DNA from: Miniimonas arenae
Lineage (GTDB): Bacteria > Actinomycetota > Actinomycetes > Actinomycetales > Beutenbergiaceae
Reading direction: 5' to 3'
NCBI RefSeq assembly: GCF_006351005.1
Contig: NZ_VENP01000017.1
Coordinates: 1 to 59,940, forward strand
Length of the DNA: 59,940 nt
The first letter of the stretch is position 1; each line of letters begins with the position of its first letter. A program made the position numbers and the translations under genes. This document shows positions 1-59,940 of the stretch, in pieces. The notes beneath the pieces were generated by a model, which was not told where the DNA came from, did no database searches, and saw nothing but the letters and a program-made list of their open reading frames with translations.

Positions 1-658
1 ACTTCTCGTCTCGCTCCTGTTCGGAGCCGTGGTGCTCGTCGCATTCACCACGAGCCTCGGGTGGCTAGGCCAGCTCCTGTGCCGACAGCCGATCGACGGG
101 CAGCGCTGGATGTGGGTCGCCGTCGCGCTGACGCTGGTCCCGATCGCGCTGCGGCTCCTTGGCATCGACTACGCCGCGTTCGACCCCTCGGTCATCGCGC
201 TCACGTTCGCCTCCGGACTGCTCATCGGGTTCACCGAGGAGCTGCTGACCCGCGGCATCGCGGTGCGGATCCTGCGCAGCGCCGGCTACCGCGAGCGCGC
301 GGGTGGCCGTGGTCTCCTCCGCGCTGTTCGCGCTGCTGCACTCCGTCAACGTGCTCACGGGCCAGGCGGTCACGACGGTGGCGCTGACCATGGCGTTCGC
401 GTTCGGCTTCGGGATGGTGATGTATCTCGTGCTCCGGTGACCCGAAGCCTGGTCTGGCCGATCCTCATTCACGGCCTGACCGACCCCACCACATTCCTCG
501 GCTCCGGCGGGGTCGACGTGGCGACCACCGACCCGAGTCCGTTGGTGGCGCTCGCCGGACCGTTCAACATCGTCTTCATCGCCGTCGCGCTGATCGCGTT
601 GCTCCTCGTCCGCGGGCGGGTGGGTGCTCCCGCGCCGAGCGCGGAGCTCGGCCGCTGA
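1..658 (+). pseudogene. CPBP-family intramembrane metalloprotease, 5'-truncated by the window edge and carrying two compensating frameshifts
   Basis: The frame is open to the left edge, so the true start lies outside. Three CPBP (Abi/CAAX-like, PF02517) motifs can be read, but not in one frame. Motif 1 (FTEELLTRG, EExxxR type) lies near 229-255 in the starting frame. Motif 2 (FALLHSVNV, FxxxH type) is read only in another frame from about 303 and ends at TGA 438-440. Motif 3 (ILIHGLTD) is back in the starting frame. One shift lies near 298-303 and the second near 433-440. The family cuts or modifies peptides within the membrane using the Glu and His residues as metal ligands; hydrophobic segments flank each motif. 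As written, the annotated frame loses the central His, so the product should be inactive. Sequencing error is the alternative. Confidence 0.75.
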
Positions 659-759
659 GGCGGCACGACCGACGCGGGCCGAGTGCCGCGGGCGATGACC
701 GGGAGCCGCAGGGCAGAAGAAGAAGGAAGGCGACTGGTCGACGCCGACCGGCTCATGGG

Positions 760-830
760 AGCGGGTGACGGGAATCGAACCCGCGCTATCAGCTTGGGAA
801 GCTGAAGTTCTACCATTGAACTACACCCGC
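760..830 (-). tRNA. tRNA-Gly (anticodon CCC)
   Basis: Read on the minus strand the 71 nt fold as a complete cloverleaf. There is a 7-bp acceptor stem GCGGGTG/CACCCGC, a D-arm with AATGGTAGA, a five-pair anticodon stem TCAGC/GCTGA enclosing loop TTCCCAA (anticodon CCC), and a T-arm with GGTTCGATTCC. The discriminator base is U, usual for bacterial tRNA-Gly. CCA is not encoded. On the minus strand TAGGAT at about 880-885 could be its -10 element, but no good -35 is visible. The rest of 659-964 shows no gene. Confidence 0.96.
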
Positions 831-964
831 GCTGCCGCCGTTCCGGGGCTGTGAGGCGTCCGGCCTGACGACGACGTCGATCCTACCTGCTCCTCGCCGT
901 CGTGCGTGCCACCGCACGATCCGCGCACGAGCGCGCCGCGCGCCCGCCGGGTCATGATGGACCC

Positions 965-2008
965 ATGAGCAGCGACGGCAGCAACGACGGCGAGCACCGG
1001 ACGAGCTACACCACAGCGGGTGCGGGCTACACCCGCGACGCGCGCTACATCACGACCCGTATCACCCGCGACGGCGAGGACGGGTATCCCGTCGAGCCGG
1101 GCCGCTACCGGCTCGTCGCCGCGCGGGCGTGCCCGTGGGCGAACCGCACCCTCATCGTGCGCCGCCTGCTCGGGCTCGAGGACGCGCTGTCGGTCGGCCT
1201 GCCCGGCCCGACCCACGACGACCGCTCGTGGACCTTCGACCTCGACCCCGACGGCGTGGACCCCGTTCTCGGCATCCACTTCCTCCGCGACGCGTACCTG
1301 CGCCGTGACCCCGGGTATCCGCTCGGGATCACCGTGCCGGCCATCGTGGAGGTGAGCTCGGGCGCCGTCGTGACCAACGACTTCGCTCAGATCACCCTGG
1401 ACTTCTCCACCGAGTGGACCGACTACCACCGCGAGGGCGCGCCCGACCTCCTCCCCGCCGCCCACCGCGACGAGATGGACCAGGTGATGCGGCGCATCTA
1501 CACCGAGGTCAACAACGGGGTCTACCGGTGCGGGTTCGCCGGCTCCCAGGAGTCCTACGACGAGGCGTACGACCGCCTGTGGACCGCCCTCGACTGGCTC
1601 GAGGAACGGCTCACGAGCCAGCGGTACCTCGTGGGCGACACCATCACCGAGGCCGACGTCCGCCTCTTCACCACGCTCGCCCGGTTCGACCCGGTCTACC
1701 ACGGCCACTTCAAGTGCAACCGGCAGAAGCTCACCGAGCTCCCGGCGCTCTGGGCCTACGCGCGCGACCTCTTCCAGACCCCCGGCTTCGGCGACACCAT
1801 CGACTTCGAGCAGATCAAGCAGCACTACTACGTGGTGCACCACGACGTGAACCCCACCGGCATCGTGCCCAAGGGGCCGAACCTCGCCGGCTGGCTCACT
1901 CCGCACCACCGCGAGCAGCTCGGCGGTCGCCCGTTCGGTGACGGCACCCCGCCAGGACCCGTGCGCGACGGCGAGCGCGTCACCGCGGGGCACTCGCCTC
2001 TGGCGTGA
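965..2008 (+). CDS. glutathionyl-hydroquinone reductase-like protein (Xi-class GST / YqjG family)
   Basis: The product is 347 aa. An N-terminal thioredoxin-like part carries the catalytic-type motif ACPWA with Cys56, followed by VPAIVE and NDFAQI as in Xi-class GSTs. The C-terminal helical half carries YRCGFAGSQ, YLVGDTITEADVRLF and VYHGHFKCN, all hallmarks of YqjG/ECM4-type glutathionyl-hydroquinone reductases. The family reduces glutathionyl (in actinobacteria perhaps mycothiol-linked) hydroquinones in the cytoplasm, using Cys attack. I chose ATG 965 over an open upstream frame from 902 because homology-like sequence begins after it. The last ~20 residues are encoded by a DNA repeat that recurs at 3020-3075, so the C terminus is probably a repeat-derived extension. 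It is followed by a strong hairpin. Confidence 0.9.
   Translation: MSSDGSNDGEHRTSYTTAGAGYTRDARYITTRITRDGEDGYPVEPGRYRLVAARACPWANRTLIVRRLLGLEDALSVGLPGPTHDDRSWTFDLDPDGVDPVLGIHFLRDAYLRRDPGYPLGITVPAIVEVSSGAVVTNDFAQITLDFSTEWTDYHREGAPDLLPAAHRDEMDQVMRRIYTEVNNGVYRCGFAGSQESYDEAYDRLWTALDWLEERLTSQRYLVGDTITEADVRLFTTLARFDPVYHGHFKCNRQKLTELPALWAYARDLFQTPGFGDTIDFEQIKQHYYVVHHDVNPTGIVPKGPNLAGWLTPHHREQLGGRPFGDGTPPGPVRDGERVTAGHSPLA
1943..1998 (+). repeat. 56-bp dispersed repeat, copy 1 (inside the 3' end of the reductase gene)
   Basis: This stretch matches 3020-3075 over 56 bp with about eight differences. The best-conserved core is GACGGCGAGCGSGTCAC followed by GCGGGGCACTCGCC. GGCGAG and CTCGCC within it can pair as a 6-bp stem. 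Differences between copies change amino acids when translated, so conservation is at the DNA level. In this copy the host gene reads through it, adding its last codons. Confidence 0.7.
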
Positions 2009-2050
2009 CTCGCCTCGGCGCGGCTGCGCCGGTGGGTGAGTTCGCCCAGA

Positions 2051-2107
2051 ACGGCCCGTGGCGTCGAGAACGGCCCCCGGCGGACCGTTCTCGACGCCAC
2101 GGGCCGT
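2051..2107. terminator. perfect 23-bp hairpin between convergent genes
   Basis: Arms 2051-2073 and 2085-2107 are exact reverse complements (each contains GTGGCGTCGAGAACGG or its complement) around an 11-nt loop. It lies between the reductase gene (plus strand, ends 2008) and the XRE regulator gene (minus strand, ends 2165), where it can terminate transcripts from both sides. No U-tract follows, which is common for actinobacterial terminators. Confidence 0.8.
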
Positions 2108-2164
2108 AGTCGGCGCAGCCCCTGCGGCCCGAGCGCCTCGGAAACCCGAGGCCCCCGGCGGCAC

Positions 2165-2362
2165 TCAGGCGTCACCGGGGAAGAACAGCTCCTCGATCCG
2201 CGCCTCGAACACGGCGGCGATGCGGAACGCGAGCGGGAGTGAGGGATCGAAGCGTCCCCGCTCGATCGAGATCACGGTCTGACGCGAGACGCCGAGCTCG
2301 TCGGCGAGGCGCTGCTGGGACCAGCCGAGCCGAGTGCGCGCCTCGAGCACGGAGTTGCGCAC
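2165..2362 (-). CDS. XRE-family HTH transcriptional regulator (65 aa)
   Basis: A single-domain helix-turn-helix protein. MRNSVLEARTRLGWSQQRL, then ADELGVSRQTVISIERGR and PSLPLAFRIA is a canonical five-helix Cro/C1 fold. It ends ELFFPGD, as in the short XRE proteins that pair with small membrane proteins. The start is GTG 2362, one base after the stop of the upstream membrane protein gene, so the two are cotranscribed and translationally coupled. The pairing is typical of a repressor whose activity is set by, or which regulates, its membrane partner. The 18-bp palindrome at 2879-2896 upstream of the operon is a candidate autoregulatory operator (inference). Confidence 0.88.
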   Translation of the reverse strand: MRNSVLEARTRLGWSQQRLADELGVSRQTVISIERGRFDPSLPLAFRIAAVFEARIEELFFPGDA

Positions 2363-2363
2363 G

Positions 2364-2831
2364 TCAGCCCTTTCGCCGAGCCACGAGGTAGCGCAACGCG
2401 CAGGACGCCGCTGCCACCCCGATGAGCACGACGAGCACCAGGCGCAACGGCAGGTCGGCGATCGCCGGCACGAAGGTCGCGACCACCAGAGTCAGCCCGG
2501 CGAGCACCACGATGTCGCCCAGCGCGCCCGCCGCCGCGCGCTCGTACCACCCCGACTCCACCGACTCCTCGGGACGACGCGTCGCCCCCGCGATCGTGTC
2601 GCGATCGACCACGAGGAGGTAGCCGAGCGCAGCGCACGGCCCAACCGTGCACACGGCGAACACCACGCCGCCGAGCAGCGGGTGGTCCGCCACGACTCCC
2701 GTCGCCGCCGCGAGCGCCCCGAACCCCGCCGCGAGGACCACCCCGATCAGGAGTGCGACGGCGAGTGCCGACCAGCGGCCACCACCCAGTCGCGATCGAC
2801 CCCACCTGCTGCGTGCCACCCCATCGCCCAT
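2364..2831 (-). CDS. small four-helix membrane protein, partner of the XRE regulator
   Basis: The 155-aa product has four predicted membrane segments: about residues 21-45, 51-75 (VVFAVCTVGPCAALGYLLVV), 100-120 and 125-145. A basic C-terminal end (RYLVARRKG) follows. The hydrophilic loop between segments 2 and 3 (DRDTIAGATRRPEESVESGW) should be cytoplasmic. It starts at ATG 2831 with GAGGAG 7-12 bases upstream, and its stop is one base before the regulator GTG. I recognise no catalytic motif; paired membrane-protein/XRE cassettes of this kind are common in actinobacteria and mostly uncharacterised. Confidence 0.8.
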   Translation of the reverse strand: MGDGVARSRWGRSRLGGGRWSALAVALLIGVVLAAGFGALAAATGVVADHPLLGGVVFAVCTVGPCAALGYLLVVDRDTIAGATRRPEESVESGWYERAAAGALGDIVVLAGLTLVVATFVPAIADLPLRLVLVVLIGVAAASCALRYLVARRKG

Positions 2832-2878
2832 GGCCTGCTCCTCGTCCGAGTCCGTCGGCCGCGCGGCGCGCGACCCGC

Positions 2879-2896
2879 TGTAAAACGGACTTTACA
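2879..2896. promoter_or_regulatory. palindrome TGTAAA-N6-TTTACA, candidate operator of the membrane protein/XRE operon
   Basis: A perfect 6+6 inverted repeat lies about 50 bp upstream of ATG 2831 in otherwise GC-rich DNA. A TTGACA match on the minus strand (complement of 2897-2902) abuts it, so the palindrome would cover the core promoter. No clear -10 hexamer is placed 16-18 bp from that TTGACA, so the promoter itself is tentative. Binding by the adjacent XRE protein is inference. Confidence 0.5.
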
Positions 2897-3019
2897 TGTC
2901 AAGCGCACTTCACACAACGGAGGGGGGCGACCTAGCCGTGACCCGCGCGACCGTGCGGTGGGAGTACACCGCGCGATGACGTGGCTGGCCGGACAGTCCA
3001 TGAACGAGAGGAGCTCCTC

Positions 3020-3075
3020 GGCACCTCGCAAGGGTCCGTGTGCGACGGCGAGCGGGTCACTGCGGGGCACTCGCC
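3020..3075 (+). repeat. 56-bp dispersed repeat, copy 2 (intergenic)
   Basis: Matches 1943-1998 with about eight substitutions. It lies in the 298-bp space between the broken lipoprotein gene and the small membrane protein gene. No gene was seen in that space (2832-3129) apart from the palindrome at 2879-2896. Confidence 0.7.
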
Positions 3076-3129
3076 GCACGCGGGCCGAGCGCAAGCCGGC
3101 CGTCGCTCAAGCCGGCGCACAGCAGGCTT

Positions 3130-3915
3130 TCAGCCGAGCGACACCCCCCGGACGTCCCGCGGTGGCCAGTTCGAGGCGTCGAGAACCGCGCGGCCCCCCA
3201 GAGGCTCGGCCAGGACGACGGTCCGCTCGACGATCGGATTGCTCGACCAGGTCCAGCGCGGCTCGTCCGCATCGGCTGGCGGTTCGCCCACGAAGTCGCC
3301 GCTCACCCACCAGATCGTGACGGAGTCGGCGGTCACGACCACCACGGGCTCGCGCAGGTACGGGGAGGGGTCGCGGCCGCCCGTGCACGCGGTCTCGGTG
3401 ACCTGGAGCCGAAGGGTGGTGTCCTAGGCGGCTGCGTCGGGGGCGCCCAGGTGGGCCCAGAAGGTCCAGGGCTCCGGCGGCACCGGGGCGAGCGAGCACC
3501 CTCCCCAGTCCAACGCCTGCAGACCGTCGGGCGTCCTGGCGAAGGTCACGATTTCCGCCGCGTCGTCCAGCGGACCCACGGGACCCCAGGCGCCCAGCCC
3601 GACCAGCACCTCGTCGCCGGTCTCGCGCAGCACGATCCACCGCGCGTCAGCCACGGGCGCATCCTGCAGCTCCTGCGGCGCGTCGATGCCGCCCTCGACG
3701 GGCGAGCGTCTCCAGCGCCGCGAGAACCGCGTCCGGATCGCTCGGCTCGAGCCCGCCGTCGAACGCCGCTGGGGCGAACGGGAGGCCGCCCCAGCACGCG
3801 ACGGATCGGCGCTCGCGCCCTGACCCGCGGGTGCGGCGCAACCGCCGAGCGCGAGGGCGGCCGCCGCGACGAGCAGTGCGGTCGGCACGCGGTCGACCTC
3901 GCGTGAAGTCATCAT
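3130..3915 (-). pseudogene. disrupted lipoprotein gene (in-frame TAG plus two compensating frameshifts)
   Basis: ATG 3915 opens a lipoprotein signal: basic start, hydrophobic TALLVAAAALALGGC with lipobox LGGC, then CAAPAGQGASADPS. Near 3801-3806 the convincing reading moves to another frame (CWGGLPFAPAAFDGGLEPSD, then DAVLAALETLA). Near 3705 it returns (VEGGIDAPQELQDAPVADAR). It meets TAG at 3424-3426. The same frame then continues with coding-like sequence (DTTLRLQVTETACTGGRDP, then VVVVTADSVTIWWVSGDFVG) to a stop at 3130. The full product would be about 260 aa, exported and lipid-anchored. I do not recognise the family. Three lesions in one gene suggest a pseudogene, with base-calling errors as the alternative. 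Confidence 0.72.
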
Positions 3916-3986
3916 GACCCCATCGTGTCTCGAGCCGCGCGGGGCTTGCCCCCGACCCGAGTCTCGTGCCGCACTACGGTGGGCGG

Positions 3987-4565
3987 GTGCTGCTCTCCGA
4001 CCGCGACATCCGCACCGAGATCGCCTCGCACCGCGTGGTGCTCGAGCCGTTCGACGACGCGATGGTCCAGCCGAGCTCGGTCGACGTGCGCCTGGACCGG
4101 TACTTCCGGCTCTTCGACAACCACAAGTACGCCGTCATCGACCCGGCGAAGGACCAGAGCGACCTCACCCGCCTCGTCGAGGTCGAGCCGGACGAGCCGT
4201 TCGTGCTCCACCCGGGCGAGTTCGTCCTGGGCGCCACGCACGAGCTCGTCACCCTGCCCGACGACGTCGCGGCCCGCCTCGAGGGCAAGTCCTCGCTCGG
4301 GCGCCTCGGCCTGCTCACGCACTCGACGGCGGGCTTCATCGACCCCGGGTTCACCGGCCACGTCACGCTCGAGCTGTCCAACGTCGCGACCCTGCCGATC
4401 ACGCTCTGGCCCGGCATGAAGATCGGCCAGCTCTGCTTCTTCCGCCTCTCCAGCCCCGCCGAGAAGCCCTACGGCTCCGGCGCGCAGGGCTCGCGCTACC
4501 AGGGCCAGCGCGGTCCCACTGCGTCCCGGTCGCACCTCGGGTTCCACCGCACCCAGGTGCCGTGA
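3987..4565 (+). CDS. dcd: dCTP deaminase
   Basis: This 192-aa enzyme deaminates dCTP to dUTP; some actinobacterial relatives also hydrolyse dUTP to dUMP, supplying thymidylate synthesis. Family motifs are LLSDRDI at the start, [38 protein letters not shown] (Ser/Arg and the catalytic Glu region), [14 protein letters not shown] and [10 protein letters not shown]. The end [19 protein letters not shown] is the nucleotide-closing tail. Start GTG 3987 gives the usual N terminus and family length; an upstream ATG at 3966 would add seven residues. The downstream gene overlaps the stop by GTGA. Monofunctional or bifunctional activity cannot be told from this sequence alone. Confidence 0.95.
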
Positions 4566-5530
4566 GCGGTGCCGTGCCCGGTGCCGTGAGCAGGGTGAGG
4601 CGCCCTGGCATCGCCCCCGCCGTCGCGCATCACCACCACCTGCTGCTGCTGGCCGACGACGTCGAGAGCGACGAGGTCGCCTCACTCGTCCTCTCCCACG
4701 TCGCGGGCTCGCAGTGGACCGCGCTGCCCACGCCGCAGCTGCCCGGCGTGCTCGACCTGCTGCCCCGGCACCAGCGCGGCAGCACGCACGGGGCGGGCGA
4801 CCTGCCCCCCGCCCTCACCGAGCGCGCCACGCTCACCGGTCCGTGGCGCGTGGACCTGCGCACCCGGCACGCCCTCGCCCTCCCGGCGTGGGTGACGCAG
4901 GCGTGGGTGGTCGACGTCGAGCCCGACCGGTCCGGTCCCGCGCCCGCGCTGCCCCACGGGTACGGCCCGCTGCTCGACGCGTTCGGCGCCCACCACCCCG
5001 ACGGCGTCGAGCGACAGGTGCTCGACGTCGTGCACGCGTGCGCGCGACGGCTCGCCGGGATCCTGCGCACCACCACGGGCGTGCTGCTCGAGCCCGACCC
5101 GGACTCCGCCGTCGACCTCACGGTGCACGCCCCGGTGTGGCTCACCCCCGAGGCCATGGGCCACGTGCTCGGGCCCGTCCTGCCGGGGGTGACGGTCCTC
5201 GACGGCGCGGTCCCGACCGCTGAGCTCGACGGGTACCACGCGTTCTGGCGGCCGTCCGAGCGCGACGACGAGCCGGGCGTCCTGATCGAGGCCGAGGGCG
5301 CCGAGGTGCTGCCCGCCCCCCTCGCGGACGCGGCGTGGACCGGTCAGGGGGTCGTGACCTACCGCCTGCGCTGGCTCGCGGAGGGCGCGGAACGGGAGCC
5401 GACGACGCGAGGTGCGCTGCGCCGTCGTGCATCGGTGCGCGAGGCGATCGAACGCGCCGCCGCGGCGCTGCGCGCGGTGGTGGGCGGCGAGGTGCTCGAC
5501 GAGGACGGGTTCCTCGTCGACCTCGCCTGA
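4562..5530 (+). CDS. hypothetical protein translationally coupled to dcd
   Basis: A 322-aa product whose GTG start (4562) overlaps the dcd stop. The first ~20 residues are low complexity ([13 protein letters not shown]) followed by a four-His run near residues 21-24. The rest is soluble and rich in Ala, Asp, Leu and Pro, with a patterned helix ([20 protein letters not shown]) and a C-terminal helix ([20 protein letters not shown]). No signal peptide, membrane segment or known catalytic motif was recognised. Coding is supported by strong third-position GC and by its tight fit between dcd and the convergent propeller gene. Coupling to dcd hints at nucleotide or DNA metabolism, but that is only context. 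A later in-frame GTG could be the true start. Confidence 0.72.
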
Positions 5531-5560
5531 CCGCTGCGCGGCGCTGAGCTGGCCGCCCGC

Positions 5561-7612
5561 TCAGGGCAGCGCGTAGAACGCCATCTCGTCGTAGCCGATG
5601 GACACCGCGCGGCGATCCCCGGCGGGCGTCGCGCCGTAGCCCTCCGGAATGGACCCCACCGGTGCGCCCGTGGCCGCGTCGAGCACGTCCACGCGGTCGT
5701 CGGCGGCGGTGAGGATCCGGTCCCCGGCGACGCCGACCGCCCAGGGCCGGCCGTCCTTGAGGTCGTACTCCCAGATCAACGCGTCCATCTCGGCCGAGAT
5801 GCCGATGAGCCCGGTCTCGAGGGCGAGGAGCGGATGCTCGGGGGACCCGACCACGTACGGGTACTCGTCCGTCGCGTACAGCGGGTCGCCCACGTCGCCC
5901 GTCGCGGGGTCGAACGGGGAGTAGACCGAGCCGGAGGACTGGTAGGAGCGGCCGAGCGGGATCGTCGTCCAGCGGCCCCAGCCGCCGGCGAGTGAGGTCA
6001 TGTCGTCGTAGTCGATCGTCCAGAGCTCGTCCCCGGCGGGGTCGAAGGCGGTGATCGGGTAGGAGTCGCACACGTACCCGGTCTCCCCCACGTACGCCGA
6101 GTAGCACTCCAGCGGGCCGCCGGCCTCGGCCGCGGTGAGCGGGTAGGTCGACGAGCCGACGCCGAGCAGCACGCCGTCGGCGAACCGCCCCCAGGACGCG
6201 TCGTAGATGATCGCCTCGTCCTCGTAGGTCACGTCCTCGGCGAAGTCGGGGTCGAGGTCGACGAGGTCGGTCACCCAGGTCCGCGTCCCGTCGACGCCGT
6301 ACCAGGCCAGCGACGTGCTGGCCGTGTCGATGTCCGTCTCGCCCAGCAGCGCCACGCCGGCCGACGTCGCGGCGATGCTCGCCGTCGGGGCGTCGACCAT
6401 AACGTCGAGCACCTCCGCGCCCGAGGCGACGTCGAGCTGGACGAGGTGCTCGCCGCCGGCCCGCGCGCCCGCGCACACGACCACCTCGCCCGACGGCGCC
6501 GCGTCCGTGGCGATCACGTCCTGGGCGCACACGACGCTGTCCAGCGTGGCCGTCCACACCGTCGAACCGTCTGCCACGGACAGCGCGCGGACCTCGACGG
6601 GCTCGTCGCCGACGAAGTCCCGCGTCATCGCGGTGACGAGGACGTCCTGGGCCGCGACGACGCCGGCCTGGTAACCGCCGAGCCCGTAGATGTCGCGGCT
6701 CGTCGGGTACCCGGTCGAGTCGTCGAAGGCGAGCGTCCAGGTCGGGGCGAGCTCCGCCGTCGAGCCCGCGGGTGCGGCGGGGATCGACGGGTTCGCGATC
6801 GTCGGCTGCGGGTCGGAGCCGGTCGGGGCGTCGGGACGGCTGTTGTTGATCCCCGCGATGACGAAGCCGAGGACGACGATCGCGCCCACGACGATACCGA
6901 CGCACCCGCCGTTCCGCTTCGGGGTCGGGCGGGCGGGGCGCCCGAACCCGACCGGGGCGGGGGTCGAGGGGCCGTAGCCGCCGGGCCGGGAGGGGGCCCG
7001 GGTCCCGCCGGGGGCGGCGGCGTAGCCGCTCGTGCCCTGCTGTGCCGGCCCGGCACCGGCCGGGGGCGCGCCGGCCGGAGTGCCCCAGGCGGGCACGCCC
7101 GACGGCGCGGCGTAGGGCGCGGCGCCGTAGCCCGGCGCGGAGGACGGCGCGGCGCCCGACGGCGAAGGTGGCGTCGCCTGCCACGGCTGCGGCAGGTAGG
7201 GGTTCGCGTGCGAGGGCGCCGTCTGGCTCGACGAGGCCGGCGACGCCGCCGCCGACCCGGCGCTCGACGCGGGCCACACGGGCGAGGTGGACTGGGGCGG
7301 CAGGCCGAGCTGCCCGGGCTGGCCCGGCTGGCCGGGCGCCAGCGGGTAGCCGCCCGTGCCCGACTGGTGGGCCGGATAGCCCGGTGCCGACGTCGCCGAC
7401 GAGTACGGCGTGGCCGGGCCGCCAGGAGCGCTCGGCGCCCACGAGCCGGTGCCGGAGGCGGGCGCACCCGGCGCGGCCGACGGAATCGCCGGGGCTCCGG
7501 GAGCCCCCGGCGCCGGGGTCGCGGTGGACCGCTCGAAACCGAGCGTCAGGTCGTCGGACAGGTCGTACTCGGGTGGCTGCTCGCCGTCGCGCTGGTCACC
7601 GGGTCCGGGCAT
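5561..7612 (-). CDS. membrane-anchored PQQ-like beta-propeller protein (paralogue 1)
   Basis: The 683-aa product has three parts. Residues 1-233 are a Pro/Ala/Gly/Ser-rich, probably disordered cytoplasmic tail. A single membrane segment follows at about 234-254 (CVGIVVGAIVVLGFVIAG). The outside domain contains propeller blades such as LSVADGSTVWTATL, LDVASGAEVLDV and WEYDLKDGRPWAVGVAG, with the A-D-G-x-x-x-W pattern of PQQ-like repeats (PF13360 type). Cysteines in the blades (VVCAQD, VVCAGA, LECYSAYVGETGYVCD) suggest disulfides outside the cell. No PQQ-binding or dehydrogenase active site is evident; a sensing or scaffolding role is inference. The next gene upstream is a diverged copy. Confidence 0.82.
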   Translation of the reverse strand: MPGPGDQRDGEQPPEYDLSDDLTLGFERSTATPAPGAPGAPAIPSAAPGAPASGTGSWAPSAPGGPATPYSSATSAPGYPAHQSGTGGYPLAPGQPGQPGQLGLPPQSTSPVWPASSAGSAAASPASSSQTAPSHANPYLPQPWQATPPSPSGAAPSSAPGYGAAPYAAPSGVPAWGTPAGAPPAGAGPAQQGTSGYAAAPGGTRAPSRPGGYGPSTPAPVGFGRPARPTPKRNGGCVGIVVGAIVVLGFVIAGINNSRPDAPTGSDPQPTIANPSIPAAPAGSTAELAPTWTLAFDDSTGYPTSRDIYGLGGYQAGVVAAQDVLVTAMTRDFVGDEPVEVRALSVADGSTVWTATLDSVVCAQDVIATDAAPSGEVVVCAGARAGGEHLVQLDVASGAEVLDVMVDAPTASIAATSAGVALLGETDIDTASTSLAWYGVDGTRTWVTDLVDLDPDFAEDVTYEDEAIIYDASWGRFADGVLLGVGSSTYPLTAAEAGGPLECYSAYVGETGYVCDSYPITAFDPAGDELWTIDYDDMTSLAGGWGRWTTIPLGRSYQSSGSVYSPFDPATGDVGDPLYATDEYPYVVGSPEHPLLALETGLIGISAEMDALIWEYDLKDGRPWAVGVAGDRILTAADDRVDVLDAATGAPVGSIPEGYGATPAGDRRAVSIGYDEMAFYALP

Positions 7613-7663
7613 GGGCCGACGATACCCAACCGGTTCGGCCCCCTCCGGCCGCGTCCGGCGGAC

Positions 7664-9451
7664 TCAGGGCAGCCGGACCAACGACACCGAGTGCGCCCCC
7701 CGCTCGAGCACGAGCCGGTCGCCGACCGGGATCGCGTCGTACAGGTCCAGGCGCGCCACCCGCTCACCCGTGGCCAGGTCGAACACCGCGGTGAGGTCCC
7801 ACTGGACCACCGCGACTCGGTCGCCCGCGACCGACACCCGGGACACCCACTGGTCCCCGAGCGGCGCGCTCCAGCGCCGCGCGCCGTCCGGGGCGAGCGC
7901 CAGCAGGCGGTCGCCCACGACCACCAGGGGGTCCCCGGGCGTGCCGGCGAGCGCCGGCGACACGTCACTGTCGAGGTCGACCTCGCCCAGCGTCGCGCCG
8001 TCGTCGAGGCCGACCATCGCGTACGTGTCGTCACCCACGGCGTCGTGCCGCGTCACGAGCACCGGCACCGCCCAGCCCGCCTCGGCGCTCAGCGCGGCGT
8101 CCGGGACCGTCCACTCCACGGCACCGTCCGGTCCGTAGCGCACGGTCTCGGTACTCCCGGAGCAGACGAACGCGTCGCCGTCCACCAGCACCGACCAGCA
8201 CCGGTCGAGGAGCGAGACGCCGTCGGCGTCGACGCGCATGCTCGCGTAGTAGGGCAGGTCCAGCAGCACCGCGTCGCCCGCTCGCAGCCAGTCCGCCTGC
8301 CGCAGGTCGGCCACGCCGTCGCTGTTGCGCAGGTCCTCCTCGAGCTCGGGCTCGACGTCGAGCAGGTCCGTCTCCCACGCCGGCTCGACGGCGAGCCCAC
8401 CGTCGTCGAGCGCCCACCAGGCCAGCGGGGTCGCCGCCGTCGCCGGGTCGGTGGGGCCGACGAGCGCGACGCCGTCCGTGCCGGCGCCGATGCTCACCGG
8501 GTCCCAGGGGAGCGGTGCCTGCGCCCGTACGCTCCCGTCGGCGACGTCGACGACGAGAAGCTGCTGCTCGCCGTCGTGCACCCCGGCGCAGACGACGGCC
8601 GGCGCGCCTTCCCAGCTGATCGCCTCGTCCGCGCACACCCCGCCCGCGAGGTCGAGGCGCCAGGCGGGTGTGCCGTCCGCGAGCGCCAGGGCGGCGATCA
8701 CGCGCGTGGTGTCGGGGTAGGTCGTCTCCCCGAGGCGCAGCACGACGAGGTCACCGGACACGAGCACGGCGTCGAGGTCGCCGAGCCCGGCGAGCGGCCC
8801 GGGGCTCGCGGCGAGGTCCTTGAGGTCGGTGCGCCACACGACGTCGAGCGCCGTGTCCGGCTGGACCGGCCGGTTGGCCTGCACGTACGTCAGCACGCCG
8901 CCGATCACCAGGAGGGTCAGGAGCGCGGCGGCGGCGACCACGAGGCGCGTGCGGCGCAGCCACGAGCGAGGACCGCGTCTCGAGCGTCCCGCGGCGGCGC
9001 GTCCCGCCGAGCGGCCGGGGGCGGGTCTGCGGCTCGGGGTGCGGGGGCGCGCCGGCTCGTCGTCGGGACGGGAACCGGCGTCCGTGGCGGGAGGGACGTC
9101 GACGGCGCGGACGCCGTGCGGCGTGGGCTCGTCGTCGGTGGGTGCGTCCTGCGGCACGGCGCCGGGCTCGGTATCGGGGGCGGAGTCGGGCCCGGCATCG
9201 GGGTCGCGCTCCGCCTTCCGCCGACCGAGGAGCGCGCCGAACCACGCACCCCAGGAGTGCGAGCGGCGACCGCCCGCGCGCTCGGCGGCTGCCCGGCGGG
9301 CGGCCAGGCGTCGCCGCGACCGTCTCTCGGCGTCGCGCGCCCGTCGCAGCTCACGCTGCGCGTCCGGGGGGAGGTAGGGGTTGGGCTCGTCGTCGGCCGG
9401 CTCCTCGCGATCGGGCACGGGCGGCCCGAGCCCCCACTGCCGACGCGCCAC
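7664..9451 (-). CDS. membrane-anchored PQQ-like beta-propeller protein (paralogue 2)
   Basis: A 595-aa product with the same plan as its downstream neighbour. Residues 1-168 are charged (runs of Arg, Asp and Pro), then a membrane segment at about 169-190 (LVVAAAALLTLLVIGGVLTYV) and an exported propeller. Matching landmarks include VCAD/VCAG versus VCAQ/VCAG in the first blades, ALVGPTDPATAATPLAWWAL versus ALLGETDIDTASTSLAWYGV, and TDLLDVEPELEEDL versus TDLVDLDPDFAEDV. The pair therefore arose by tandem duplication. The start is GTG 9451. The two genes are 51 bp apart and likely cotranscribed. Function is unknown. Confidence 0.82.
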   Translation of the reverse strand: MARRQWGLGPPVPDREEPADDEPNPYLPPDAQRELRRARDAERRSRRRLAARRAAAERAGGRRSHSWGAWFGALLGRRKAERDPDAGPDSAPDTEPGAVPQDAPTDDEPTPHGVRAVDVPPATDAGSRPDDEPARPRTPSRRPAPGRSAGRAAAGRSRRGPRSWLRRTRLVVAAAALLTLLVIGGVLTYVQANRPVQPDTALDVVWRTDLKDLAASPGPLAGLGDLDAVLVSGDLVVLRLGETTYPDTTRVIAALALADGTPAWRLDLAGGVCADEAISWEGAPAVVCAGVHDGEQQLLVVDVADGSVRAQAPLPWDPVSIGAGTDGVALVGPTDPATAATPLAWWALDDGGLAVEPAWETDLLDVEPELEEDLRNSDGVADLRQADWLRAGDAVLLDLPYYASMRVDADGVSLLDRCWSVLVDGDAFVCSGSTETVRYGPDGAVEWTVPDAALSAEAGWAVPVLVTRHDAVGDDTYAMVGLDDGATLGEVDLDSDVSPALAGTPGDPLVVVGDRLLALAPDGARRWSAPLGDQWVSRVSVAGDRVAVVQWDLTAVFDLATGERVARLDLYDAIPVGDRLVLERGAHSVSLVRLP

Positions 9452-9531
9452 GGGGCGACCCTACCGGCGGGCACGGGGCCACCTGTGGCAGCCGGGGCAC
9501 CGGGGGCCGCCGAGCGACCGGGACGGGTGCG

Positions 9532-10431
9532 CTACCCGAGCGCGCGCGCCACGTGCGCCGCGACCAGCGGATCCGCGAGGTAGTACTCGATGGCGTGCCG
9601 GCCGTCCTCGGGGTTGACCACGCCCGTCTCCTCGAGGACGTCCGGCAGGCCCGCGCCGACCGGCAGCAGCGACCCGACGAGGTCGCCCCCGATCGCGACG
9701 GCGTCCTGCGGGTCGCGCGCGTTCACCCAGTTCACGACCGGCCGCGGGAACTGCCGGATCTCGAGCCGGCCGAGCGCGGTGATGACCGCCTGCCAGGCGA
9801 GCGGCGCGCCGAGCGTCACCAGGAGCGGGATCCGCCACGACTCCCCCGCGGGGTGGGCACGCAGCACGTGGTAGGCGATGACGGCGCCCAGCGAGTGGGC
9901 GAGCACCACGGTGGGCTCGCCCGCGCGCACGACGCCCGCGACGCCGTCGTCGATCATCTGCCGCAGGCGAGTGTCGGTGAGGTAGCCGTAGCACTCCCGC
10001 GCGACGAAGGCGACGGTCGCGCCCGTCATCCCGGGGACGTAGCGGTCGACGGCGGCGAGCACCGTGCGCACGTAGCCCCACGACGGCGGGGCTGCGCCCT
10101 CGTCGTCAGGTGCGGCCACCGCGGCGAGCTGCGCCGCGGAGAAGTTGTACGCGCGTGCGACCTGGACCACGACGTCGAGCACGAACTCACGCTCACCCGC
10201 GTGCAGGTGCCCGCGCAGCGAGACCCGCTCCGCCTCGGCGCGCGTGACGCCACCGACGAGGTGCGTGAGCGAGTCCCCGTACCACGGCAGTCGGACGTCC
10301 TCGTCGGCGAAGGGGGCGTCGATGCCCGCCGCCTCGAACCCGGAGCGCAGCGCCACGAGCCATTGCTCACGCATCTGCGCGGGACCGAACAGCGGCCTGC
10401 TGCGGCCGTGGACCAGAAGGATGCTCGCCAT
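9532..10431 (-). CDS. alpha/beta-hydrolase fold protein
   Basis: A 299-aa protein starting MASILLVHGRS, a typical first strand with the HG oxyanion motif. The nucleophile elbow is AHSLGA with Ser180. Candidate acid and base residues lie in NWVNARDPQDAV and in the late His of EDGRHAIEYYL, a family-like H-x-x-x-Y arrangement. A long insert with many helices (about residues 60-160) would form a cap. No signal peptide is seen, so it should be cytoplasmic. A longer open frame extends upstream to 11085, but ATG 10431 with AAAGG upstream is preferred because the extension runs antisense through mnhA. Substrate unknown; esterase or lipase-like activity is likely. Confidence 0.82.
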   Translation of the reverse strand: MASILLVHGRSRPLFGPAQMREQWLVALRSGFEAAGIDAPFADEDVRLPWYGDSLTHLVGGVTRAEAERVSLRGHLHAGEREFVLDVVVQVARAYNFSAAQLAAVAAPDDEGAAPPSWGYVRTVLAAVDRYVPGMTGATVAFVARECYGYLTDTRLRQMIDDGVAGVVRAGEPTVVLAHSLGAVIAYHVLRAHPAGESWRIPLLVTLGAPLAWQAVITALGRLEIRQFPRPVVNWVNARDPQDAVAIGGDLVGSLLPVGAGLPDVLEETGVVNPEDGRHAIEYYLADPLVAAHVARALG

Positions 10432-10600
10432 CGAACGTACCTTTCGGGAGGAACTCCACGTGACGCTCCCATGGTGCCACGACCGCGCCCGGATGGCCGC
10501 CTGTTGACCTGTGCTTGACGGGGAGACCCGCGGGAGGCCGACGATGCGTGGCCCGCGGGCAGGCCGGCCCGGCGACGGCGCCCCGGGGCGGGGCCATCGG

Positions 10601-10655
10601 CGGACCACCGGCCGACCACCGGCCGACCACCGGCGGACCACCGGCGACCCACGGG
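10601..10655 (+). repeat. five tandem 11-bp units (CSGACCACCGG) upstream of the antiporter operon
   Basis: Units begin at 10601, 10612, 10623, 10634 and 10645; the last is degenerate. The array lies between the divergent hydrolase gene (start 10431) and mnhA (start 10703), immediately upstream of the TAAGAT at 10663-10668. It therefore covers the position of the -35 region. It could bind a regulator or be simple slippage. Confidence 0.7.
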
Positions 10656-10662
10656 ACGCCGT

Positions 10663-10668
10663 TAAGAT
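10663..10668 (+). promoter_or_regulatory. candidate -10 element TAAGAT of the mnh operon
   Basis: TAAGAT stands out in GC-rich DNA and fits the actinobacterial TAnnnT form. Transcription would start near 10675, giving a leader of about 28 nt before ATG 10703. No -35 consensus is found at the expected distance, where the 11-bp repeats lie. Confidence 0.4.
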
Positions 10669-10702
10669 GGGCACGCCCGCCCTCCTGACGACGGGACCCC
10701 CC

Positions 10703-13700
10703 ATGCTCCAGATCCTCCTGCTGCACGTCGCGGCCGCCCTCGTGGCTCCCGTTCTCGTGCGCCGGTGGGGTCGTCGCATGTTCGCGGTCCTCGCTCTCGC
10801 GCCCGCCTCGGCCGCGGTCTGGGCGCTCACCCTCACCTCCGACGTGCTGGCCGGCCGCACGTGGGTGCAGTCGATCCCGTGGGTGCCGGGGCTGGATCTC
10901 ACGATCGACTTCCGGATCGACACGCTCAGCTGGTTCATGGTGTTGATCGTCGGCGCCGTCGGTGCCCTCGTGCTGCTGTACTGCGCCTGGTACTTCGCCG
11001 AGAGCGCCACCGGGAAACCGCGCTTCGCGGGCGTCTTCGTCGCCTTCGCCGGCGCGATGCTCGGCCTCGTCAGCACCGACTCCACGCTCCTGCTCTACGT
11101 GTTCTGGGAGCTCACCACCGTCTTCTCCTACCTGCTCATCGGGCACTACTTCGAGCGCAAGGTCTCCCGCCGCGCCGCGATGCAGGCGATCATCGTGACG
11201 ACGTTCGGCGGCCTGGTGATGCTCGCCGGGATCATCCTGCTCGGCGAGGCGCCGGGCGGGTCCTACTCGCTCTCGGCCCTGGCCGCGGCGCCGCCCGCGC
11301 TGACCGGCGTGACCTCCACCGCGATCGTGTGCGTGCTCGTCGGCGCCGTGAGCAAGTCCGCCCTCGTCCCGTTCCACTTCTGGCTGCCCTCGGCGATGGC
11401 CGCGCCCACGCCGGTCAGCGCCTATCTGCACGCCGCGGCCATGGTGAAGGCCGGGGTGTATCTCGTGGCACGGCTCGCCCCCGGCTTCGCCACGTGGGAC
11501 GCCTGGTCCTGGCCGCTGCTCGTGCTCGCGACGATCACGCTGCTCCTGGGGGGGTATCGCGCGTTACGGCAGTGGGACCTCAAGCTCGTGCTCGCCTACG
11601 GCACGGTGAGCCAGCTCGGCCTGCTCATCCTCCTGGTCGGGCAGAGCGACCGCGCCGTCGCGCTCGCGGGCATCGCGATGCTCGGCGCGCACGCGATGTT
11701 CAAGGCGTCGCTGTTCCTCGTCGTCGGCATCGTCGACGCGGCCACCGGCACGCGTGACATCCACCAGCTCTCCGGCCTGCGCCGGACTATGCCGTTCCTC
11801 GCCGTCGTCGCCGCGCTCGCGATCGCCTCGATGATCGGCATCGCGCCGTTCGCCGGGTACGTCGCGAAGGAGGCCGCGCTCGAGGGCCTCTGGCACGGCG
11901 TGACGCTCGACGGCGCACCCACCTCGGTCGCACTGCTCGCCGTCGTGGTGCTCGGCTCGGTCCTGACGGTGGCCTACGGGCTGCGGTTCTGGTGGGGCGC
12001 GTTCTCGACGAAGCGGGGGCTGTCCGACAACGAGGTCGACCGCGAGGCGTGGCCGATGTTCCTCCCGCCGACGGTGCTTGCCCTCGGCGGCCTCGCGGCC
12101 GGGCTCGTCCCGGGCCTCGGCGAGCGACTGCTCGGCCCCTACGCGGAGACGTACCCCACGGGCTCCGCCGGGCACCTCGTGCTGTGGGGCGGGTTCGGCG
12201 TGCCGCTGCTGCTCACCGTGGTGATCCTCGCGTCGGGCGCCGCGCTGTTCTGGTTCGGCGGCCGCGACTCCCGCCTGCAGGCGCACGACGCCTTCGTGCT
12301 CGACGCCGAGGACACCTACCGCCGGTTCATGCGCCGGCTCGATCGGGGCGCCGGGTTCCTCACCTCGCTCACCCAGCGCGGGTCGATCCCCGTGTACCTC
12401 AGCGTCATTCTCGTCACCGCCACGGTCGCCACGGGCACCGCCATGCTGCTCGGGCACGGCGGCGGCGCGTCGATCGGCTCGGTCCGGTTGTGGGACAGCC
12501 CGGTCCAGCTCGTGGTGGGCGTGTTCGTGGTGGTGGCCGGCATCGCGGCGGCCCGCTCACGCCGCCGGCTCAAGGCCGTCCTGCTGCTGGGCATCTCCGG
12601 CTACGGCGTCGCGGTGCTCTACGAGCTCCACGGCGCCCCCGACCTCGCGCTCACCCAGGTGCTCGTCGAGACCGTGACGCTCGTCGTGTTCGTGCTCGTG
12701 CTGCGCCGCCTGCCCGCCTACTTCTCCAACCGCCCGCTCGCGTCGAGCCGCTGGTTCCGCGCGGCGCTCGGGATCGCCGTCGGGACGGTCATCAGCATCG
12801 GCGTCCTGGTCGCGGCGCAGGCGCGCGTGGCTCAGCCCGTGTCGGTGGACTTCCCCGACGAGGCCTACGCCTGGGGCAACGGCCGGAACATCGTCAACGT
12901 CACGCTCGTCGACATCCGCGCGTGGGACACCATGGGCGAGATCTCGGTGCTCCTCGTCGCGGCCACCGGCGTCGCGTCGATCGTCTTCCTCCGGGTCCGC
13001 ACCGCCCGCGTGGAGCGCGCCGCCGACGCCGGTGACGCGCGCGGCGCCGTCTGGAGCGAGAGCGCACACGGCTCGCCCGCGCTGGCTCGCCTCGGCGAGG
13101 CCGGGGGGCAGGACCTCGTGGGCAACGCCGCGCCGCGGGCGCCCTACGGCGTGGGCAGCCCGGGTCGGCGAGGCAGCGGGTACGACGGCGAGCCCGCGTC
13201 GAGTGCACGCAGTCGGCCCGGCGACGACCACGCGCACGACGGCGAGCACTGGTCGGACGCGCAGGTCGCGGATGACAGCGGCGTGGGACTCGTGGGTCCC
13301 CGGCGAGCGGACTCGCGCGCCGAGGATGAGCCCGGCGCAGCAGGTGGCCTCAACCCCGACGGTCTGCCGTCCGACGCCTCGGACGGTGCACGGTCCACCG
13401 CCGGCTCGCTCGGCGCCACCCTGCGCAACCAGCGCTGGCTGTCGGCTGGGGCGACCCTCGCGCCGCAGCGCCGCTCGGTCATCCTCGAGATCGCCACGCG
13501 CCTGCTCTTCCACACCATGGTCGTGTTCTCGGTGTTCCTGCTCTTCTCCGGCCACAACGCGCCGGGCGGCGGGTTCGCGGGCGGCCTGGTGGCCGGGATC
13601 GCGCTCGTGCTGCGGTACCTCGCCGGCGGTCGCTACGAGCTCGGCGAGGCCGCGCCCGTGAACGCCGGTTTCCTGCTCGGCTCGGGCCTGTTCCTCTCGG

Positions 13701-14077
13701 TGGGCGCCGGGCTCGTGCCCCTCCTGTTCGGCGGCTCGATGCTCGAGTCTGCCGTCGTGACGTTCGACGCCGGTCCCTTCGGCGAGATCAAGCTCGTCAC
13801 CACGCTCTTCTTCGACATCGGGGTGTACCTCGTCGTGATCGGCCTCGTGCTCGACGTCCTGCGCTCGCTCGGCGCCGAGATCGACCGGCAGGGCGAGCAG
13901 GAGGGCATCAGCGCCCCGGACATCGCCCACGACGCGATCCGGGACGGCGCCGCCGCTCGGGTGCCCGTCGCCGTCGGGGCGGGCGGGTCCGGGTCCGGGC
14001 CGCACGGGGGCCTCGACGACGGCCCCGGTGGGTCCGGCGGCTCCTCGGGACACGGCTCCGGGGGTGAGCGCGCGTGA
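10703..14077 (+). CDS. mnhA: Na+/H+ antiporter subunit A fused to subunit B (MnhA/MrpA-MnhB)
   Basis: A 1124-aa subunit of the multi-component Mrp cation/proton antiporter in the cell membrane. Residues 1 to about 500 are the NuoL-like proton-channel core: [72 protein letters not shown]4040-type segment follows at about 610-700 ([19 protein letters not shown]). An unusual polar linker spans about residues 770-905, rich in Gly, Asp, Ser and Arg. The end is an MnhB domain ([31 protein letters not shown]). This A-B fusion is usual in actinobacteria, so no separate mnhB is expected. GTGA overlap couples it to mnhC. Confidence 0.94.
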
Positions 14078-14907
14078 TCGTCACCGACAACAGCCCCAAC
14101 CTCGTGCTCGTCGTGGTGATGGGCGCGCTCATCGCGACCGGCGTCTACCTGCTCCTGGAGCGCTCGCTCACCCGGGTGCTGCTCGGCGTCGCGCTGATCG
14201 GCAACGGCGTCAACCTTCTCATCCTCGTCGCGGGCGGCGCCGCGGGCGGGCCGCCGCTCATCGGCGACTCGGACGAGCCGATGAGCGACCCGCTCCCCCA
14301 GGCCCTCGTGCTGACGGCCATCGTCATCACGCTCGGGTTCACCGCGTTCATCCTCGCGATGGCCTACCGCTCGTGGCAGCTGCACGGCCACGACGAGATC
14401 CAGGACGACGTCGAGGACCGCCGCATCGCCCGGCGCGCCGAGCGCGGTGAGCTCGACACCCGCACCGACGAGGCCGGGCCGAACCGCGCCCTCGAGGCCG
14501 CGCAGGTGCGCGACGAGACCGAGGAGCTCGCCCCCGAGCTCGCCCCCGAGGCCCTCGGGACGAGCCCGGCCGAGGGGAACGAGGAGCACCCCGTGCCCGA
14601 GGCGCACGCGAACGACCCGAGGCACGCCTCGCCGTCGGGCACGGCTGACGACGACGAGGGCGAGGGCGAGGGCGACGCAGCGGGCGACGGCGAACCGACG
14701 CAGGTTGAGGCGCCCGGCGAGGCAGCCGACGGCGAGGCCGGCCACGAGACGACCGCGGGCGAGTCCCCGCACGAGGCAACCGACGGCGCGACCCGCCCGC
14801 ACGAGGCGCACGACCGCGAGACCGCCGACCGCGACGCGGCCGACCGCGGGGCGGTCGACGGCGGGGCGCCCGACGGCGGGCCGCGCCCGGGCGGTGACGC
14901 GCGATGA
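14074..14907 (+). CDS. mnhC: Na+/H+ antiporter subunit C (MnhC/MrpC) with a long acidic tail
   Basis: Residues 1-110 are a three-helix NuoK-like MnhC domain ([56 protein letters not shown]). MnhC proteins are usually about 110-140 aa, but this one is 277 aa. The extra ~165 residues are hydrophilic, highly charged and low in complexity (for example [17 protein letters not shown] and [18 protein letters not shown]), probably disordered and cytoplasmic. The start GTG 14074 overlaps the mnhA stop, and mnhD begins within its stop. The tail role is unknown. Confidence 0.92.
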
Positions 14908-16643
14908 CCTGGCTCGTCCCGCTCCCCGTCGCGATCCCGCTCGTGTGCGCGGGCCTCGCGCTCACGATGGCCCGCAGGCCTAGGCTCCAGGCCGCCATCT
15001 CGGTGACGGCGGTGTCGGCGATGCTCGCCGTCGCCATCGCGCTCCTGGTGCAGGCGAACAGTGGCCCGCTCGTGATGAACGTCGGCGACTGGGCGGCGCC
15101 GGTGGGCATCGCGCTGGTCGTGGACCGCCTCTCGGCGCTCATGCTCACGGTCTCGAGCGTCGTGCTGCTCGGCGTGCTCGCGTACTCGATCGCGCAGGGC
15201 GCGAACGACGAGACCGACTCGGACAAGACCCCGGTCTCGGTGTTCCACCCCACGTACCTCGTGCTCGCGGCGGGCGTCGCGAACGCCTTCATCTCGGGCG
15301 ACCTGTTCAACCTGTACGTCGCGTTCGAGATCCTGCTGGGCGCGAGCTTCGTGCTCATCACGCTGGGTGCGACGGGCGACCGGATCCGGTCCGGGACGAT
15401 CTACGTCATCGTCTCGCTGCTGTCGTCGATGCTGTTCCTCGTGGCGATCGCGATGATCTACTCCGCCACGGGCACGCTCAACCTCGCCCAGCTGGGGCAG
15501 CGACTGCCCGAGCTCGACCCCGGCACGCAGCTGATCCTGCAGGTCATGCTGCTGCTCGGGTTCGGGATCAAGGCCGCGATCTTCCCGCTCTCGGCGTGGT
15601 TGCCGGACTCCTACCCGACCGCGCCCGCACCGGTCACGGCGGTGTTCGCGGGCCTGCTCACCAAGGTCGGCATCTACGCGATCATCCGCACCCAGGTGCT
15701 GCTGTTCCCGTCCGGCGCCCTGAACGACGCGCTGCTCGTGCTGGCGCTGCTCACGATGGTCGTGGGCATCCTCGGCGCCGTGGCGCAGGACGACCTCAAA
15801 CGTCTGCTGTCGTTCACGCTGGTCAGCCACATCGGGTACATGCTCTTCGGCATCGCCGTGGCGTCCGACGTCGGGATCGCCGCGACGATCTTCTACGTGG
15901 TGCACCACATCACCGTGCAGACCGCGCTCTTCCTCGTCGCCGGCCTCATCGAGCAGCGCGGCGGGACCACGTCGCTGGACCGGCTCGGCAGCCTGGTCAA
16001 GGTGGCGCCCGCGCTCGCGATCGTGTTCTTCGTGCCGGCCATGAACCTCGCGGGGATCCCGCCGCTCTCGGGGTTCCTCGGCAAGGTCGGCCTGCTCCAG
16101 GCCGGCGTCCAGCTCGGCACGCCGCTGGCGTACGCCGTCGTCGCGGCGGGACTGCTCACCTCTCTGCTCACGCTGTACGCCATCGTGAAGGCGTGGAACA
16201 AGGCGTTCTGGCAGCCCGCGCCCGCGCCGCTGCCGGACGTGCGCACACCCCGGACCACCTTCGGCGCGGCGACGGCGATCGTCACCGTCTCGTGCGCGCT
16301 CACCTTCCTCGCCGGTCCGCTCTACAGCTACGCGCAGAACGCCGCGCACGACCTCACCGCCCGTTCGCCCTACATCGACGCGGTGCTCGTCAACGGCGAC
16401 CGCGGCGAGGGCCGCTCGCCCGAGGTCGCCGACGAGACCGGCGGTGCGCCGGACGACGCCGACAGCGCCGGCGGTGCCGACGACGCGAGCGGCGACCATG
16501 GCACCGGCGGCAGCGACGCCCAGGGCACGACGGCGAGCGACGCCCAGGGCACGACGGCGAGCGACGCCCAGGGCACGACGGCGAGCGACGCGGTGGGTGC
16601 GCCGTCGAGCGTGGCCGCAGCGCGGGACGGGAGCGCGGGATGA
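14904..16643 (+). CDS. mnhD: Na+/H+ antiporter subunit D (MnhD/MrpD)
   Basis: A 579-aa NuoM/N-like proton channel subunit. Landmarks are FNLYVAFEILLGASFVLITL (helix-5-type Glu), FGIKAAIFPLSAWLPDSYPT (conserved Lys), APAPVTAVFAGLLTKVGIYA and AQDDLKRLLSFTLVSHIGYM. About 14 membrane segments can be traced to residue ~490. The last ~85 residues are a polar tail containing three 8-residue repeats (SDAQGTTA), encoded by a 24-bp tandem repeat. It lies in the six-gene operon with 4-bp overlaps on both sides, fixing stoichiometric expression. Confidence 0.94.
   Translation: MTWLVPLPVAIPLVCAGLALTMARRPRLQAAISVTAVSAMLAVAIALLVQANSGPLVMNVGDWAAPVGIALVVDRLSALMLTVSSVVLLGVLAYSIAQGANDETDSDKTPVSVFHPTYLVLAAGVANAFISGDLFNLYVAFEILLGASFVLITLGATGDRIRSGTIYVIVSLLSSMLFLVAIAMIYSATGTLNLAQLGQRLPELDPGTQLILQVMLLLGFGIKAAIFPLSAWLPDSYPTAPAPVTAVFAGLLTKVGIYAIIRTQVLLFPSGALNDALLVLALLTMVVGILGAVAQDDLKRLLSFTLVSHIGYMLFGIAVASDVGIAATIFYVVHHITVQTALFLVAGLIEQRGGTTSLDRLGSLVKVAPALAIVFFVPAMNLAGIPPLSGFLGKVGLLQAGVQLGTPLAYAVVAAGLLTSLLTLYAIVKAWNKAFWQPAPAPLPDVRTPRTTFGAATAIVTVSCALTFLAGPLYSYAQNAAHDLTARSPYIDAVLVNGDRGEGRSPEVADETGGAPDDADSAGGADDASGDHGTGGSDAQGTTASDAQGTTASDAQGTTASDAVGAPSSVAAARDGSAG
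16512..16583 (+). repeat. three identical 24-bp tandem units in the 3' end of mnhD
   Basis: Units at 16512-16535, 16536-16559 and 16560-16583 each encode SDAQGTTA (phase-shifted); a partial fourth follows. The period is a multiple of three, so copy-number change would keep frame. Confidence 0.9.
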
Positions 16644-17449
16644 GCAGGCGACCGTCGAACGACGTGGTGCGGGCCGATGCCCCTCGGACCGACGCCGCTG
16701 CGACCAGCGGCGTCGCGGGGGGGGCCGCGCAGCCCGGCGTGACGCTGCGCCGGCGACCCTCCGTCACCGCGGTGGTGTGGCTCGCCGTCGTGTGGGTGCT
16801 GCTGTGGGGCGATCTCACGATCGCGAACGTGCTCGCGGGACTGATGGTCGCGCTCGCCGTCGCGTGGTTCCTCCCGCTGCCGCGCGTGCCGTTCGCCGGC
16901 CGCCCCTCCGGGTTCGGCCTGGTGCGACTGTTCGGCCGGCTGGCCGGCGACATCGTCGTGGCGAGCGTGCACGTCGCGGCCGTGGCGCTGCGCTTCGGCC
17001 ACGAGCCGCGCGGGGGCGTGCTGCGGGTGCGGCTGCGCTCGCGCAGCGACCTGTACCTCACGCTCACGGCCGACCTGTGCTCGCTCGTGCCCGGGTCGAT
17101 CATCGTCGAGGCGCACCGCGCCACCGGCACCCTCTACGTCCACACGCTGGACCTGAGCGGGCCGGGCGCCGTCGAGCACGCCCGCACCGTGGTGCTGGAC
17201 CAGGAGGCGCGGGTGCTCTACGCGCTCGCCTCGGACGAGGAGATCGCTGCCGCCGGGCTCCCGCCGCGACGGTTCGGCGGGCCCTCCCGCGCGCGGGGCG
17301 GCGCGGCCGTCGCGTCGCGTGCGGTGCCCGACCAGGGGGCGCCCGGGTCGGGCCGGTCCGGCTCGAGCTCAGGCTCGAGCGCGGTCTCGGGCGCAGGTGA
17401 TCGCGGTACGCGGTCTCGGCGACGCGACGAGGGAGGCGACGCGCGATGA
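16640..17449 (+). CDS. mnhE: Na+/H+ antiporter subunit E (MnhE/MrpE)
   Basis: A 269-aa membrane protein of the Mrp complex. After a ~35-residue polar N-terminal extension come two or three membrane segments (VTAVVWLAVVWVLLWGDL; NVLAGLMVALAVAWFLPLP). Then follows the MnhE signature LFGRLAGDIVVASVHVAAVAL, LYLTLTADLCSLVPGSIIVE and TLYVHTLDL. The C-terminal ~60 residues are Gly/Ser/Arg-rich and low in complexity. Start ATG 16640 overlaps the mnhD stop (ATGA), and its own stop overlaps mnhF. Confidence 0.92.
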   Translation: MSRRPSNDVVRADAPRTDAAATSGVAGGAAQPGVTLRRRPSVTAVVWLAVVWVLLWGDLTIANVLAGLMVALAVAWFLPLPRVPFAGRPSGFGLVRLFGRLAGDIVVASVHVAAVALRFGHEPRGGVLRVRLRSRSDLYLTLTADLCSLVPGSIIVEAHRATGTLYVHTLDLSGPGAVEHARTVVLDQEARVLYALASDEEIAAAGLPPRRFGGPSRARGGAAVASRAVPDQGAPGSGRSGSSSGSSAVSGAGDRGTRSRRRDEGGDAR

Positions 17450-17856
17450 CGCTCTGGGTGGCGGTGGCCTGCGGGATCATGCTCACGATCGGGGCGGTGT
17501 GCGCGTTCGTGCGCGCCGAACGCGGGCCGAGCATGCTCGACCGGGTGGTCGCCGTCGACGTCGTGGTGGCGAGCGTGCTCGCGACGGTGGCGCTCGTGTC
17601 CGCCTGGACGGGACGGGTGGACCTCGTGCCCGTGCTCGTGGTGCTCGCTCTCGTGGGGTTCATCGGCTCGGTGACCGTCGCGCGGTTCGCCGCGGCCGAC
17701 AGTGACGACGACCGCCGCATCCTCTCCCGCGAGGAGGCCCGCGAGCTCGAACGCGCCCGGCGCGAGGCCGAGCTCGCCGAGGCAGAGGAGCGTCGCTCCG
17801 GATCGGGCGGGAGCTCGGCGACGGTGGGCCGCGAGCAGCAGGAGGGCGGATCGTGA
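17446..17856 (+). CDS. mnhF: Na+/H+ antiporter subunit F (MnhF/MrpF)
   Basis: A 136-aa protein with the three-helix MrpF core: ACGIMLTIGAVCAFVRAERG, SMLDRVVAVDVVVASVLATV, and VDLVPVLVVLALVGFIGSVT. Typical MrpF proteins are about 90 aa. The extra ~50 residues here form a charged helix (SREEARELERARREAELAEA), perhaps a coiled coil in the cytoplasm. ATGA overlap with mnhE and GTGA with mnhG. Confidence 0.92.
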   Translation: MTLWVAVACGIMLTIGAVCAFVRAERGPSMLDRVVAVDVVVASVLATVALVSAWTGRVDLVPVLVVLALVGFIGSVTVARFAAADSDDDRRILSREEARELERARREAELAEAEERRSGSGGSSATVGREQQEGGS

Positions 17857-18305
17857 TCGCCGAGGGCAGCATCCTGGACACCGTGCTGCACGTGCTCGCC
17901 GCCGTGCTCTTCCTGGCGGGGTCGTTCCTCGCGATGGTCGCCGGGCTCGGGATCGCGCGGTTCCCCGACCTGCTCGCACGCATGCACGCCGCGACGAAGC
18001 CGCAGGTGCTGGGCCTCGGCATGCTGCTCACGGGACTCGCGCTGGAGATCCGGACCGGGGTCGTGATCTGGACGCTCGTGCTGGTGCTGCTCTTCCAGCT
18101 CATCACCGCGCCGGTGTCGGCGCACATGGTGGGTCGCGCGGGCTACCGCACCGGACGGGTGCGCGACGACCTGCTCGTGGTGGACGAGCTCACGGACGAC
18201 CTCGCCGCGGTGCGGCGGACCGAGCACGTCACCGACATCGACGATGCCGACGACGCGATGGTGCAGGCGCTCGCCGACACCGAGAAGCGCGGCAGCGACG
18301 CCTGA
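17853..18305 (+). CDS. mnhG: Na+/H+ antiporter subunit G (MnhG/MrpG)
   Basis: A 150-aa last subunit of the operon. Three membrane segments include VLHVLAAVLFLAGSFLAMVAG, the MnhG signature GIARFPDLLARMHAATKPQ, and TGVVIWTLVLVLLFQLITAP. The remainder (about 95-150) is polar and acidic (TDIDDADDAMVQALADTEKR). GTG 17853 overlaps the mnhF stop. A convergent DUF4235 gene ends 24 bp downstream. Confidence 0.92.
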   Translation: MIAEGSILDTVLHVLAAVLFLAGSFLAMVAGLGIARFPDLLARMHAATKPQVLGLGMLLTGLALEIRTGVVIWTLVLVLLFQLITAPVSAHMVGRAGYRTGRVRDDLLVVDELTDDLAAVRRTEHVTDIDDADDAMVQALADTEKRGSDA

Positions 18306-18328
18306 GGACGCGGCGCCGGGCCGGTCGG

Positions 18329-18586
18329 TCAGTCGCGCGACTCGGCGAGCGACTTGTCCGTGAAGCGCACGGCCGCCTTGGTGGCGCCGGCGCGAGCGAG
18401 GGCGGCGATCGCCCCGGAGACGGCCGCGAAGAGCACGATCTCGCGAAGGCTGGAGTCCTGCTCGTCGTCCACGGTGCCCGGCGGCTTGTGACCGAAGACG
18501 CGCTTCCAGACGAGGCTGAGGACCCGGGTCGCGACGAAGCCCGCGGCCATCACGGCGACCGTCTGGACGATCTTCTGCTGATTCAC
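18329..18586 (-). CDS. DUF4235 family membrane protein
   Basis: An 85-aa protein matching the actinobacterial DUF4235 pattern: VAVMAAGFVATRVLSLVWKR, a polar loop with GHKPPGTVDDEQDSSLREI, then VLFAAVSGAIAALARAGATK and AAVRF near the end. Two membrane segments are predicted. The start is GTG 18586 with AAGGAGG upstream, a strong site. It is transcribed divergently from the TetR gene, so it may be a TetR target through the palindrome at 18678-18708 (inference). The family has no known function. Confidence 0.85.
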   Translation of the reverse strand: MNQQKIVQTVAVMAAGFVATRVLSLVWKRVFGHKPPGTVDDEQDSSLREIVLFAAVSGAIAALARAGATKAAVRFTDKSLAESRD

Positions 18587-18677
18587 GGGTGCCTCCTTGT
18601 GTCGGCCGCGCCGCCGGCGACCACGTCACGACCCTACCCCGGCCCACCGCGCGCGAGACATACGCCACGTGGTCGTC

Positions 18678-18708
18678 GATCTGACACGTAAGCGGGCCCA
18701 GTCAGATC
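18678..18708. promoter_or_regulatory. inverted repeat GATCTGAC-N15-GTCAGATC, candidate TetR operator
   Basis: Perfect 8-bp arms at 18678-18685 and 18701-18708 lie between the divergent DUF4235 and TetR genes. CATAGT at 18714-18719 could be the TetR gene -10; transcription would then start at or beside GTG 18726, giving a leaderless mRNA with the operator over the -35 region. TetR repressors usually bind such palindromes beside their own gene. Binding is inferred. Confidence 0.55.
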
Positions 18709-18725
18709 CGTGGCATAGTGAGGAG

Positions 18726-19343
18726 GTGCCGAAGATCATCGGGGCCACGCTGGCCGAGCACCGGGAACAGGTGCGCCTCCGACTCTTCACCGCGCTGTCC
18801 ACGCTCATGGAGCGCGAGGGGTTCGACGCCATCACGCTCGCCGACATCGCCGCCGAGGCCGGCGTCGGGCGTACCGCGGTCTACAACCACTTCCCCGACA
18901 AGGAGTCCCTCCTGCTCGGCTTCATCGAGCATGAGACGACCTCCTACATCGCGGCGCTCGAGGAGTCCCTGGCCGGCCTCGAGGACCCGGTGGAGCAGCT
19001 GCGCACGTACGTGCAGCAGCAGATCCACCTCAAGCGGGTCTACCACCTGGCGCCCGGCCCGGACCTGCGCACGGTCGTCTCGCGCGCCACGATGATGCGC
19101 CTGCGCGAGCACATCCAGCAGGTCGAGGCGCCCCTGCGACGCATCCTCGTGCTGGGCATCGCGACCGGGCGCTTCCCGCGTCAGGACCTCGACGCCGTCG
19201 TGCCCCTCATCAACTCGTGCCTGTCGGCGCGCAACGTGCCCGAGGACGGGCCCGGGCGTACCCGCGCGATCGACGAGACGGTGGCGTTCGTGATGCGCGC
19301 CGTCGGCGTGGACCCTCACCTCGTGGGACGCCGCACCGCCTGA
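18726..19343 (+). CDS. TetR-family transcriptional regulator
   Basis: A 205-aa regulator with an N-terminal helix-turn-helix at about residues 15-60. The signature is ALSTLMEREGFDAITLADIA followed by AEAGVGRTAVYNHFPDKESL. The C-terminal helical ligand domain (from IEHETTSYIAAL onward) is variable, as usual, so the ligand cannot be named. The open frame extends upstream to 18597, but I chose GTG 18726. It sits 7 bp after a -10-like CATAGT and downstream of a perfect palindrome, whereas AGGAGG is directly abutting, too close to act as a ribosome site. Leaderless translation is therefore likely. DUF4235 lies divergently and is a possible target. Confidence 0.86.
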   Translation: MPKIIGATLAEHREQVRLRLFTALSTLMEREGFDAITLADIAAEAGVGRTAVYNHFPDKESLLLGFIEHETTSYIAALEESLAGLEDPVEQLRTYVQQQIHLKRVYHLAPGPDLRTVVSRATMMRLREHIQQVEAPLRRILVLGIATGRFPRQDLDAVVPLINSCLSARNVPEDGPGRTRAIDETVAFVMRAVGVDPHLVGRRTA

Positions 19344-19486
19344 GCGTCTCAGGCCGGGACGACCACGGGATCCGCGGCGGGGAGCCGCGCGCCGAGCTCT
19401 CTCGAGGGGCGGGCTGCCGTCGTGCGCGGGTCGGGGCGCGCACGACGATCGCGCCGACCGACGGTCCGGCGCGGGACGATGTCGGG

Positions 19487-19969
19487 GTGAGCACTCCCGC
19501 CGGCACGCCCGCGATCCTCGCCCTCACTGCGGCATCGGTCCCGTTCACCCAGCACACCTACGCCCACGACCCGCGCGCCGCGGCGTACGGGCTCGAGGCG
19601 GCGGAGAAGCTCGGCATCGCGCCGGAACGGGTGTTCAAGACGCTGATGGCGGACGTCGACGGCGCGCTCGTCGTCGCCGTCGTGCCCGTCGCCGCGCGCC
19701 TCGACCTCAATCGGCTCGCCGCGGCAGTCGGCGGCCGGAGGGCGGAGATGGCCGACCCGGCCGTGGCCCAGCGCCGGACGGGGTACGTCGTCGGCGGGAT
19801 CTCGCCCGTCGGGCAGCGCACCGCGCACCGCACCGTGCTGGACTCCTCGGCGATCCTGTGCGAGCAGATCCTCGTGTCCGGCGGGCGACGCGGGCTCGAC
19901 GTCGAGCTCGCCCCCGACGACCTGCTCGCCGTCACCGGGGGCGAGTACGCCGACATCGCCCGCGGCTAG
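19487..19969 (+). CDS. ybaK: YbaK/EbsC-family Cys-tRNA(Pro)/aminoacyl-tRNA deacylase
   Basis: A 160-aa trans-editing enzyme that hydrolyses mis-charged Cys-tRNA(Pro) in the cytoplasm. The family pattern is clear: YAHDPRAAAYGLEAAEKLGI, RVFKTLMADVDGALVVAVVP (catalytic-site Lys), LDLNRLAAAVGGRRAEMADP and TGYVVGGISPVGQRT, followed by VLDSSA. GTG 19487 gives the standard N terminus and length (~156-160 aa); an open frame from 19217 is not needed. The 143 bp before it contain nothing recognisable. It is followed 13 bp later by the LmeA-like gene. Confidence 0.93.
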   Translation: MSTPAGTPAILALTAASVPFTQHTYAHDPRAAAYGLEAAEKLGIAPERVFKTLMADVDGALVVAVVPVAARLDLNRLAAAVGGRRAEMADPAVAQRRTGYVVGGISPVGQRTAHRTVLDSSAILCEQILVSGGRRGLDVELAPDDLLAVTGGEYADIARG

Positions 19970-19982
19970 GTACCGTCGGGCC

Positions 19983-20708
19983 ATGAGTCGCCACCCCCTG
20001 CGCGCCGTCGGAGTCACGGCCGGCATCGTGCTGCTCGCTGCGGGTGCGGCGTTCGCCGCCGACCGCGTAGCCGCCGCCGTCGCCGCGATGCGGATCGCCG
20101 ACGGGCTCGCCACCGAGGTCGCCGGCGAGGGCGTCGACGTGGCCGTGGGTGGCTTCCCGTTCCTCACCCAGCTCGCCGCGGGCGCGCTCGAGGACGTCTC
20201 GTACTCCCTCGACTCCGTGACGCTCGAGGGCCTCGCGCTCACCGACGTGTCGGGCACGGCGTCCGGCGTCGCGACCAACGGGTCGGGCATCGACGCCCTC
20301 ACCGTGCACGGCACGCTCCCGACGGCGAGCCTTCAACAGGCGGTCGACGACCGGGTCGCCGGGCTCGGGTCCGTGGCGGAAGCCCTCGGCGGGGTGATCG
20401 TCACGCCGCACGACGGCGGGATCACGGCCTCGGTCGACGTGCTCGGCCTCACCGCGGTGCAGGCCGAGATCACGCCCGAGCCCGCCGGGCGGGAGATCCT
20501 GCTGTCGGTCTCGGACCTGCGGGTCGCCGGGATGAGCGTCGACCCCGCGGACCTTCCGTTCGGTCTCGGCGACAGCATCCAGCAGGCGCTCGACGGCGCC
20601 ACGGTGTCCCTCGAGGGACTGCCGGCGGGCACCGAGGTCACCGCGGTCACGCCGTCGGACGCGGGCGTCGAGCTGACGGTCGAGGGGACCGACGTCGTGC
20701 TCCCCTGA
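19983..20708 (+). CDS. LmeA-like phospholipid-binding protein (DUF2993)
   Basis: A 241-aa exported or membrane-tethered protein. An N-terminal hydrophobic helix (VGVTAGIVLLAAGAAFAADR) precedes the DUF2993 fold. Family marks are VAVGGFPFLTQLAAGALEDV, the sheet-rich middle, and repeated LEGL turns. In mycobacteria LmeA is a cell-envelope phospholipid-binding protein needed for lipomannan elongation; here an envelope-lipid role is inferred. It starts at ATG 19983 and is followed by a strong hairpin before the convergent surface-protein gene. Confidence 0.88.
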   Translation: MSRHPLRAVGVTAGIVLLAAGAAFAADRVAAAVAAMRIADGLATEVAGEGVDVAVGGFPFLTQLAAGALEDVSYSLDSVTLEGLALTDVSGTASGVATNGSGIDALTVHGTLPTASLQQAVDDRVAGLGSVAEALGGVIVTPHDGGITASVDVLGLTAVQAEITPEPAGREILLSVSDLRVAGMSVDPADLPFGLGDSIQQALDGATVSLEGLPAGTEVTAVTPSDAGVELTVEGTDVVLP

Positions 20709-20807
20709 CTCGGCGCGAGGCGCCGACGGCGGACGCGCTCCCTGCGTCGCGCCCGACGGTCACGACCACCTCACCGGCTGTTCGAGATCGCTCCGCCCGC
20801 GGGCTAC

Positions 20808-20845
20808 CGGAGTGGGCCCCGTCCTCGAGGAAGGGGCCCACTCCG
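20808..20845. terminator. 13-bp perfect hairpin between convergent genes
   Basis: CGGAGTGGGCCCC (20808-20820) and GGGGCCCACTCCG (20833-20845) enclose a 12-nt loop. It lies between the LmeA-like gene (ends 20708, plus) and the surface-protein gene (ends 20869, minus), so it serves both. No U-tract. Confidence 0.8.
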
Positions 20846-20868
20846 TCGGCCGGGTTCGACCTCTGCGC

Positions 20869-29967
<9,099 letters not shown>

Positions 29968-30147
29968 GATCGATCTCCTCGGCCTCGCAGCGAGCGATCG
30001 AGGGTGCCCGACGTGCGGTCGGTGTCCCTGGAGCCCCCTGCTTCTGGTGCTCGGACGCCGCGGCCGCGACACCATGGTCGCGTACGCAGTCCGCCGCACC
30101 CCCAGATGGTGGACACGTCCGTGCGAACGTACCTTGGCACAGAAGTG

Positions 30148-30164
30148 ACCCTCTTGGGGAGGGT
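30148..30164 (-). terminator. weak hairpin downstream of apt
   Basis: ACCCTC/GAGGGT arms (6 bp) with a 5-nt loop lie about 40 bp after the apt stop, reading on the minus strand, in the 235-bp space before the surface-protein gene. No U-tract follows. The rest of 29968-30202 shows no gene; it should hold the surface-protein promoter. Confidence 0.35.
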
Positions 30165-30202
30165 TCAGTGGAACGACAGTAGAGGTCGCGTGTTCTGCCC
30201 GG

Positions 30203-30733
30203 TCACTCGGCGTAACCGACCAGCGTGTGCACCACGTCGATGCCGTGCCGCGCGAGCAACGCGCGGGGCTCGAGAAACGCCAGCTCCATGACCACGTCGA
30301 CCGCGACGAGGGCCCCCCCGAGCCGCCGGACCAGATCGGCCGTGGCGGCCACGGTGCCGCCCGTGGCGAGCACGTCGTCGACGATCAGCACGCGGTCGCC
30401 CTCGTCGATCGCGTCGGAGTGCACGGCCAGCGTCTGAGTGCCGTACTCGAGGTCGTACGTCGTCTCGACGGTGTCGCGCGGCAGCTTGCCCGACTTGCGC
30501 ACCGGGACGAACGACGCGCCGAGCGCGAGCGCGACGGGCGCGCCGAAGATGAATCCGCGCGCCTCCATCCCGCACACGACGTCGATGTCGTCCGGCGCCG
30601 CCGCGACCAGCAGGTCCACCGTCTCCTGGAACGCCTGCGGTGACGCGAGGATCGGCGTGATGTCCTTGAACCCGACGCCGGGCTTGGGGAAGTCGGGCAC
30701 GTCGCGGATGAGGGCACGCAGGTCGAGGGTCAT
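30203..30733 (-). CDS. apt: adenine phosphoribosyltransferase
   Basis: A 176-aa purine-salvage enzyme converting adenine and PRPP to AMP. Clear family motifs are DFPKPGVGFKDITP near the N terminus, GMEARGFIFGAPVALALG, and VPVRKSGKLP. The PRPP loop VLIVDDVLATGGTVAAT and the terminal LPR-like end are also present. Length is standard. ATG 30733 overlaps the stop of the CopD-CtaG gene (30730-30732), so translation is coupled even though the functions are unrelated. Confidence 0.96.
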   Translation of the reverse strand: MTLDLRALIRDVPDFPKPGVGFKDITPILASPQAFQETVDLLVAAAPDDIDVVCGMEARGFIFGAPVALALGASFVPVRKSGKLPRDTVETTYDLEYGTQTLAVHSDAIDEGDRVLIVDDVLATGGTVAATADLVRRLGGALVAVDVVMELAFLEPRALLARHGIDVVHTLVGYAE

Positions 30734-32781
30734 CGGTCCACTTCCGTCGGGCTAGATGGGCGTTCGGTGTGGGATGTGCCGGCCATCCGCGCGAGCATCG
30801 CGTTGTACGCCGCGAGATCGGCGTCCCCCGAGCGGTCCGCGGCGCGGTCCAGGCGCCGCGCGGTGCGCTCGTCGTCGCGAATCCAGGCCAGCCCGAGTGC
30901 GATCGCGAGCACGAGTGACGGGATCTCGCCGAACCCCCACGCGAACGCACCGCCGAGCCGCTGGTCGGCGAGGGCGTCCACCCCCCAGGGCAGGCCGAGC
31001 GCGCCGAACCATCGCGCGGCCAGGAGCTGCGTGCCCTCCGTCAGCGCGAGGCCGAAGAACGCGTGGAACGCCATCGTGGCGAACAGCAGGAGGAGGCGCA
31101 GCGGGTAGGACGGTCGCCTCGGGCCGGGGTCGATCCCGATGAGCACGTTGACGAACAGGTAGCCCGCGAGCGTGAAGTGCACGATCATCCACAGGTGCAC
31201 GAGGTGGTTCGTGAGTGACAGCTCGAACAGCGGTGAGTAGTAGAAGAGGATCATGCTGCCGGCCACGTTCACGGCCGCGACGATCGGGTGGCCGAAGAAC
31301 GCGGCGACCTTCGAGTGCACCACGGCGAGCAGCAGCTCGCGCGGTCCCCGAGAGCCGTCGTCGCGGCTTGGCAGAGCGCGAAGACCGAGGGTCACCGGGG
31401 CGCCGAGCACGAGGAAGATCGGCGCGAGCATCACGAGCACCATGTGCTGGACCATGTGCCCGCTGAACAGCACGTGCCCGTACACGGCCGCGCCGCCGCT
31501 GCTCGCCCATGCCACGAGCAGGAGGCCGACGAGCATCGACGCTCCTCGCCCGGCGGGCCACGCGTCGCCGCGGCGGCGCAGCCGCAGCGTCCAGCCCACG
31601 ATGACGACGGCGGCGCTCACCACTCCGGTCAGCACCAGGACGTCGGGCTGCACGAGGGTGAACCAGCCGGCCACGGTCGGCTCGGCCGGGGGCGGGTAGC
31701 CCGTGATCGCCTCGGCCGGCGAGGGAGCCGTCGGCGGGGTGTCGGGGACCGGAGGCGACGTGCTCGACAGCGCGACGGCGAGTCCCATGACGGCGCCGGC
31801 CAGCACCACCTCCGCTGCGACGAGGCGCCAGAACGGCGCGGTCCGACCGCTCGTGAGGCGGGGGATCGTGCGGCGGCGGTGCCACCAGCCGGCGACGCCG
31901 AGCAGCACCGCGCAGGCGACCTTGAGCAGGAGGATCGCGCCGTAGGGCGTCGCGAGCCCCGCGAGCGATCCGATCCGGACGTACGCGTTCACGACGCCGG
32001 ACACCGCCACGAGCGCGTACGCCCAGATCGCGAGGTGGCTGTAGCGAGCGGCCACGGTCCGCAGATCGCGGCCGAGCGCGCCGGCGACGACGACGAGCAC
32101 GGCGAGCCCGCCGATCCACACCGTGACGCCCGCGAGGTGCAGCCACAGGCTCCCGACGGCGAGCGTGTGGTTCGTGGCGCCGGCGGCGTGCCCTGTCTGT
32201 GCGACGGGCGCCAGTGCCGCGAGCGCGAGGACGGCGGCCCACGCCGCGCTCGCGTAACCGGTCGCGGCGACGGCGAGCAACGACGTCAGCGCCGTGAGCG
32301 CGAGCGCCCACAGGCCGGCCTGACCGAGCCCGATCTGCGTGAGGTAGACGCCCAGCTCGTCGCCGAACGTCGGGCCGCCGATCGGGCGTCCCGACACGCT
32401 GGCGTAGGTGAGCACCAGCTGGACCGCGACGGCGAGCGTCCACACGACGCTCGCGACGGCGGCGGTGCGCTGCGCGAGGACCCAGGCTCCGCCGTCGGGC
32501 GTCACGCGCGTTCGACGGCGAGCAGACGCCTGTGCGTCACCCGCCCGCGGCAGCACCACGGCGGCGAGGACCAGCGCGCCGATCGTCACGGCGCACGCGA
32601 GGTCGACGACGAGCTCGACGACCGGCAGTCCCCACCTGACGACGGCGCCGGGGTCCGCGAGGATCGTCGGGGTCGCGGCACCGGTGAGCGCGATCCCGAC
32701 CAGGGCGGCGACCGCCGCGAGAACGGCGCCGGCGCCGAGGGTGCGCCAGCGCGGTGGCTCCCACGCGGCGTCCGACCTCAC
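30730..32781 (-). CDS. CopD-CtaG fusion: copper resistance D domain plus cytochrome c oxidase assembly domain
   Basis: A 683-aa polytopic membrane protein. Residues ~1-330 form a CopD domain with eight or so helices and the HxxGVTVWIGGLAVLVVV signature of copper import proteins. Residues ~390-660 are a caa3_CtaG domain: YGHVLFSGHMVQHMVLVMLA (conserved His pairs), FELSLTNHLVHLWMIVHFTL and FHAFFGLALTEGTQLLAARW. Such fusions are common in actinobacteria and are thought to deliver copper across the membrane for oxidase assembly. The start is GTG 32781. It precedes apt with a 4-bp overlap. The copper operon at 56.5-59.8 kb is a separate locus. Confidence 0.92.
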   Translation of the reverse strand: MRSDAAWEPPRWRTLGAGAVLAAVAALVGIALTGAATPTILADPGAVVRWGLPVVELVVDLACAVTIGALVLAAVVLPRAGDAQASARRRTRVTPDGGAWVLAQRTAAVASVVWTLAVAVQLVLTYASVSGRPIGGPTFGDELGVYLTQIGLGQAGLWALALTALTSLLAVAATGYASAAWAAVLALAALAPVAQTGHAAGATNHTLAVGSLWLHLAGVTVWIGGLAVLVVVAGALGRDLRTVAARYSHLAIWAYALVAVSGVVNAYVRIGSLAGLATPYGAILLLKVACAVLLGVAGWWHRRRTIPRLTSGRTAPFWRLVAAEVVLAGAVMGLAVALSSTSPPVPDTPPTAPSPAEAITGYPPPAEPTVAGWFTLVQPDVLVLTGVVSAAVVIVGWTLRLRRRGDAWPAGRGASMLVGLLLVAWASSGGAAVYGHVLFSGHMVQHMVLVMLAPIFLVLGAPVTLGLRALPSRDDGSRGPRELLLAVVHSKVAAFFGHPIVAAVNVAGSMILFYYSPLFELSLTNHLVHLWMIVHFTLAGYLFVNVLIGIDPGPRRPSYPLRLLLLFATMAFHAFFGLALTEGTQLLAARWFGALGLPWGVDALADQRLGGAFAWGFGEIPSLVLAIALGLAWIRDDERTARRLDRAADRSGDADLAAYNAMLARMAGTSHTERPSSPTEVDR

Positions 32782-32858
32782 GAGTCCAGGGTAGGCGCGC
32801 TACGGGGCGGCCCGGGTCGGTCCAGCACCAGGCCGGGGTGCGGGATCACGCGTGGCGG

Positions 32859-32907
32859 CGACGGCGAGGGGCCGGGACGCGTCTGCGCCCCCGGCCCCTC
32901 GCCGTCG
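32859..32907 (-). terminator. 18-bp perfect GC-rich hairpin after the choice-of-anchor A gene
   Basis: Arms 32859-32876 (CGACGGCGAGGGGCCGGG) and 32890-32907 pair completely around a 13-nt loop. It lies 19 bp beyond the stop of the minus-strand choice-of-anchor A gene and before the CopD-CtaG start, where it would separate the two transcripts. No U-tract. Confidence 0.75.
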
Positions 32908-32925
32908 TGCGTGGTTGGGCCTACG

Positions 32926-34275
32926 TCAGGCGGCGTTCCTGCGACGGACCAGGAGAACACCGAGCCCGATCAGAGCGGCTGCGCCGGCCAGCACGCCACC
33001 GACCGCGGCCCCGGTCGACGGCAGGCTCCCGCCGCCACCAGCCGGGGCGCTCGCCGAGGCACTGGGGCCGGCCGTGGTCGGAGTCGGGGCAGGCGTGGGC
33101 GTCTGGGTGGCTGTCGGCGTCACCGTCGGCTCCGGCGTCGGCGTGGGCGTGACCGTCGGCTCCGGCGTCGGCGTGACCGTCGGCTCCGGCGTCGGCTCGG
33201 TGGCGCAGGGCGCCGCACCCTTGAAGAGGTTCGTGTGGATCTCCTCGCCACCCTGGAGCGCGGTCAGTCCCTCCGCGATGATCTGGCCCTCGAACTGGCT
33301 GCCTCCGGCCGGGAAGGTGACGTGCGCGTTCGGCGCGTACAGCGACCCGCGGACGCGGTTGGCCGTCGAGACCACCGTGACGTCCCCGTCGAGTGCACTG
33401 AGGTCCCAGAGGAGGTAGCTCGAACCCTCGTCAACGTTTCCTGCCCCGGCGTACGTCGGCAGGGTGAGCACACCGTTCACGACGTCGGACGGCGAGACCG
33501 TCACGACGAGGAACGACGTCTCCGAGTAGTCCTGGAGGAACAGCTTCTGCGCGCCGGCAAGGTCGGACAGCGTGATCCGGCTGGGACCGTCCACGCTCAG
33601 CACCACGCGGGCCTCCTGACCGTTCGTGACCACTGCATCCTGGTAGTCGATGCCCTCGAGGATCGCCTCGCCGTCGTCGGCCGGGAAGTAGGCCGCGGCC
33701 GAGGCGAGCTCGGTGCCCATCTCTGCCTGCGCCGTCGTGAGGTCGACCCAGGGGGTGACCAGCGACTCGATCTGCGGGCTCTGGTTGCTGCCGCCGACCG
33801 GGTAGAAGGTCGTGCCCGACCCGCCGAACTGCGGACCGAAGGTGTAGCCGTCGGGCGAGGTGGGGTCGGCGAGCTTGAAGCCCGCGGCCACGCCTGCGGG
33901 GTCGCCCTGGTTCTTGACCTGCACGACCTTCGTGGCGTCGGCGGGCGAGCCCGCGTACCGCTGGAGGAGCACCCGGGTGGGGTCGCCGTCGATGGTCGGC
34001 ACGGAGTAGGCGCTGTTCCCCGCGATGCTGTGCACGATCGGGTACTGACCGCTGCTCTGTCCCCGCGAGTCGCCGAACGTGGCGGACCCCAGCACAGCGA
34101 ACGAGCCCTCGAGCTCGCTGTTGGCGAGCACCGCGTCGCCCGTCACGAAGATCGTGAAGCCGTCAGCCGAGCCGACGGGCGTGGCGGCGCCCATCGGGTT
34201 AACGGTGCAGGTCGGCGCAGCGGCAGCGGGTGCCGCTCCACCGGCGGCGAGGACCGCGCCGCCGCCGAGCACCAC
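32926..34275 (-). CDS. choice-of-anchor A family LPXTG surface protein (open part; gene probably begins at 34419)
   Basis: The open 449-aa part has an export signal core (LVVLGGGAVLAAGGAAPAAAA) followed by a choice-of-anchor A domain, about residues 25-325. Its marks are DGFTIFVTGDAVLANSELEG, SFAVLGSATFGD, and the closing RGSLYAPNAHVTFPAG with GGEEIHTNLFKG. A Thr-Pro-Glu repeat linker, LPSTG, a membrane helix and RRR follow, so sortase should anchor it in the wall. With GTG 34275 the signal lacks a basic n-region. That region exists upstream in the same frame but is cut off by TGA 34327-34329. The gene is thus either truncated and weakly restarted, or the stop is an error. The family is found in secreted proteins of bacilli and actinobacteria; function unknown. 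Confidence 0.82.
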   Translation of the reverse strand: MVLGGGAVLAAGGAAPAAAAPTCTVNPMGAATPVGSADGFTIFVTGDAVLANSELEGSFAVLGSATFGDSRGQSSGQYPIVHSIAGNSAYSVPTIDGDPTRVLLQRYAGSPADATKVVQVKNQGDPAGVAAGFKLADPTSPDGYTFGPQFGGSGTTFYPVGGSNQSPQIESLVTPWVDLTTAQAEMGTELASAAAYFPADDGEAILEGIDYQDAVVTNGQEARVVLSVDGPSRITLSDLAGAQKLFLQDYSETSFLVVTVSPSDVVNGVLTLPTYAGAGNVDEGSSYLLWDLSALDGDVTVVSTANRVRGSLYAPNAHVTFPAGGSQFEGQIIAEGLTALQGGEEIHTNLFKGAAPCATEPTPEPTVTPTPEPTVTPTPTPEPTVTPTATQTPTPAPTPTTAGPSASASAPAGGGGSLPSTGAAVGGVLAGAAALIGLGVLLVRRRNAA

Positions 34276-34326
34276 GAGCGCCAGCGTGGCGATCGCGGCG
34301 CCGGCGCTCCGGACGGATCGCCGCGG

Positions 34327-34419
34327 TCAGATCGCACGCCTCGCGCGCTCACCGGGTGCTCCGTGCCCCTCGGGCCGCCCGGCGTCTTCCGGCGCAGCAA
34401 CATCTACGGACGTGGTCAT
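34327..34419 (-). pseudogene. severed N-terminal extension of the choice-of-anchor A gene (in-frame TGA)
   Basis: ATG 34419 opens a frame of 30 codons (MTTSVDVAAPEDAGRPEGHG, then APGERARRAI). TGA at 34327-34329 closes it. Beyond the stop the same frame continues PRRSVRSAGAAIATLALVVL straight into the signal sequence of the downstream ORF. Joined by one sense codon, for example CGA (Arg), it forms a textbook long signal peptide. A single C-to-T change explains the stop. Confidence 0.6.
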
Positions 34420-34821
34420 GAGCAGGCCCCGACTGAATGTCTTCCCACCACGAGAGGCCAGCGCCGATCCGGTCGGACGACCGTGGCGCACGAGTCACGC
34501 AACCTGCGCGGTACCTCCCAGTACCCTTCGACCCTACACGATCGTTGTGGAATCGCTGGAGGGACCTTGTATCTCGGGGCTCACGTGGTGACCACCCTCA
34601 CAGCAGGCCCGACCGTCGTGCTCCGGTCGTTCGAGAGGCCCCTCACGAGGCGCGCGTCCGGCCAGCCGTCGCACGCCCGTCGCGCCGCTGTCACGCGTGA
34701 CCCGACGCCCGGGATGGCAGAATGACCGGGTTCCGCGTGGACCGACCTGGTTCGGCCCGGCCCACCACCCCGGTAGGCCGCCGCCCAGACGCCACGACTG
34801 CCGAGCTGAAGCGGGGAAACC
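34420..34821. other. 402-bp divergent intergenic region without a recognisable gene
   Basis: This space separates the minus-strand surface-protein gene from the plus-strand moxR operon. No ORF here looks coding. It contains the imperfect palindrome ACACGATCGTTGT (34543-34555) and a CAGAAT at about 34717-34722 that might be a moxR -10, but I cannot support a promoter firmly. Confidence 0.5.
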
Positions 34822-35832
34822 TTGACCACGCACCTGGCGCCGAAGACGAGCCCCATCTCCTACGACGACGGCGAGCGAGCGCGCGAGCTGCTCACCCGGA
34901 TCGGGCGCGTCTTCGACCAGCGGATCGTGGGCCAGCAGGGCCTGCGGACCGCGCTCGTGACGTCGCTCCTGGCCGGCGGGCACGTCCTGCTGGAGTCGGT
35001 GCCAGGCCTGGCGAAGACGCTGTCCGCGCAGACCCTGGCCGCCGGCGTGAGCGGCACGTTCCACCGCATCCAGTGCACCCCGGACCTGATGCCGAACGAC
35101 ATCATCGGGACGCAGATCTACAACTACGCAACCGGTGAGTTCTCCACCCAGCTCGGCCCGGTGCACGCCAACCTCGTCCTGCTGGACGAGATCAACCGCT
35201 CCTCTGCGAAGACGCAGTCGGCGATGCTCGAGGCGATGCAGGAGAAGCAGACGTCCATCGGCGGCGACGTCTACCCGCTGCCCAAGCCGTTCATGGTGCT
35301 CGCGACGCAGAACCCGATCGAGGAGGAGGGCACCTACGTCCTTCCCGAGGCGCAGATGGACCGGTTCCTCATGAAGGAGGTTCTCACCTACCCCGCTCCG
35401 GACGAGGAGGTCGACATCCTCGACCGGATGGCGTCCGGCGCGCTCACCGCCCCGATCACGGCCCGGCCGATCGGCCTCGACGACACGCTGTTCCTGCAGC
35501 GGCTCGTCGACAAGGTGTACGTGGACACCGCGATCCGGCAGTACATCGTCGCGCTCATCAACACCACGCGCGGCGGCGGACCCCGCCCGCTGCCGGGATT
35601 CAACCAGCACGTCCGCGTCGGTGCCAGCCCGCGTGGCTCGATCGCGCTCATGCGGGTGGCGCAGGCCCTCGCGCTGCAGGCCGGCCGCGCCTACGTGGTG
35701 CCGGACGACGTCAAGGCGCTACGCCACGCCGTCCTGCGCCACCGCCTCGTGCGCACGTACGACGCGCTCGCCAACAACGTGCAGCCCGAGTCCCTCATCG
35801 ACGCGGTGTTCGCGGCGGTCCCCAGCCCGTGA
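34822..35832 (+). CDS. moxR: MoxR-family AAA+ ATPase
   Basis: A 336-aa AAA+ chaperone-like ATPase. Walker A is ESVPGLAKTLSAQTL (the usual GxPGxAKT form has Gly where Ser stands here). Walker B is ANLVLLDEINRSSAKTQSAM. Sensor 1 is VLATQNPIEEEGTYVLPEAQ with the arginine-finger region MDRFLM, and the lid contains RVGASPRGSIALMR. The start is TTG 34822 with AGCGGGGA upstream. MoxR proteins act with VWA-domain partners to mature or insert proteins such as metalloenzymes; the DUF58 and two VWA genes follow directly. Confidence 0.94.
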   Translation: MTTHLAPKTSPISYDDGERARELLTRIGRVFDQRIVGQQGLRTALVTSLLAGGHVLLESVPGLAKTLSAQTLAAGVSGTFHRIQCTPDLMPNDIIGTQIYNYATGEFSTQLGPVHANLVLLDEINRSSAKTQSAMLEAMQEKQTSIGGDVYPLPKPFMVLATQNPIEEEGTYVLPEAQMDRFLMKEVLTYPAPDEEVDILDRMASGALTAPITARPIGLDDTLFLQRLVDKVYVDTAIRQYIVALINTTRGGGPRPLPGFNQHVRVGASPRGSIALMRVAQALALQAGRAYVVPDDVKALRHAVLRHRLVRTYDALANNVQPESLIDAVFAAVPSP

Positions 35833-35842
35833 GGCGCGATCG

Positions 35843-36775
35843 ATGACGTCACCGCGCACGCCGTCCGGCGCGCCCGACCCGCAGGCCAGCCAGGCGCACT
35901 CGCGGCTGGCGGCCGTCCGCGCGCGCCTGGAGCTGCCGCTGGTCCGCCGCGCGTCCGGGATGCTCGACGGCCGGCACCGCTCCGTCTTCTCGGGCCACGG
36001 CCAGGACTTCGACGAGATGGCGCTCTACCTGCCCGGCGACGACGTGGGCGACATCGACTGGAAGGCGTCCGCGTCCTCCGGCCACCCCGTCATCCGCCGG
36101 TTCGAGCGCCAGTCGAACCTCGCGATGGTGCTCGCCGTCGACACCGGCCGCACCATGGCCGCGCTCGCGCCCGACGGCGGCACGAAGGCCGACATCGCCC
36201 GTTTCGTCTGCGACGTGATCGGGTACCTCGCGCGCGGTCGTGGCGACACGCTCGCGCTCGTAGCGGGCGACGCCGAGCGGATCGTGCAGGTCCCCGCGCG
36301 AGGCGGCACGGAGCACATGGAGATGCTGCTGCGCCGCATCGACACGATGCTCTCGCTGGAGGCCCCGCCGTCGAACATCACCCACGTGCTCGACCGGGTG
36401 CTCACGTGGTTCACCCGACGCAGCCTCGTCGTCGTGGTGACGGACGAGGTGCGGCCGCCGCTCGAGGCGGAGCTCACGATCAAGCGGCTGCGCACCCGGC
36501 ACGAGCTGCTCGTGATCCAGGTCGCCGACGCCCTGCCCACCGACTTCGGGACGGACCCCGTCGAGGACGTCGAGACCCCGCTGGGCCTGCCCGAGTTCCT
36601 GCGCGCCCGCGGCGACATGGCCGCCGAGGCGCGCGACGCCGTCGCCCGCCGCCGCAGCGACGTCGCCGCGATGCTGCGCCGCTACAACGTGCCGACGGTG
36701 ACCGTGGCGAGCGAGAGCGACGCCGTCGACCGCCTGGCCGACCTCCTCGCGAGGAGCCGCCGTGCGCGTCACTGA
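35843..36775 (+). CDS. DUF58 domain-containing protein
   Basis: A 310-aa cytoplasmic protein, 10 bp behind moxR. The DUF58 signature is seen as SVFSGHGQDFDEMALYLPGD, DVGDIDWKASASSGHPVIRR and FERQSNLAMVLAVDTGRTMA. The last has a VWA-like fold start with a modified MIDAS (DTGRT instead of DxSxS). An ATG at 35843 is chosen, though the frame is open earlier. DUF58 proteins accompany MoxR ATPases and VWA proteins nearly everywhere. The gene overlaps the next by 14 bp. Confidence 0.92.
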   Translation: MTSPRTPSGAPDPQASQAHSRLAAVRARLELPLVRRASGMLDGRHRSVFSGHGQDFDEMALYLPGDDVGDIDWKASASSGHPVIRRFERQSNLAMVLAVDTGRTMAALAPDGGTKADIARFVCDVIGYLARGRGDTLALVAGDAERIVQVPARGGTEHMEMLLRRIDTMLSLEAPPSNITHVLDRVLTWFTRRSLVVVVTDEVRPPLEAELTIKRLRTRHELLVIQVADALPTDFGTDPVEDVETPLGLPEFLRARGDMAAEARDAVARRRSDVAAMLRRYNVPTVTVASESDAVDRLADLLARSRRARH

Positions 36776-37289
36776 GACCGGCGGGTCGGCCGGCACGCTC
36801 TGGGCCGGCGGCACCGCCGACGGCGCCCTGCTCGCGCTGCCCGCCGAGGCCCAGCCGCCCACGCAGTACTCGTGGTGGGTGTGCGTGCTCGGCCTCGTGC
36901 TGCTCGCGCTCATCGCGGGCTGGTACTGGTGGGTGCTGCGGTCCACCCGCCCGCACGCGCCCGGCCGCAGCCGGCGCGGCGACCCGTACGCGGCGATCCG
37001 CACCCAGCACCTCGCGCTCCTGGACGAGGCGCAGCAGCGGTTCGAGTCCGGCGAGTCCGACCTGCGCGCCCTGCACCTCGACCTCAACCACGTGATCCGG
37101 CAGTTCGCCACCGCCCGCACCGGCATCGACACGTCCTCGCTCACCGTGGCCGAGTTCGGCCGGATCGAGCACGGGTCGGCGCTGTCGGTGCTGCTCGGGG
37201 ACTACTCCGAGCCCGCGTTCGCCGCGGTGTCCGACGCCCAGGCGGCCTCCGCCGTCGACCAGGCGCGGGAGGTGGTGCGCGCGTGGTGA
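36762..37289 (+). CDS. DUF4381-like membrane protein of the MoxR operon
   Basis: A 175-aa protein with an N-terminal polar stretch of ~35 residues and one membrane helix at about 38-60 (WWVCVLGLVLLALIAGWYWWV). A cytoplasmic helical domain follows (LALLDEAQQRFESGESDLRA, then LHLDLNHVIRQFATARTG). That layout and position match DUF4381-type proteins between DUF58 and VWA genes. GTG 36762 overlaps the DUF58 stop region by 14 bp. Function unknown; probably a subunit of the membrane assembly. Confidence 0.78.
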   Translation: MRVTETGGSAGTLWAGGTADGALLALPAEAQPPTQYSWWVCVLGLVLLALIAGWYWWVLRSTRPHAPGRSRRGDPYAAIRTQHLALLDEAQQRFESGESDLRALHLDLNHVIRQFATARTGIDTSSLTVAEFGRIEHGSALSVLLGDYSEPAFAAVSDAQAASAVDQAREVVRAW

Positions 37290-38326
37290 CCGAGAGCGTG
37301 CTGCTGCACCCCTGGTTCATCGTCGGGGCGATCGTCGTGCTCGTGGCGGCGTTCGCCGTCGGGTACCTCACGCGCCGCGGTTCGCGGACGCCCGACGACG
37401 TGCGCTGGGTCGCGAATGCGTCCTACCTCACCGAGCTGCCCTCGTTCCGCAGCCGGCTCGCGCTGTTCCGCGGTGGCCTCGCCGCGGCCGCGGCGCTCGC
37501 GCTGGTGGGTGGCGTGGCGGCCGGCGTGCTGCTCGCCCGGCCGGTGGACCGGCAGACGCAGAGCGCGGAGCTGTCCACCCGCGACATCGTGCTGTGCCTG
37601 GACGTGTCCGGCTCGATGGTGGGGTACGACGCCGAGATCGTCGACCGCTTCCTCGAGCTCGTCGAGGGGTTCGACGGCGAGCGCATCGCCCTCTCGATCT
37701 GGAACCAGACCTCGCGTACGGTCTTCCCGCTCACCGACGACTACACGCTCGTCACCGAGCAGCTCACGGCCGCGCGCGACGCCCTCGATTTCGACGTCTC
37801 CTCGCTCGACAACGGGTCCTACGACCCGGCCGCGCTGGACCGCCTGCTCGCGTTCGTCGCGGGGACCGAGGGCGGCGACGAGAACTCCACGTCGCTCATC
37901 GGCGACGGGCTGGCCAGCTGCGGGCTGCTGTTCGACGAGAACGAGACCGAGCGGTCCCGCTCGATCGTGCTCGCGTCCGACAACCAGCTCATCGGCACCC
38001 CGATCTACACGCTGGCCGAGGCGGCCGACTTCGTGACCGCGCGGAACATCGGTCTCATCGGCATCTACTCCGGCGAGGTCACCGACACCTCGGCCGCGGA
38101 GCAGAAGGAGTTCGAGGACGTCATCGCCGCTCACGACGGCCTCTACTTCGAGGCGTCCGACCCCGCCGCGGTGGACGCGATCGTCGACCGGATCCAGTCC
38201 CAGCAGGCGGTGGACCTCGAGGCGAGCCCCGAGACCGTGGTGACCGACCGGCCCGCGGCCGCGCTGACCGTGCTCGGGCTCGCGTTCGCGCTGCTCGTCG
38301 TCGCCGTCTGGAGGTTGCGGACATGA
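37286..38326 (+). CDS. VWA domain-containing membrane protein (BatA-like)
   Basis: A 346-aa protein: a membrane helix at ~8-28, a short loop, a second at ~63-87, then a von Willebrand A domain with intact MIDAS DVSGSM (in VLCLDVSGSMVGYDAEIVDR), and a final helix (VLGLAFALLVVAVWRLR). The domain would face the outside or be membrane-apposed. Cofactor Mg2+ binding is expected from the DxSxS. GTG 37286 overlaps the upstream stop (GTGA) and its own stop overlaps the next gene. It partners MoxR by family precedent. Confidence 0.9.
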   Translation: MTESVLLHPWFIVGAIVVLVAAFAVGYLTRRGSRTPDDVRWVANASYLTELPSFRSRLALFRGGLAAAAALALVGGVAAGVLLARPVDRQTQSAELSTRDIVLCLDVSGSMVGYDAEIVDRFLELVEGFDGERIALSIWNQTSRTVFPLTDDYTLVTEQLTAARDALDFDVSSLDNGSYDPAALDRLLAFVAGTEGGDENSTSLIGDGLASCGLLFDENETERSRSIVLASDNQLIGTPIYTLAEAADFVTARNIGLIGIYSGEVTDTSAAEQKEFEDVIAAHDGLYFEASDPAAVDAIVDRIQSQQAVDLEASPETVVTDRPAAALTVLGLAFALLVVAVWRLRT

Positions 38327-39327
38327 GCCTCCACCCGGTGTGGCCGCTGTGGGCGGTCGTCCTGCTCCTCGTGCCGCTCCTCGTGTTCTGCGTCTGGCAG
38401 CTCGTGCGCCAGCGCTCCCGGCGCAGCGCCTGGGCGCGGCGCACAGGCATCGCGGCCGCCATCGCGCTCATCGCCATCGGCCCGTCGGTCACCGAGACGG
38501 CGGCCACCACGGTGCAGAGCAACGCCGAGATCTTCTTCGTCGTCGACCGCACCGGCTCGATGGCTGCGGAGGACTGGAACGGCGCGCAGCCTCGGCTCGA
38601 CGGCGTGCGCGCCGACATGAACGCGATCGTCGACGCGTTCCCCGGTGCGCGCTACTCGATCATCGCGTGGGACTCCCAGGCGACCCAGCAGCTCCCCCTC
38701 ACCACGGACGCCCGGGCGGTGAAGTCGTGGGCCGAGACCGTGCGCACCGAGCTCACCTCGTTCTCGACCGGGTCGCAGGCCGACCGGCCGCTCGCGGCTC
38801 TCACCGAGGCGCTCACGGGCGCGGCCGAGCGCCGGCCCGCGAACGTGCGGGTGGTCTACTTCCTGTCCGACGGGGAGAACACCAACGGCGAGAACTCCTC
38901 GGTGAACGCGCAGCTGGAGTCCTACGCCGGGCTCGCACCCCTGGTCGACGGCGGCGCCGTGCTCGGCTACGGCACGCCCGAGGGCGGCCGGATGCGCGTG
39001 AACGACGGCGTCACCGCCGCCGCCGACGCGCCCTACATCCAGGATCCGGAGACCGGCACCGACGCGATCTCCCGGATCGACGAGGTGACGCTGCGGACCA
39101 TCGCCGAGCAGCTCGGCGTGGAGTACGTCCACCGCATCACGCCCGACACGGTCGAGCCGTTCACGTCCACGGTCGACGTGGCGGACATCGCCGGCGACGG
39201 CCGGCGCGAGCAGGTCGTCTACCGGCCGATCGTCTGGCCCGGCGCCGCGATCGCGCTCGGGCTCCTCGCGTGGGAGGTCTTCTCCCTCGCCCGCACGTTC
39301 CCGACGCGACGGGAGGTCGCGCGATGA
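38323..39327 (+). CDS. VWA domain-containing membrane protein (BatB-like)
   Basis: A 334-aa relative of the preceding gene. Two N-terminal membrane segments (PLWAVVLLLVPLLVFCVWQL; GIAAAIALIAIGPSV) lead to a VWA domain whose MIDAS is DRTGSM, with Thr at the first Ser position. A C-terminal helix (WPGAAIALGLLAWEVFSLA) follows. Other landmarks are YFLSDGENTNGENSSVN and the loop AVLGYGTPEGGRM. ATG 38323 overlaps the upstream stop (ATGA) and its own stop overlaps the next gene. Confidence 0.9.
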   Translation: MSLHPVWPLWAVVLLLVPLLVFCVWQLVRQRSRRSAWARRTGIAAAIALIAIGPSVTETAATTVQSNAEIFFVVDRTGSMAAEDWNGAQPRLDGVRADMNAIVDAFPGARYSIIAWDSQATQQLPLTTDARAVKSWAETVRTELTSFSTGSQADRPLAALTEALTGAAERRPANVRVVYFLSDGENTNGENSSVNAQLESYAGLAPLVDGGAVLGYGTPEGGRMRVNDGVTAAADAPYIQDPETGTDAISRIDEVTLRTIAEQLGVEYVHRITPDTVEPFTSTVDVADIAGDGRREQVVYRPIVWPGAAIALGLLAWEVFSLARTFPTRREVAR

Positions 39328-40253
39328 CGTCCACGCTGACGCCGTCCGGCTCGCAGCCGGGCATGTTCGAGACCATCGAGCAGGCTCAGGAGGCGCGCGC
39401 CGTCGCCGAGGCCAAGGCTCGCCGTCGCCGGCTGCTCGTGTGGTCCTCCCCGGTGGTCGCCGTGGTGGGCGTCGCGGCGCTGTACCTGCTGACGATCACG
39501 GTCGTGACCGCGTTCGGCGGCCGGTCCTACGCGACCCAGGCCTACCCGACGGCGGTGCGCCAGTTCTCCGCGATCCAGCACCTCAACGCCGTGGAGACGT
39601 GGAAGGCGTACTACAACGCCGGCACCGCGGAGTACTCCCAGGGCGCCTTCTTCCGCGCGACCCAGGAGCTGGGCGAGGCCATGGAGCGCGTCCCGCGCGC
39701 CGCCGACGGCGAGCCCCGGACCGGCGAGGAGTGCCTCGTCGCGACGAACCTGTCCCTGGCCTACGAGGGGCTCGGCGACGAGGCCGCCCGGGGCGACGAC
39801 CACGCCACCGCGGTCGACTACTACGCGCAGGCCCAGGCGACGATCGAGGGCTGCGGGAGCGCCGGCGGCGGTGGTGGCTCGGACGAGCAGCAGGAGAGCG
39901 CGGACCAGGCGCAGGACCGCCAGGAGCAGAAGCAGAACGAGCAGCAGGACCAGCAGGACCAGCAGGACCAGCAGCAGGGCGAGGGTGGCGAGGACCCGTC
40001 GCAGAACCCCTCCCAGGACCCGTCCGCCGACCCCTCCGCGTCGCCGTCGCAGGACCCGTCCGCGGACGCCTCGGCCTCGCCGTCCGAGAACCCCTCGGGC
40101 GACCCGTCCGACGGCGGGCAGAACCCCTCGGAGTCCCCCTCGGTGAGCGACCAGCAGCGCGAGCTCGAGGAGCGCAACCGCGGGGCGCAGGAGGATCGCG
40201 ACCGCGAGCAGCAGGAGTCCGGCGGCGGGTCCGGCGGCGGGCAGGGCTGGTAG
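39324..40253 (+). CDS. TPR-like membrane protein with Gln/Asp/Pro/Ser-rich tail (BatC-like)
   Basis: The 309-aa product has a cytoplasmic N terminus, one membrane helix at about 38-62 (LLVWSSPVVAVVGVAALYLL) and a TPR-like region. That region spans about 85-180 (WKAYYNAGTAEYSQGAFFRA; CLVATNLSLAYEGLGDEAAR). From ~190 the chain is very low in complexity: QQDQQDQQDQQQGEGG, then about ten PSxDPSA/PSQNPS units, ending GGGSGGGQGW. BatC-type proteins in aerotolerance operons look like this. Last gene of the six-gene operon; the stop lies inside a 15-bp tandem repeat. Confidence 0.82.
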   Translation: MTSTLTPSGSQPGMFETIEQAQEARAVAEAKARRRRLLVWSSPVVAVVGVAALYLLTITVVTAFGGRSYATQAYPTAVRQFSAIQHLNAVETWKAYYNAGTAEYSQGAFFRATQELGEAMERVPRAADGEPRTGEECLVATNLSLAYEGLGDEAARGDDHATAVDYYAQAQATIEGCGSAGGGGGSDEQQESADQAQDRQEQKQNEQQDQQDQQDQQQGEGGEDPSQNPSQDPSADPSASPSQDPSADASASPSENPSGDPSDGGQNPSESPSVSDQQRELEERNRGAQEDRDREQQESGGGSGGGQGW

Positions 40254-40279
40254 TCGCAGGGCTGGTAGTCGCAGGGCTG
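40241..40279 (+). repeat. 15-bp tandem repeat (GCAGGGCTGGTAGTC) spanning a stop codon
   Basis: Units at 40241-40255 and 40256-40270 are identical and a third partial unit follows. The stop codon of the BatC-like gene (TAG 40251-40253) lies in the first unit, so each added unit carries a stop and copy change would not lengthen the protein. Confidence 0.8.
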
Positions 40280-40328
40280 CGCCGCGGGCGCCTGCCGAGC
40301 GGGCGCGCGTCCCTTCGCCCGCCCTCAG

Positions 40329-40498
40329 CGCGCAACTGCGGATGCTGCGTCGCACCTGCGGACGACCCAGCCGTGGGGCTCCGGGCAGCGCCGCAGCCAC
40401 TCGCATCGTCGCAGGTCAGCGGCGCTCACCGGCAGTCGCTCTGCTGTCGAGCCGCCAGTCTTCCGCGGTTGCGTACATCTGGTCCGTAGTTGCGCGCT
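40329..40498. repeat. left cluster of the 21-bp repeat family around the AbiEi-like gene
   Basis: Copies resemble GTRCGCAACYGCGGAC followed by GACTG. Plus-oriented copies: near 40329-40343 (GCGCAACTGCGGATG) and 40349-40367 (GTCGCACCTGCGGACGACC). Minus-oriented copies: 40456-40476 (20 of 21 identical to the unit at 41647-41667) and about 40480-40498. The cluster is therefore convergent, and lies in the 280-bp space after the TPR gene, which holds no gene. Confidence 0.65.
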
Positions 40499-40533
40499 CG
40501 GCCTCGATCGAGCCGGCCACGAGTCGCGCCGGT

Positions 40534-41535
40534 CTACCGCACCAGAGACCTCAGGGCCTCGACCCGGCGCTTCGCCGTCTGCAGGTCGGCCCCCGTCAGG
40601 TGCCGCCACCCTTCAGCACGCATCTCGGGCACGGAGCATCGCGATCGGAGGTCCGCAATCCGCTCGAGCACCTCGGTGGGCGTTCGCGGGTCGGCCGGCG
40701 CCGGCTTGCCCGCCAGCGCCCGCAGCACGCCGAGCACCTCGTCGGCGACCCCGGGTCCCGCGTCCTCGTACGCGAACCGGACCGTCGGGACGCCCAGGCG
40801 CAGTGCCGCTCGGTCGCGGCGCCGATCAGCGGCGAACTGCGGTCGGAGGTGGTGGAACTCGTACCCGTCGATCTCGACGTCAAGCACACCGTCGACCAGC
40901 AGATCGACCTCGCCGACTCCCGGCACCGACACGTTGGGGGCGACAGCCAGCCCCACCCGGCGCAGGTCGAGACGGACCTGCGTCTCGACGGCCGACCTGC
41001 TGCTGGGGTCGACGTCGACGGCGAAAGCTCTCGCCCTGCTCGGACTCGTCCGCCGCACCATCGCGAACACCTCGTCGCGCACGGCGTCGGGCCGCTGGTG
41101 CAGAGCACGGTCGAGAGTCGCGACCGCAGAGTCGTACGGCAGGCAGAGCGCGGCCCGAGCCGCCGCCGCGGCGAAGGTGGTGACGGGGAGCACGGGATGC
41201 CGATCGGCGTCCTCGTAGTGCTGCCGGACCTTCGCCGCGCGAGCTGCTCCCGCGCGGGTCCCACGGCCTCGCGGAACGGAGACGTGGACGACGGACTCAT
41301 CGCCCGGCACGTCGACCTGCCAACGGCGCAGCGCCGACACACACCCGAGAACCCCGCCCGCCGCGACGGCCGTCCGGACGTCGTGGTCGACGTCCGGCAG
41401 TGCGTACGCACCTCGCCCGATCCGCACGATCTCCCCGGTAGCCAATGCGCGATCGAGCTCCCGCCGCGACACCGACAGATCCCTCACCTGTGCCGCGCCA
41501 CCGCGTCTACGGAGTTCACGACGTAGATCAGTCAT
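40534..41535 (-). CDS. AbiEi-like N-terminal domain plus DUF559/endonuclease-like C-terminal domain
   Basis: A 333-aa protein. The N-terminal ~55 residues (ELRRRGGAAQVRDLSVSRRE, LDRALATGEIVRIGRGAYAL) are the winged-helix type seen in AbiEi antitoxins of type IV toxin-antitoxin systems. The middle (ALRRWQVDVPGDESVVHVSV) matches the same architecture. The C-terminal part (VDLLVDGVLDVEIDGYEFHH, then DRRRDRALRLGVPTVRFAYED-like) has the D..ExDG.xxH..R..D..R layout of DUF559/Vsr-like nucleases. No AbiEii toxin partner is adjacent. Starts at 41547, 41544 and 41535 are all possible; a 13-bp palindrome covers the first two. DNA binding and possible nuclease activity are inferred. Confidence 0.78.
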   Translation of the reverse strand: MTDLRRELRRRGGAAQVRDLSVSRRELDRALATGEIVRIGRGAYALPDVDHDVRTAVAAGGVLGCVSALRRWQVDVPGDESVVHVSVPRGRGTRAGAARAAKVRQHYEDADRHPVLPVTTFAAAAARAALCLPYDSAVATLDRALHQRPDAVRDEVFAMVRRTSPSRARAFAVDVDPSSRSAVETQVRLDLRRVGLAVAPNVSVPGVGEVDLLVDGVLDVEIDGYEFHHLRPQFAADRRRDRAALRLGVPTVRFAYEDAGPGVADEVLGVLRALAGKPAPADPRTPTEVLERIADLRSRCSVPEMRAEGWRHLTGADLQTAKRRVEALRSLVR

Positions 41536-41538
41536 GAG

Positions 41539-41551
41539 TGTCATCATGACA
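41539..41551. promoter_or_regulatory. palindrome TGTCAT-C-ATGACA at the start of the AbiEi-like gene
   Basis: A perfect 6+1+6 palindrome overlaps the two upstream candidate ATG codons. AbiEi antitoxins repress their own promoter by binding inverted repeats, so this is a candidate operator; if true, the downstream ATG 41535 is the likelier start. Confidence 0.45.
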
Positions 41552-41604
41552 TCGTTTGACCGTGTTTGGCCCGCTTGTGGACGGGTGGCGTCGCCGGGTC
41601 CTCA

Positions 41605-41797
41605 GTGCGCAGCCGCGGACAGCCGGTGCACAGCCGCGGACACCCGGTACGCAACCGCGGACGACTGGGGGGTCAGACGAGACCCTCGGCCCCAGCGGCT
41701 CCGCGTCCGTGCAGGTCAGCGCCACATGCTGGCCTTCGGCCCAACGCCGAGCGAGCAGACGTCCGCAGATGCGCACCACCGGTCCGCAGCTACGTTC
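41605..41797. repeat. right cluster of the 21-bp repeat family
   Basis: Three plus-oriented tandem units lie at 41605-41625, 41626-41646 and 41647-41667. Minus-oriented copies lie at 41756-41776 and about 41777-41797. The order (plus then minus) repeats that of the left cluster. The 289-bp space 41548-41836 has no gene. Confidence 0.7.
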
Positions 41798-41824
41798 CGG
41801 ACCGCGGACCGCGGACCGCGGACC
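41797..41824 (+). repeat. 7-bp tandem repeat (GCGGACC)n
   Basis: Three exact units (41804-41824) and one partial lie just before the end of the E2 gene, next to the 21-bp repeat cluster. Confidence 0.75.
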
Positions 41825-41836
41825 GCTGACGGCGCG

Positions 41837-43393
41837 TCAGCCCCAGACGAGGCCGCGGCTGGGGTCCTCGAGCACCCGGGCGACGTCGGAGAGCACCCGC
41901 GCGCCGAGCTCGCCGTCGACGAGGCGGTGGTCGAAGGACAGCGCGAGCTGGGTGACCCAGCGCGGCTTGACCTTGCCGTGGTGCACCCACGGCTGCTGCG
42001 TGATCGCGCCGAACGCGAGGATCGCGGACTCCCCGGGGTTGAGGATCGGCGTCCCGGTGTCGATGCCGAACACGCCGACGTTGGTGATCGTCACCGTGCC
42101 GTCGGACATCTCGCCCGGCTGCGTGCGACCCTCGCGCGCCGTGCGGGTGAGCACGGCGAGGGCGTCCGCGAGCTCGCGCAGCGTGATCGCGTGCGCGTTC
42201 TTCACGTTGGGCACCACGAGCCCGCGGGGCGTCGCCGCCGCGATGCCGAGGTTGATGTAGTGCTTGTAGACGATCTCCTGGCGCTCCTCGTCCCACGAGG
42301 CCGAGATCTCCGGGTGCCGACGGATCGCGAGGATGAGCGCCTTCGCAGCGATGAGCAGCGGCGTCACCCGGACGTCGGCGAACTCGCGGTCCTCGCGCAG
42401 CCGGGCGACCAGCTTCATCGTGTGCGTGACGTCGGCCGTGTGGAAGACGGTCACGTGCGGCGCGGTGAACGCCGACGCCACCATCGCCTCGGCCGTGCGC
42501 CGACGCACCGACTTCACGGGCACCCGGGTCTGGCGACCGTCCGCGGACACGACGCCGTCGGCGAGCCACGGCGAGTCGTCGCCAGGGTAGGTCGCCAGGG
42601 TGCGCGCCTCGCCCTGGCGCGCACGGGAGATCACGTCGTCGCGCGTCACGATGCCGCCCGGCCCGGACGGCGTCACCGTCTCCAGGTCGATGCCGAGGTC
42701 CTTCGCGAGCTTGCGCACGGGCGGCTTGGCCAGCACGTGCAGCCCGGACGACGTCGGGGTCGACACCAGGGCGGAGGGGCCGTGGCCGGCCGAGGCGAAC
42801 CCGGCCGACGGCGCAGGTGCGGCGGGCGCGGGGGGTGCGGCGGGCGGCGGTGCGGCCGGGGCAGCGGGCGCGGGGGCTTGCGCGGCAGCGACCGGGACAG
42901 CGGGCCGGGCAGTGACGGGCGCGGGCCGGGGCGCGGCGACGGACGCTGCAGCCCCGGAGGCCGGCGACGCGGCGGAACCTGCGCCCTCGTGCCGACGCGG
43001 ACGCCGCGCCGTGGGCGCGTGGGCCGTGCCGTACCCGACGAGGACGCCGCCGGAGGTCTCCTGCTCGCCGTCGGACGCTCCGTCGGACGTACCGCCGGAC
43101 GCACCCGCCGCACCCGCGCCGGCGTCCCCGCCCGCCGCGCCGGGCGCGTCCTCGGTCTCGACGACGAGGATCGGCGTGCCGACGTCGACGGTCTGGCCCT
43201 CGGCGACGAGGAGCTCGCGCACGACGCCGTCCCAGGGACACGGCAGCTCGACGAGCGACTTGGCGGTCTCGATCTCGACGATCACGTCGTTGACCGCGAC
43301 GGTGTCGCCGACGGCGACGCGCCACGTGACGATGTCGGCCTCGGTGAGGCCCTCACCGACGTCGGGCAGGGCGAAACGCTGGAGCTGGGGCAC
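41837..43393 (-). CDS. 2-oxoacid dehydrogenase E2 component (dihydrolipoamide acyltransferase, branched-chain type)
   Basis: A 518-aa E2 subunit. The lipoyl domain spans residues 1-76 with the lipoylated Lys45 in IETAKSLVELP. A long Ala/Pro-rich linker follows (about 90-235), then a peripheral-subunit-binding domain (VRKLAKDLGIDLETVTPSGP, GGIVTRDD). The catalytic domain ends with SFDHRLVDGELGARVLSDVA, containing the HxxxDG active site. It transfers acyl groups to CoA in the cytoplasm. GTG 43393 with GAGGAAG upstream gives the standard start VPQLQRFALPDVGEGL. It is the last gene of E1alpha-E1beta-E2; no E3 is adjacent. Confidence 0.94.
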   Translation of the reverse strand: MPQLQRFALPDVGEGLTEADIVTWRVAVGDTVAVNDVIVEIETAKSLVELPCPWDGVVRELLVAEGQTVDVGTPILVVETEDAPGAAGGDAGAGAAGASGGTSDGASDGEQETSGGVLVGYGTAHAPTARRPRRHEGAGSAASPASGAAASVAAPRPAPVTARPAVPVAAAQAPAPAAPAAPPPAAPPAPAAPAPSAGFASAGHGPSALVSTPTSSGLHVLAKPPVRKLAKDLGIDLETVTPSGPGGIVTRDDVISRARQGEARTLATYPGDDSPWLADGVVSADGRQTRVPVKSVRRRTAEAMVASAFTAPHVTVFHTADVTHTMKLVARLREDREFADVRVTPLLIAAKALILAIRRHPEISASWDEERQEIVYKHYINLGIAAATPRGLVVPNVKNAHAITLRELADALAVLTRTAREGRTQPGEMSDGTVTITNVGVFGIDTGTPILNPGESAILAFGAITQQPWVHHGKVKPRWVTQLALSFDHRLVDGELGARVLSDVARVLEDPSRGLVWG

Positions 43394-43479
43394 GGTTCTC
43401 TTCCTCGGAGCAGGTCGGTCGAGTCGGGGGACGTCGGGTGCGTCGGAGCGGGACGGCGCGGGTCGGGCGGCCGGGGGCG

Positions 43480-44526
43480 TCAGTACGTGAACGCGCGGTC
43501 GACCGCGTCGAGCAGCCGGTCGAGCGAGGGCAGGTACTCCGACTCGACGGCGGTGGGCGGGAACGGCGCGTGGAACGCCCCGACGCGCAGCACGGGCGCC
43601 TCGAGGTGGTGGAAGCACCGCTCGGTGACGCGCGCGGCGATCTCGGCGCTGGGACCGAAGAACGTCGGCGCCTCGTGCACGACGACGAGCCGGCCCGTGC
43701 GCTCGACCGACTCGACGATCGCGTCGACGTCGATCGGCGAGACAGAGCGCAGGTCGATCACCTCGACGCTGCGCCCCTCCTGCTCCGCGACCTGCGCGGC
43801 GGCGACGGCGACCGGCACCGTCGGGCCGTACGCGACGATCGTGACGTCCTCACCGGCGCGCACGGTGCGGGCGCGGTGCAGGTCGGCCCAGCCGTCGGGA
43901 CCGAGGTCGGGGGCGGCGTCGTCGGAGAGGTCGACCTCGGCCTTGTCCCAGTAGCGGGCCTTGGGCTCGAGGAAGATCACGGGGTCGGGCGAGGCGATCG
44001 CCTGCTGGATCATCGTGTAGCCGTCCGCCGCCGTGGCGGGGCTGACGATGCGCAGGCCCGCGGTGTGCGCGAACAGCGCCTCCGGCGACTCGCTGTGGTG
44101 CTCGACGGCGCCGATGTGGCCGCCGTAGGGGATGCGGATGACCACGGGCATCGGCAGGCGGCCGAGGGTCCGCGCGTTCATCTTGGACAGCTGGGTCGTG
44201 ATCTGGTCGAACGCGGGGAACACGAAGCCGTCGAACTGGATCTCCAGCACGGGCCGGTACCCGGCCATCGCCAGGCCGATCGCGGTACCGACGATGCCGG
44301 ACTCCGCGAGCGGGGAGTCCACCACGCGCAGCGGACCGAACTCGGCCTGCAGGCCGTCGGTGACGCGGAACACACCCCCGAGCCGACCGATGTCCTCCCC
44401 CATCAGCAGGACGCGGTCGTTGGTCGCCAGGGCGCGCCGCAGGCCGGCGTTGATCGCCTTGGCGAGCGGCAGGCGCTGGGTGGTGCGCGCCGTCGTGCCC
44501 GACGGCGTGGGCAGGGTGGTCGTCAT
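43480..44526 (-). CDS. 2-oxoacid dehydrogenase E1 component, beta subunit
   Basis: The 348-aa transketolase-like beta subunit of an alpha2beta2 E1. Landmarks are LMGEDIGRLGGVFRVTDGLQ, FGPLRVVDSPLAESGIVGTA, GYRPVLEIQFDGFVFPAFDQ, HHSESPEALFAHTAGLRIVS and ARYWDKAEVDL. The C-terminal VVHEAPTFFGPSAEIAARVT region is also present. With E1alpha it decarboxylates 2-oxoacids using thiamine diphosphate. Actinobacteria usually run pyruvate dehydrogenase with a single-chain AceE, so an alpha2beta2 enzyme is more likely branched-chain (bkd type); this is inference. 21 bp separate it from E1alpha. Confidence 0.94.
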   Translation of the reverse strand: MTTTLPTPSGTTARTTQRLPLAKAINAGLRRALATNDRVLLMGEDIGRLGGVFRVTDGLQAEFGPLRVVDSPLAESGIVGTAIGLAMAGYRPVLEIQFDGFVFPAFDQITTQLSKMNARTLGRLPMPVVIRIPYGGHIGAVEHHSESPEALFAHTAGLRIVSPATAADGYTMIQQAIASPDPVIFLEPKARYWDKAEVDLSDDAAPDLGPDGWADLHRARTVRAGEDVTIVAYGPTVPVAVAAAQVAEQEGRSVEVIDLRSVSPIDVDAIVESVERTGRLVVVHEAPTFFGPSAEIAARVTERCFHHLEAPVLRVGAFHAPFPPTAVESEYLPSLDRLLDAVDRAFTY

Positions 44527-44547
44527 CGTTGCCTCGCTCTCGGGTGC

Positions 44548-45867
44548 TCAGTGCGCCGACGGCGAGGAGCTCGCCACCGGACCGTCGAAGGACGCCGCGT
44601 ACTCCTCGTACCACGCGCGCTCCTCGGCCACCAGGGGGTGGGCGGCGGCGTACGCGTGGTCGAACATCACGGTCGCGGGCGGCTTGGTGAGCGCCCGGCA
44701 GTAGGTGCGGACGGCGGCCGCGAGCTCACGCGCCTCGCCGTCCACGCCGTCCAGGAACTCCTGGGTGGCGAGTCCCTCGGCGAGCAGCAGGGTGCGCAGA
44801 CGGTCGATCGGGTCACGACGACGCCACGCCTCCTCCTCGGCACGCTCGCGGTAGCGGGTGGGGTCGTCGGACGTGGTGTGCGCGCCCATCCGGTAGGTGA
44901 CCGCCTCGACGAGGACGGGCCCGGCACCCGAGCGGGCGTGCTCGAGCGCGACCTCGGTGACGGCGCGCACGGCCACGACGTCGTTCCCGTCGACGCGGAA
45001 CGCACGGATGCCGAAACCGGCGCCACGGTCCACGAGCGGGACGGTGGTCTGCACAGTGGTGGGCGCGGAGATCGCCCACTGGTTGTTCTGGCAGAAGAAG
45101 ACGACGGGTGCCGAGACCGTCGAGGCGAAGACGAACGCCTCGTTGACGTCGCCCTGGGCGGTGGCACCGTCGCCGAAGTAGGCGACGACGGCGCGGTCGC
45201 GCTCGGGGTCGCCGGTGCCGACGTCGCCGTCGCGCTGGATGCCCATCGCGTAGCCCGTGGCGTGCAGCGTGTGCGAGCCGATGACGAGCGTGTACAGGTG
45301 GAAACCGTGCGCAACGGGGTCCCAGCCGCCCTGCGCGATGCCGCGGAAGATCGGGAGCAGCTCGCGCAGGTCGACGCCGCGCACGTGCGCGACGCCGTGC
45401 TCGCGGTAGGACGGGAACACGTGGTCGCGGGGGCGCAGTGCGCTGCCGGACCCGATCTGGGCGGCCTCCTGGCCCCGGCACTCGGGCCACAGCCCGAGCT
45501 CACCCTGCCGCTGCAGGCTCGTGGCCTCGCGGTCGAACTCGCGCACCAGCACCATGTCCCGGTACATCGCCCGCAGGTCCTCGCCCGTGAGGCGGTCGGC
45601 CTCGGCGCGGACGGCGGGATCGACGACGGCGAGCATCGCCTCCGGCACCCGGCTCCCCTCGGGTGCGACGAACCGGATGGTGCCGGCGACCTCGCACGGG
45701 TCCGGCCACGGCACGGCGGTGTCGGACTGGTCGGCGGGGGTGCTGGTGGCGTCGGCGGCGGCGGGGGTGGTGCCGGAGGGGGTGGCGCTGGTGCCGAAGG
45801 GGGTGGTGTCGGCGGGGGGCACAGGATCGACGGTGCTTGCGTCGACCTGCTCGACGTCGGTCTCCAA
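44548..45867 (-). CDS. 2-oxoacid dehydrogenase E1 component, alpha subunit
   Basis: A 439-aa thiamine-diphosphate-binding subunit. The ThDP motif is YFGDGATAQGDVNEAFVFAS, with CQNNQWAISAPTTVQT closing it. Other marks are CRGQEAAQIGSGSALRPRDH, VLVEAVTYRMGAHTTSDDPT (phosphorylation-loop region) and YRERAEEEAW. The first ~50 residues are a Thr/Ala/Pro-rich extension absent from most family members. Start TTG 45867 with AGGAG nine bases upstream is the best-supported site. First gene of the E1alpha-E1beta-E2 operon; three spaced palindromes lie 63-104 bp upstream. Confidence 0.94.
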   Translation of the reverse strand: METDVEQVDASTVDPVPPADTTPFGTSATPSGTTPAAADATSTPADQSDTAVPWPDPCEVAGTIRFVAPEGSRVPEAMLAVVDPAVRAEADRLTGEDLRAMYRDMVLVREFDREATSLQRQGELGLWPECRGQEAAQIGSGSALRPRDHVFPSYREHGVAHVRGVDLRELLPIFRGIAQGGWDPVAHGFHLYTLVIGSHTLHATGYAMGIQRDGDVGTGDPERDRAVVAYFGDGATAQGDVNEAFVFASTVSAPVVFFCQNNQWAISAPTTVQTTVPLVDRGAGFGIRAFRVDGNDVVAVRAVTEVALEHARSGAGPVLVEAVTYRMGAHTTSDDPTRYRERAEEEAWRRRDPIDRLRTLLLAEGLATQEFLDGVDGEARELAAAVRTYCRALTKPPATVMFDHAYAAAHPLVAEERAWYEEYAASFDGPVASSSPSAH

Positions 45868-45929
45868 CGGACTGGTCTCCTCTCGCGCCTACCGCCACGG
45901 GGGCGGGTGGGAGGGTGCGGCGCCGAACC

Positions 45930-45971
45930 TACGCTCCCGTAACCTACGTCATCGTAGCCTACGGCACCGTA
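45930..45971. promoter_or_regulatory. three TACG-N4-CGTA sites at exact 15-bp spacing upstream of the 2-oxoacid dehydrogenase operon
   Basis: TACGCTCCCGTA (45930-45941), TACGTCATCGTA (45945-45956) and TACGGCACCGTA (45960-45971) share arms and differ in the middle four bases. They are separated by ACC and GCC. They lie 63-104 bp upstream of TTG 45867, in promoter range. The spacing and conserved arms argue for cooperative binding by a regulator of this operon, perhaps Lrp-like; the protein is not identified. Confidence 0.65.
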
Positions 45972-46118
45972 ACCACGACCAGGACCCGTGGTCAACGGCA
46001 CACCCGGCGTGTCGGCTCGATCGCGGGCGCAGCGCTCGGGCCGCGACGCCTGTCGGGCACGCTCGCACTCCGAACGCTGACTTGCGGTTACGCACCGCCA
46101 TCGAACGCCGGGATCCGG

Positions 46119-46496
46119 TCAGCGATGGGCTGGTGCCAGCGATCTGTGCCGGCTTCGGGCTCCAGAACGGCACAGATCGCTGGGTTTACGCCGCCGGGTT
46201 CGGGTCGACTGTGGCTCGTGCCAGCGTTCTGTGCCGGCTTCGGGCTCCAGAACGGCACAGATCGCTGGGTTTACGCCTCACACCGGGACAGATCGCTGGG
46301 TTCGGCCCGACGGTGGGCTGGTGCCAGCGATCTGTGCCGGCTTCGGGCTCCAGACCGGCACAGATCGCTGGATCCACGCCTCACACCAGGACAGATAGCT
46401 GGGTTCACGCCCGGGACCGAGACAGATCGCTGGGTTCAGTCGGCGATGGGCAGGCATCAGCGATCTGTGCCGGCTTCGGAACGGATCAGATCGCGG
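46119..46496. repeat. array of hairpins and half-sites built on CCAGCGATCTGTGCCG
   Basis: Three full hairpins share 16-bp arms CCAGCGATCTGTGCCG/CGGCACAGATCGCTGG and a near-identical 16-nt loop (GCTTCGGGCTCCAGAA). They lie at 46136-46183, 46221-46268 (one mismatch) and 46324-46371. Single half-sites lie at 46285-46299, 46388-46402 and 46419-46433. A degenerate fourth hairpin at 46458-46496 overlaps the aminotransferase stop codon. GGGTTYACGC and CTCACACC link the units. The 618-bp space 45868-46485 otherwise holds no gene; short frames through the repeats are not coding. Confidence 0.9.
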
Positions 46497-47574
46497 AGTC
46501 GCGGTACTCCGCCGCCACCGCAAGCACGATGTCGTTGGCCTCACGCTCACCGATGCTGACGCGGACGCCGTCGCCCGCGAACGGCCGCACCAGCACCCCC
46601 GACTCCGCGAACGCCCGCGCGAGCACCCCCGCCTCGTCGCCCACCGGGAACCACACGAAGTTGCCCTGCGCCTCGGGGATGTCCCAGCCCTGGGCACGCA
46701 GACCGGCCACGACGCGCTCGCGCTCGTCGACGATCGCGTCCACGCGCTCCATGAGCTGGTCGTGCGCCCGGAGCGACTCCAGCGCCGCGACCTGGGCCAG
46801 CGCGTTCACGCCGAACGGGGTCGAGGTCGCGCGGAACCCCGACACGAGCCGCGAGCGCCCGAGCGCGAACCCCACCCGCAGACCCGCCAGCCCGTAGGCC
46901 TTGGAGAAGGTGCGCAGCAGCACGAGGCGAGGGTCCTCGCGAAGGATCGCGACGCCGTCGGCAACGGGCTCGTCCTCGTCCTGCTTCCGGACGAACTCGA
47001 TGTAGGCCTCGTCGAGCAGCACCATGACGTCCGGGGGCAGCGCGGCGAGGATCCGGCGCACCTCGGCGTCGGTGAGAGCGGGTCCGGTCGGGTTGTTCGG
47101 CGAGCACAGCAGCACGGCCTTCGTGCGCGGCGTGATGGCGGCGATCATCGCGTCGACGTCGTGCCGCCCGTCGGGCAGCAGCGGCACCGGCACGCCGGTG
47201 GCGCCCGCCACCGCGACCGCGATCGGGTACGCCTCGAACGACCGCCACGGGTACACGACCTCGTCCCCGCGCTCGCAGAGCGCGGCGAGGATCGACTCCA
47301 GGACGGCCACCGACCCGTTGCCGACGACGACCTGGTCGACGTCGAGCCCGAACATCGTGGCGATCGCCTCGACGAGCTCGCCCGCGAGCATGTCCGGATA
47401 GCGGTTGAGGTCCGCGGCGGCGTCGGACACGGCGGCCACCACCCGCGGCAGCGGCGGGTACGGGTTCTCGTTCGACGACAGCTTCTCGTTCATCGTCCCG
47501 CGCGGGCGCGCGCCGGGGACGTAGGCGGGCAGCGAGATCACCTGGTCGCGCAGTCGGACCTTCTTGGCAGCCAT
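46486..47574 (-). CDS. histidinol-phosphate/aromatic aminotransferase-like PLP enzyme
   Basis: A 362-aa class-II-type aminotransferase of the HisC/Pat group. Visible motifs are KLSSNENPYPPLPRVVAAVS near the start, NRYPDMLAGELVEAIA, VVGNGSVAVLESIL, LLCSPNNPTGPALTDAEV and MVLLDEAYIEFV. The PLP lysine lies in RTFSKAYGLAGLRVGFALG and the substrate Arg in FAGDGVRVSIGE. HisC and the aromatic transaminase Pat cannot be told apart from this; no other his genes are nearby, which favours Pat. ATG 47574 (MAAKKVRLRDQ) is preferred to a GTG nine codons upstream. Its last codons overlap the hairpin array. Confidence 0.9.
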   Translation of the reverse strand: MAAKKVRLRDQVISLPAYVPGARPRGTMNEKLSSNENPYPPLPRVVAAVSDAAADLNRYPDMLAGELVEAIATMFGLDVDQVVVGNGSVAVLESILAALCERGDEVVYPWRSFEAYPIAVAVAGATGVPVPLLPDGRHDVDAMIAAITPRTKAVLLCSPNNPTGPALTDAEVRRILAALPPDVMVLLDEAYIEFVRKQDEDEPVADGVAILREDPRLVLLRTFSKAYGLAGLRVGFALGRSRLVSGFRATSTPFGVNALAQVAALESLRAHDQLMERVDAIVDERERVVAGLRAQGWDIPEAQGNFVWFPVGDEAGVLARAFAESGVLVRPFAGDGVRVSIGEREANDIVLAVAAEYRDSAI

Positions 47575-47654
47575 GGAGCAAGGATGCCCGACGGCGAGCA
47601 CGCCCCGGGCGGGTCTCTCGCCGCCCGGAGGGGCCGGGTGCGAGGATGGCCGGC

Positions 47655-48050
47655 ATGAAGGAGTTCCTCTGGCGCGTCGGCGTCACCGCGGTCGCCGTCT
47701 GGGTCGCCGACCTCCTGGTCCGCGGCATCGCGGTGACGCAGGTCGAGGAGTGGTGGCAGCAGGTCCTCGTGTACGTCGTGGTCGGAGCCGTGCTCGCGAT
47801 CGTGCAGATGATCGTCAAGCCGATCCTGCAGGTCCTGACGTTCCTCCTCTACATCCTCACGCTCGGCCTGTTCGGGATCGTGGTCAACGCCCTCATGCTC
47901 ATGCTCTGCTCGTGGCTGACGCAGAGCTTCTCGTGGGGCATCACCGTCGACGGGTTCTGGCCCTCGGCCGTGCTCGGCGGCATCGTCATCTCGATCGCCA
48001 CGATGATCCTCACCGCGGTGCTGCCGCGACCGCGCCGCGACAACCGCTGA
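47655..48050 (+). CDS. phage holin family 4-type membrane protein
   Basis: A 131-aa protein with four membrane segments in the Phage_holin_4_2 pattern: FLWRVGVTAVAVWVADLLVR, VLVYVVVGAVLAIVQMIVKP, ILQVLTFLLYILTLGLFGIV, ALMLMLCSWL, and SAVLGGIVISIATMILTAVL. The KPILxxLTFPLxxLTLGLF-type core is typical of the chromosomal YvlD/holin-like family. There is no phage context, so a role in envelope physiology is more likely than lysis. The ATG at 47646 is in frame, but 47655 has GAGG at a better distance. The aminotransferase gene is divergent. Confidence 0.85.
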   Translation: MKEFLWRVGVTAVAVWVADLLVRGIAVTQVEEWWQQVLVYVVVGAVLAIVQMIVKPILQVLTFLLYILTLGLFGIVVNALMLMLCSWLTQSFSWGITVDGFWPSAVLGGIVISIATMILTAVLPRPRRDNR

Positions 48051-48056
48051 CGCCGG

Positions 48057-48164
48057 CCGTACCCGCCACGCGAGCCGTACCAGCCACGCGAGCCGTACCA
48101 GCCACGCGAGCCGGACCAGCCACGCGAGCCGTACCAGCCACGCGAGCCACACCGGCCACACCAG
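48057..48164 (+). repeat. six tandem 18-bp units after the holin-like gene
   Basis: Units of CCGTACCAGCCACGCGAG start at 48057, 48075, 48093, 48111, 48129 and 48147; two are identical to the consensus, three differ by one base or so, and the last is diverged. They begin seven bases after the stop at 48050. Read on the minus strand they would encode repeating hydrophobic LAWLVR, but nothing else supports a gene there. Confidence 0.88.
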
Positions 48165-48234
48165 CGCGCCCCAAGCGCACCTCACCCGCACCAGCCCACC
48201 CCCAGCACCCGCACCTGCGCACCTCGGGTGCCGG

Positions 48235-49695
48235 TCACAGCCACCACGGCCACCAGATCGGGGAGAGCCACGAGTTCTGCGGCGCCCCGAGCTCGGCCCG
48301 TGAACCGCGATAGGTCGTCGCGGTGACGACATCGCCCTCCTGCGCCCACAGGCCCGCGGTGTCGCGCTCCCAGGCCAGGGTCGCGGGCTGGTCGGACTCC
48401 GTCGCGAACCGCGCCGTCTCGGCGTAGTCCTCGATCCGGTGCTCCGAGAGCAGACCCGCGCGCTCGCCGTCGGACCCGAGCTCGCGCACCACGATCACCT
48501 CCCCCGGCGCTGGGCCGCCCGGCCGGGCACCGACCTCCCCGCTCAGCGCCGGGACACCGTCCTCGACGTGCTGGATCGTCATGGTGGGGACGTCGGGTGC
48601 CCGCAGGTGCGTGACCGGCGCGCCGTACGTGACGACGGCGGCGACCGAGAACCGCTCGCGGACGGCGGGGTCGAGCGCGAGGTTCGTCGCGACGATGCCG
48701 CCGAGCGAGTGCCCCGCCAGCACGACCGGCTGGCCCGGCCTGATGCCCGCCGAGGCCATGGCCGAGATGACCAGCGCGTCGACGGCGGTGGACGTGCCGA
48801 CGAAGGCGGGCACCGTCGAGTCCCACGACATCGGCACGCCGTCGGGTCCCGCGCCGTGCACCCCGCCCTGCAGACCGGGGACGGCCACGGTCCAGCTCAC
48901 GCTGCCGTCGGCGTGGTCGATGCGCTGCACCTCGACCGCCGCGTCGGACGGTCCCGAGGCGTCGTAGGCGATGCCGATCCGGTCGGCCAGGTCGGCGACA
49001 CCGCCCGCGGCCGCCGGCGCGGTGGAGCGCTCGCCCGGGCCGACCGGGACCTCTCGCTCCGCCGTTGCGACGGGATCGTTCGGCCGCGCGTCGAGCACCG
49101 AGAAGAGCCCGAGCGCGCCGTCGAGAACCCCGGCCAGCGGTCCGGCGGCCGCAAGCCCGGGCGCCGCCGAGCGCACGGCTCGCACGGCGTCCTCCGCCTG
49201 GGCGGCGCCCGGCGTGGCGAACACCCGTGAGAGCGTGCCGCCGAGCGCACCCATCCTGCTGCTGTCGGAGAAGGCAGCGGCGAGCCAGCCCGGCAGCACC
49301 GACGTCCCGGTGATCGCGCCTGCCGCCGCGCCACCCAGCACGAACGGAGACGCGCCGAACGGACCCACCACCGACCCGGGGAGCGGCGTGGCGAGCAGGC
49401 GGCCCAGCACGTTCGACTCCGCCTCGTCGTACCCGCGGGTGGCCTGGCGCAGCGCGTCCGCGCGCCCGGCGACCCGGCCGACCGCGTCCTCGCACGACGC
49501 GCGTGCCGCCTCGATCGCGGCCGCCGCGATCGCCCCGGTCACCAGCGGCGGGTAGGCGCCCCCATCGCGCAGCGCCGCGGCCGCCGCCCGCAGCCGCAGC
49601 AACGCCAGATCGAGCTGCCGACGCGCCTCGTCGAACCCGGCCGCGATGCCCTCGATCTCCTCGGTGTCGGTGCTCACCCACAGCCCCGTGGTCAT
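48235..49695 (-). CDS. alpha/beta-hydrolase with WXG-like helical N-terminal domain
   Basis: A 486-aa protein. Residues 1-100 are helical (TDTEEIEGIAAGFDEARRQL; EAARASCEDAVGRVAGRADA), like the N-terminal halves of WXG100/LXG-type secreted proteins. An Ala/Gly-rich linker (~105-220) follows. The C-terminal half is an alpha/beta hydrolase with nucleophile Ser330 in LAGHSLGGIVATNLAL, a DxP acid region (APDVPTMTIQHVEDGVPALS) and a His in LLSEHRIEDYAETA. The layout recalls PE/PPE-type hydrolases exported by type VII systems, but no secretion genes are nearby. Start ATG 49695 overlaps the upstream stop (ATGA). Substrate unknown. Confidence 0.72.
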   Translation of the reverse strand: MTTGLWVSTDTEEIEGIAAGFDEARRQLDLALLRLRAAAAALRDGGAYPPLVTGAIAAAAIEAARASCEDAVGRVAGRADALRQATRGYDEAESNVLGRLLATPLPGSVVGPFGASPFVLGGAAAGAITGTSVLPGWLAAAFSDSSRMGALGGTLSRVFATPGAAQAEDAVRAVRSAAPGLAAAGPLAGVLDGALGLFSVLDARPNDPVATAEREVPVGPGERSTAPAAAGGVADLADRIGIAYDASGPSDAAVEVQRIDHADGSVSWTVAVPGLQGGVHGAGPDGVPMSWDSTVPAFVGTSTAVDALVISAMASAGIRPGQPVVLAGHSLGGIVATNLALDPAVRERFSVAAVVTYGAPVTHLRAPDVPTMTIQHVEDGVPALSGEVGARPGGPAPGEVIVVRELGSDGERAGLLSEHRIEDYAETARFATESDQPATLAWERDTAGLWAQEGDVVTATTYRGSRAELGAPQNSWLSPIWWPWWL

Positions 49696-50093
49696 CCCCG
49701 CCCTCCCGTCGGTGCGAGGCCCGGGAACAGGTCGGGCCGTGCCGCCCACGCGGGCGGTGACGGCGGCCCGAGCAGCGGGTGCTGCCCGCTGGAGCCGAGG
49801 CCGCCCGTCGGGCCGAGCGCCGCCGTGCCCGACGGCGAGCCCAGCGCGAGCGCGAACGCTGCGGTCGCGCGGTGGTGCGCCGCAGCCGCGGACTGCGCCG
49901 ACTCGACCTGGGTGAGGAGGGCGTCGAGCGCCGCAAGGTCCTCGGCGCGCGCCACGAGGAAGCTCGTGGCGCCACCGTCGGACCAGGCTCGCGGCTCGGC
50001 GCAGGCGAGCGCGGCGCGCGCGAACGTCACGGCGGTCTCGGCGGCGGCGAGCGCGACAGCGACCGGGTCGGCGGGGAACAGGAGCGAGGGCAT
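49692..50093 (-). CDS. small WXG-like helical protein coupled to the hydrolase gene
   Basis: A 133-aa protein. The first ~85 residues make two helices (DPVAVALAAAETAVTFARAA; EDLAALDALLTQVESAQSAA) joined by EPRAWSDGGATSF, a W-x-x-G turn reminiscent of the WxG hairpin of ESAT-6-like proteins (strictly W-S-D-G, so not canonical). The C-terminal 45 residues are Gly/Pro-rich. Its TGA overlaps the ATG of the hydrolase gene, so they are coexpressed. Possible role: secretion partner or chaperone for the hydrolase (inference). Confidence 0.6.
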   Translation of the reverse strand: MPSLLFPADPVAVALAAAETAVTFARAALACAEPRAWSDGGATSFLVARAEDLAALDALLTQVESAQSAAAAHHRATAAFALALGSPSGTAALGPTGGLGSSGQHPLLGPPSPPAWAARPDLFPGLAPTGGRG

Positions 50094-50126
50094 GGCGCGA
50101 CGCTAGGTCGGCGGACCGCGGATTCT

Positions 50127-50204
50127 CGCGCCCCGTGTGCACGACGCCGAGCGCCCCCTCGCCCGGCCGGGCTGGGGACAGCCCGCGCCCCGTGTGCACG
50201 ACGC
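50127..50204 (+). repeat. two copies of a 21-bp repeat in the purB leader region
   Basis: CGCGCCCCGTGTGCACGAC plus GC occurs at 50127-50147 and again at 50184-50204, 57 bp apart. GTGCAC inside is a small palindrome. It precedes the 60-bp tandem duplication. Confidence 0.75.
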
Positions 50205-50211
50205 GGTCGGC

Positions 50212-50331
50212 CGCCGTCGCACCCACCGCCCCACCACCAGCCGCACCGCGGACGCGACACACGCCGTCCGGCGCCGTCGCACCCACCACCCCACCACCAG
50301 CCGCACCACGGACGCGACACACGCCGTCGGG
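50212..50331 (+). repeat. 60-bp tandem duplication upstream of purB
   Basis: 50212-50271 and 50272-50331 match with only a few differences (for example GCCCC versus ACCCC, and CCGCGG versus CCACGG). GGACGCGACACACGCCGTC recurs in each. The array lies in the 323-bp space between the WXG-like gene and purB, which contains no gene. It must sit in or near the purB promoter. Confidence 0.85.
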
Positions 50332-50416
50332 CGCTCGCCACGCACGCACGACCCGACCGCCGCCCGTCCCGCGGACGCGACGCCGCGCCGTCGGGCGCAT
50401 GCGGGAGAATGCCGCC

Positions 50417-51859
50417 ATGCCCGACGCGACCCGACCCTGGGTGACCCTCGCCGACGACTCCGCCATCGCCCTCGGCCCGCTGGACGGGCGCTACCGCGGC
50501 GACGTCTCGCCGCTCGTGGACCACCTCTCCGAGGCCGCGCTCAACCGGGCGCGGCTGCACGTCGAGGTCGAGTGGGTGATCCACCTGTGCGCCGCCGGCG
50601 CGATCCCGGGAGCGCCCACGCTGAGCGACGCCGAGGTCACGTACCTGCGCGACGTCGTCGCCACGTTCGGTCCCGCCCAGATCGCCGAGCTCGCCGCGAT
50701 CGAGGCCGAGACCCGGCACGACGTCAAGGCGGTGGAGTACTTCCTCAAGCGCCGCCTGGGCCGCGCCGCCGACGCCCTCGGCGACGGCACCTCGCTACCC
50801 GCGGCGAGCGAGCTCGTGCACATCTTCTGCACGAGCGAGGACGTCAACAACCTCTCCTACGCCCTCACGATCCGCTCCGCGGTGCACGAGGTGTGGCTCC
50901 CGGCGGCCACGGCGCTCGCGGACGCCGTCGCCGACCTCGCGCGCGCCGAGGCCGCCACCCCGATGCTCGCCCGCACGCACGGCCAGCCGGCGACGCCGGT
51001 CACGCTCGGCAAGGAGCTCGCGGTCCTCGCGCACCGGCTGCGCCGCCAGCTCGCCCGGATCGAGAGCGACGAGACGCTCGGCAAGATCAACGGCGCGACG
51101 GGCACCTACGGCGCGCACGCGATCTCGGTGCCCGACACGGACTGGCAGGAGGTCGGGCGCACGTTCGTCGAGGGGCTCGGACTGACGTGGAACCCGCTCA
51201 CCACGCAGATCGAGAGCCACGACTGGCAGGCCGAGCTGTACGCCGACGTCGCGCGGTTCAACCGCGTCCTGCACAACCTGGCCACGGACGTGTGGACCTA
51301 CATCTCGCTCGGCTACTTCGCGCAGCGGCTGTCCGCCCAGGGCTCCACCGGGTCCTCGACCATGCCGCACAAGGTCAACCCGATCCGGTTCGAGAACGCC
51401 GAGGCGAACCTCGAGGTGAGCAACGCGCTGCTGGACAACCTGTCCGCGACGCTCGTCACCTCGCGCCTGCAGCGCGACCTCACCGACTCCTCCAGCCAGC
51501 GCACGATCGGCGTCGCCTTCGGCCACTCGCTCCTCGCGATCGCCAACGTCACGCGCGGCCTCGCGGGCCTGGACGTCGACGCCGCCGCGATGGCGCGCCA
51601 CCTCGACGCCAACTGGGAGGTGCTCGGCGAGGCCGTCCAGTCCGCGATGCGCGCCGCCGGGATCGCCGGCGCGACTGGCATGGCCGACCCCTACGAGCGC
51701 CTCAAGGAGCTCACGCGCGGACGTCGCGTCGACGGCGCCGGTATGCGCGCCTTCATCGCCGACCTCGGCCTGCCGTCCGACGTCGAGCAGCGCCTCCTCG
51801 CGCTGACGCCCGCCTCGTACACGGGGTACGCCGAGCGCCTCGTCGCGCACCTGGACTGA
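50417..51859 (+). CDS. purB: adenylosuccinate lyase
   Basis: A 480-aa enzyme of purine synthesis that cleaves adenylosuccinate to AMP and fumarate and SAICAR to AICAR. The fumarase/ASL signature GSSTMPHKVNPIRFENAEAN is exact, with the catalytic Ser in SSTM. Other marks are LGPLDGRYRGDVSPLVDHLS, RTHGQPATPVTLGKELAVL (catalytic His), and INGATGTYGAH. The protein is the E. coli-like long form. Start ATG 50417 (MPDATRPWVTLADDSAI); an open frame upstream to 50135 runs through repeats and is not used. An unusual tandem duplication lies directly upstream. Confidence 0.96.
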   Translation: MPDATRPWVTLADDSAIALGPLDGRYRGDVSPLVDHLSEAALNRARLHVEVEWVIHLCAAGAIPGAPTLSDAEVTYLRDVVATFGPAQIAELAAIEAETRHDVKAVEYFLKRRLGRAADALGDGTSLPAASELVHIFCTSEDVNNLSYALTIRSAVHEVWLPAATALADAVADLARAEAATPMLARTHGQPATPVTLGKELAVLAHRLRRQLARIESDETLGKINGATGTYGAHAISVPDTDWQEVGRTFVEGLGLTWNPLTTQIESHDWQAELYADVARFNRVLHNLATDVWTYISLGYFAQRLSAQGSTGSSTMPHKVNPIRFENAEANLEVSNALLDNLSATLVTSRLQRDLTDSSSQRTIGVAFGHSLLAIANVTRGLAGLDVDAAAMARHLDANWEVLGEAVQSAMRAAGIAGATGMADPYERLKELTRGRRVDGAGMRAFIADLGLPSDVEQRLLALTPASYTGYAERLVAHLD

Positions 51860-51907
51860 CGCCGGCGCGTCACGCCCGACGGCGAGCCTCGCCTCCGGGC
51901 GGTCGGC

Positions 51908-52990
51908 TCACGCCCGACGGCGCGCACCCCGGCGGGCGGTGGCCACCACGAGTGCGACGATGCCGCCCGCCAGGACGAGCAGTCCGACCACGACGAGCAC
52001 CGGTCCGGCGTAGAACGGTCCGATCATCCGGTCCACCACGACCACGACGTGCTCGCGGTGGTCCCCCGCGCCGTCGGGCGGGGCGTACGTGAAGTCCTCG
52101 ACGATCTCGGTCGCGGGATCGCCGAAGTACTGCTCCTCGGTCGTGACGTACGCCTGGTCGCCGAACGGCTCGGCCCAGGCCGCGAGCGCCGGGTAGCGCG
52201 CCGCGTCGAGCGGCCCCGCGAAGACGACCTCGGACCACAGCGCCGCCTCGTCCGTCCGGTCCATCCGCGTGTCGGCGACGACGTACGTGCGCACCCGCTG
52301 CGGCTGCGCCGCGGCCGCCGACATCCGCATCGGGTAGACGAGCTCGTCCGAGGGGAACGTGAGCTCCAGGGGCGGGAGCTCGCCGTCGAGCGCGTCCTGC
52401 TCCGGGGCGAGGCGGACCGCGACGAACGCCCAGCCCTCCTCGACGTACTCCTGGACCGGCGCGGCGAGCGCGGTCGAGAGCTGGTACCCGTTCTCCGCCA
52501 GCCAGTCGGTGAGCGCCTCCGGGTCGTCGGAGCGGATGCTCGCGGCCTGCAGCGGCCCGAGCGTGACCTCCTCGAACACCTCGACCGGCGAGGCACCGTC
52601 CGGTCCTGCACCCGCACCCGCCGAACCGGCGAGGATCGGCGGGAACCAGCGCGACTCCTGCGTGACCACGGGCGCCGAGAGCTCCTCGAGCGCGTCGAAC
52701 ACGTCCGTCGAGCCCAGCGCGAGCGTCGCCGGCTCGGGCGTGGGCACGAGGAGCGCGGCGTCGGGAGCCTCGCTCACGGCGTCGAGCCCGATCAGCACGC
52801 GCTCGGTCCCGTCGGCGAGCGAGACGACGGCGCGCTCGCGCTGGACGTCCACCGCGTCCTGCGCGACGAACCCCCCGCAGCCGCACGCCGACGCGGGCGG
52901 CGCGACCACCAGTCCGACGGCGAGCACCAGCGTCGCGGTCGAGAGCGCGGCGGTCCGGGGCAACAGAGGGCGGGGCACGCGGCGGGACAC
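51908..52990 (-). CDS. DUF2330 domain-containing exported protein (copy 1, with CGCGG motif)
   Basis: A 360-aa protein. The signal peptide ends PPASA, followed at once by CGCGGFVAQD, the Cys-rich mark of DUF2330 proteins. The domain continues VVSLADGTERVLIGLDAV and LLVPTPEPATLALGSTDVFD; DELVYPMRMSAAAAQPQRVR also lies in it. A C-terminal membrane helix (AGPVLVVVGLLVLAGGIVAL) and RRGARRRA anchor it with the domain outside. The start GTG 52990 has GGAGG upstream. A diverged copy is at 55182-56324. The family has no established function; redox or metal binding through the clustered Cys is inference. Confidence 0.85.
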   Translation of the reverse strand: MSRRVPRPLLPRTAALSTATLVLAVGLVVAPPASACGCGGFVAQDAVDVQRERAVVSLADGTERVLIGLDAVSEAPDAALLVPTPEPATLALGSTDVFDALEELSAPVVTQESRWFPPILAGSAGAGAGPDGASPVEVFEEVTLGPLQAASIRSDDPEALTDWLAENGYQLSTALAAPVQEYVEEGWAFVAVRLAPEQDALDGELPPLELTFPSDELVYPMRMSAAAAQPQRVRTYVVADTRMDRTDEAALWSEVVFAGPLDAARYPALAAWAEPFGDQAYVTTEEQYFGDPATEIVEDFTYAPPDGAGDHREHVVVVVDRMIGPFYAGPVLVVVGLLVLAGGIVALVVATARRGARRRA

Positions 52991-53019
52991 GACGACCTCC
53001 GGGAGGTGAGGGACGGGTG

Positions 53020-54078
53020 CTACCCGAGGTCGAACGTGACGAGGCCCGGGTAGCCCACCGCGGCGTGCCGGAGCGCGTCGATGAGCCCGGTGTAGGTCGA
53101 CCAGGGGGTCTCCTCGTCGCTCCCGTTGCGGCCGAGCGACCAGCTGCGGGTGCCGCCGTCGCTCGCCCGCACGGTCAGCGTGCGGCGGTCGTACGCCGGG
53201 GGCGTGAGCTGGATGGAGCGCAGCGCGGCGAACGGGAGCTGCTCGCCGTCCACGACCAGTAGACCCGCGGAGACGTCGATGCGCTCGGGGACCTTGCGCC
53301 CGGAGCCGCCGGCCCAGTCACGACGTGGCGCGAACGAGCTCGGGGTGGCACCCGCCGGCTGTCCCGCGCCGGGGTGGGGAAAGGCGGGCTGGCCGCCCGG
53401 CTGCTGCTGCGGCGTCGCGCCGGGGGCGGCCCACGGGGCCGCCGCGGGCGACTGGGACTGGGACTGCGACTGGAGCTGCGACTGGAGCTGCGACGCCGGA
53501 GCGCCCCCCGGCGCCGCCCACGGTGCAGCCGGCGCCTGCGCCTGCGACGGCGACGCCGGCACGCCACCCGGCGCGGCCCACGGGGCGGCCGGCGCCTGCG
53601 CCTGAGCGGGCGCATGCGGCACGTCGAGCGGCACGAGGCTCGCGTACAGCTCGTTGAAGTCGTTCTTCGACAGCCCGGGAACGGTGACCTGCACCGGCCT
53701 CGACGCGCCCTGCGGCATCGCCACGAGGCTGCGCACGGCGCCGGTCTTCATCCCGTAGGACCGCTGCTGCGTCACATGCGAGCCGAACCGGGTGGTGGCG
53801 CGGTCGAACTGCTGCCTCACCTTGCTCCCGCGCCGCACCTCGACCGCCGTCGGCGTCACCGCGAGCGAGCGGTTCTGCCACACGAGCGTCCACCAGGCGA
53901 CCAGCGCAACCGGCACGAGTGCGATCAGCAGGGAGATCAGCCGGCGCTGGTTCAGCCCGCCGAGCGAGCGCGGCAGCTCCTGCGGCAGCGCGTTCACGCA
54001 GATCAGGACGATGACGAACGCTCCCGCCACGAGAAGGATCAGCCGCGGCAGGAGCGGCGCCTTGTACACCTTGGTCAT
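53020..54078 (-). CDS. membrane protein with PH-like domains and a Gln/Ser/Ala/Pro linker
   Basis: A 352-aa protein. Two N-terminal membrane helices (LLPRLILLVAGAFVIVLICV; RLISLLIALVPVALVAWWTL) are followed by a first soluble part (LAVTPTAVEVRRGSKVRQQF; SLVAMPQGASRPVQVTVPGL). A repetitive linker (~160-250) has PAAPWAAPGG units repeated three times and a QSQLQSQSQSQSQ tract. The last ~100 residues are sheet-rich (VDGEQLPFAALRSIQLTPPA), like a PH or GRAM-type domain. No enzyme motif. An upstream frame runs to 54396 antisense to the methyltransferase and is not used. Confidence 0.76.
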   Translation of the reverse strand: MTKVYKAPLLPRLILLVAGAFVIVLICVNALPQELPRSLGGLNQRRLISLLIALVPVALVAWWTLVWQNRSLAVTPTAVEVRRGSKVRQQFDRATTRFGSHVTQQRSYGMKTGAVRSLVAMPQGASRPVQVTVPGLSKNDFNELYASLVPLDVPHAPAQAQAPAAPWAAPGGVPASPSQAQAPAAPWAAPGGAPASQLQSQLQSQSQSQSPAAAPWAAPGATPQQQPGGQPAFPHPGAGQPAGATPSSFAPRRDWAGGSGRKVPERIDVSAGLLVVDGEQLPFAALRSIQLTPPAYDRRTLTVRASDGGTRSWSLGRNGSDEETPWSTYTGLIDALRHAAVGYPGLVTFDLG

Positions 54079-54100
54079 CGGGGCAGCGTAGGCCCTGTGG

Positions 54101-55171
54101 TCAGTCCGCCCGCCGGAGCACGAACAGGCGTGGCCGGTGGCCCTTGGCGAAGAACTGCGGCATCGCGACGACCCGCCAGCGCGGATCGTCGGCCAGCACC
54201 GCCTCGAAGCGCCGGATGTCGTGCGTGAGCACCCCGGCACGCACCTCGCGCGTCCCCAGGCGGTCGACGGCGTCCAGCAGGTCCGCGTACAGCGTCGCGT
54301 TGGTCGCGTGCTCGCCCCACAGATCCCCCCAGGGCGGGTTCGCGACGACCGTGGTGAACGCGCCCGCGAGGGTGGGCTCGCCGTCGGGCGTCCCACCGTC
54401 TCGAGCGAGCGCGGCGACGTCGCTCACGCGCGTCTCGACCCGGCCGCGCACGCGGGCGCCCCGCAGGTGCCGCTGCGTGGTGTCGATCGCGTGCGCCGAG
54501 GCGTCGGCGGCGAGCAGCCGAGCCGCGGGTCCGCGCGCCATCCGCTCGATGAGCAGGGTCCCGGAGCCGCACATGAGGTCGGCGAACGCGTCCGACGGCG
54601 AGACCCCCAGCTCGTCGACCGCCGCCGCCGCGATGGTCGCGTTGAGCGCGCCGGGGTAGGACTCGGTGCGCCAGGCGCGCGTCGCCAGCGGGCGGGGGGT
54701 CGTGCGCACGAGAAGCTCCCACCCTCGATCAGGCGCACGCCGGACGCGGACGACGAGGTCGCCGTCGTCGTCGTCGACGGGCACGTCGGCGAGCTCGGCG
54801 AGCTCGGTCGCCAGGCGCCGCATCTCGGGCGTGTGCGCGCCCGCGGCCTCGAGGCGCAGGCCGTGGAAGCGCACGCGGGGGCGCTGCCAGGCGATCGCCT
54901 CGAGGGCCTCGGCGAAGGCGCGAACCGCGGCGGTGGCGAGCAGGCCGGTGGGGCGGGGGGCGGGGGAGGTGACGACGAGGAACGCGGCGACCACGGTGCG
55001 CAGAGCCTGGAGCGCAGCCATCGTCTGAGCCGAGCGCGGGAGGGTCACGCGCAGCTCCTCGGCCGTCGCGACCGGTGTCCCGGTGGGTTGCGGCTCCCAC
55101 CCGAGCCGCTCGAGCTCGCGCTGCGCGGCCGGGGCCACACCCGCGAGCACCGTGAGCACGACCTCGGTCAC
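54101..55171 (-). CDS. UPF0020/RlmL-like RNA (guanine or adenine-N) methyltransferase
   Basis: A 356-aa enzyme. The SAM-binding domain has DLMCGSGTLLIERMA (motif I, DxxCGSGT) and a second strand AADASAHAIDTTQRHLRGAR. The catalytic NPPW appears in TVVANPPWGDLWGEHATNAT. The N-terminal ~150 residues carry a THUMP-like/ferredoxin-like domain (VLTVLAGVAPAAQRELERLG; LVVRVRRAPDRGWELLVRTT). The combination fits RlmL/Trm14-type N2-guanosine methyltransferases acting on rRNA or tRNA. GTG 55171 is the start; 10 bp separate it from the upstream DUF2330 gene. Confidence 0.85.
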   Translation of the reverse strand: MTEVVLTVLAGVAPAAQRELERLGWEPQPTGTPVATAEELRVTLPRSAQTMAALQALRTVVAAFLVVTSPAPRPTGLLATAAVRAFAEALEAIAWQRPRVRFHGLRLEAAGAHTPEMRRLATELAELADVPVDDDDGDLVVRVRRAPDRGWELLVRTTPRPLATRAWRTESYPGALNATIAAAAVDELGVSPSDAFADLMCGSGTLLIERMARGPAARLLAADASAHAIDTTQRHLRGARVRGRVETRVSDVAALARDGGTPDGEPTLAGAFTTVVANPPWGDLWGEHATNATLYADLLDAVDRLGTREVRAGVLTHDIRRFEAVLADDPRWRVVAMPQFFAKGHRPRLFVLRRAD

Positions 55172-55181
55172 GTCCTCGGGA

Positions 55182-56324
55182 CTACCGCTCGTCGTCGCGT
55201 GCCTGCAGGACGCGGGACACGACGATCCCGACGATCGCGAGCACGACCATGCCGCCGAACACGAGCACGGGACCGGCCGGCATGCCGAGGAGGATCTTGC
55301 GCTCGGCCACCGTGACCGGCTCGGGCGTGACGTCGCCGTAGCCCGAGGTGGCGAACCGGATGTCGGAGGAGATCCGGGAGGGGCTGGTGAAGGTCTGGTC
55401 CACGGCCGTGATGTAGCCGCTGCCGCCGAGCGGGTCGAGCCACGGCGCGAGCCCCGGCTCGACGGAGGTGCTCACGGCGCCCGCGAAGGAGACCTTGGAC
55501 AGGCCACGCATCGGGTCGGTGCGGTCGAGCCGCTCGGCGCCGAGGACGTAGGTGCGCAGCTCGAGCGCGTCGCTGCTGTCGGCGGACAGCAGCATCGGGT
55601 AGACCAGCTCCCCCGTGGGGAAGACGAGCTCGACGGCGGGCAGACGCGCCTCGACCGTGCGGTCGTCCGCCGCGGTGCCGTCCGCGAGGTCGCCCGCTCC
55701 GGTCGGGCTCGCCGTGAACCCGATCGCGGTGAAGTGCCAGCCGCCGGCCGCGTACGCGTTGATGGCGTTGAGCATCCCCTGCGAGACGGCGTAGCCCCGA
55801 GCGGTGAACCACCCGGCCACGTCGTTGCCGCCCGCGGGGCCCAGGCCGTACACCCCGCCCGTCTCGTCGGCGACGAGCGGGAGCACCGGCTGATCGCCCG
55901 GGTCGACCTCGTCGGCGGCTCCGGAGAAGCTCTCCAGGTCCGGCCACCACCGCTCCTCGACGATCTCCACCGGCGCCGTGGCGGACCGGAACGCGTCCAG
56001 CAGGGAGTCGTCGGCCAGCGGCGTCACGGTCGGCTGGGAGGGGGTCGCGACCAGCAGCATCCCGCCGGTGCCGGCGTCCAGCTCGCCCGTGACGTTGAGA
56101 TCGATGACCAGGTGCTCGTTGCCGTCGACGAGGGCCATCGCGGCCTCCTGGCGGATCACGCCGAGCTCGCCGGCGGTGGTGGTGACGCCGCCCGCTGCCG
56201 CGGCGGGGCCGGCGAGCGAGCCGCCGAGGACGGCGACGGCGCCGGCGACGGCCGCCGCACGCGCGATCCCGTTCGGGCGCCGCGCGCGAGAGACACGGGC
56301 TGCAGCGGCGCGGCGGGCTGTCAT
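55182..56324 (-). CDS. DUF2330 domain-containing exported protein (copy 2, without the Cys motif)
   Basis: A 380-aa relative of the protein at 51908-52990. A signal peptide (RAAAVAGAVAVLGGSLAGPA) and GGVTTTAGELGVIRQEAAMA replace the CGCGG sequence: no cysteine follows the signal. Shared landmarks include LLVATPSQPTVTPLADDSLL, ELVYPMLLSADSSDALELRT and YVLGAERLDRTDP. The C-terminal helix is GPVLVFGGMVVLAIVGIVVS. The loss of cysteines suggests that the two copies have diverged in function. ATG 56324 with the divergent copper operon upstream. Confidence 0.8.
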   Translation of the reverse strand: MTARRAAAARVSRARRPNGIARAAAVAGAVAVLGGSLAGPAAAAGGVTTTAGELGVIRQEAAMALVDGNEHLVIDLNVTGELDAGTGGMLLVATPSQPTVTPLADDSLLDAFRSATAPVEIVEERWWPDLESFSGAADEVDPGDQPVLPLVADETGGVYGLGPAGGNDVAGWFTARGYAVSQGMLNAINAYAAGGWHFTAIGFTASPTGAGDLADGTAADDRTVEARLPAVELVFPTGELVYPMLLSADSSDALELRTYVLGAERLDRTDPMRGLSKVSFAGAVSTSVEPGLAPWLDPLGGSGYITAVDQTFTSPSRISSDIRFATSGYGDVTPEPVTVAERKILLGMPAGPVLVFGGMVVLAIVGIVVSRVLQARDDER

Positions 56325-56470
56325 GCGGACACGCTATTGGACGTCACAGGTGGGCCCGAACCGCAGCCGAGGCGGCCTCAGGATCTTCACCAAATCGTGA
56401 CGGCTGCCGCCCGAGGACGCGGATCGGGCGCCGGCGGCCGGCCGTTCGCGCCCGCCGGCGCCCTTGAACA

Positions 56471-56487
56471 ATACCCCTGGGGGGTAT
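56471..56487. promoter_or_regulatory. CsoR-type operator ATACCCC-TGG-GGGGTAT over the copper operon promoter
   Basis: A perfect 7+3+7 palindrome of the TACCCC/GGGGTA type known for CsoR repressors lies 28-44 bp before ATG 56515. TTGAAC (56464-56469) with TACGGT (56487-56492), 17 bp apart, forms a plausible promoter that the operator overlaps. Copper(I) binding by CsoR would release it. Confidence 0.88.
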
Positions 56488-56514
56488 ACGGTGAACGGGA
56501 GCGAAGGAGGTCCG

Positions 56515-56796
56515 ATGCCCGGTTACAGCGGCACCAAGGACGAGTACACCCGCCGCATGCGTCGCATCGAGGGCCAGGTGCGCGGGATCGCCCGGATGAT
56601 CGAGGAGGACGTGTACTGCATCGACGTGCTCACGCAGGTCGCCGCGGTGACGAAGGCGCTCCAGGCGGTGAGCCTCGGCCTCGTCGAGGACCACCTCGGT
56701 CACTGCGTCGTCGAGGCGGCGCGCCACTCCACCGCCGACGGCGAGGCGAAGGTCCGCGAGGCGGCCGACGCCATCGCGCGGCTCGTCCGGAGCTGA
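56515..56796 (+). CDS. csoR: copper-sensing repressor CsoR
   Basis: A 93-aa all-helical metalloregulator. The copper ligands are Cys35 (EEDVYCIDVLTQ), His60 and Cys64 (VEDHLGHCVVEAA), the invariant C-H-C set of CsoR. YTRRMRRIEGQVRGIARMIE is the conserved DNA-binding first helix. ATG 56515 has GGAGG at the proper distance; an upstream in-frame ATG at 56464 would read through the operator and is rejected. It is first in the csoR-copZ-copA operon, under autorepression through the 56471-56487 box. Confidence 0.95.
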   Translation: MPGYSGTKDEYTRRMRRIEGQVRGIARMIEEDVYCIDVLTQVAAVTKALQAVSLGLVEDHLGHCVVEAARHSTADGEAKVREAADAIARLVRS

Positions 56797-56854
56797 CGCG
56801 ACCACCCCCACCGGCACACCCGCACAGAACCATCCCCACGAACAGGAGCACATC

Positions 56855-57232
56855 GTGTCCACCACCCTCACCACCCTCGACGTCACCGGCATGACCTGCG
56901 GCCACTGCGTGAGCGCCGTGACCAAGGAGCTCGAGACGGTCGACGGCGTCACCCGCGTCAGCGTCGAGCTGCACAACGGGGGCACGTCCCGCGTCACCCT
57001 GCTGTCCTCCGAGCCGCTGCCGGAGGACGCCCTGCGCAGCGCGGTCGACGAGGCCGGCTACGACGTGACCGGCGTGGACGTGCGCACCCCCGAGGAGGAG
57101 TTCGCGCAGCTCGCCGACGCGCGCGAGGAGGTCTACGGCACCGCCGACGGCGGCCAGGGACCGCAGCGCGTCGAGCTCACCACGCGCGAGGCGGTCGAGC
57201 GCGGCGAAGGGGCTGACGGGAGCACGGTATGA
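56855..57232 (+). CDS. copZ: copper chaperone (HMA domain) with C-terminal extension
   Basis: The first ~68 residues are a standard HMA fold with copper-binding [13 protein letters not shown] (MxCxxC). It would pass Cu(I) to CopA. The remaining ~57 residues ([20 protein letters not shown], then charged sequence) are an extension not present in typical CopZ proteins (~68 aa); it may fold as a helix. GTG 56855 with AGGAG upstream is the start. The stop overlaps the copA start (ATGA). Confidence 0.92.
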
Positions 57233-59787
57233 CGACCCACGCCGACCCGCACTCGTCCCTCGGGACCAGCTCCGCGACCGCCGCCGAGCCGGCGCCGGTC
57301 GCCGAGGTCGAGCTCGCCGTCGAGGGCATGACGTGCGCGAGCTGCGTCGCACGCGTCGAGCGCAAGCTGGGCCGCCTGCCCGGCGTGAGCGCCGAGGTGA
57401 ACCTCGCGCTCGAGACGGCGCACGTGGTGCTCACCGCACCGACCGACGACGCCGCCCTCCTGCGCGCCGTCGAGTCCGCGGGCTACACCGCGCGCGTCAC
57501 CGAGCGCACCGACCTCGTCGATGGTGCGCACGACCACCCGCACGCCGGGCACGACCACGCGCACGCGCACACGGCCGACGGCGAGCGGGCCGCGAGCGCC
57601 GACGTGGAGCACGCGCTCTCGGGCCACGGCGACCACGCCGGCCACACGGGCGACGCCGACACCTCGGCCCCGACGCCCGACCGCGGCCACGTCCTGCGGC
57701 CCCGGCTGATCGCCTCGGCGATCCTCGCGGTGCCGGTCGTCGCGCTCTCGATGGTGCCCGCCCTCCAGTTCGCCGGCTGGCAGTGGCTCGTCGCGGCGCT
57801 CGCCCTGCCGGTCGTGACGTGGGGCGCCTGGCCGTTCCACACCGCCGCGTTCCGCGCGGCGCGCCACGGGTCCTCGACGATGGACACGCTGGTCTCGCTC
57901 GGCGTCGTGGCGGCGACGCTCTGGTCGCTCTGGGCCCTGCTGCTCGGCGGCGCCGGCGAGATCGGCATGCGCATGACGCCGACGCTGATCCCGCGGTTCA
58001 GCGACGCGCACGGCGCGGGCCCGGAGCTGTACTTCGAGGTCGCCGCCGTCGTGACGACGTTCCTGCTCGCGGGGCGGTACGCGGAGTTCCGCGCGCGCCG
58101 CGCCTCGGGCGACGCGCTGCGGTCGCTGCTCGAGCTCGGCGCGAAGGACGCGACGCTCGTCGTCGTCGGACCCGACGGCGCGCGGACGGAGCGCTCCGTG
58201 CCCGCGGCGTCGCTCGCCGTCGGCGACCTGTTCCTCGTCCGGCCGGGCGAGAAGGTCGCGACCGACGGCGAGGTGGTCGAGGGCACGTCCGCCGTCGACG
58301 CCTCGCTGCTCACGGGTGAGCCGGTGCCGGTGGACGTCGGGCCGGGCGACGCCGTGACCGGCGCGACCGTGAACACCGCGGGCGCGCTGCTGGTGCGCGC
58401 GACGCGCGTGGGCAAGGACACCGCCCTGGCGCGGATCGGCCGGCTCGTCACCCGTGCGCAGACCGGCAAGGCGCCGGTGCAGCGGCTCGCGGACCGCATC
58501 TCGGCCGTCTTCGTGCCGGTGGTGATCGCGATCGCGCTGGTCACGCTCGGGGTGTGGCTTGCCGTCGGGGCCGCGTCCGGCGGCCTGGACACGGACGAGG
58601 TGCAGGCGGCGTTCACGGCCGCCGTGGCCGTCCTCATCATCGCGTGCCCGTGCGCGCTCGGCCTGGCGACGCCCACGGCGCTGCTGGTCGGGACGGGTCG
58701 GGGCGCCCAGCTCGGCGTCCTCATCAAGGGTCCGGAGATCCTCGAGGCGACCCGCCGGGTCGACGTCGCCGTGCTGGACAAGACGGGGACGCTCACGCAG
58801 GGCCGGATGAGCCTGACCGAGGTCGTGCCCACGGAGGGCGCCGAGTCGGAGGTCGTGCTCGCCGTCGCCGGCGCGGTCGAGGCCTCGTCCGAGCACCCGA
58901 TCGCGCGTGCGATCACGGCGGCCGCGCGCTCGGCCGCGACGCAGTCGGGGTCCGCTTCGCGCGCGCTGCCCGAGGTCACCGACTTCCGCAACGAGGCCGG
59001 GTTCGGCGTGCGCGCGAGCGTCACGCTGGACGGCGTCGTGCGGCCCGTGGTGGTCGGGCGGCCCTCGTGGGTCGCCGGCCAGGGCGGCGGGTCGGGTACG
59101 GACGCTGTGGCCGACGCGTCCCGTGCCGACGCGGTGCGCGACGCCGTCGCGCGCCTCGAGGCCACGGGCGCGACCACGGTGGTGGTCGCGTGGGCGGACG
59201 CCGCCTCCGACGCGAGCGCCGGCGCGCCGATCGTGCGCGGCGTGCTCGCGCTGGCCGATGCGCTCAAGCCGACGTCGCGCGAGGCGGTCGAGGAGCTCCG
59301 GGCGCTCGGCATCACGCCGGTGCTGCTCACGGGCGACCAGGAGGCGGCCGCGCGTGCGGTCGCGGCGGAGGTCGGCATCGACGAGGTCATCTCGGGCGTG
59401 CTGCCCGAGGGCAAGGTCGAGCAGGTGCAGCGACTGCAGGCGCAGGGGCGCGTGGTGGCGATGGTGGGCGACGGCGTCAACGACGCCGCCGCCCTGGCGC
59501 AGGCCGACCTCGGGCTCGCGATGGGCACCGGGACGGACGTCGCGATCGAGGCCAGCGACCTCACGCTCGTGCGCGGCGACCTGCGCGCCGCGCCGACGGC
59601 GATCGCCCTGTCCCGCGCGACGTTGCGGATCATCCAGCAGAACCTCTTCTGGGCGTTCGCGTACAACGTCGCGGCGATCCCGCTCGCGGCGCTCGGACTG
59701 CTCAACCCGATGATCGCGGGTGCGGCGATGGCCGCCAGCTCGGTGATCGTGGTGGGCAACTCGCTGCGGCTGCGCCGCGCCCCCTGA
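57229..59787 (+). CDS. copA: copper-translocating P1B-type ATPase
   Basis: An 852-aa Cu(I) export pump in the cell membrane. An N-terminal HMA domain has GMTCASC (Cys36 and Cys39). A His-rich stretch at about 100-135 ([15 protein letters not shown] and later HGDHAGH) may buffer metal. CPC in [12 protein letters not shown] (Cys473, Cys475) marks copper transport. DKTGTLTQG carries the phosphorylated Asp517. [20 protein letters not shown] is the hinge motif. Eight membrane helices fit P1B-1 topology. It is last in csoR-copZ-copA. Confidence 0.96.
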
Positions 59788-59793
59788 CGCCGG

Positions 59794-59940
59794 TCAGCGG
59801 AACCGGCGGCCCTCGTCGCGCCGGATCGCGAGCACCGCGAGCACGGCGAACGTGGCCGTCCAGCCCAGCAGCACGGGGATCGTCGACCCCGGAAGCGGCT
59901 GGCCGGCGGTGACGCTCACGAGCAGGTCGCGTCCGGCCCG
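59794..59940 (-). CDS. C-terminal fragment of an ABC-2 type transporter permease (runs off the right edge)
   Basis: 48 codons end at TGA 59796-59794. The end AGRDLLVSVTAGQPLPGSTI, then VLLGWTATFAVLAVLAIRRD and GRRFR, matches the last helix and basic C terminus of ABC-2 (DrrB-like) permeases. The beginning lies outside the window, so substrate and complex cannot be judged. Confidence 0.62.
   Translation of the reverse strand, partial: RAGRDLLVSVTAGQPLPGSTIPVLLGWTATFAVLAVLAIRRDEGRRFR

Follow-up and report, generated by a model that had tools for sequence, protein, structure and literature searches.

Fourteen dispersed sites in the genome of Miniimonas arenae carry arrays of a single 16-bp word, CCAGCGATCTGTGCCG, whose copies (arms) stand in both orientations at nearly constant spacing, and each arm of this family of arrays (F1) keeps to the consensus by itself, with pairing between arms adding no extra constraint. 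Arrays built on other words occur in three other genera of the same bacterial family, and in one of these, genus g8, array copy number differs between genomes at orthologous sites. From these sequence comparisons we put at about even the chance that the arrays are helically phased binding sites of a candidate DNA-binding protein, which would contact single arms on duplex DNA from one helical face and would play a boundary role at gene ends.

The Array Downstream of hisC

The window, the whole stretch of 59,940 nucleotides of M. arenae (genome G000) that was analyzed, contains 11 arms of the 16-bp word at 46136-46497, between hisC and the gene for 2-oxoacid dehydrogenase E1 alpha, both of which lie on the minus strand. 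Matches to the arm with at most three mismatches number 10 in the window, against a mean of 1.8 and a maximum of 5 in 100 shuffles. The arms and adjoining features are the following, with distances measured from start to start.

44548..45867, minus strand: gene for the E1 alpha subunit of 2-oxoacid dehydrogenase, lying downstream of the array; narrowly passes the cut-off of NCBIfam TIGR03181
46136..46151, plus strand: arm 1, left side of hairpin 1; consensus, 0 mismatches
46168..46183, minus strand: arm 2, right side of hairpin 1, 32 bp on; 0 mismatches
46196..46406, no strand: 103-bp unit in 2.1 tandem copies (88%), a tandem-repeat match and recent duplication within the array
46221..46236, plus strand: arm 3, left side of hairpin 2, 53 bp back to back with arm 2; 1 mismatch
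46253..46268, minus strand: arm 4, right side of hairpin 2, 32 bp on; 0 mismatches
46284..46299, minus strand: arm 5, lone, same direction, 31 bp after arm 4; 1 mismatch
46324..46339, plus strand: arm 6, left side of hairpin 3, 40 bp back to back; 0 mismatches
46356..46371, minus strand: arm 7, right side of hairpin 3, 32 bp on; 0 mismatches
46387..46402, minus strand: arm 8, lone, 31 bp on; 3 mismatches
46418..46433, minus strand: arm 9, lone, 31 bp on; 2 mismatches
46457..46472, plus strand: arm 10, left side of decayed hairpin, 39 bp back to back; 1 mismatch
46482..46497, minus strand: arm 11, decayed, overlapping the hisC stop codon; 4 mismatches
46486..47601, minus strand: hisC, histidinol-phosphate transaminase, its 3' end meeting the array (NCBIfam TIGR01141 and PRK03321.1, over cut-off)

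The first-pass annotation of this DNA had described three long hairpins, three lone half-arms and one decayed hairpin, and this inventory is correct: the hairpins lie at 46136-46183 (16 of 16 pairs), 46221-46268 (15 of 16) and 46324-46371 (16 of 16), the lone half-arms at 46284-46299, 46387-46402 and 46418-46433, and the decayed hairpin, whose arms carry 1 and 4 mismatches around a 9-nt loop, at 46457-46497. Its description of the spacing as irregular was mistaken, as the gaps are 31, 32, 39-40 and 53 bp, plus 25 bp in the decayed unit. The annotation also held that the last copy had invaded the stop of hisC; the final 12 bases, 46486-46497 (Ser-Ala-Ile-stop), do lie inside the decayed arm, though the later arrival of arm 11 is something we infer.

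Other repeats share this neighborhood. Upstream of the E1 alpha gene, 45926-45974 of the window holds three CTACG-N4-CGTA inverted repeats at a 15-bp pitch, similar CTACG...CGTAG repeats occur between hisC and E1 alpha in 9 of 10 relatives, and the repeats upstream of E1 alpha are probably a conserved operator. An 18-bp tandem repeat of 5.8 copies (93%) occupies 48056-48159, and a 60-bp tandem repeat of 3.2 copies (84%) occupies 50201-50398, near the start of a gene that resembles adenylosuccinate lyase by eye.

Dispersal and Spacing of F1

F1 is defined as the array family of this word in G000, a draft of 3.40 Mb in 148 contigs that is 99.7% complete. A genome-wide search with a 15-mer returned 74 matches at no more than two mismatches, as compared with 10 for the reversed control, and the family amounts to 14 clusters and 76 arms, found in the window and in 13 of 17 fetched regions (L040, L041, L042 and L045 lack a cluster) after two overlapping arm calls in L032 were dropped from an initial 78. 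The clusters lie on 14 different contigs, and the supposition that only the hisC locus might have such an array is therefore false. A covariance model of the hairpin recovered the same 14 clusters and, among its best 150 candidates in G000, no other at E < 0.1. Contigs C70 and C124 start within an F1 array, as is expected where repeats break an assembly.

Arms that point in the same direction follow one another at 31 bp, start to start, in 29 of 31 gaps and at 30 bp in the other two, while convergent arms are separated by 32 bp in 20 of 22 cases (25 and 39 bp in the others) and the nine back-to-back gaps measure 39, 39, 40, 41, 41, 41, 41, 52, and 53 bp. Clusters typically take the form (+)n(-)m, with same-direction runs converging on a center and sometimes with several such groups in series; the smallest is one inverted pair (L039). 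Arms of both orientations are present in all 14 clusters, unlike in CRISPR arrays, where direct repeats all point one way, are separated by unrelated spacers and lie close to cas genes, and no cas gene was found among the 26 genes flanking F1 clusters. The first-pass view that the array is not CRISPR-like stands.

Information content is high across most of the 16 bp, and weaker conservation reaches about 6 bp outwards, which holds for the 25 outermost units as well. In 181 between-cluster pairs of 20 hairpins, the arms are 86% identical and the loops 51%, the latter against 28% for shuffled loops, so that common descent or a weaker constraint extends past the arms. It had been claimed from the window alone that the loop is kept as well as the stem; this is true of the copies there, which are at least partly the product of the 103-bp duplication, but not between clusters. 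Selection on the loop was thus set aside, the tandem duplication in the window and the divergence of loops elsewhere making it unnecessary as an explanation of the constant loop.

That duplication, and the identical spacer copies found in some clusters (L032, L038, and L044), are what would be expected if the arrays were neutral tandem-repeat debris homogenized by slippage and gene conversion. Such an origin is nonetheless very improbable in our estimation, given that arms are kept while loops and spacers diverge, that the same-direction pitch is held in all but two of its gaps, and that families built on other words also run at a 30-32-bp pitch.

Constraint on Single Arms

The array folds strongly as RNA (z = -8), and structured RNA was among the readings offered by the first-pass annotation. 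RNA hairpins serving as multi-hairpin terminators or as mRNA 3'-end stabilizers of the upstream gene would suit this fold and the position of arrays after stop codons, as well as the simple hairpin that stands after hisC in genome G004 instead of an array and the co-variation of paired arms in genus g8 described below. In F1, however, there is no covariation excess: across 20 hairpins (2 of the 22 convergent pairs, of odd loop length, were excluded), standard pairs between arms make up 89.1%, as against 89.2% for shuffled partners, and the covariation score is 0.073 in both the observed and the shuffled sets. Because F1 arms pair no better than shuffled partners, it is the single sites that look constrained and not an RNA fold. 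Moreover, same-direction lone arms cannot pair mutually, cluster L043 lies between divergent genes, and a helical spacing period belongs to duplex DNA. An intrinsic terminator is a GC hairpin followed by a T run, and a scan of 45860-46560, confined to the array of the window, turned up nothing of this type; the only Rfam match in the window is one tRNA. Structured RNA is not supported in F1, g8 notwithstanding, and we consider hairpin function at the RNA level an improbable account of the arrays.

Genes at the Borders of the Arrays

Genes in this high-G+C genome were called with a simple codon-position script and named from profile scans, and by these calls the F1 arms are mainly extragenic. 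Both neighbors are known for 12 clusters, of which seven lie between codirectional, four between convergent and one (L043) between divergent genes; the remaining two, at contig ends, come after a stop codon. A gene 3' end lies on at least one side of 13 of the 14 clusters, and in 10 of these 13 the array starts no more than 62 bp from the stop codon. Among 148 background gaps of at least 80 bp, 64% are codirectional, 12% convergent and 24% divergent, and finding one or fewer divergent sites among 12 has a probability of 0.16 at 25%; the 3'-end bias is weak and the depletion of divergent gaps non-significant.

In profile scans of genes near the arrays, INO1 scored above its cut-off and an MshA-like protein below it, a gene content (mycothiol pathway) that, with the high G+C, points to an actinobacterium. 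No transposase or recombinase was found by such scans among the 26 genes flanking F1 clusters, three of which matched no family (one against both libraries, the other two against NCBIfam alone). Within the window, the minus-strand gene at 40534-41547 encodes a protein whose N-terminal domain is of the AbiEi_4 antitoxin type and which also matches the nuclease-like MTES_1575 below threshold, and a relative of it, a DUF559/AbiEi-type gene in L042, contains one stray arm-like match. Proteins of this type were considered as partners of the arrays and rejected, as phmmer over the open frames of most of the fetched DNA gave three members with no array association seen.

Lineage Restriction and Arrays of Other Words

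F1 itself is narrowly distributed and is probably private to its species or genus. A degenerate pattern of its hairpin matched 1 of 396 genomes of the order, namely G000, and had no matches in the genome_contigs and viral_contigs collections, which may leave out this or close genomes and in which the genus is otherwise unrepresented; BLAST of the array against phage and plasmid records likewise found nothing. The covariance model also weakly matched 14 relatives (best 150 candidates per genome), with the best E value, 0.005, in G001, where the underlying DNA holds no array. In the 700 bases 3' of hisC the F1 array is absent from each of 10 relatives: G004 has a plain hairpin there, G001 another gene, and G023 arms of its own word, so that both G000 and G023 have arrays between hisC and E1 alpha but each in a word of its own. 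No description of actinobacterial arrays of this type was found in the open-licence papers searched. A table of RepRanger has rows for three Actinomycetota genomes (PMC12306157).

Arrays on the same plan, written in different words, were found in three further genera of the bacterial family and, as a second array family (F2), in G000; four of these five array families run at a 30-32-bp pitch. An inverted-cluster search at three mismatches proved too noisy, and lag tests were used instead. In G023, a complete genome of genus g10, the word GCCGAGCGTGTGGTT has 134 matches at no more than two mismatches, against 22 in the control; in the 22 clusters examined, which include a few likely coding coincidences (e.g., at 1017603 and 3107735), 12 of 23 same-direction gaps measure 31 bp and 17 of 21 convergent gaps 45 bp. 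The word of F2, GAGCGCTGGGTTGTGGTCA, has 22 matches against none in the control, with same-direction gaps of 30-32 bp in 9 of 10 cases (the other is 56) and convergent gaps of 33-35 bp in all seven. Its sites in G000 are the following.

C1:133218-133363
C1:189848-189963
C59:52425
C69:17839
C83:29358
C127:70860

In genus g5, the word CGACTGTCACGTTCTGCACG of G005 has 18 matches against none in the control, with same-direction gaps of 30-31 bp (7 of 7) and convergent gaps of 36 bp (8 of 8), while its congeners G004 (6 matches, control 1) and G006 (3 matches, control 0) have scattered copies only. Ten of the 18 matches fall within about 65 kb of G005 (C1:3251769-3316279), whereas the F1 clusters are spread over 14 contigs. 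One array was seen in G004, with the word CCGAGTTCGGGGTTTG at a pitch of 19 bp and with 32 and 63 bp between groups. In genus g8, the word AGCCAGATCGACGTGCAATT has 16 matches in G014, 20 in G015, 47 in G016 and 63 in G019, two each in G017, G018, and G021, and none in G020, all with controls of 0. The layout is not universal, since a 200-kb sample of each of G001 and G022 contained no convincing array.

When the six consensus words are read with their 3' ends toward the array center, their similarity is 137, as compared with 120.4 +/- 4.5 for shuffled words (2 of 3000 as high), and 1 of 31 other choices of orientation scored as high; as the consensus words were chosen after inspection, this likeness is suggestive only. 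One candidate for a site shared between genera, F2 on C69 of G000 and positions 1878230-1879251 of G023, was rejected because the two arrays stand on opposite sides of the response-regulator gene, and no array was found near ino1 or prs of G023 in the sampled stretches. We therefore make no general claim of sites common to genera.

Helical Phase and Array Dynamics in Genus g8

Gaps vary in g8, and the phase of spacing is therefore testable there. A Rayleigh test was applied to the places listed for G014, G015, G016, and G019, leaving out gaps above 110 bp. Same-direction gaps (n = 20) have a best period of 10.55 bp at a phase of about 0 (R 0.81, p about 2e-6), and opposed gaps (n = 31: 19-20, 29-32, 38-41, 51, and 91 bp) a best period of 10.3 bp (R 0.90, p about 2e-11), with neither fit reached in 20000 uniform simulations. 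Copies of g8 arrays are non-independent, and the true strength consequently lies between these levels and those obtained when each gap value is counted once (p 0.003 for same-direction and 0.001 for opposed gaps). The nine back-to-back gaps of F1 fit 10.5 bp with p 0.003. Only in g8 is the ladder of about 10.4 bp strong; F1 has nearly a single pitch. The 30-32-bp pitches of F1, F2, G023, and G005 fit three turns, and the 19-bp pitch of G004 fits poorly. Proteins bound to duplex DNA are expected to give a helical period, which neither an RNA hairpin nor a copied element is.

Orthologous sites in g8 differ in array copy number. At one site, G016 has a single arm, between convergent genes with stops 26 bp apart, and G019 an array of 99 bp bounded by TGGTC repeats, the flanks being 92-94% identical; at another site, with flanks 81% identical, G016 has three arms and G015 two. 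In a further comparison, of L329 with L334, homology covers just one of the sides and the case is not clean. Gain and loss are indistinguishable at these sites without an outgroup. The main result against the protein-array reading also comes from g8, where 30 of the 31 opposed pairs (all but the pair with the 91-bp gap) match at 18.7 of 20, as compared with 17.5 when partners are shuffled, a value reached in 0 of 5000 shuffles. Paired arms share variants there, which indicates that, in contrast to F1, copying or retention acts on the pair as a whole.

Copying of this kind leads to the strongest rival explanation, in which the arrays are REPIN-like mobile hairpins: an inverted pair would be copied by a putative transposase, the arrays would be nested or tandem copies, and the spacing would follow from enzyme binding or insertion. 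The first-pass suggestion of a small mobile palindrome finds partial backing in the same observations, namely the dispersal of F1 to 14 sites with one pair as the smallest cluster, the absence of the array after hisC in all 10 relatives, and the copy-number differences in g8, to which may be added the lineage-specific words and F1 loops that resemble each other more than shuffled loops do, as common descent would give. However, the Y1_Tnp domain (PF01797) of REP-associated transposases was looked for and not found in G000, G004, G005, G014, G015, G016, G019, or G023, and the genes flanking F1 clusters include no transposase. The F1 array was not found in phages, plasmids or viral contigs; a search of plasmids for the g8 array was also negative, and viral contigs yielded neither the g8 nor the G023 word. 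An arm on its own does not form a stable palindrome, same-direction runs are many, and a 10.4-bp gap ladder is unexpected of a copied hairpin. We regard REPIN-like copying as a somewhat unlikely explanation that nevertheless carries real weight; by analogy with REP systems, it may hold together with protein binding.

Comparison with Known Repeat Systems

The arrays resemble the BIME/REP arrays of E. coli and other Proteobacteria, which are likewise intergenic, dispersed, species-specific, of variable length, and made of regularly spaced units in alternating orientation, the last feature being present in F1 as spacings of 31, 32, 39-41, and 52-53 bp. REPs and BIMEs have been reported to bind gyrase, IHF and Pol I and to facilitate Rho-dependent termination (PMC2817692), and REPs have been proposed to be mobilized by RAYTs and also bound by host proteins (PMC2817692, PMC3116915). 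The differences are several. A REP unit has a palindrome of its own, but of seven arms folded singly the best reached -2.3 kcal/mol and none went beyond shuffles, the nearest being the G004 arm (z -1.7, with 13 of 200 shuffles as good). There is no consistent GTAG end tag, with GTAG/CTAC in 2 and CGTC/GACG in 6 of the 76 F1 arms (within 6 bp). Copy number usually exceeds 100 per genome in REP/BIME systems, compared with 76 arms in F1 and, in G023, the 134 matches over a control of 22; F1 also has long same-direction runs at 31 bp. A RAYT (PF01797) was found neither in G000 nor in 23 of the 24 family genomes, the only PF01797 genes in these 24 being G003:C119:1494-1847 and C481:6385-6783. As the palindrome, the end tag and the RAYT all fail, we do not file the arrays as REP, BIME-like though they are in layout.

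REPINs are similar in that the smallest cluster is an inverted pair and in that g8 arms co-vary, as has been reported of REPIN arms (PMC3116915). They differ in that here no RAYT was found, F1 arms lack co-variation, extra single arms are common, and g8 gaps come in steps of about 10.4 bp.

Phased operator, iteron and centromere arrays consist of direct repeats at whole turns that load protein on one face of the DNA, and they sit at one or a few control loci. Separation of sites by whole helical turns is also seen here, in the g8 Rayleigh test and in the 30-32-bp spacing of F1, F2, G023, and G005, with G004 fitting poorly; however, F1 comprises 14 dispersed arrays, mostly near gene 3' ends, whose arms run toward a center of symmetry. 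Inverted pairs of DNA uptake sequences have lineage dialects and occur at gene 3' ends. They differ from F1, which has fewer copies (76 arms), a longer word, and multi-copy arrays at a fixed pitch.

A Candidate Boundary System at Gene Ends

Of the three readings that the first-pass annotation offered, multi-site protein binding is the best supported, by the constraint on single arms, the pitch kept despite diverged spacers, the absence of covariation in F1, and the g8 ladder. Each arm, with its 16 bp and about 6 bp outwards, would bind one unit of a putative sequence-specific protein on duplex DNA. Arms stand at approximately whole helical turns, 31 bp being about three turns and the back-to-back gaps four to five, and because they run to a center of symmetry the bound proteins might form one cooperative, roughly two-fold symmetric complex. 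Just after stop codons, such a complex could act as a boundary, whether as a roadblock, a terminator or an insulator of supercoiling, all of which have been discussed as roles of E. coli BIMEs. The arrays would grow and shrink by units, and the word would drift fast between lineages while the layout stays.

More tentatively, and with the balance of probability against it, we propose that one actinobacterial family may mark some of its gene ends with phased arrays that load a fast-evolving candidate protein. From genus to genus the geometry (a pitch of about 31 bp and a center of symmetry) persists under changing words, from which it would follow, in that reading, that the protein co-evolves with its sites throughout the genome and that no REP transposase takes part, making this its own kind of chromosome-architecture or transcription-boundary system. 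REP/BIME-like repeats have been known for decades and their function is still debated. In the work cited here they are tied to Y1 transposases (PMC2817692, PMC3116915), and non-palindromic phased sites for which no such transposase was found would separate a "selfish hairpin" from a "protein-loading platform." If the proposal is true, lineages that use different words on one plan would constitute a natural experiment in the co-evolution of a DNA-binding protein and its dispersed sites.
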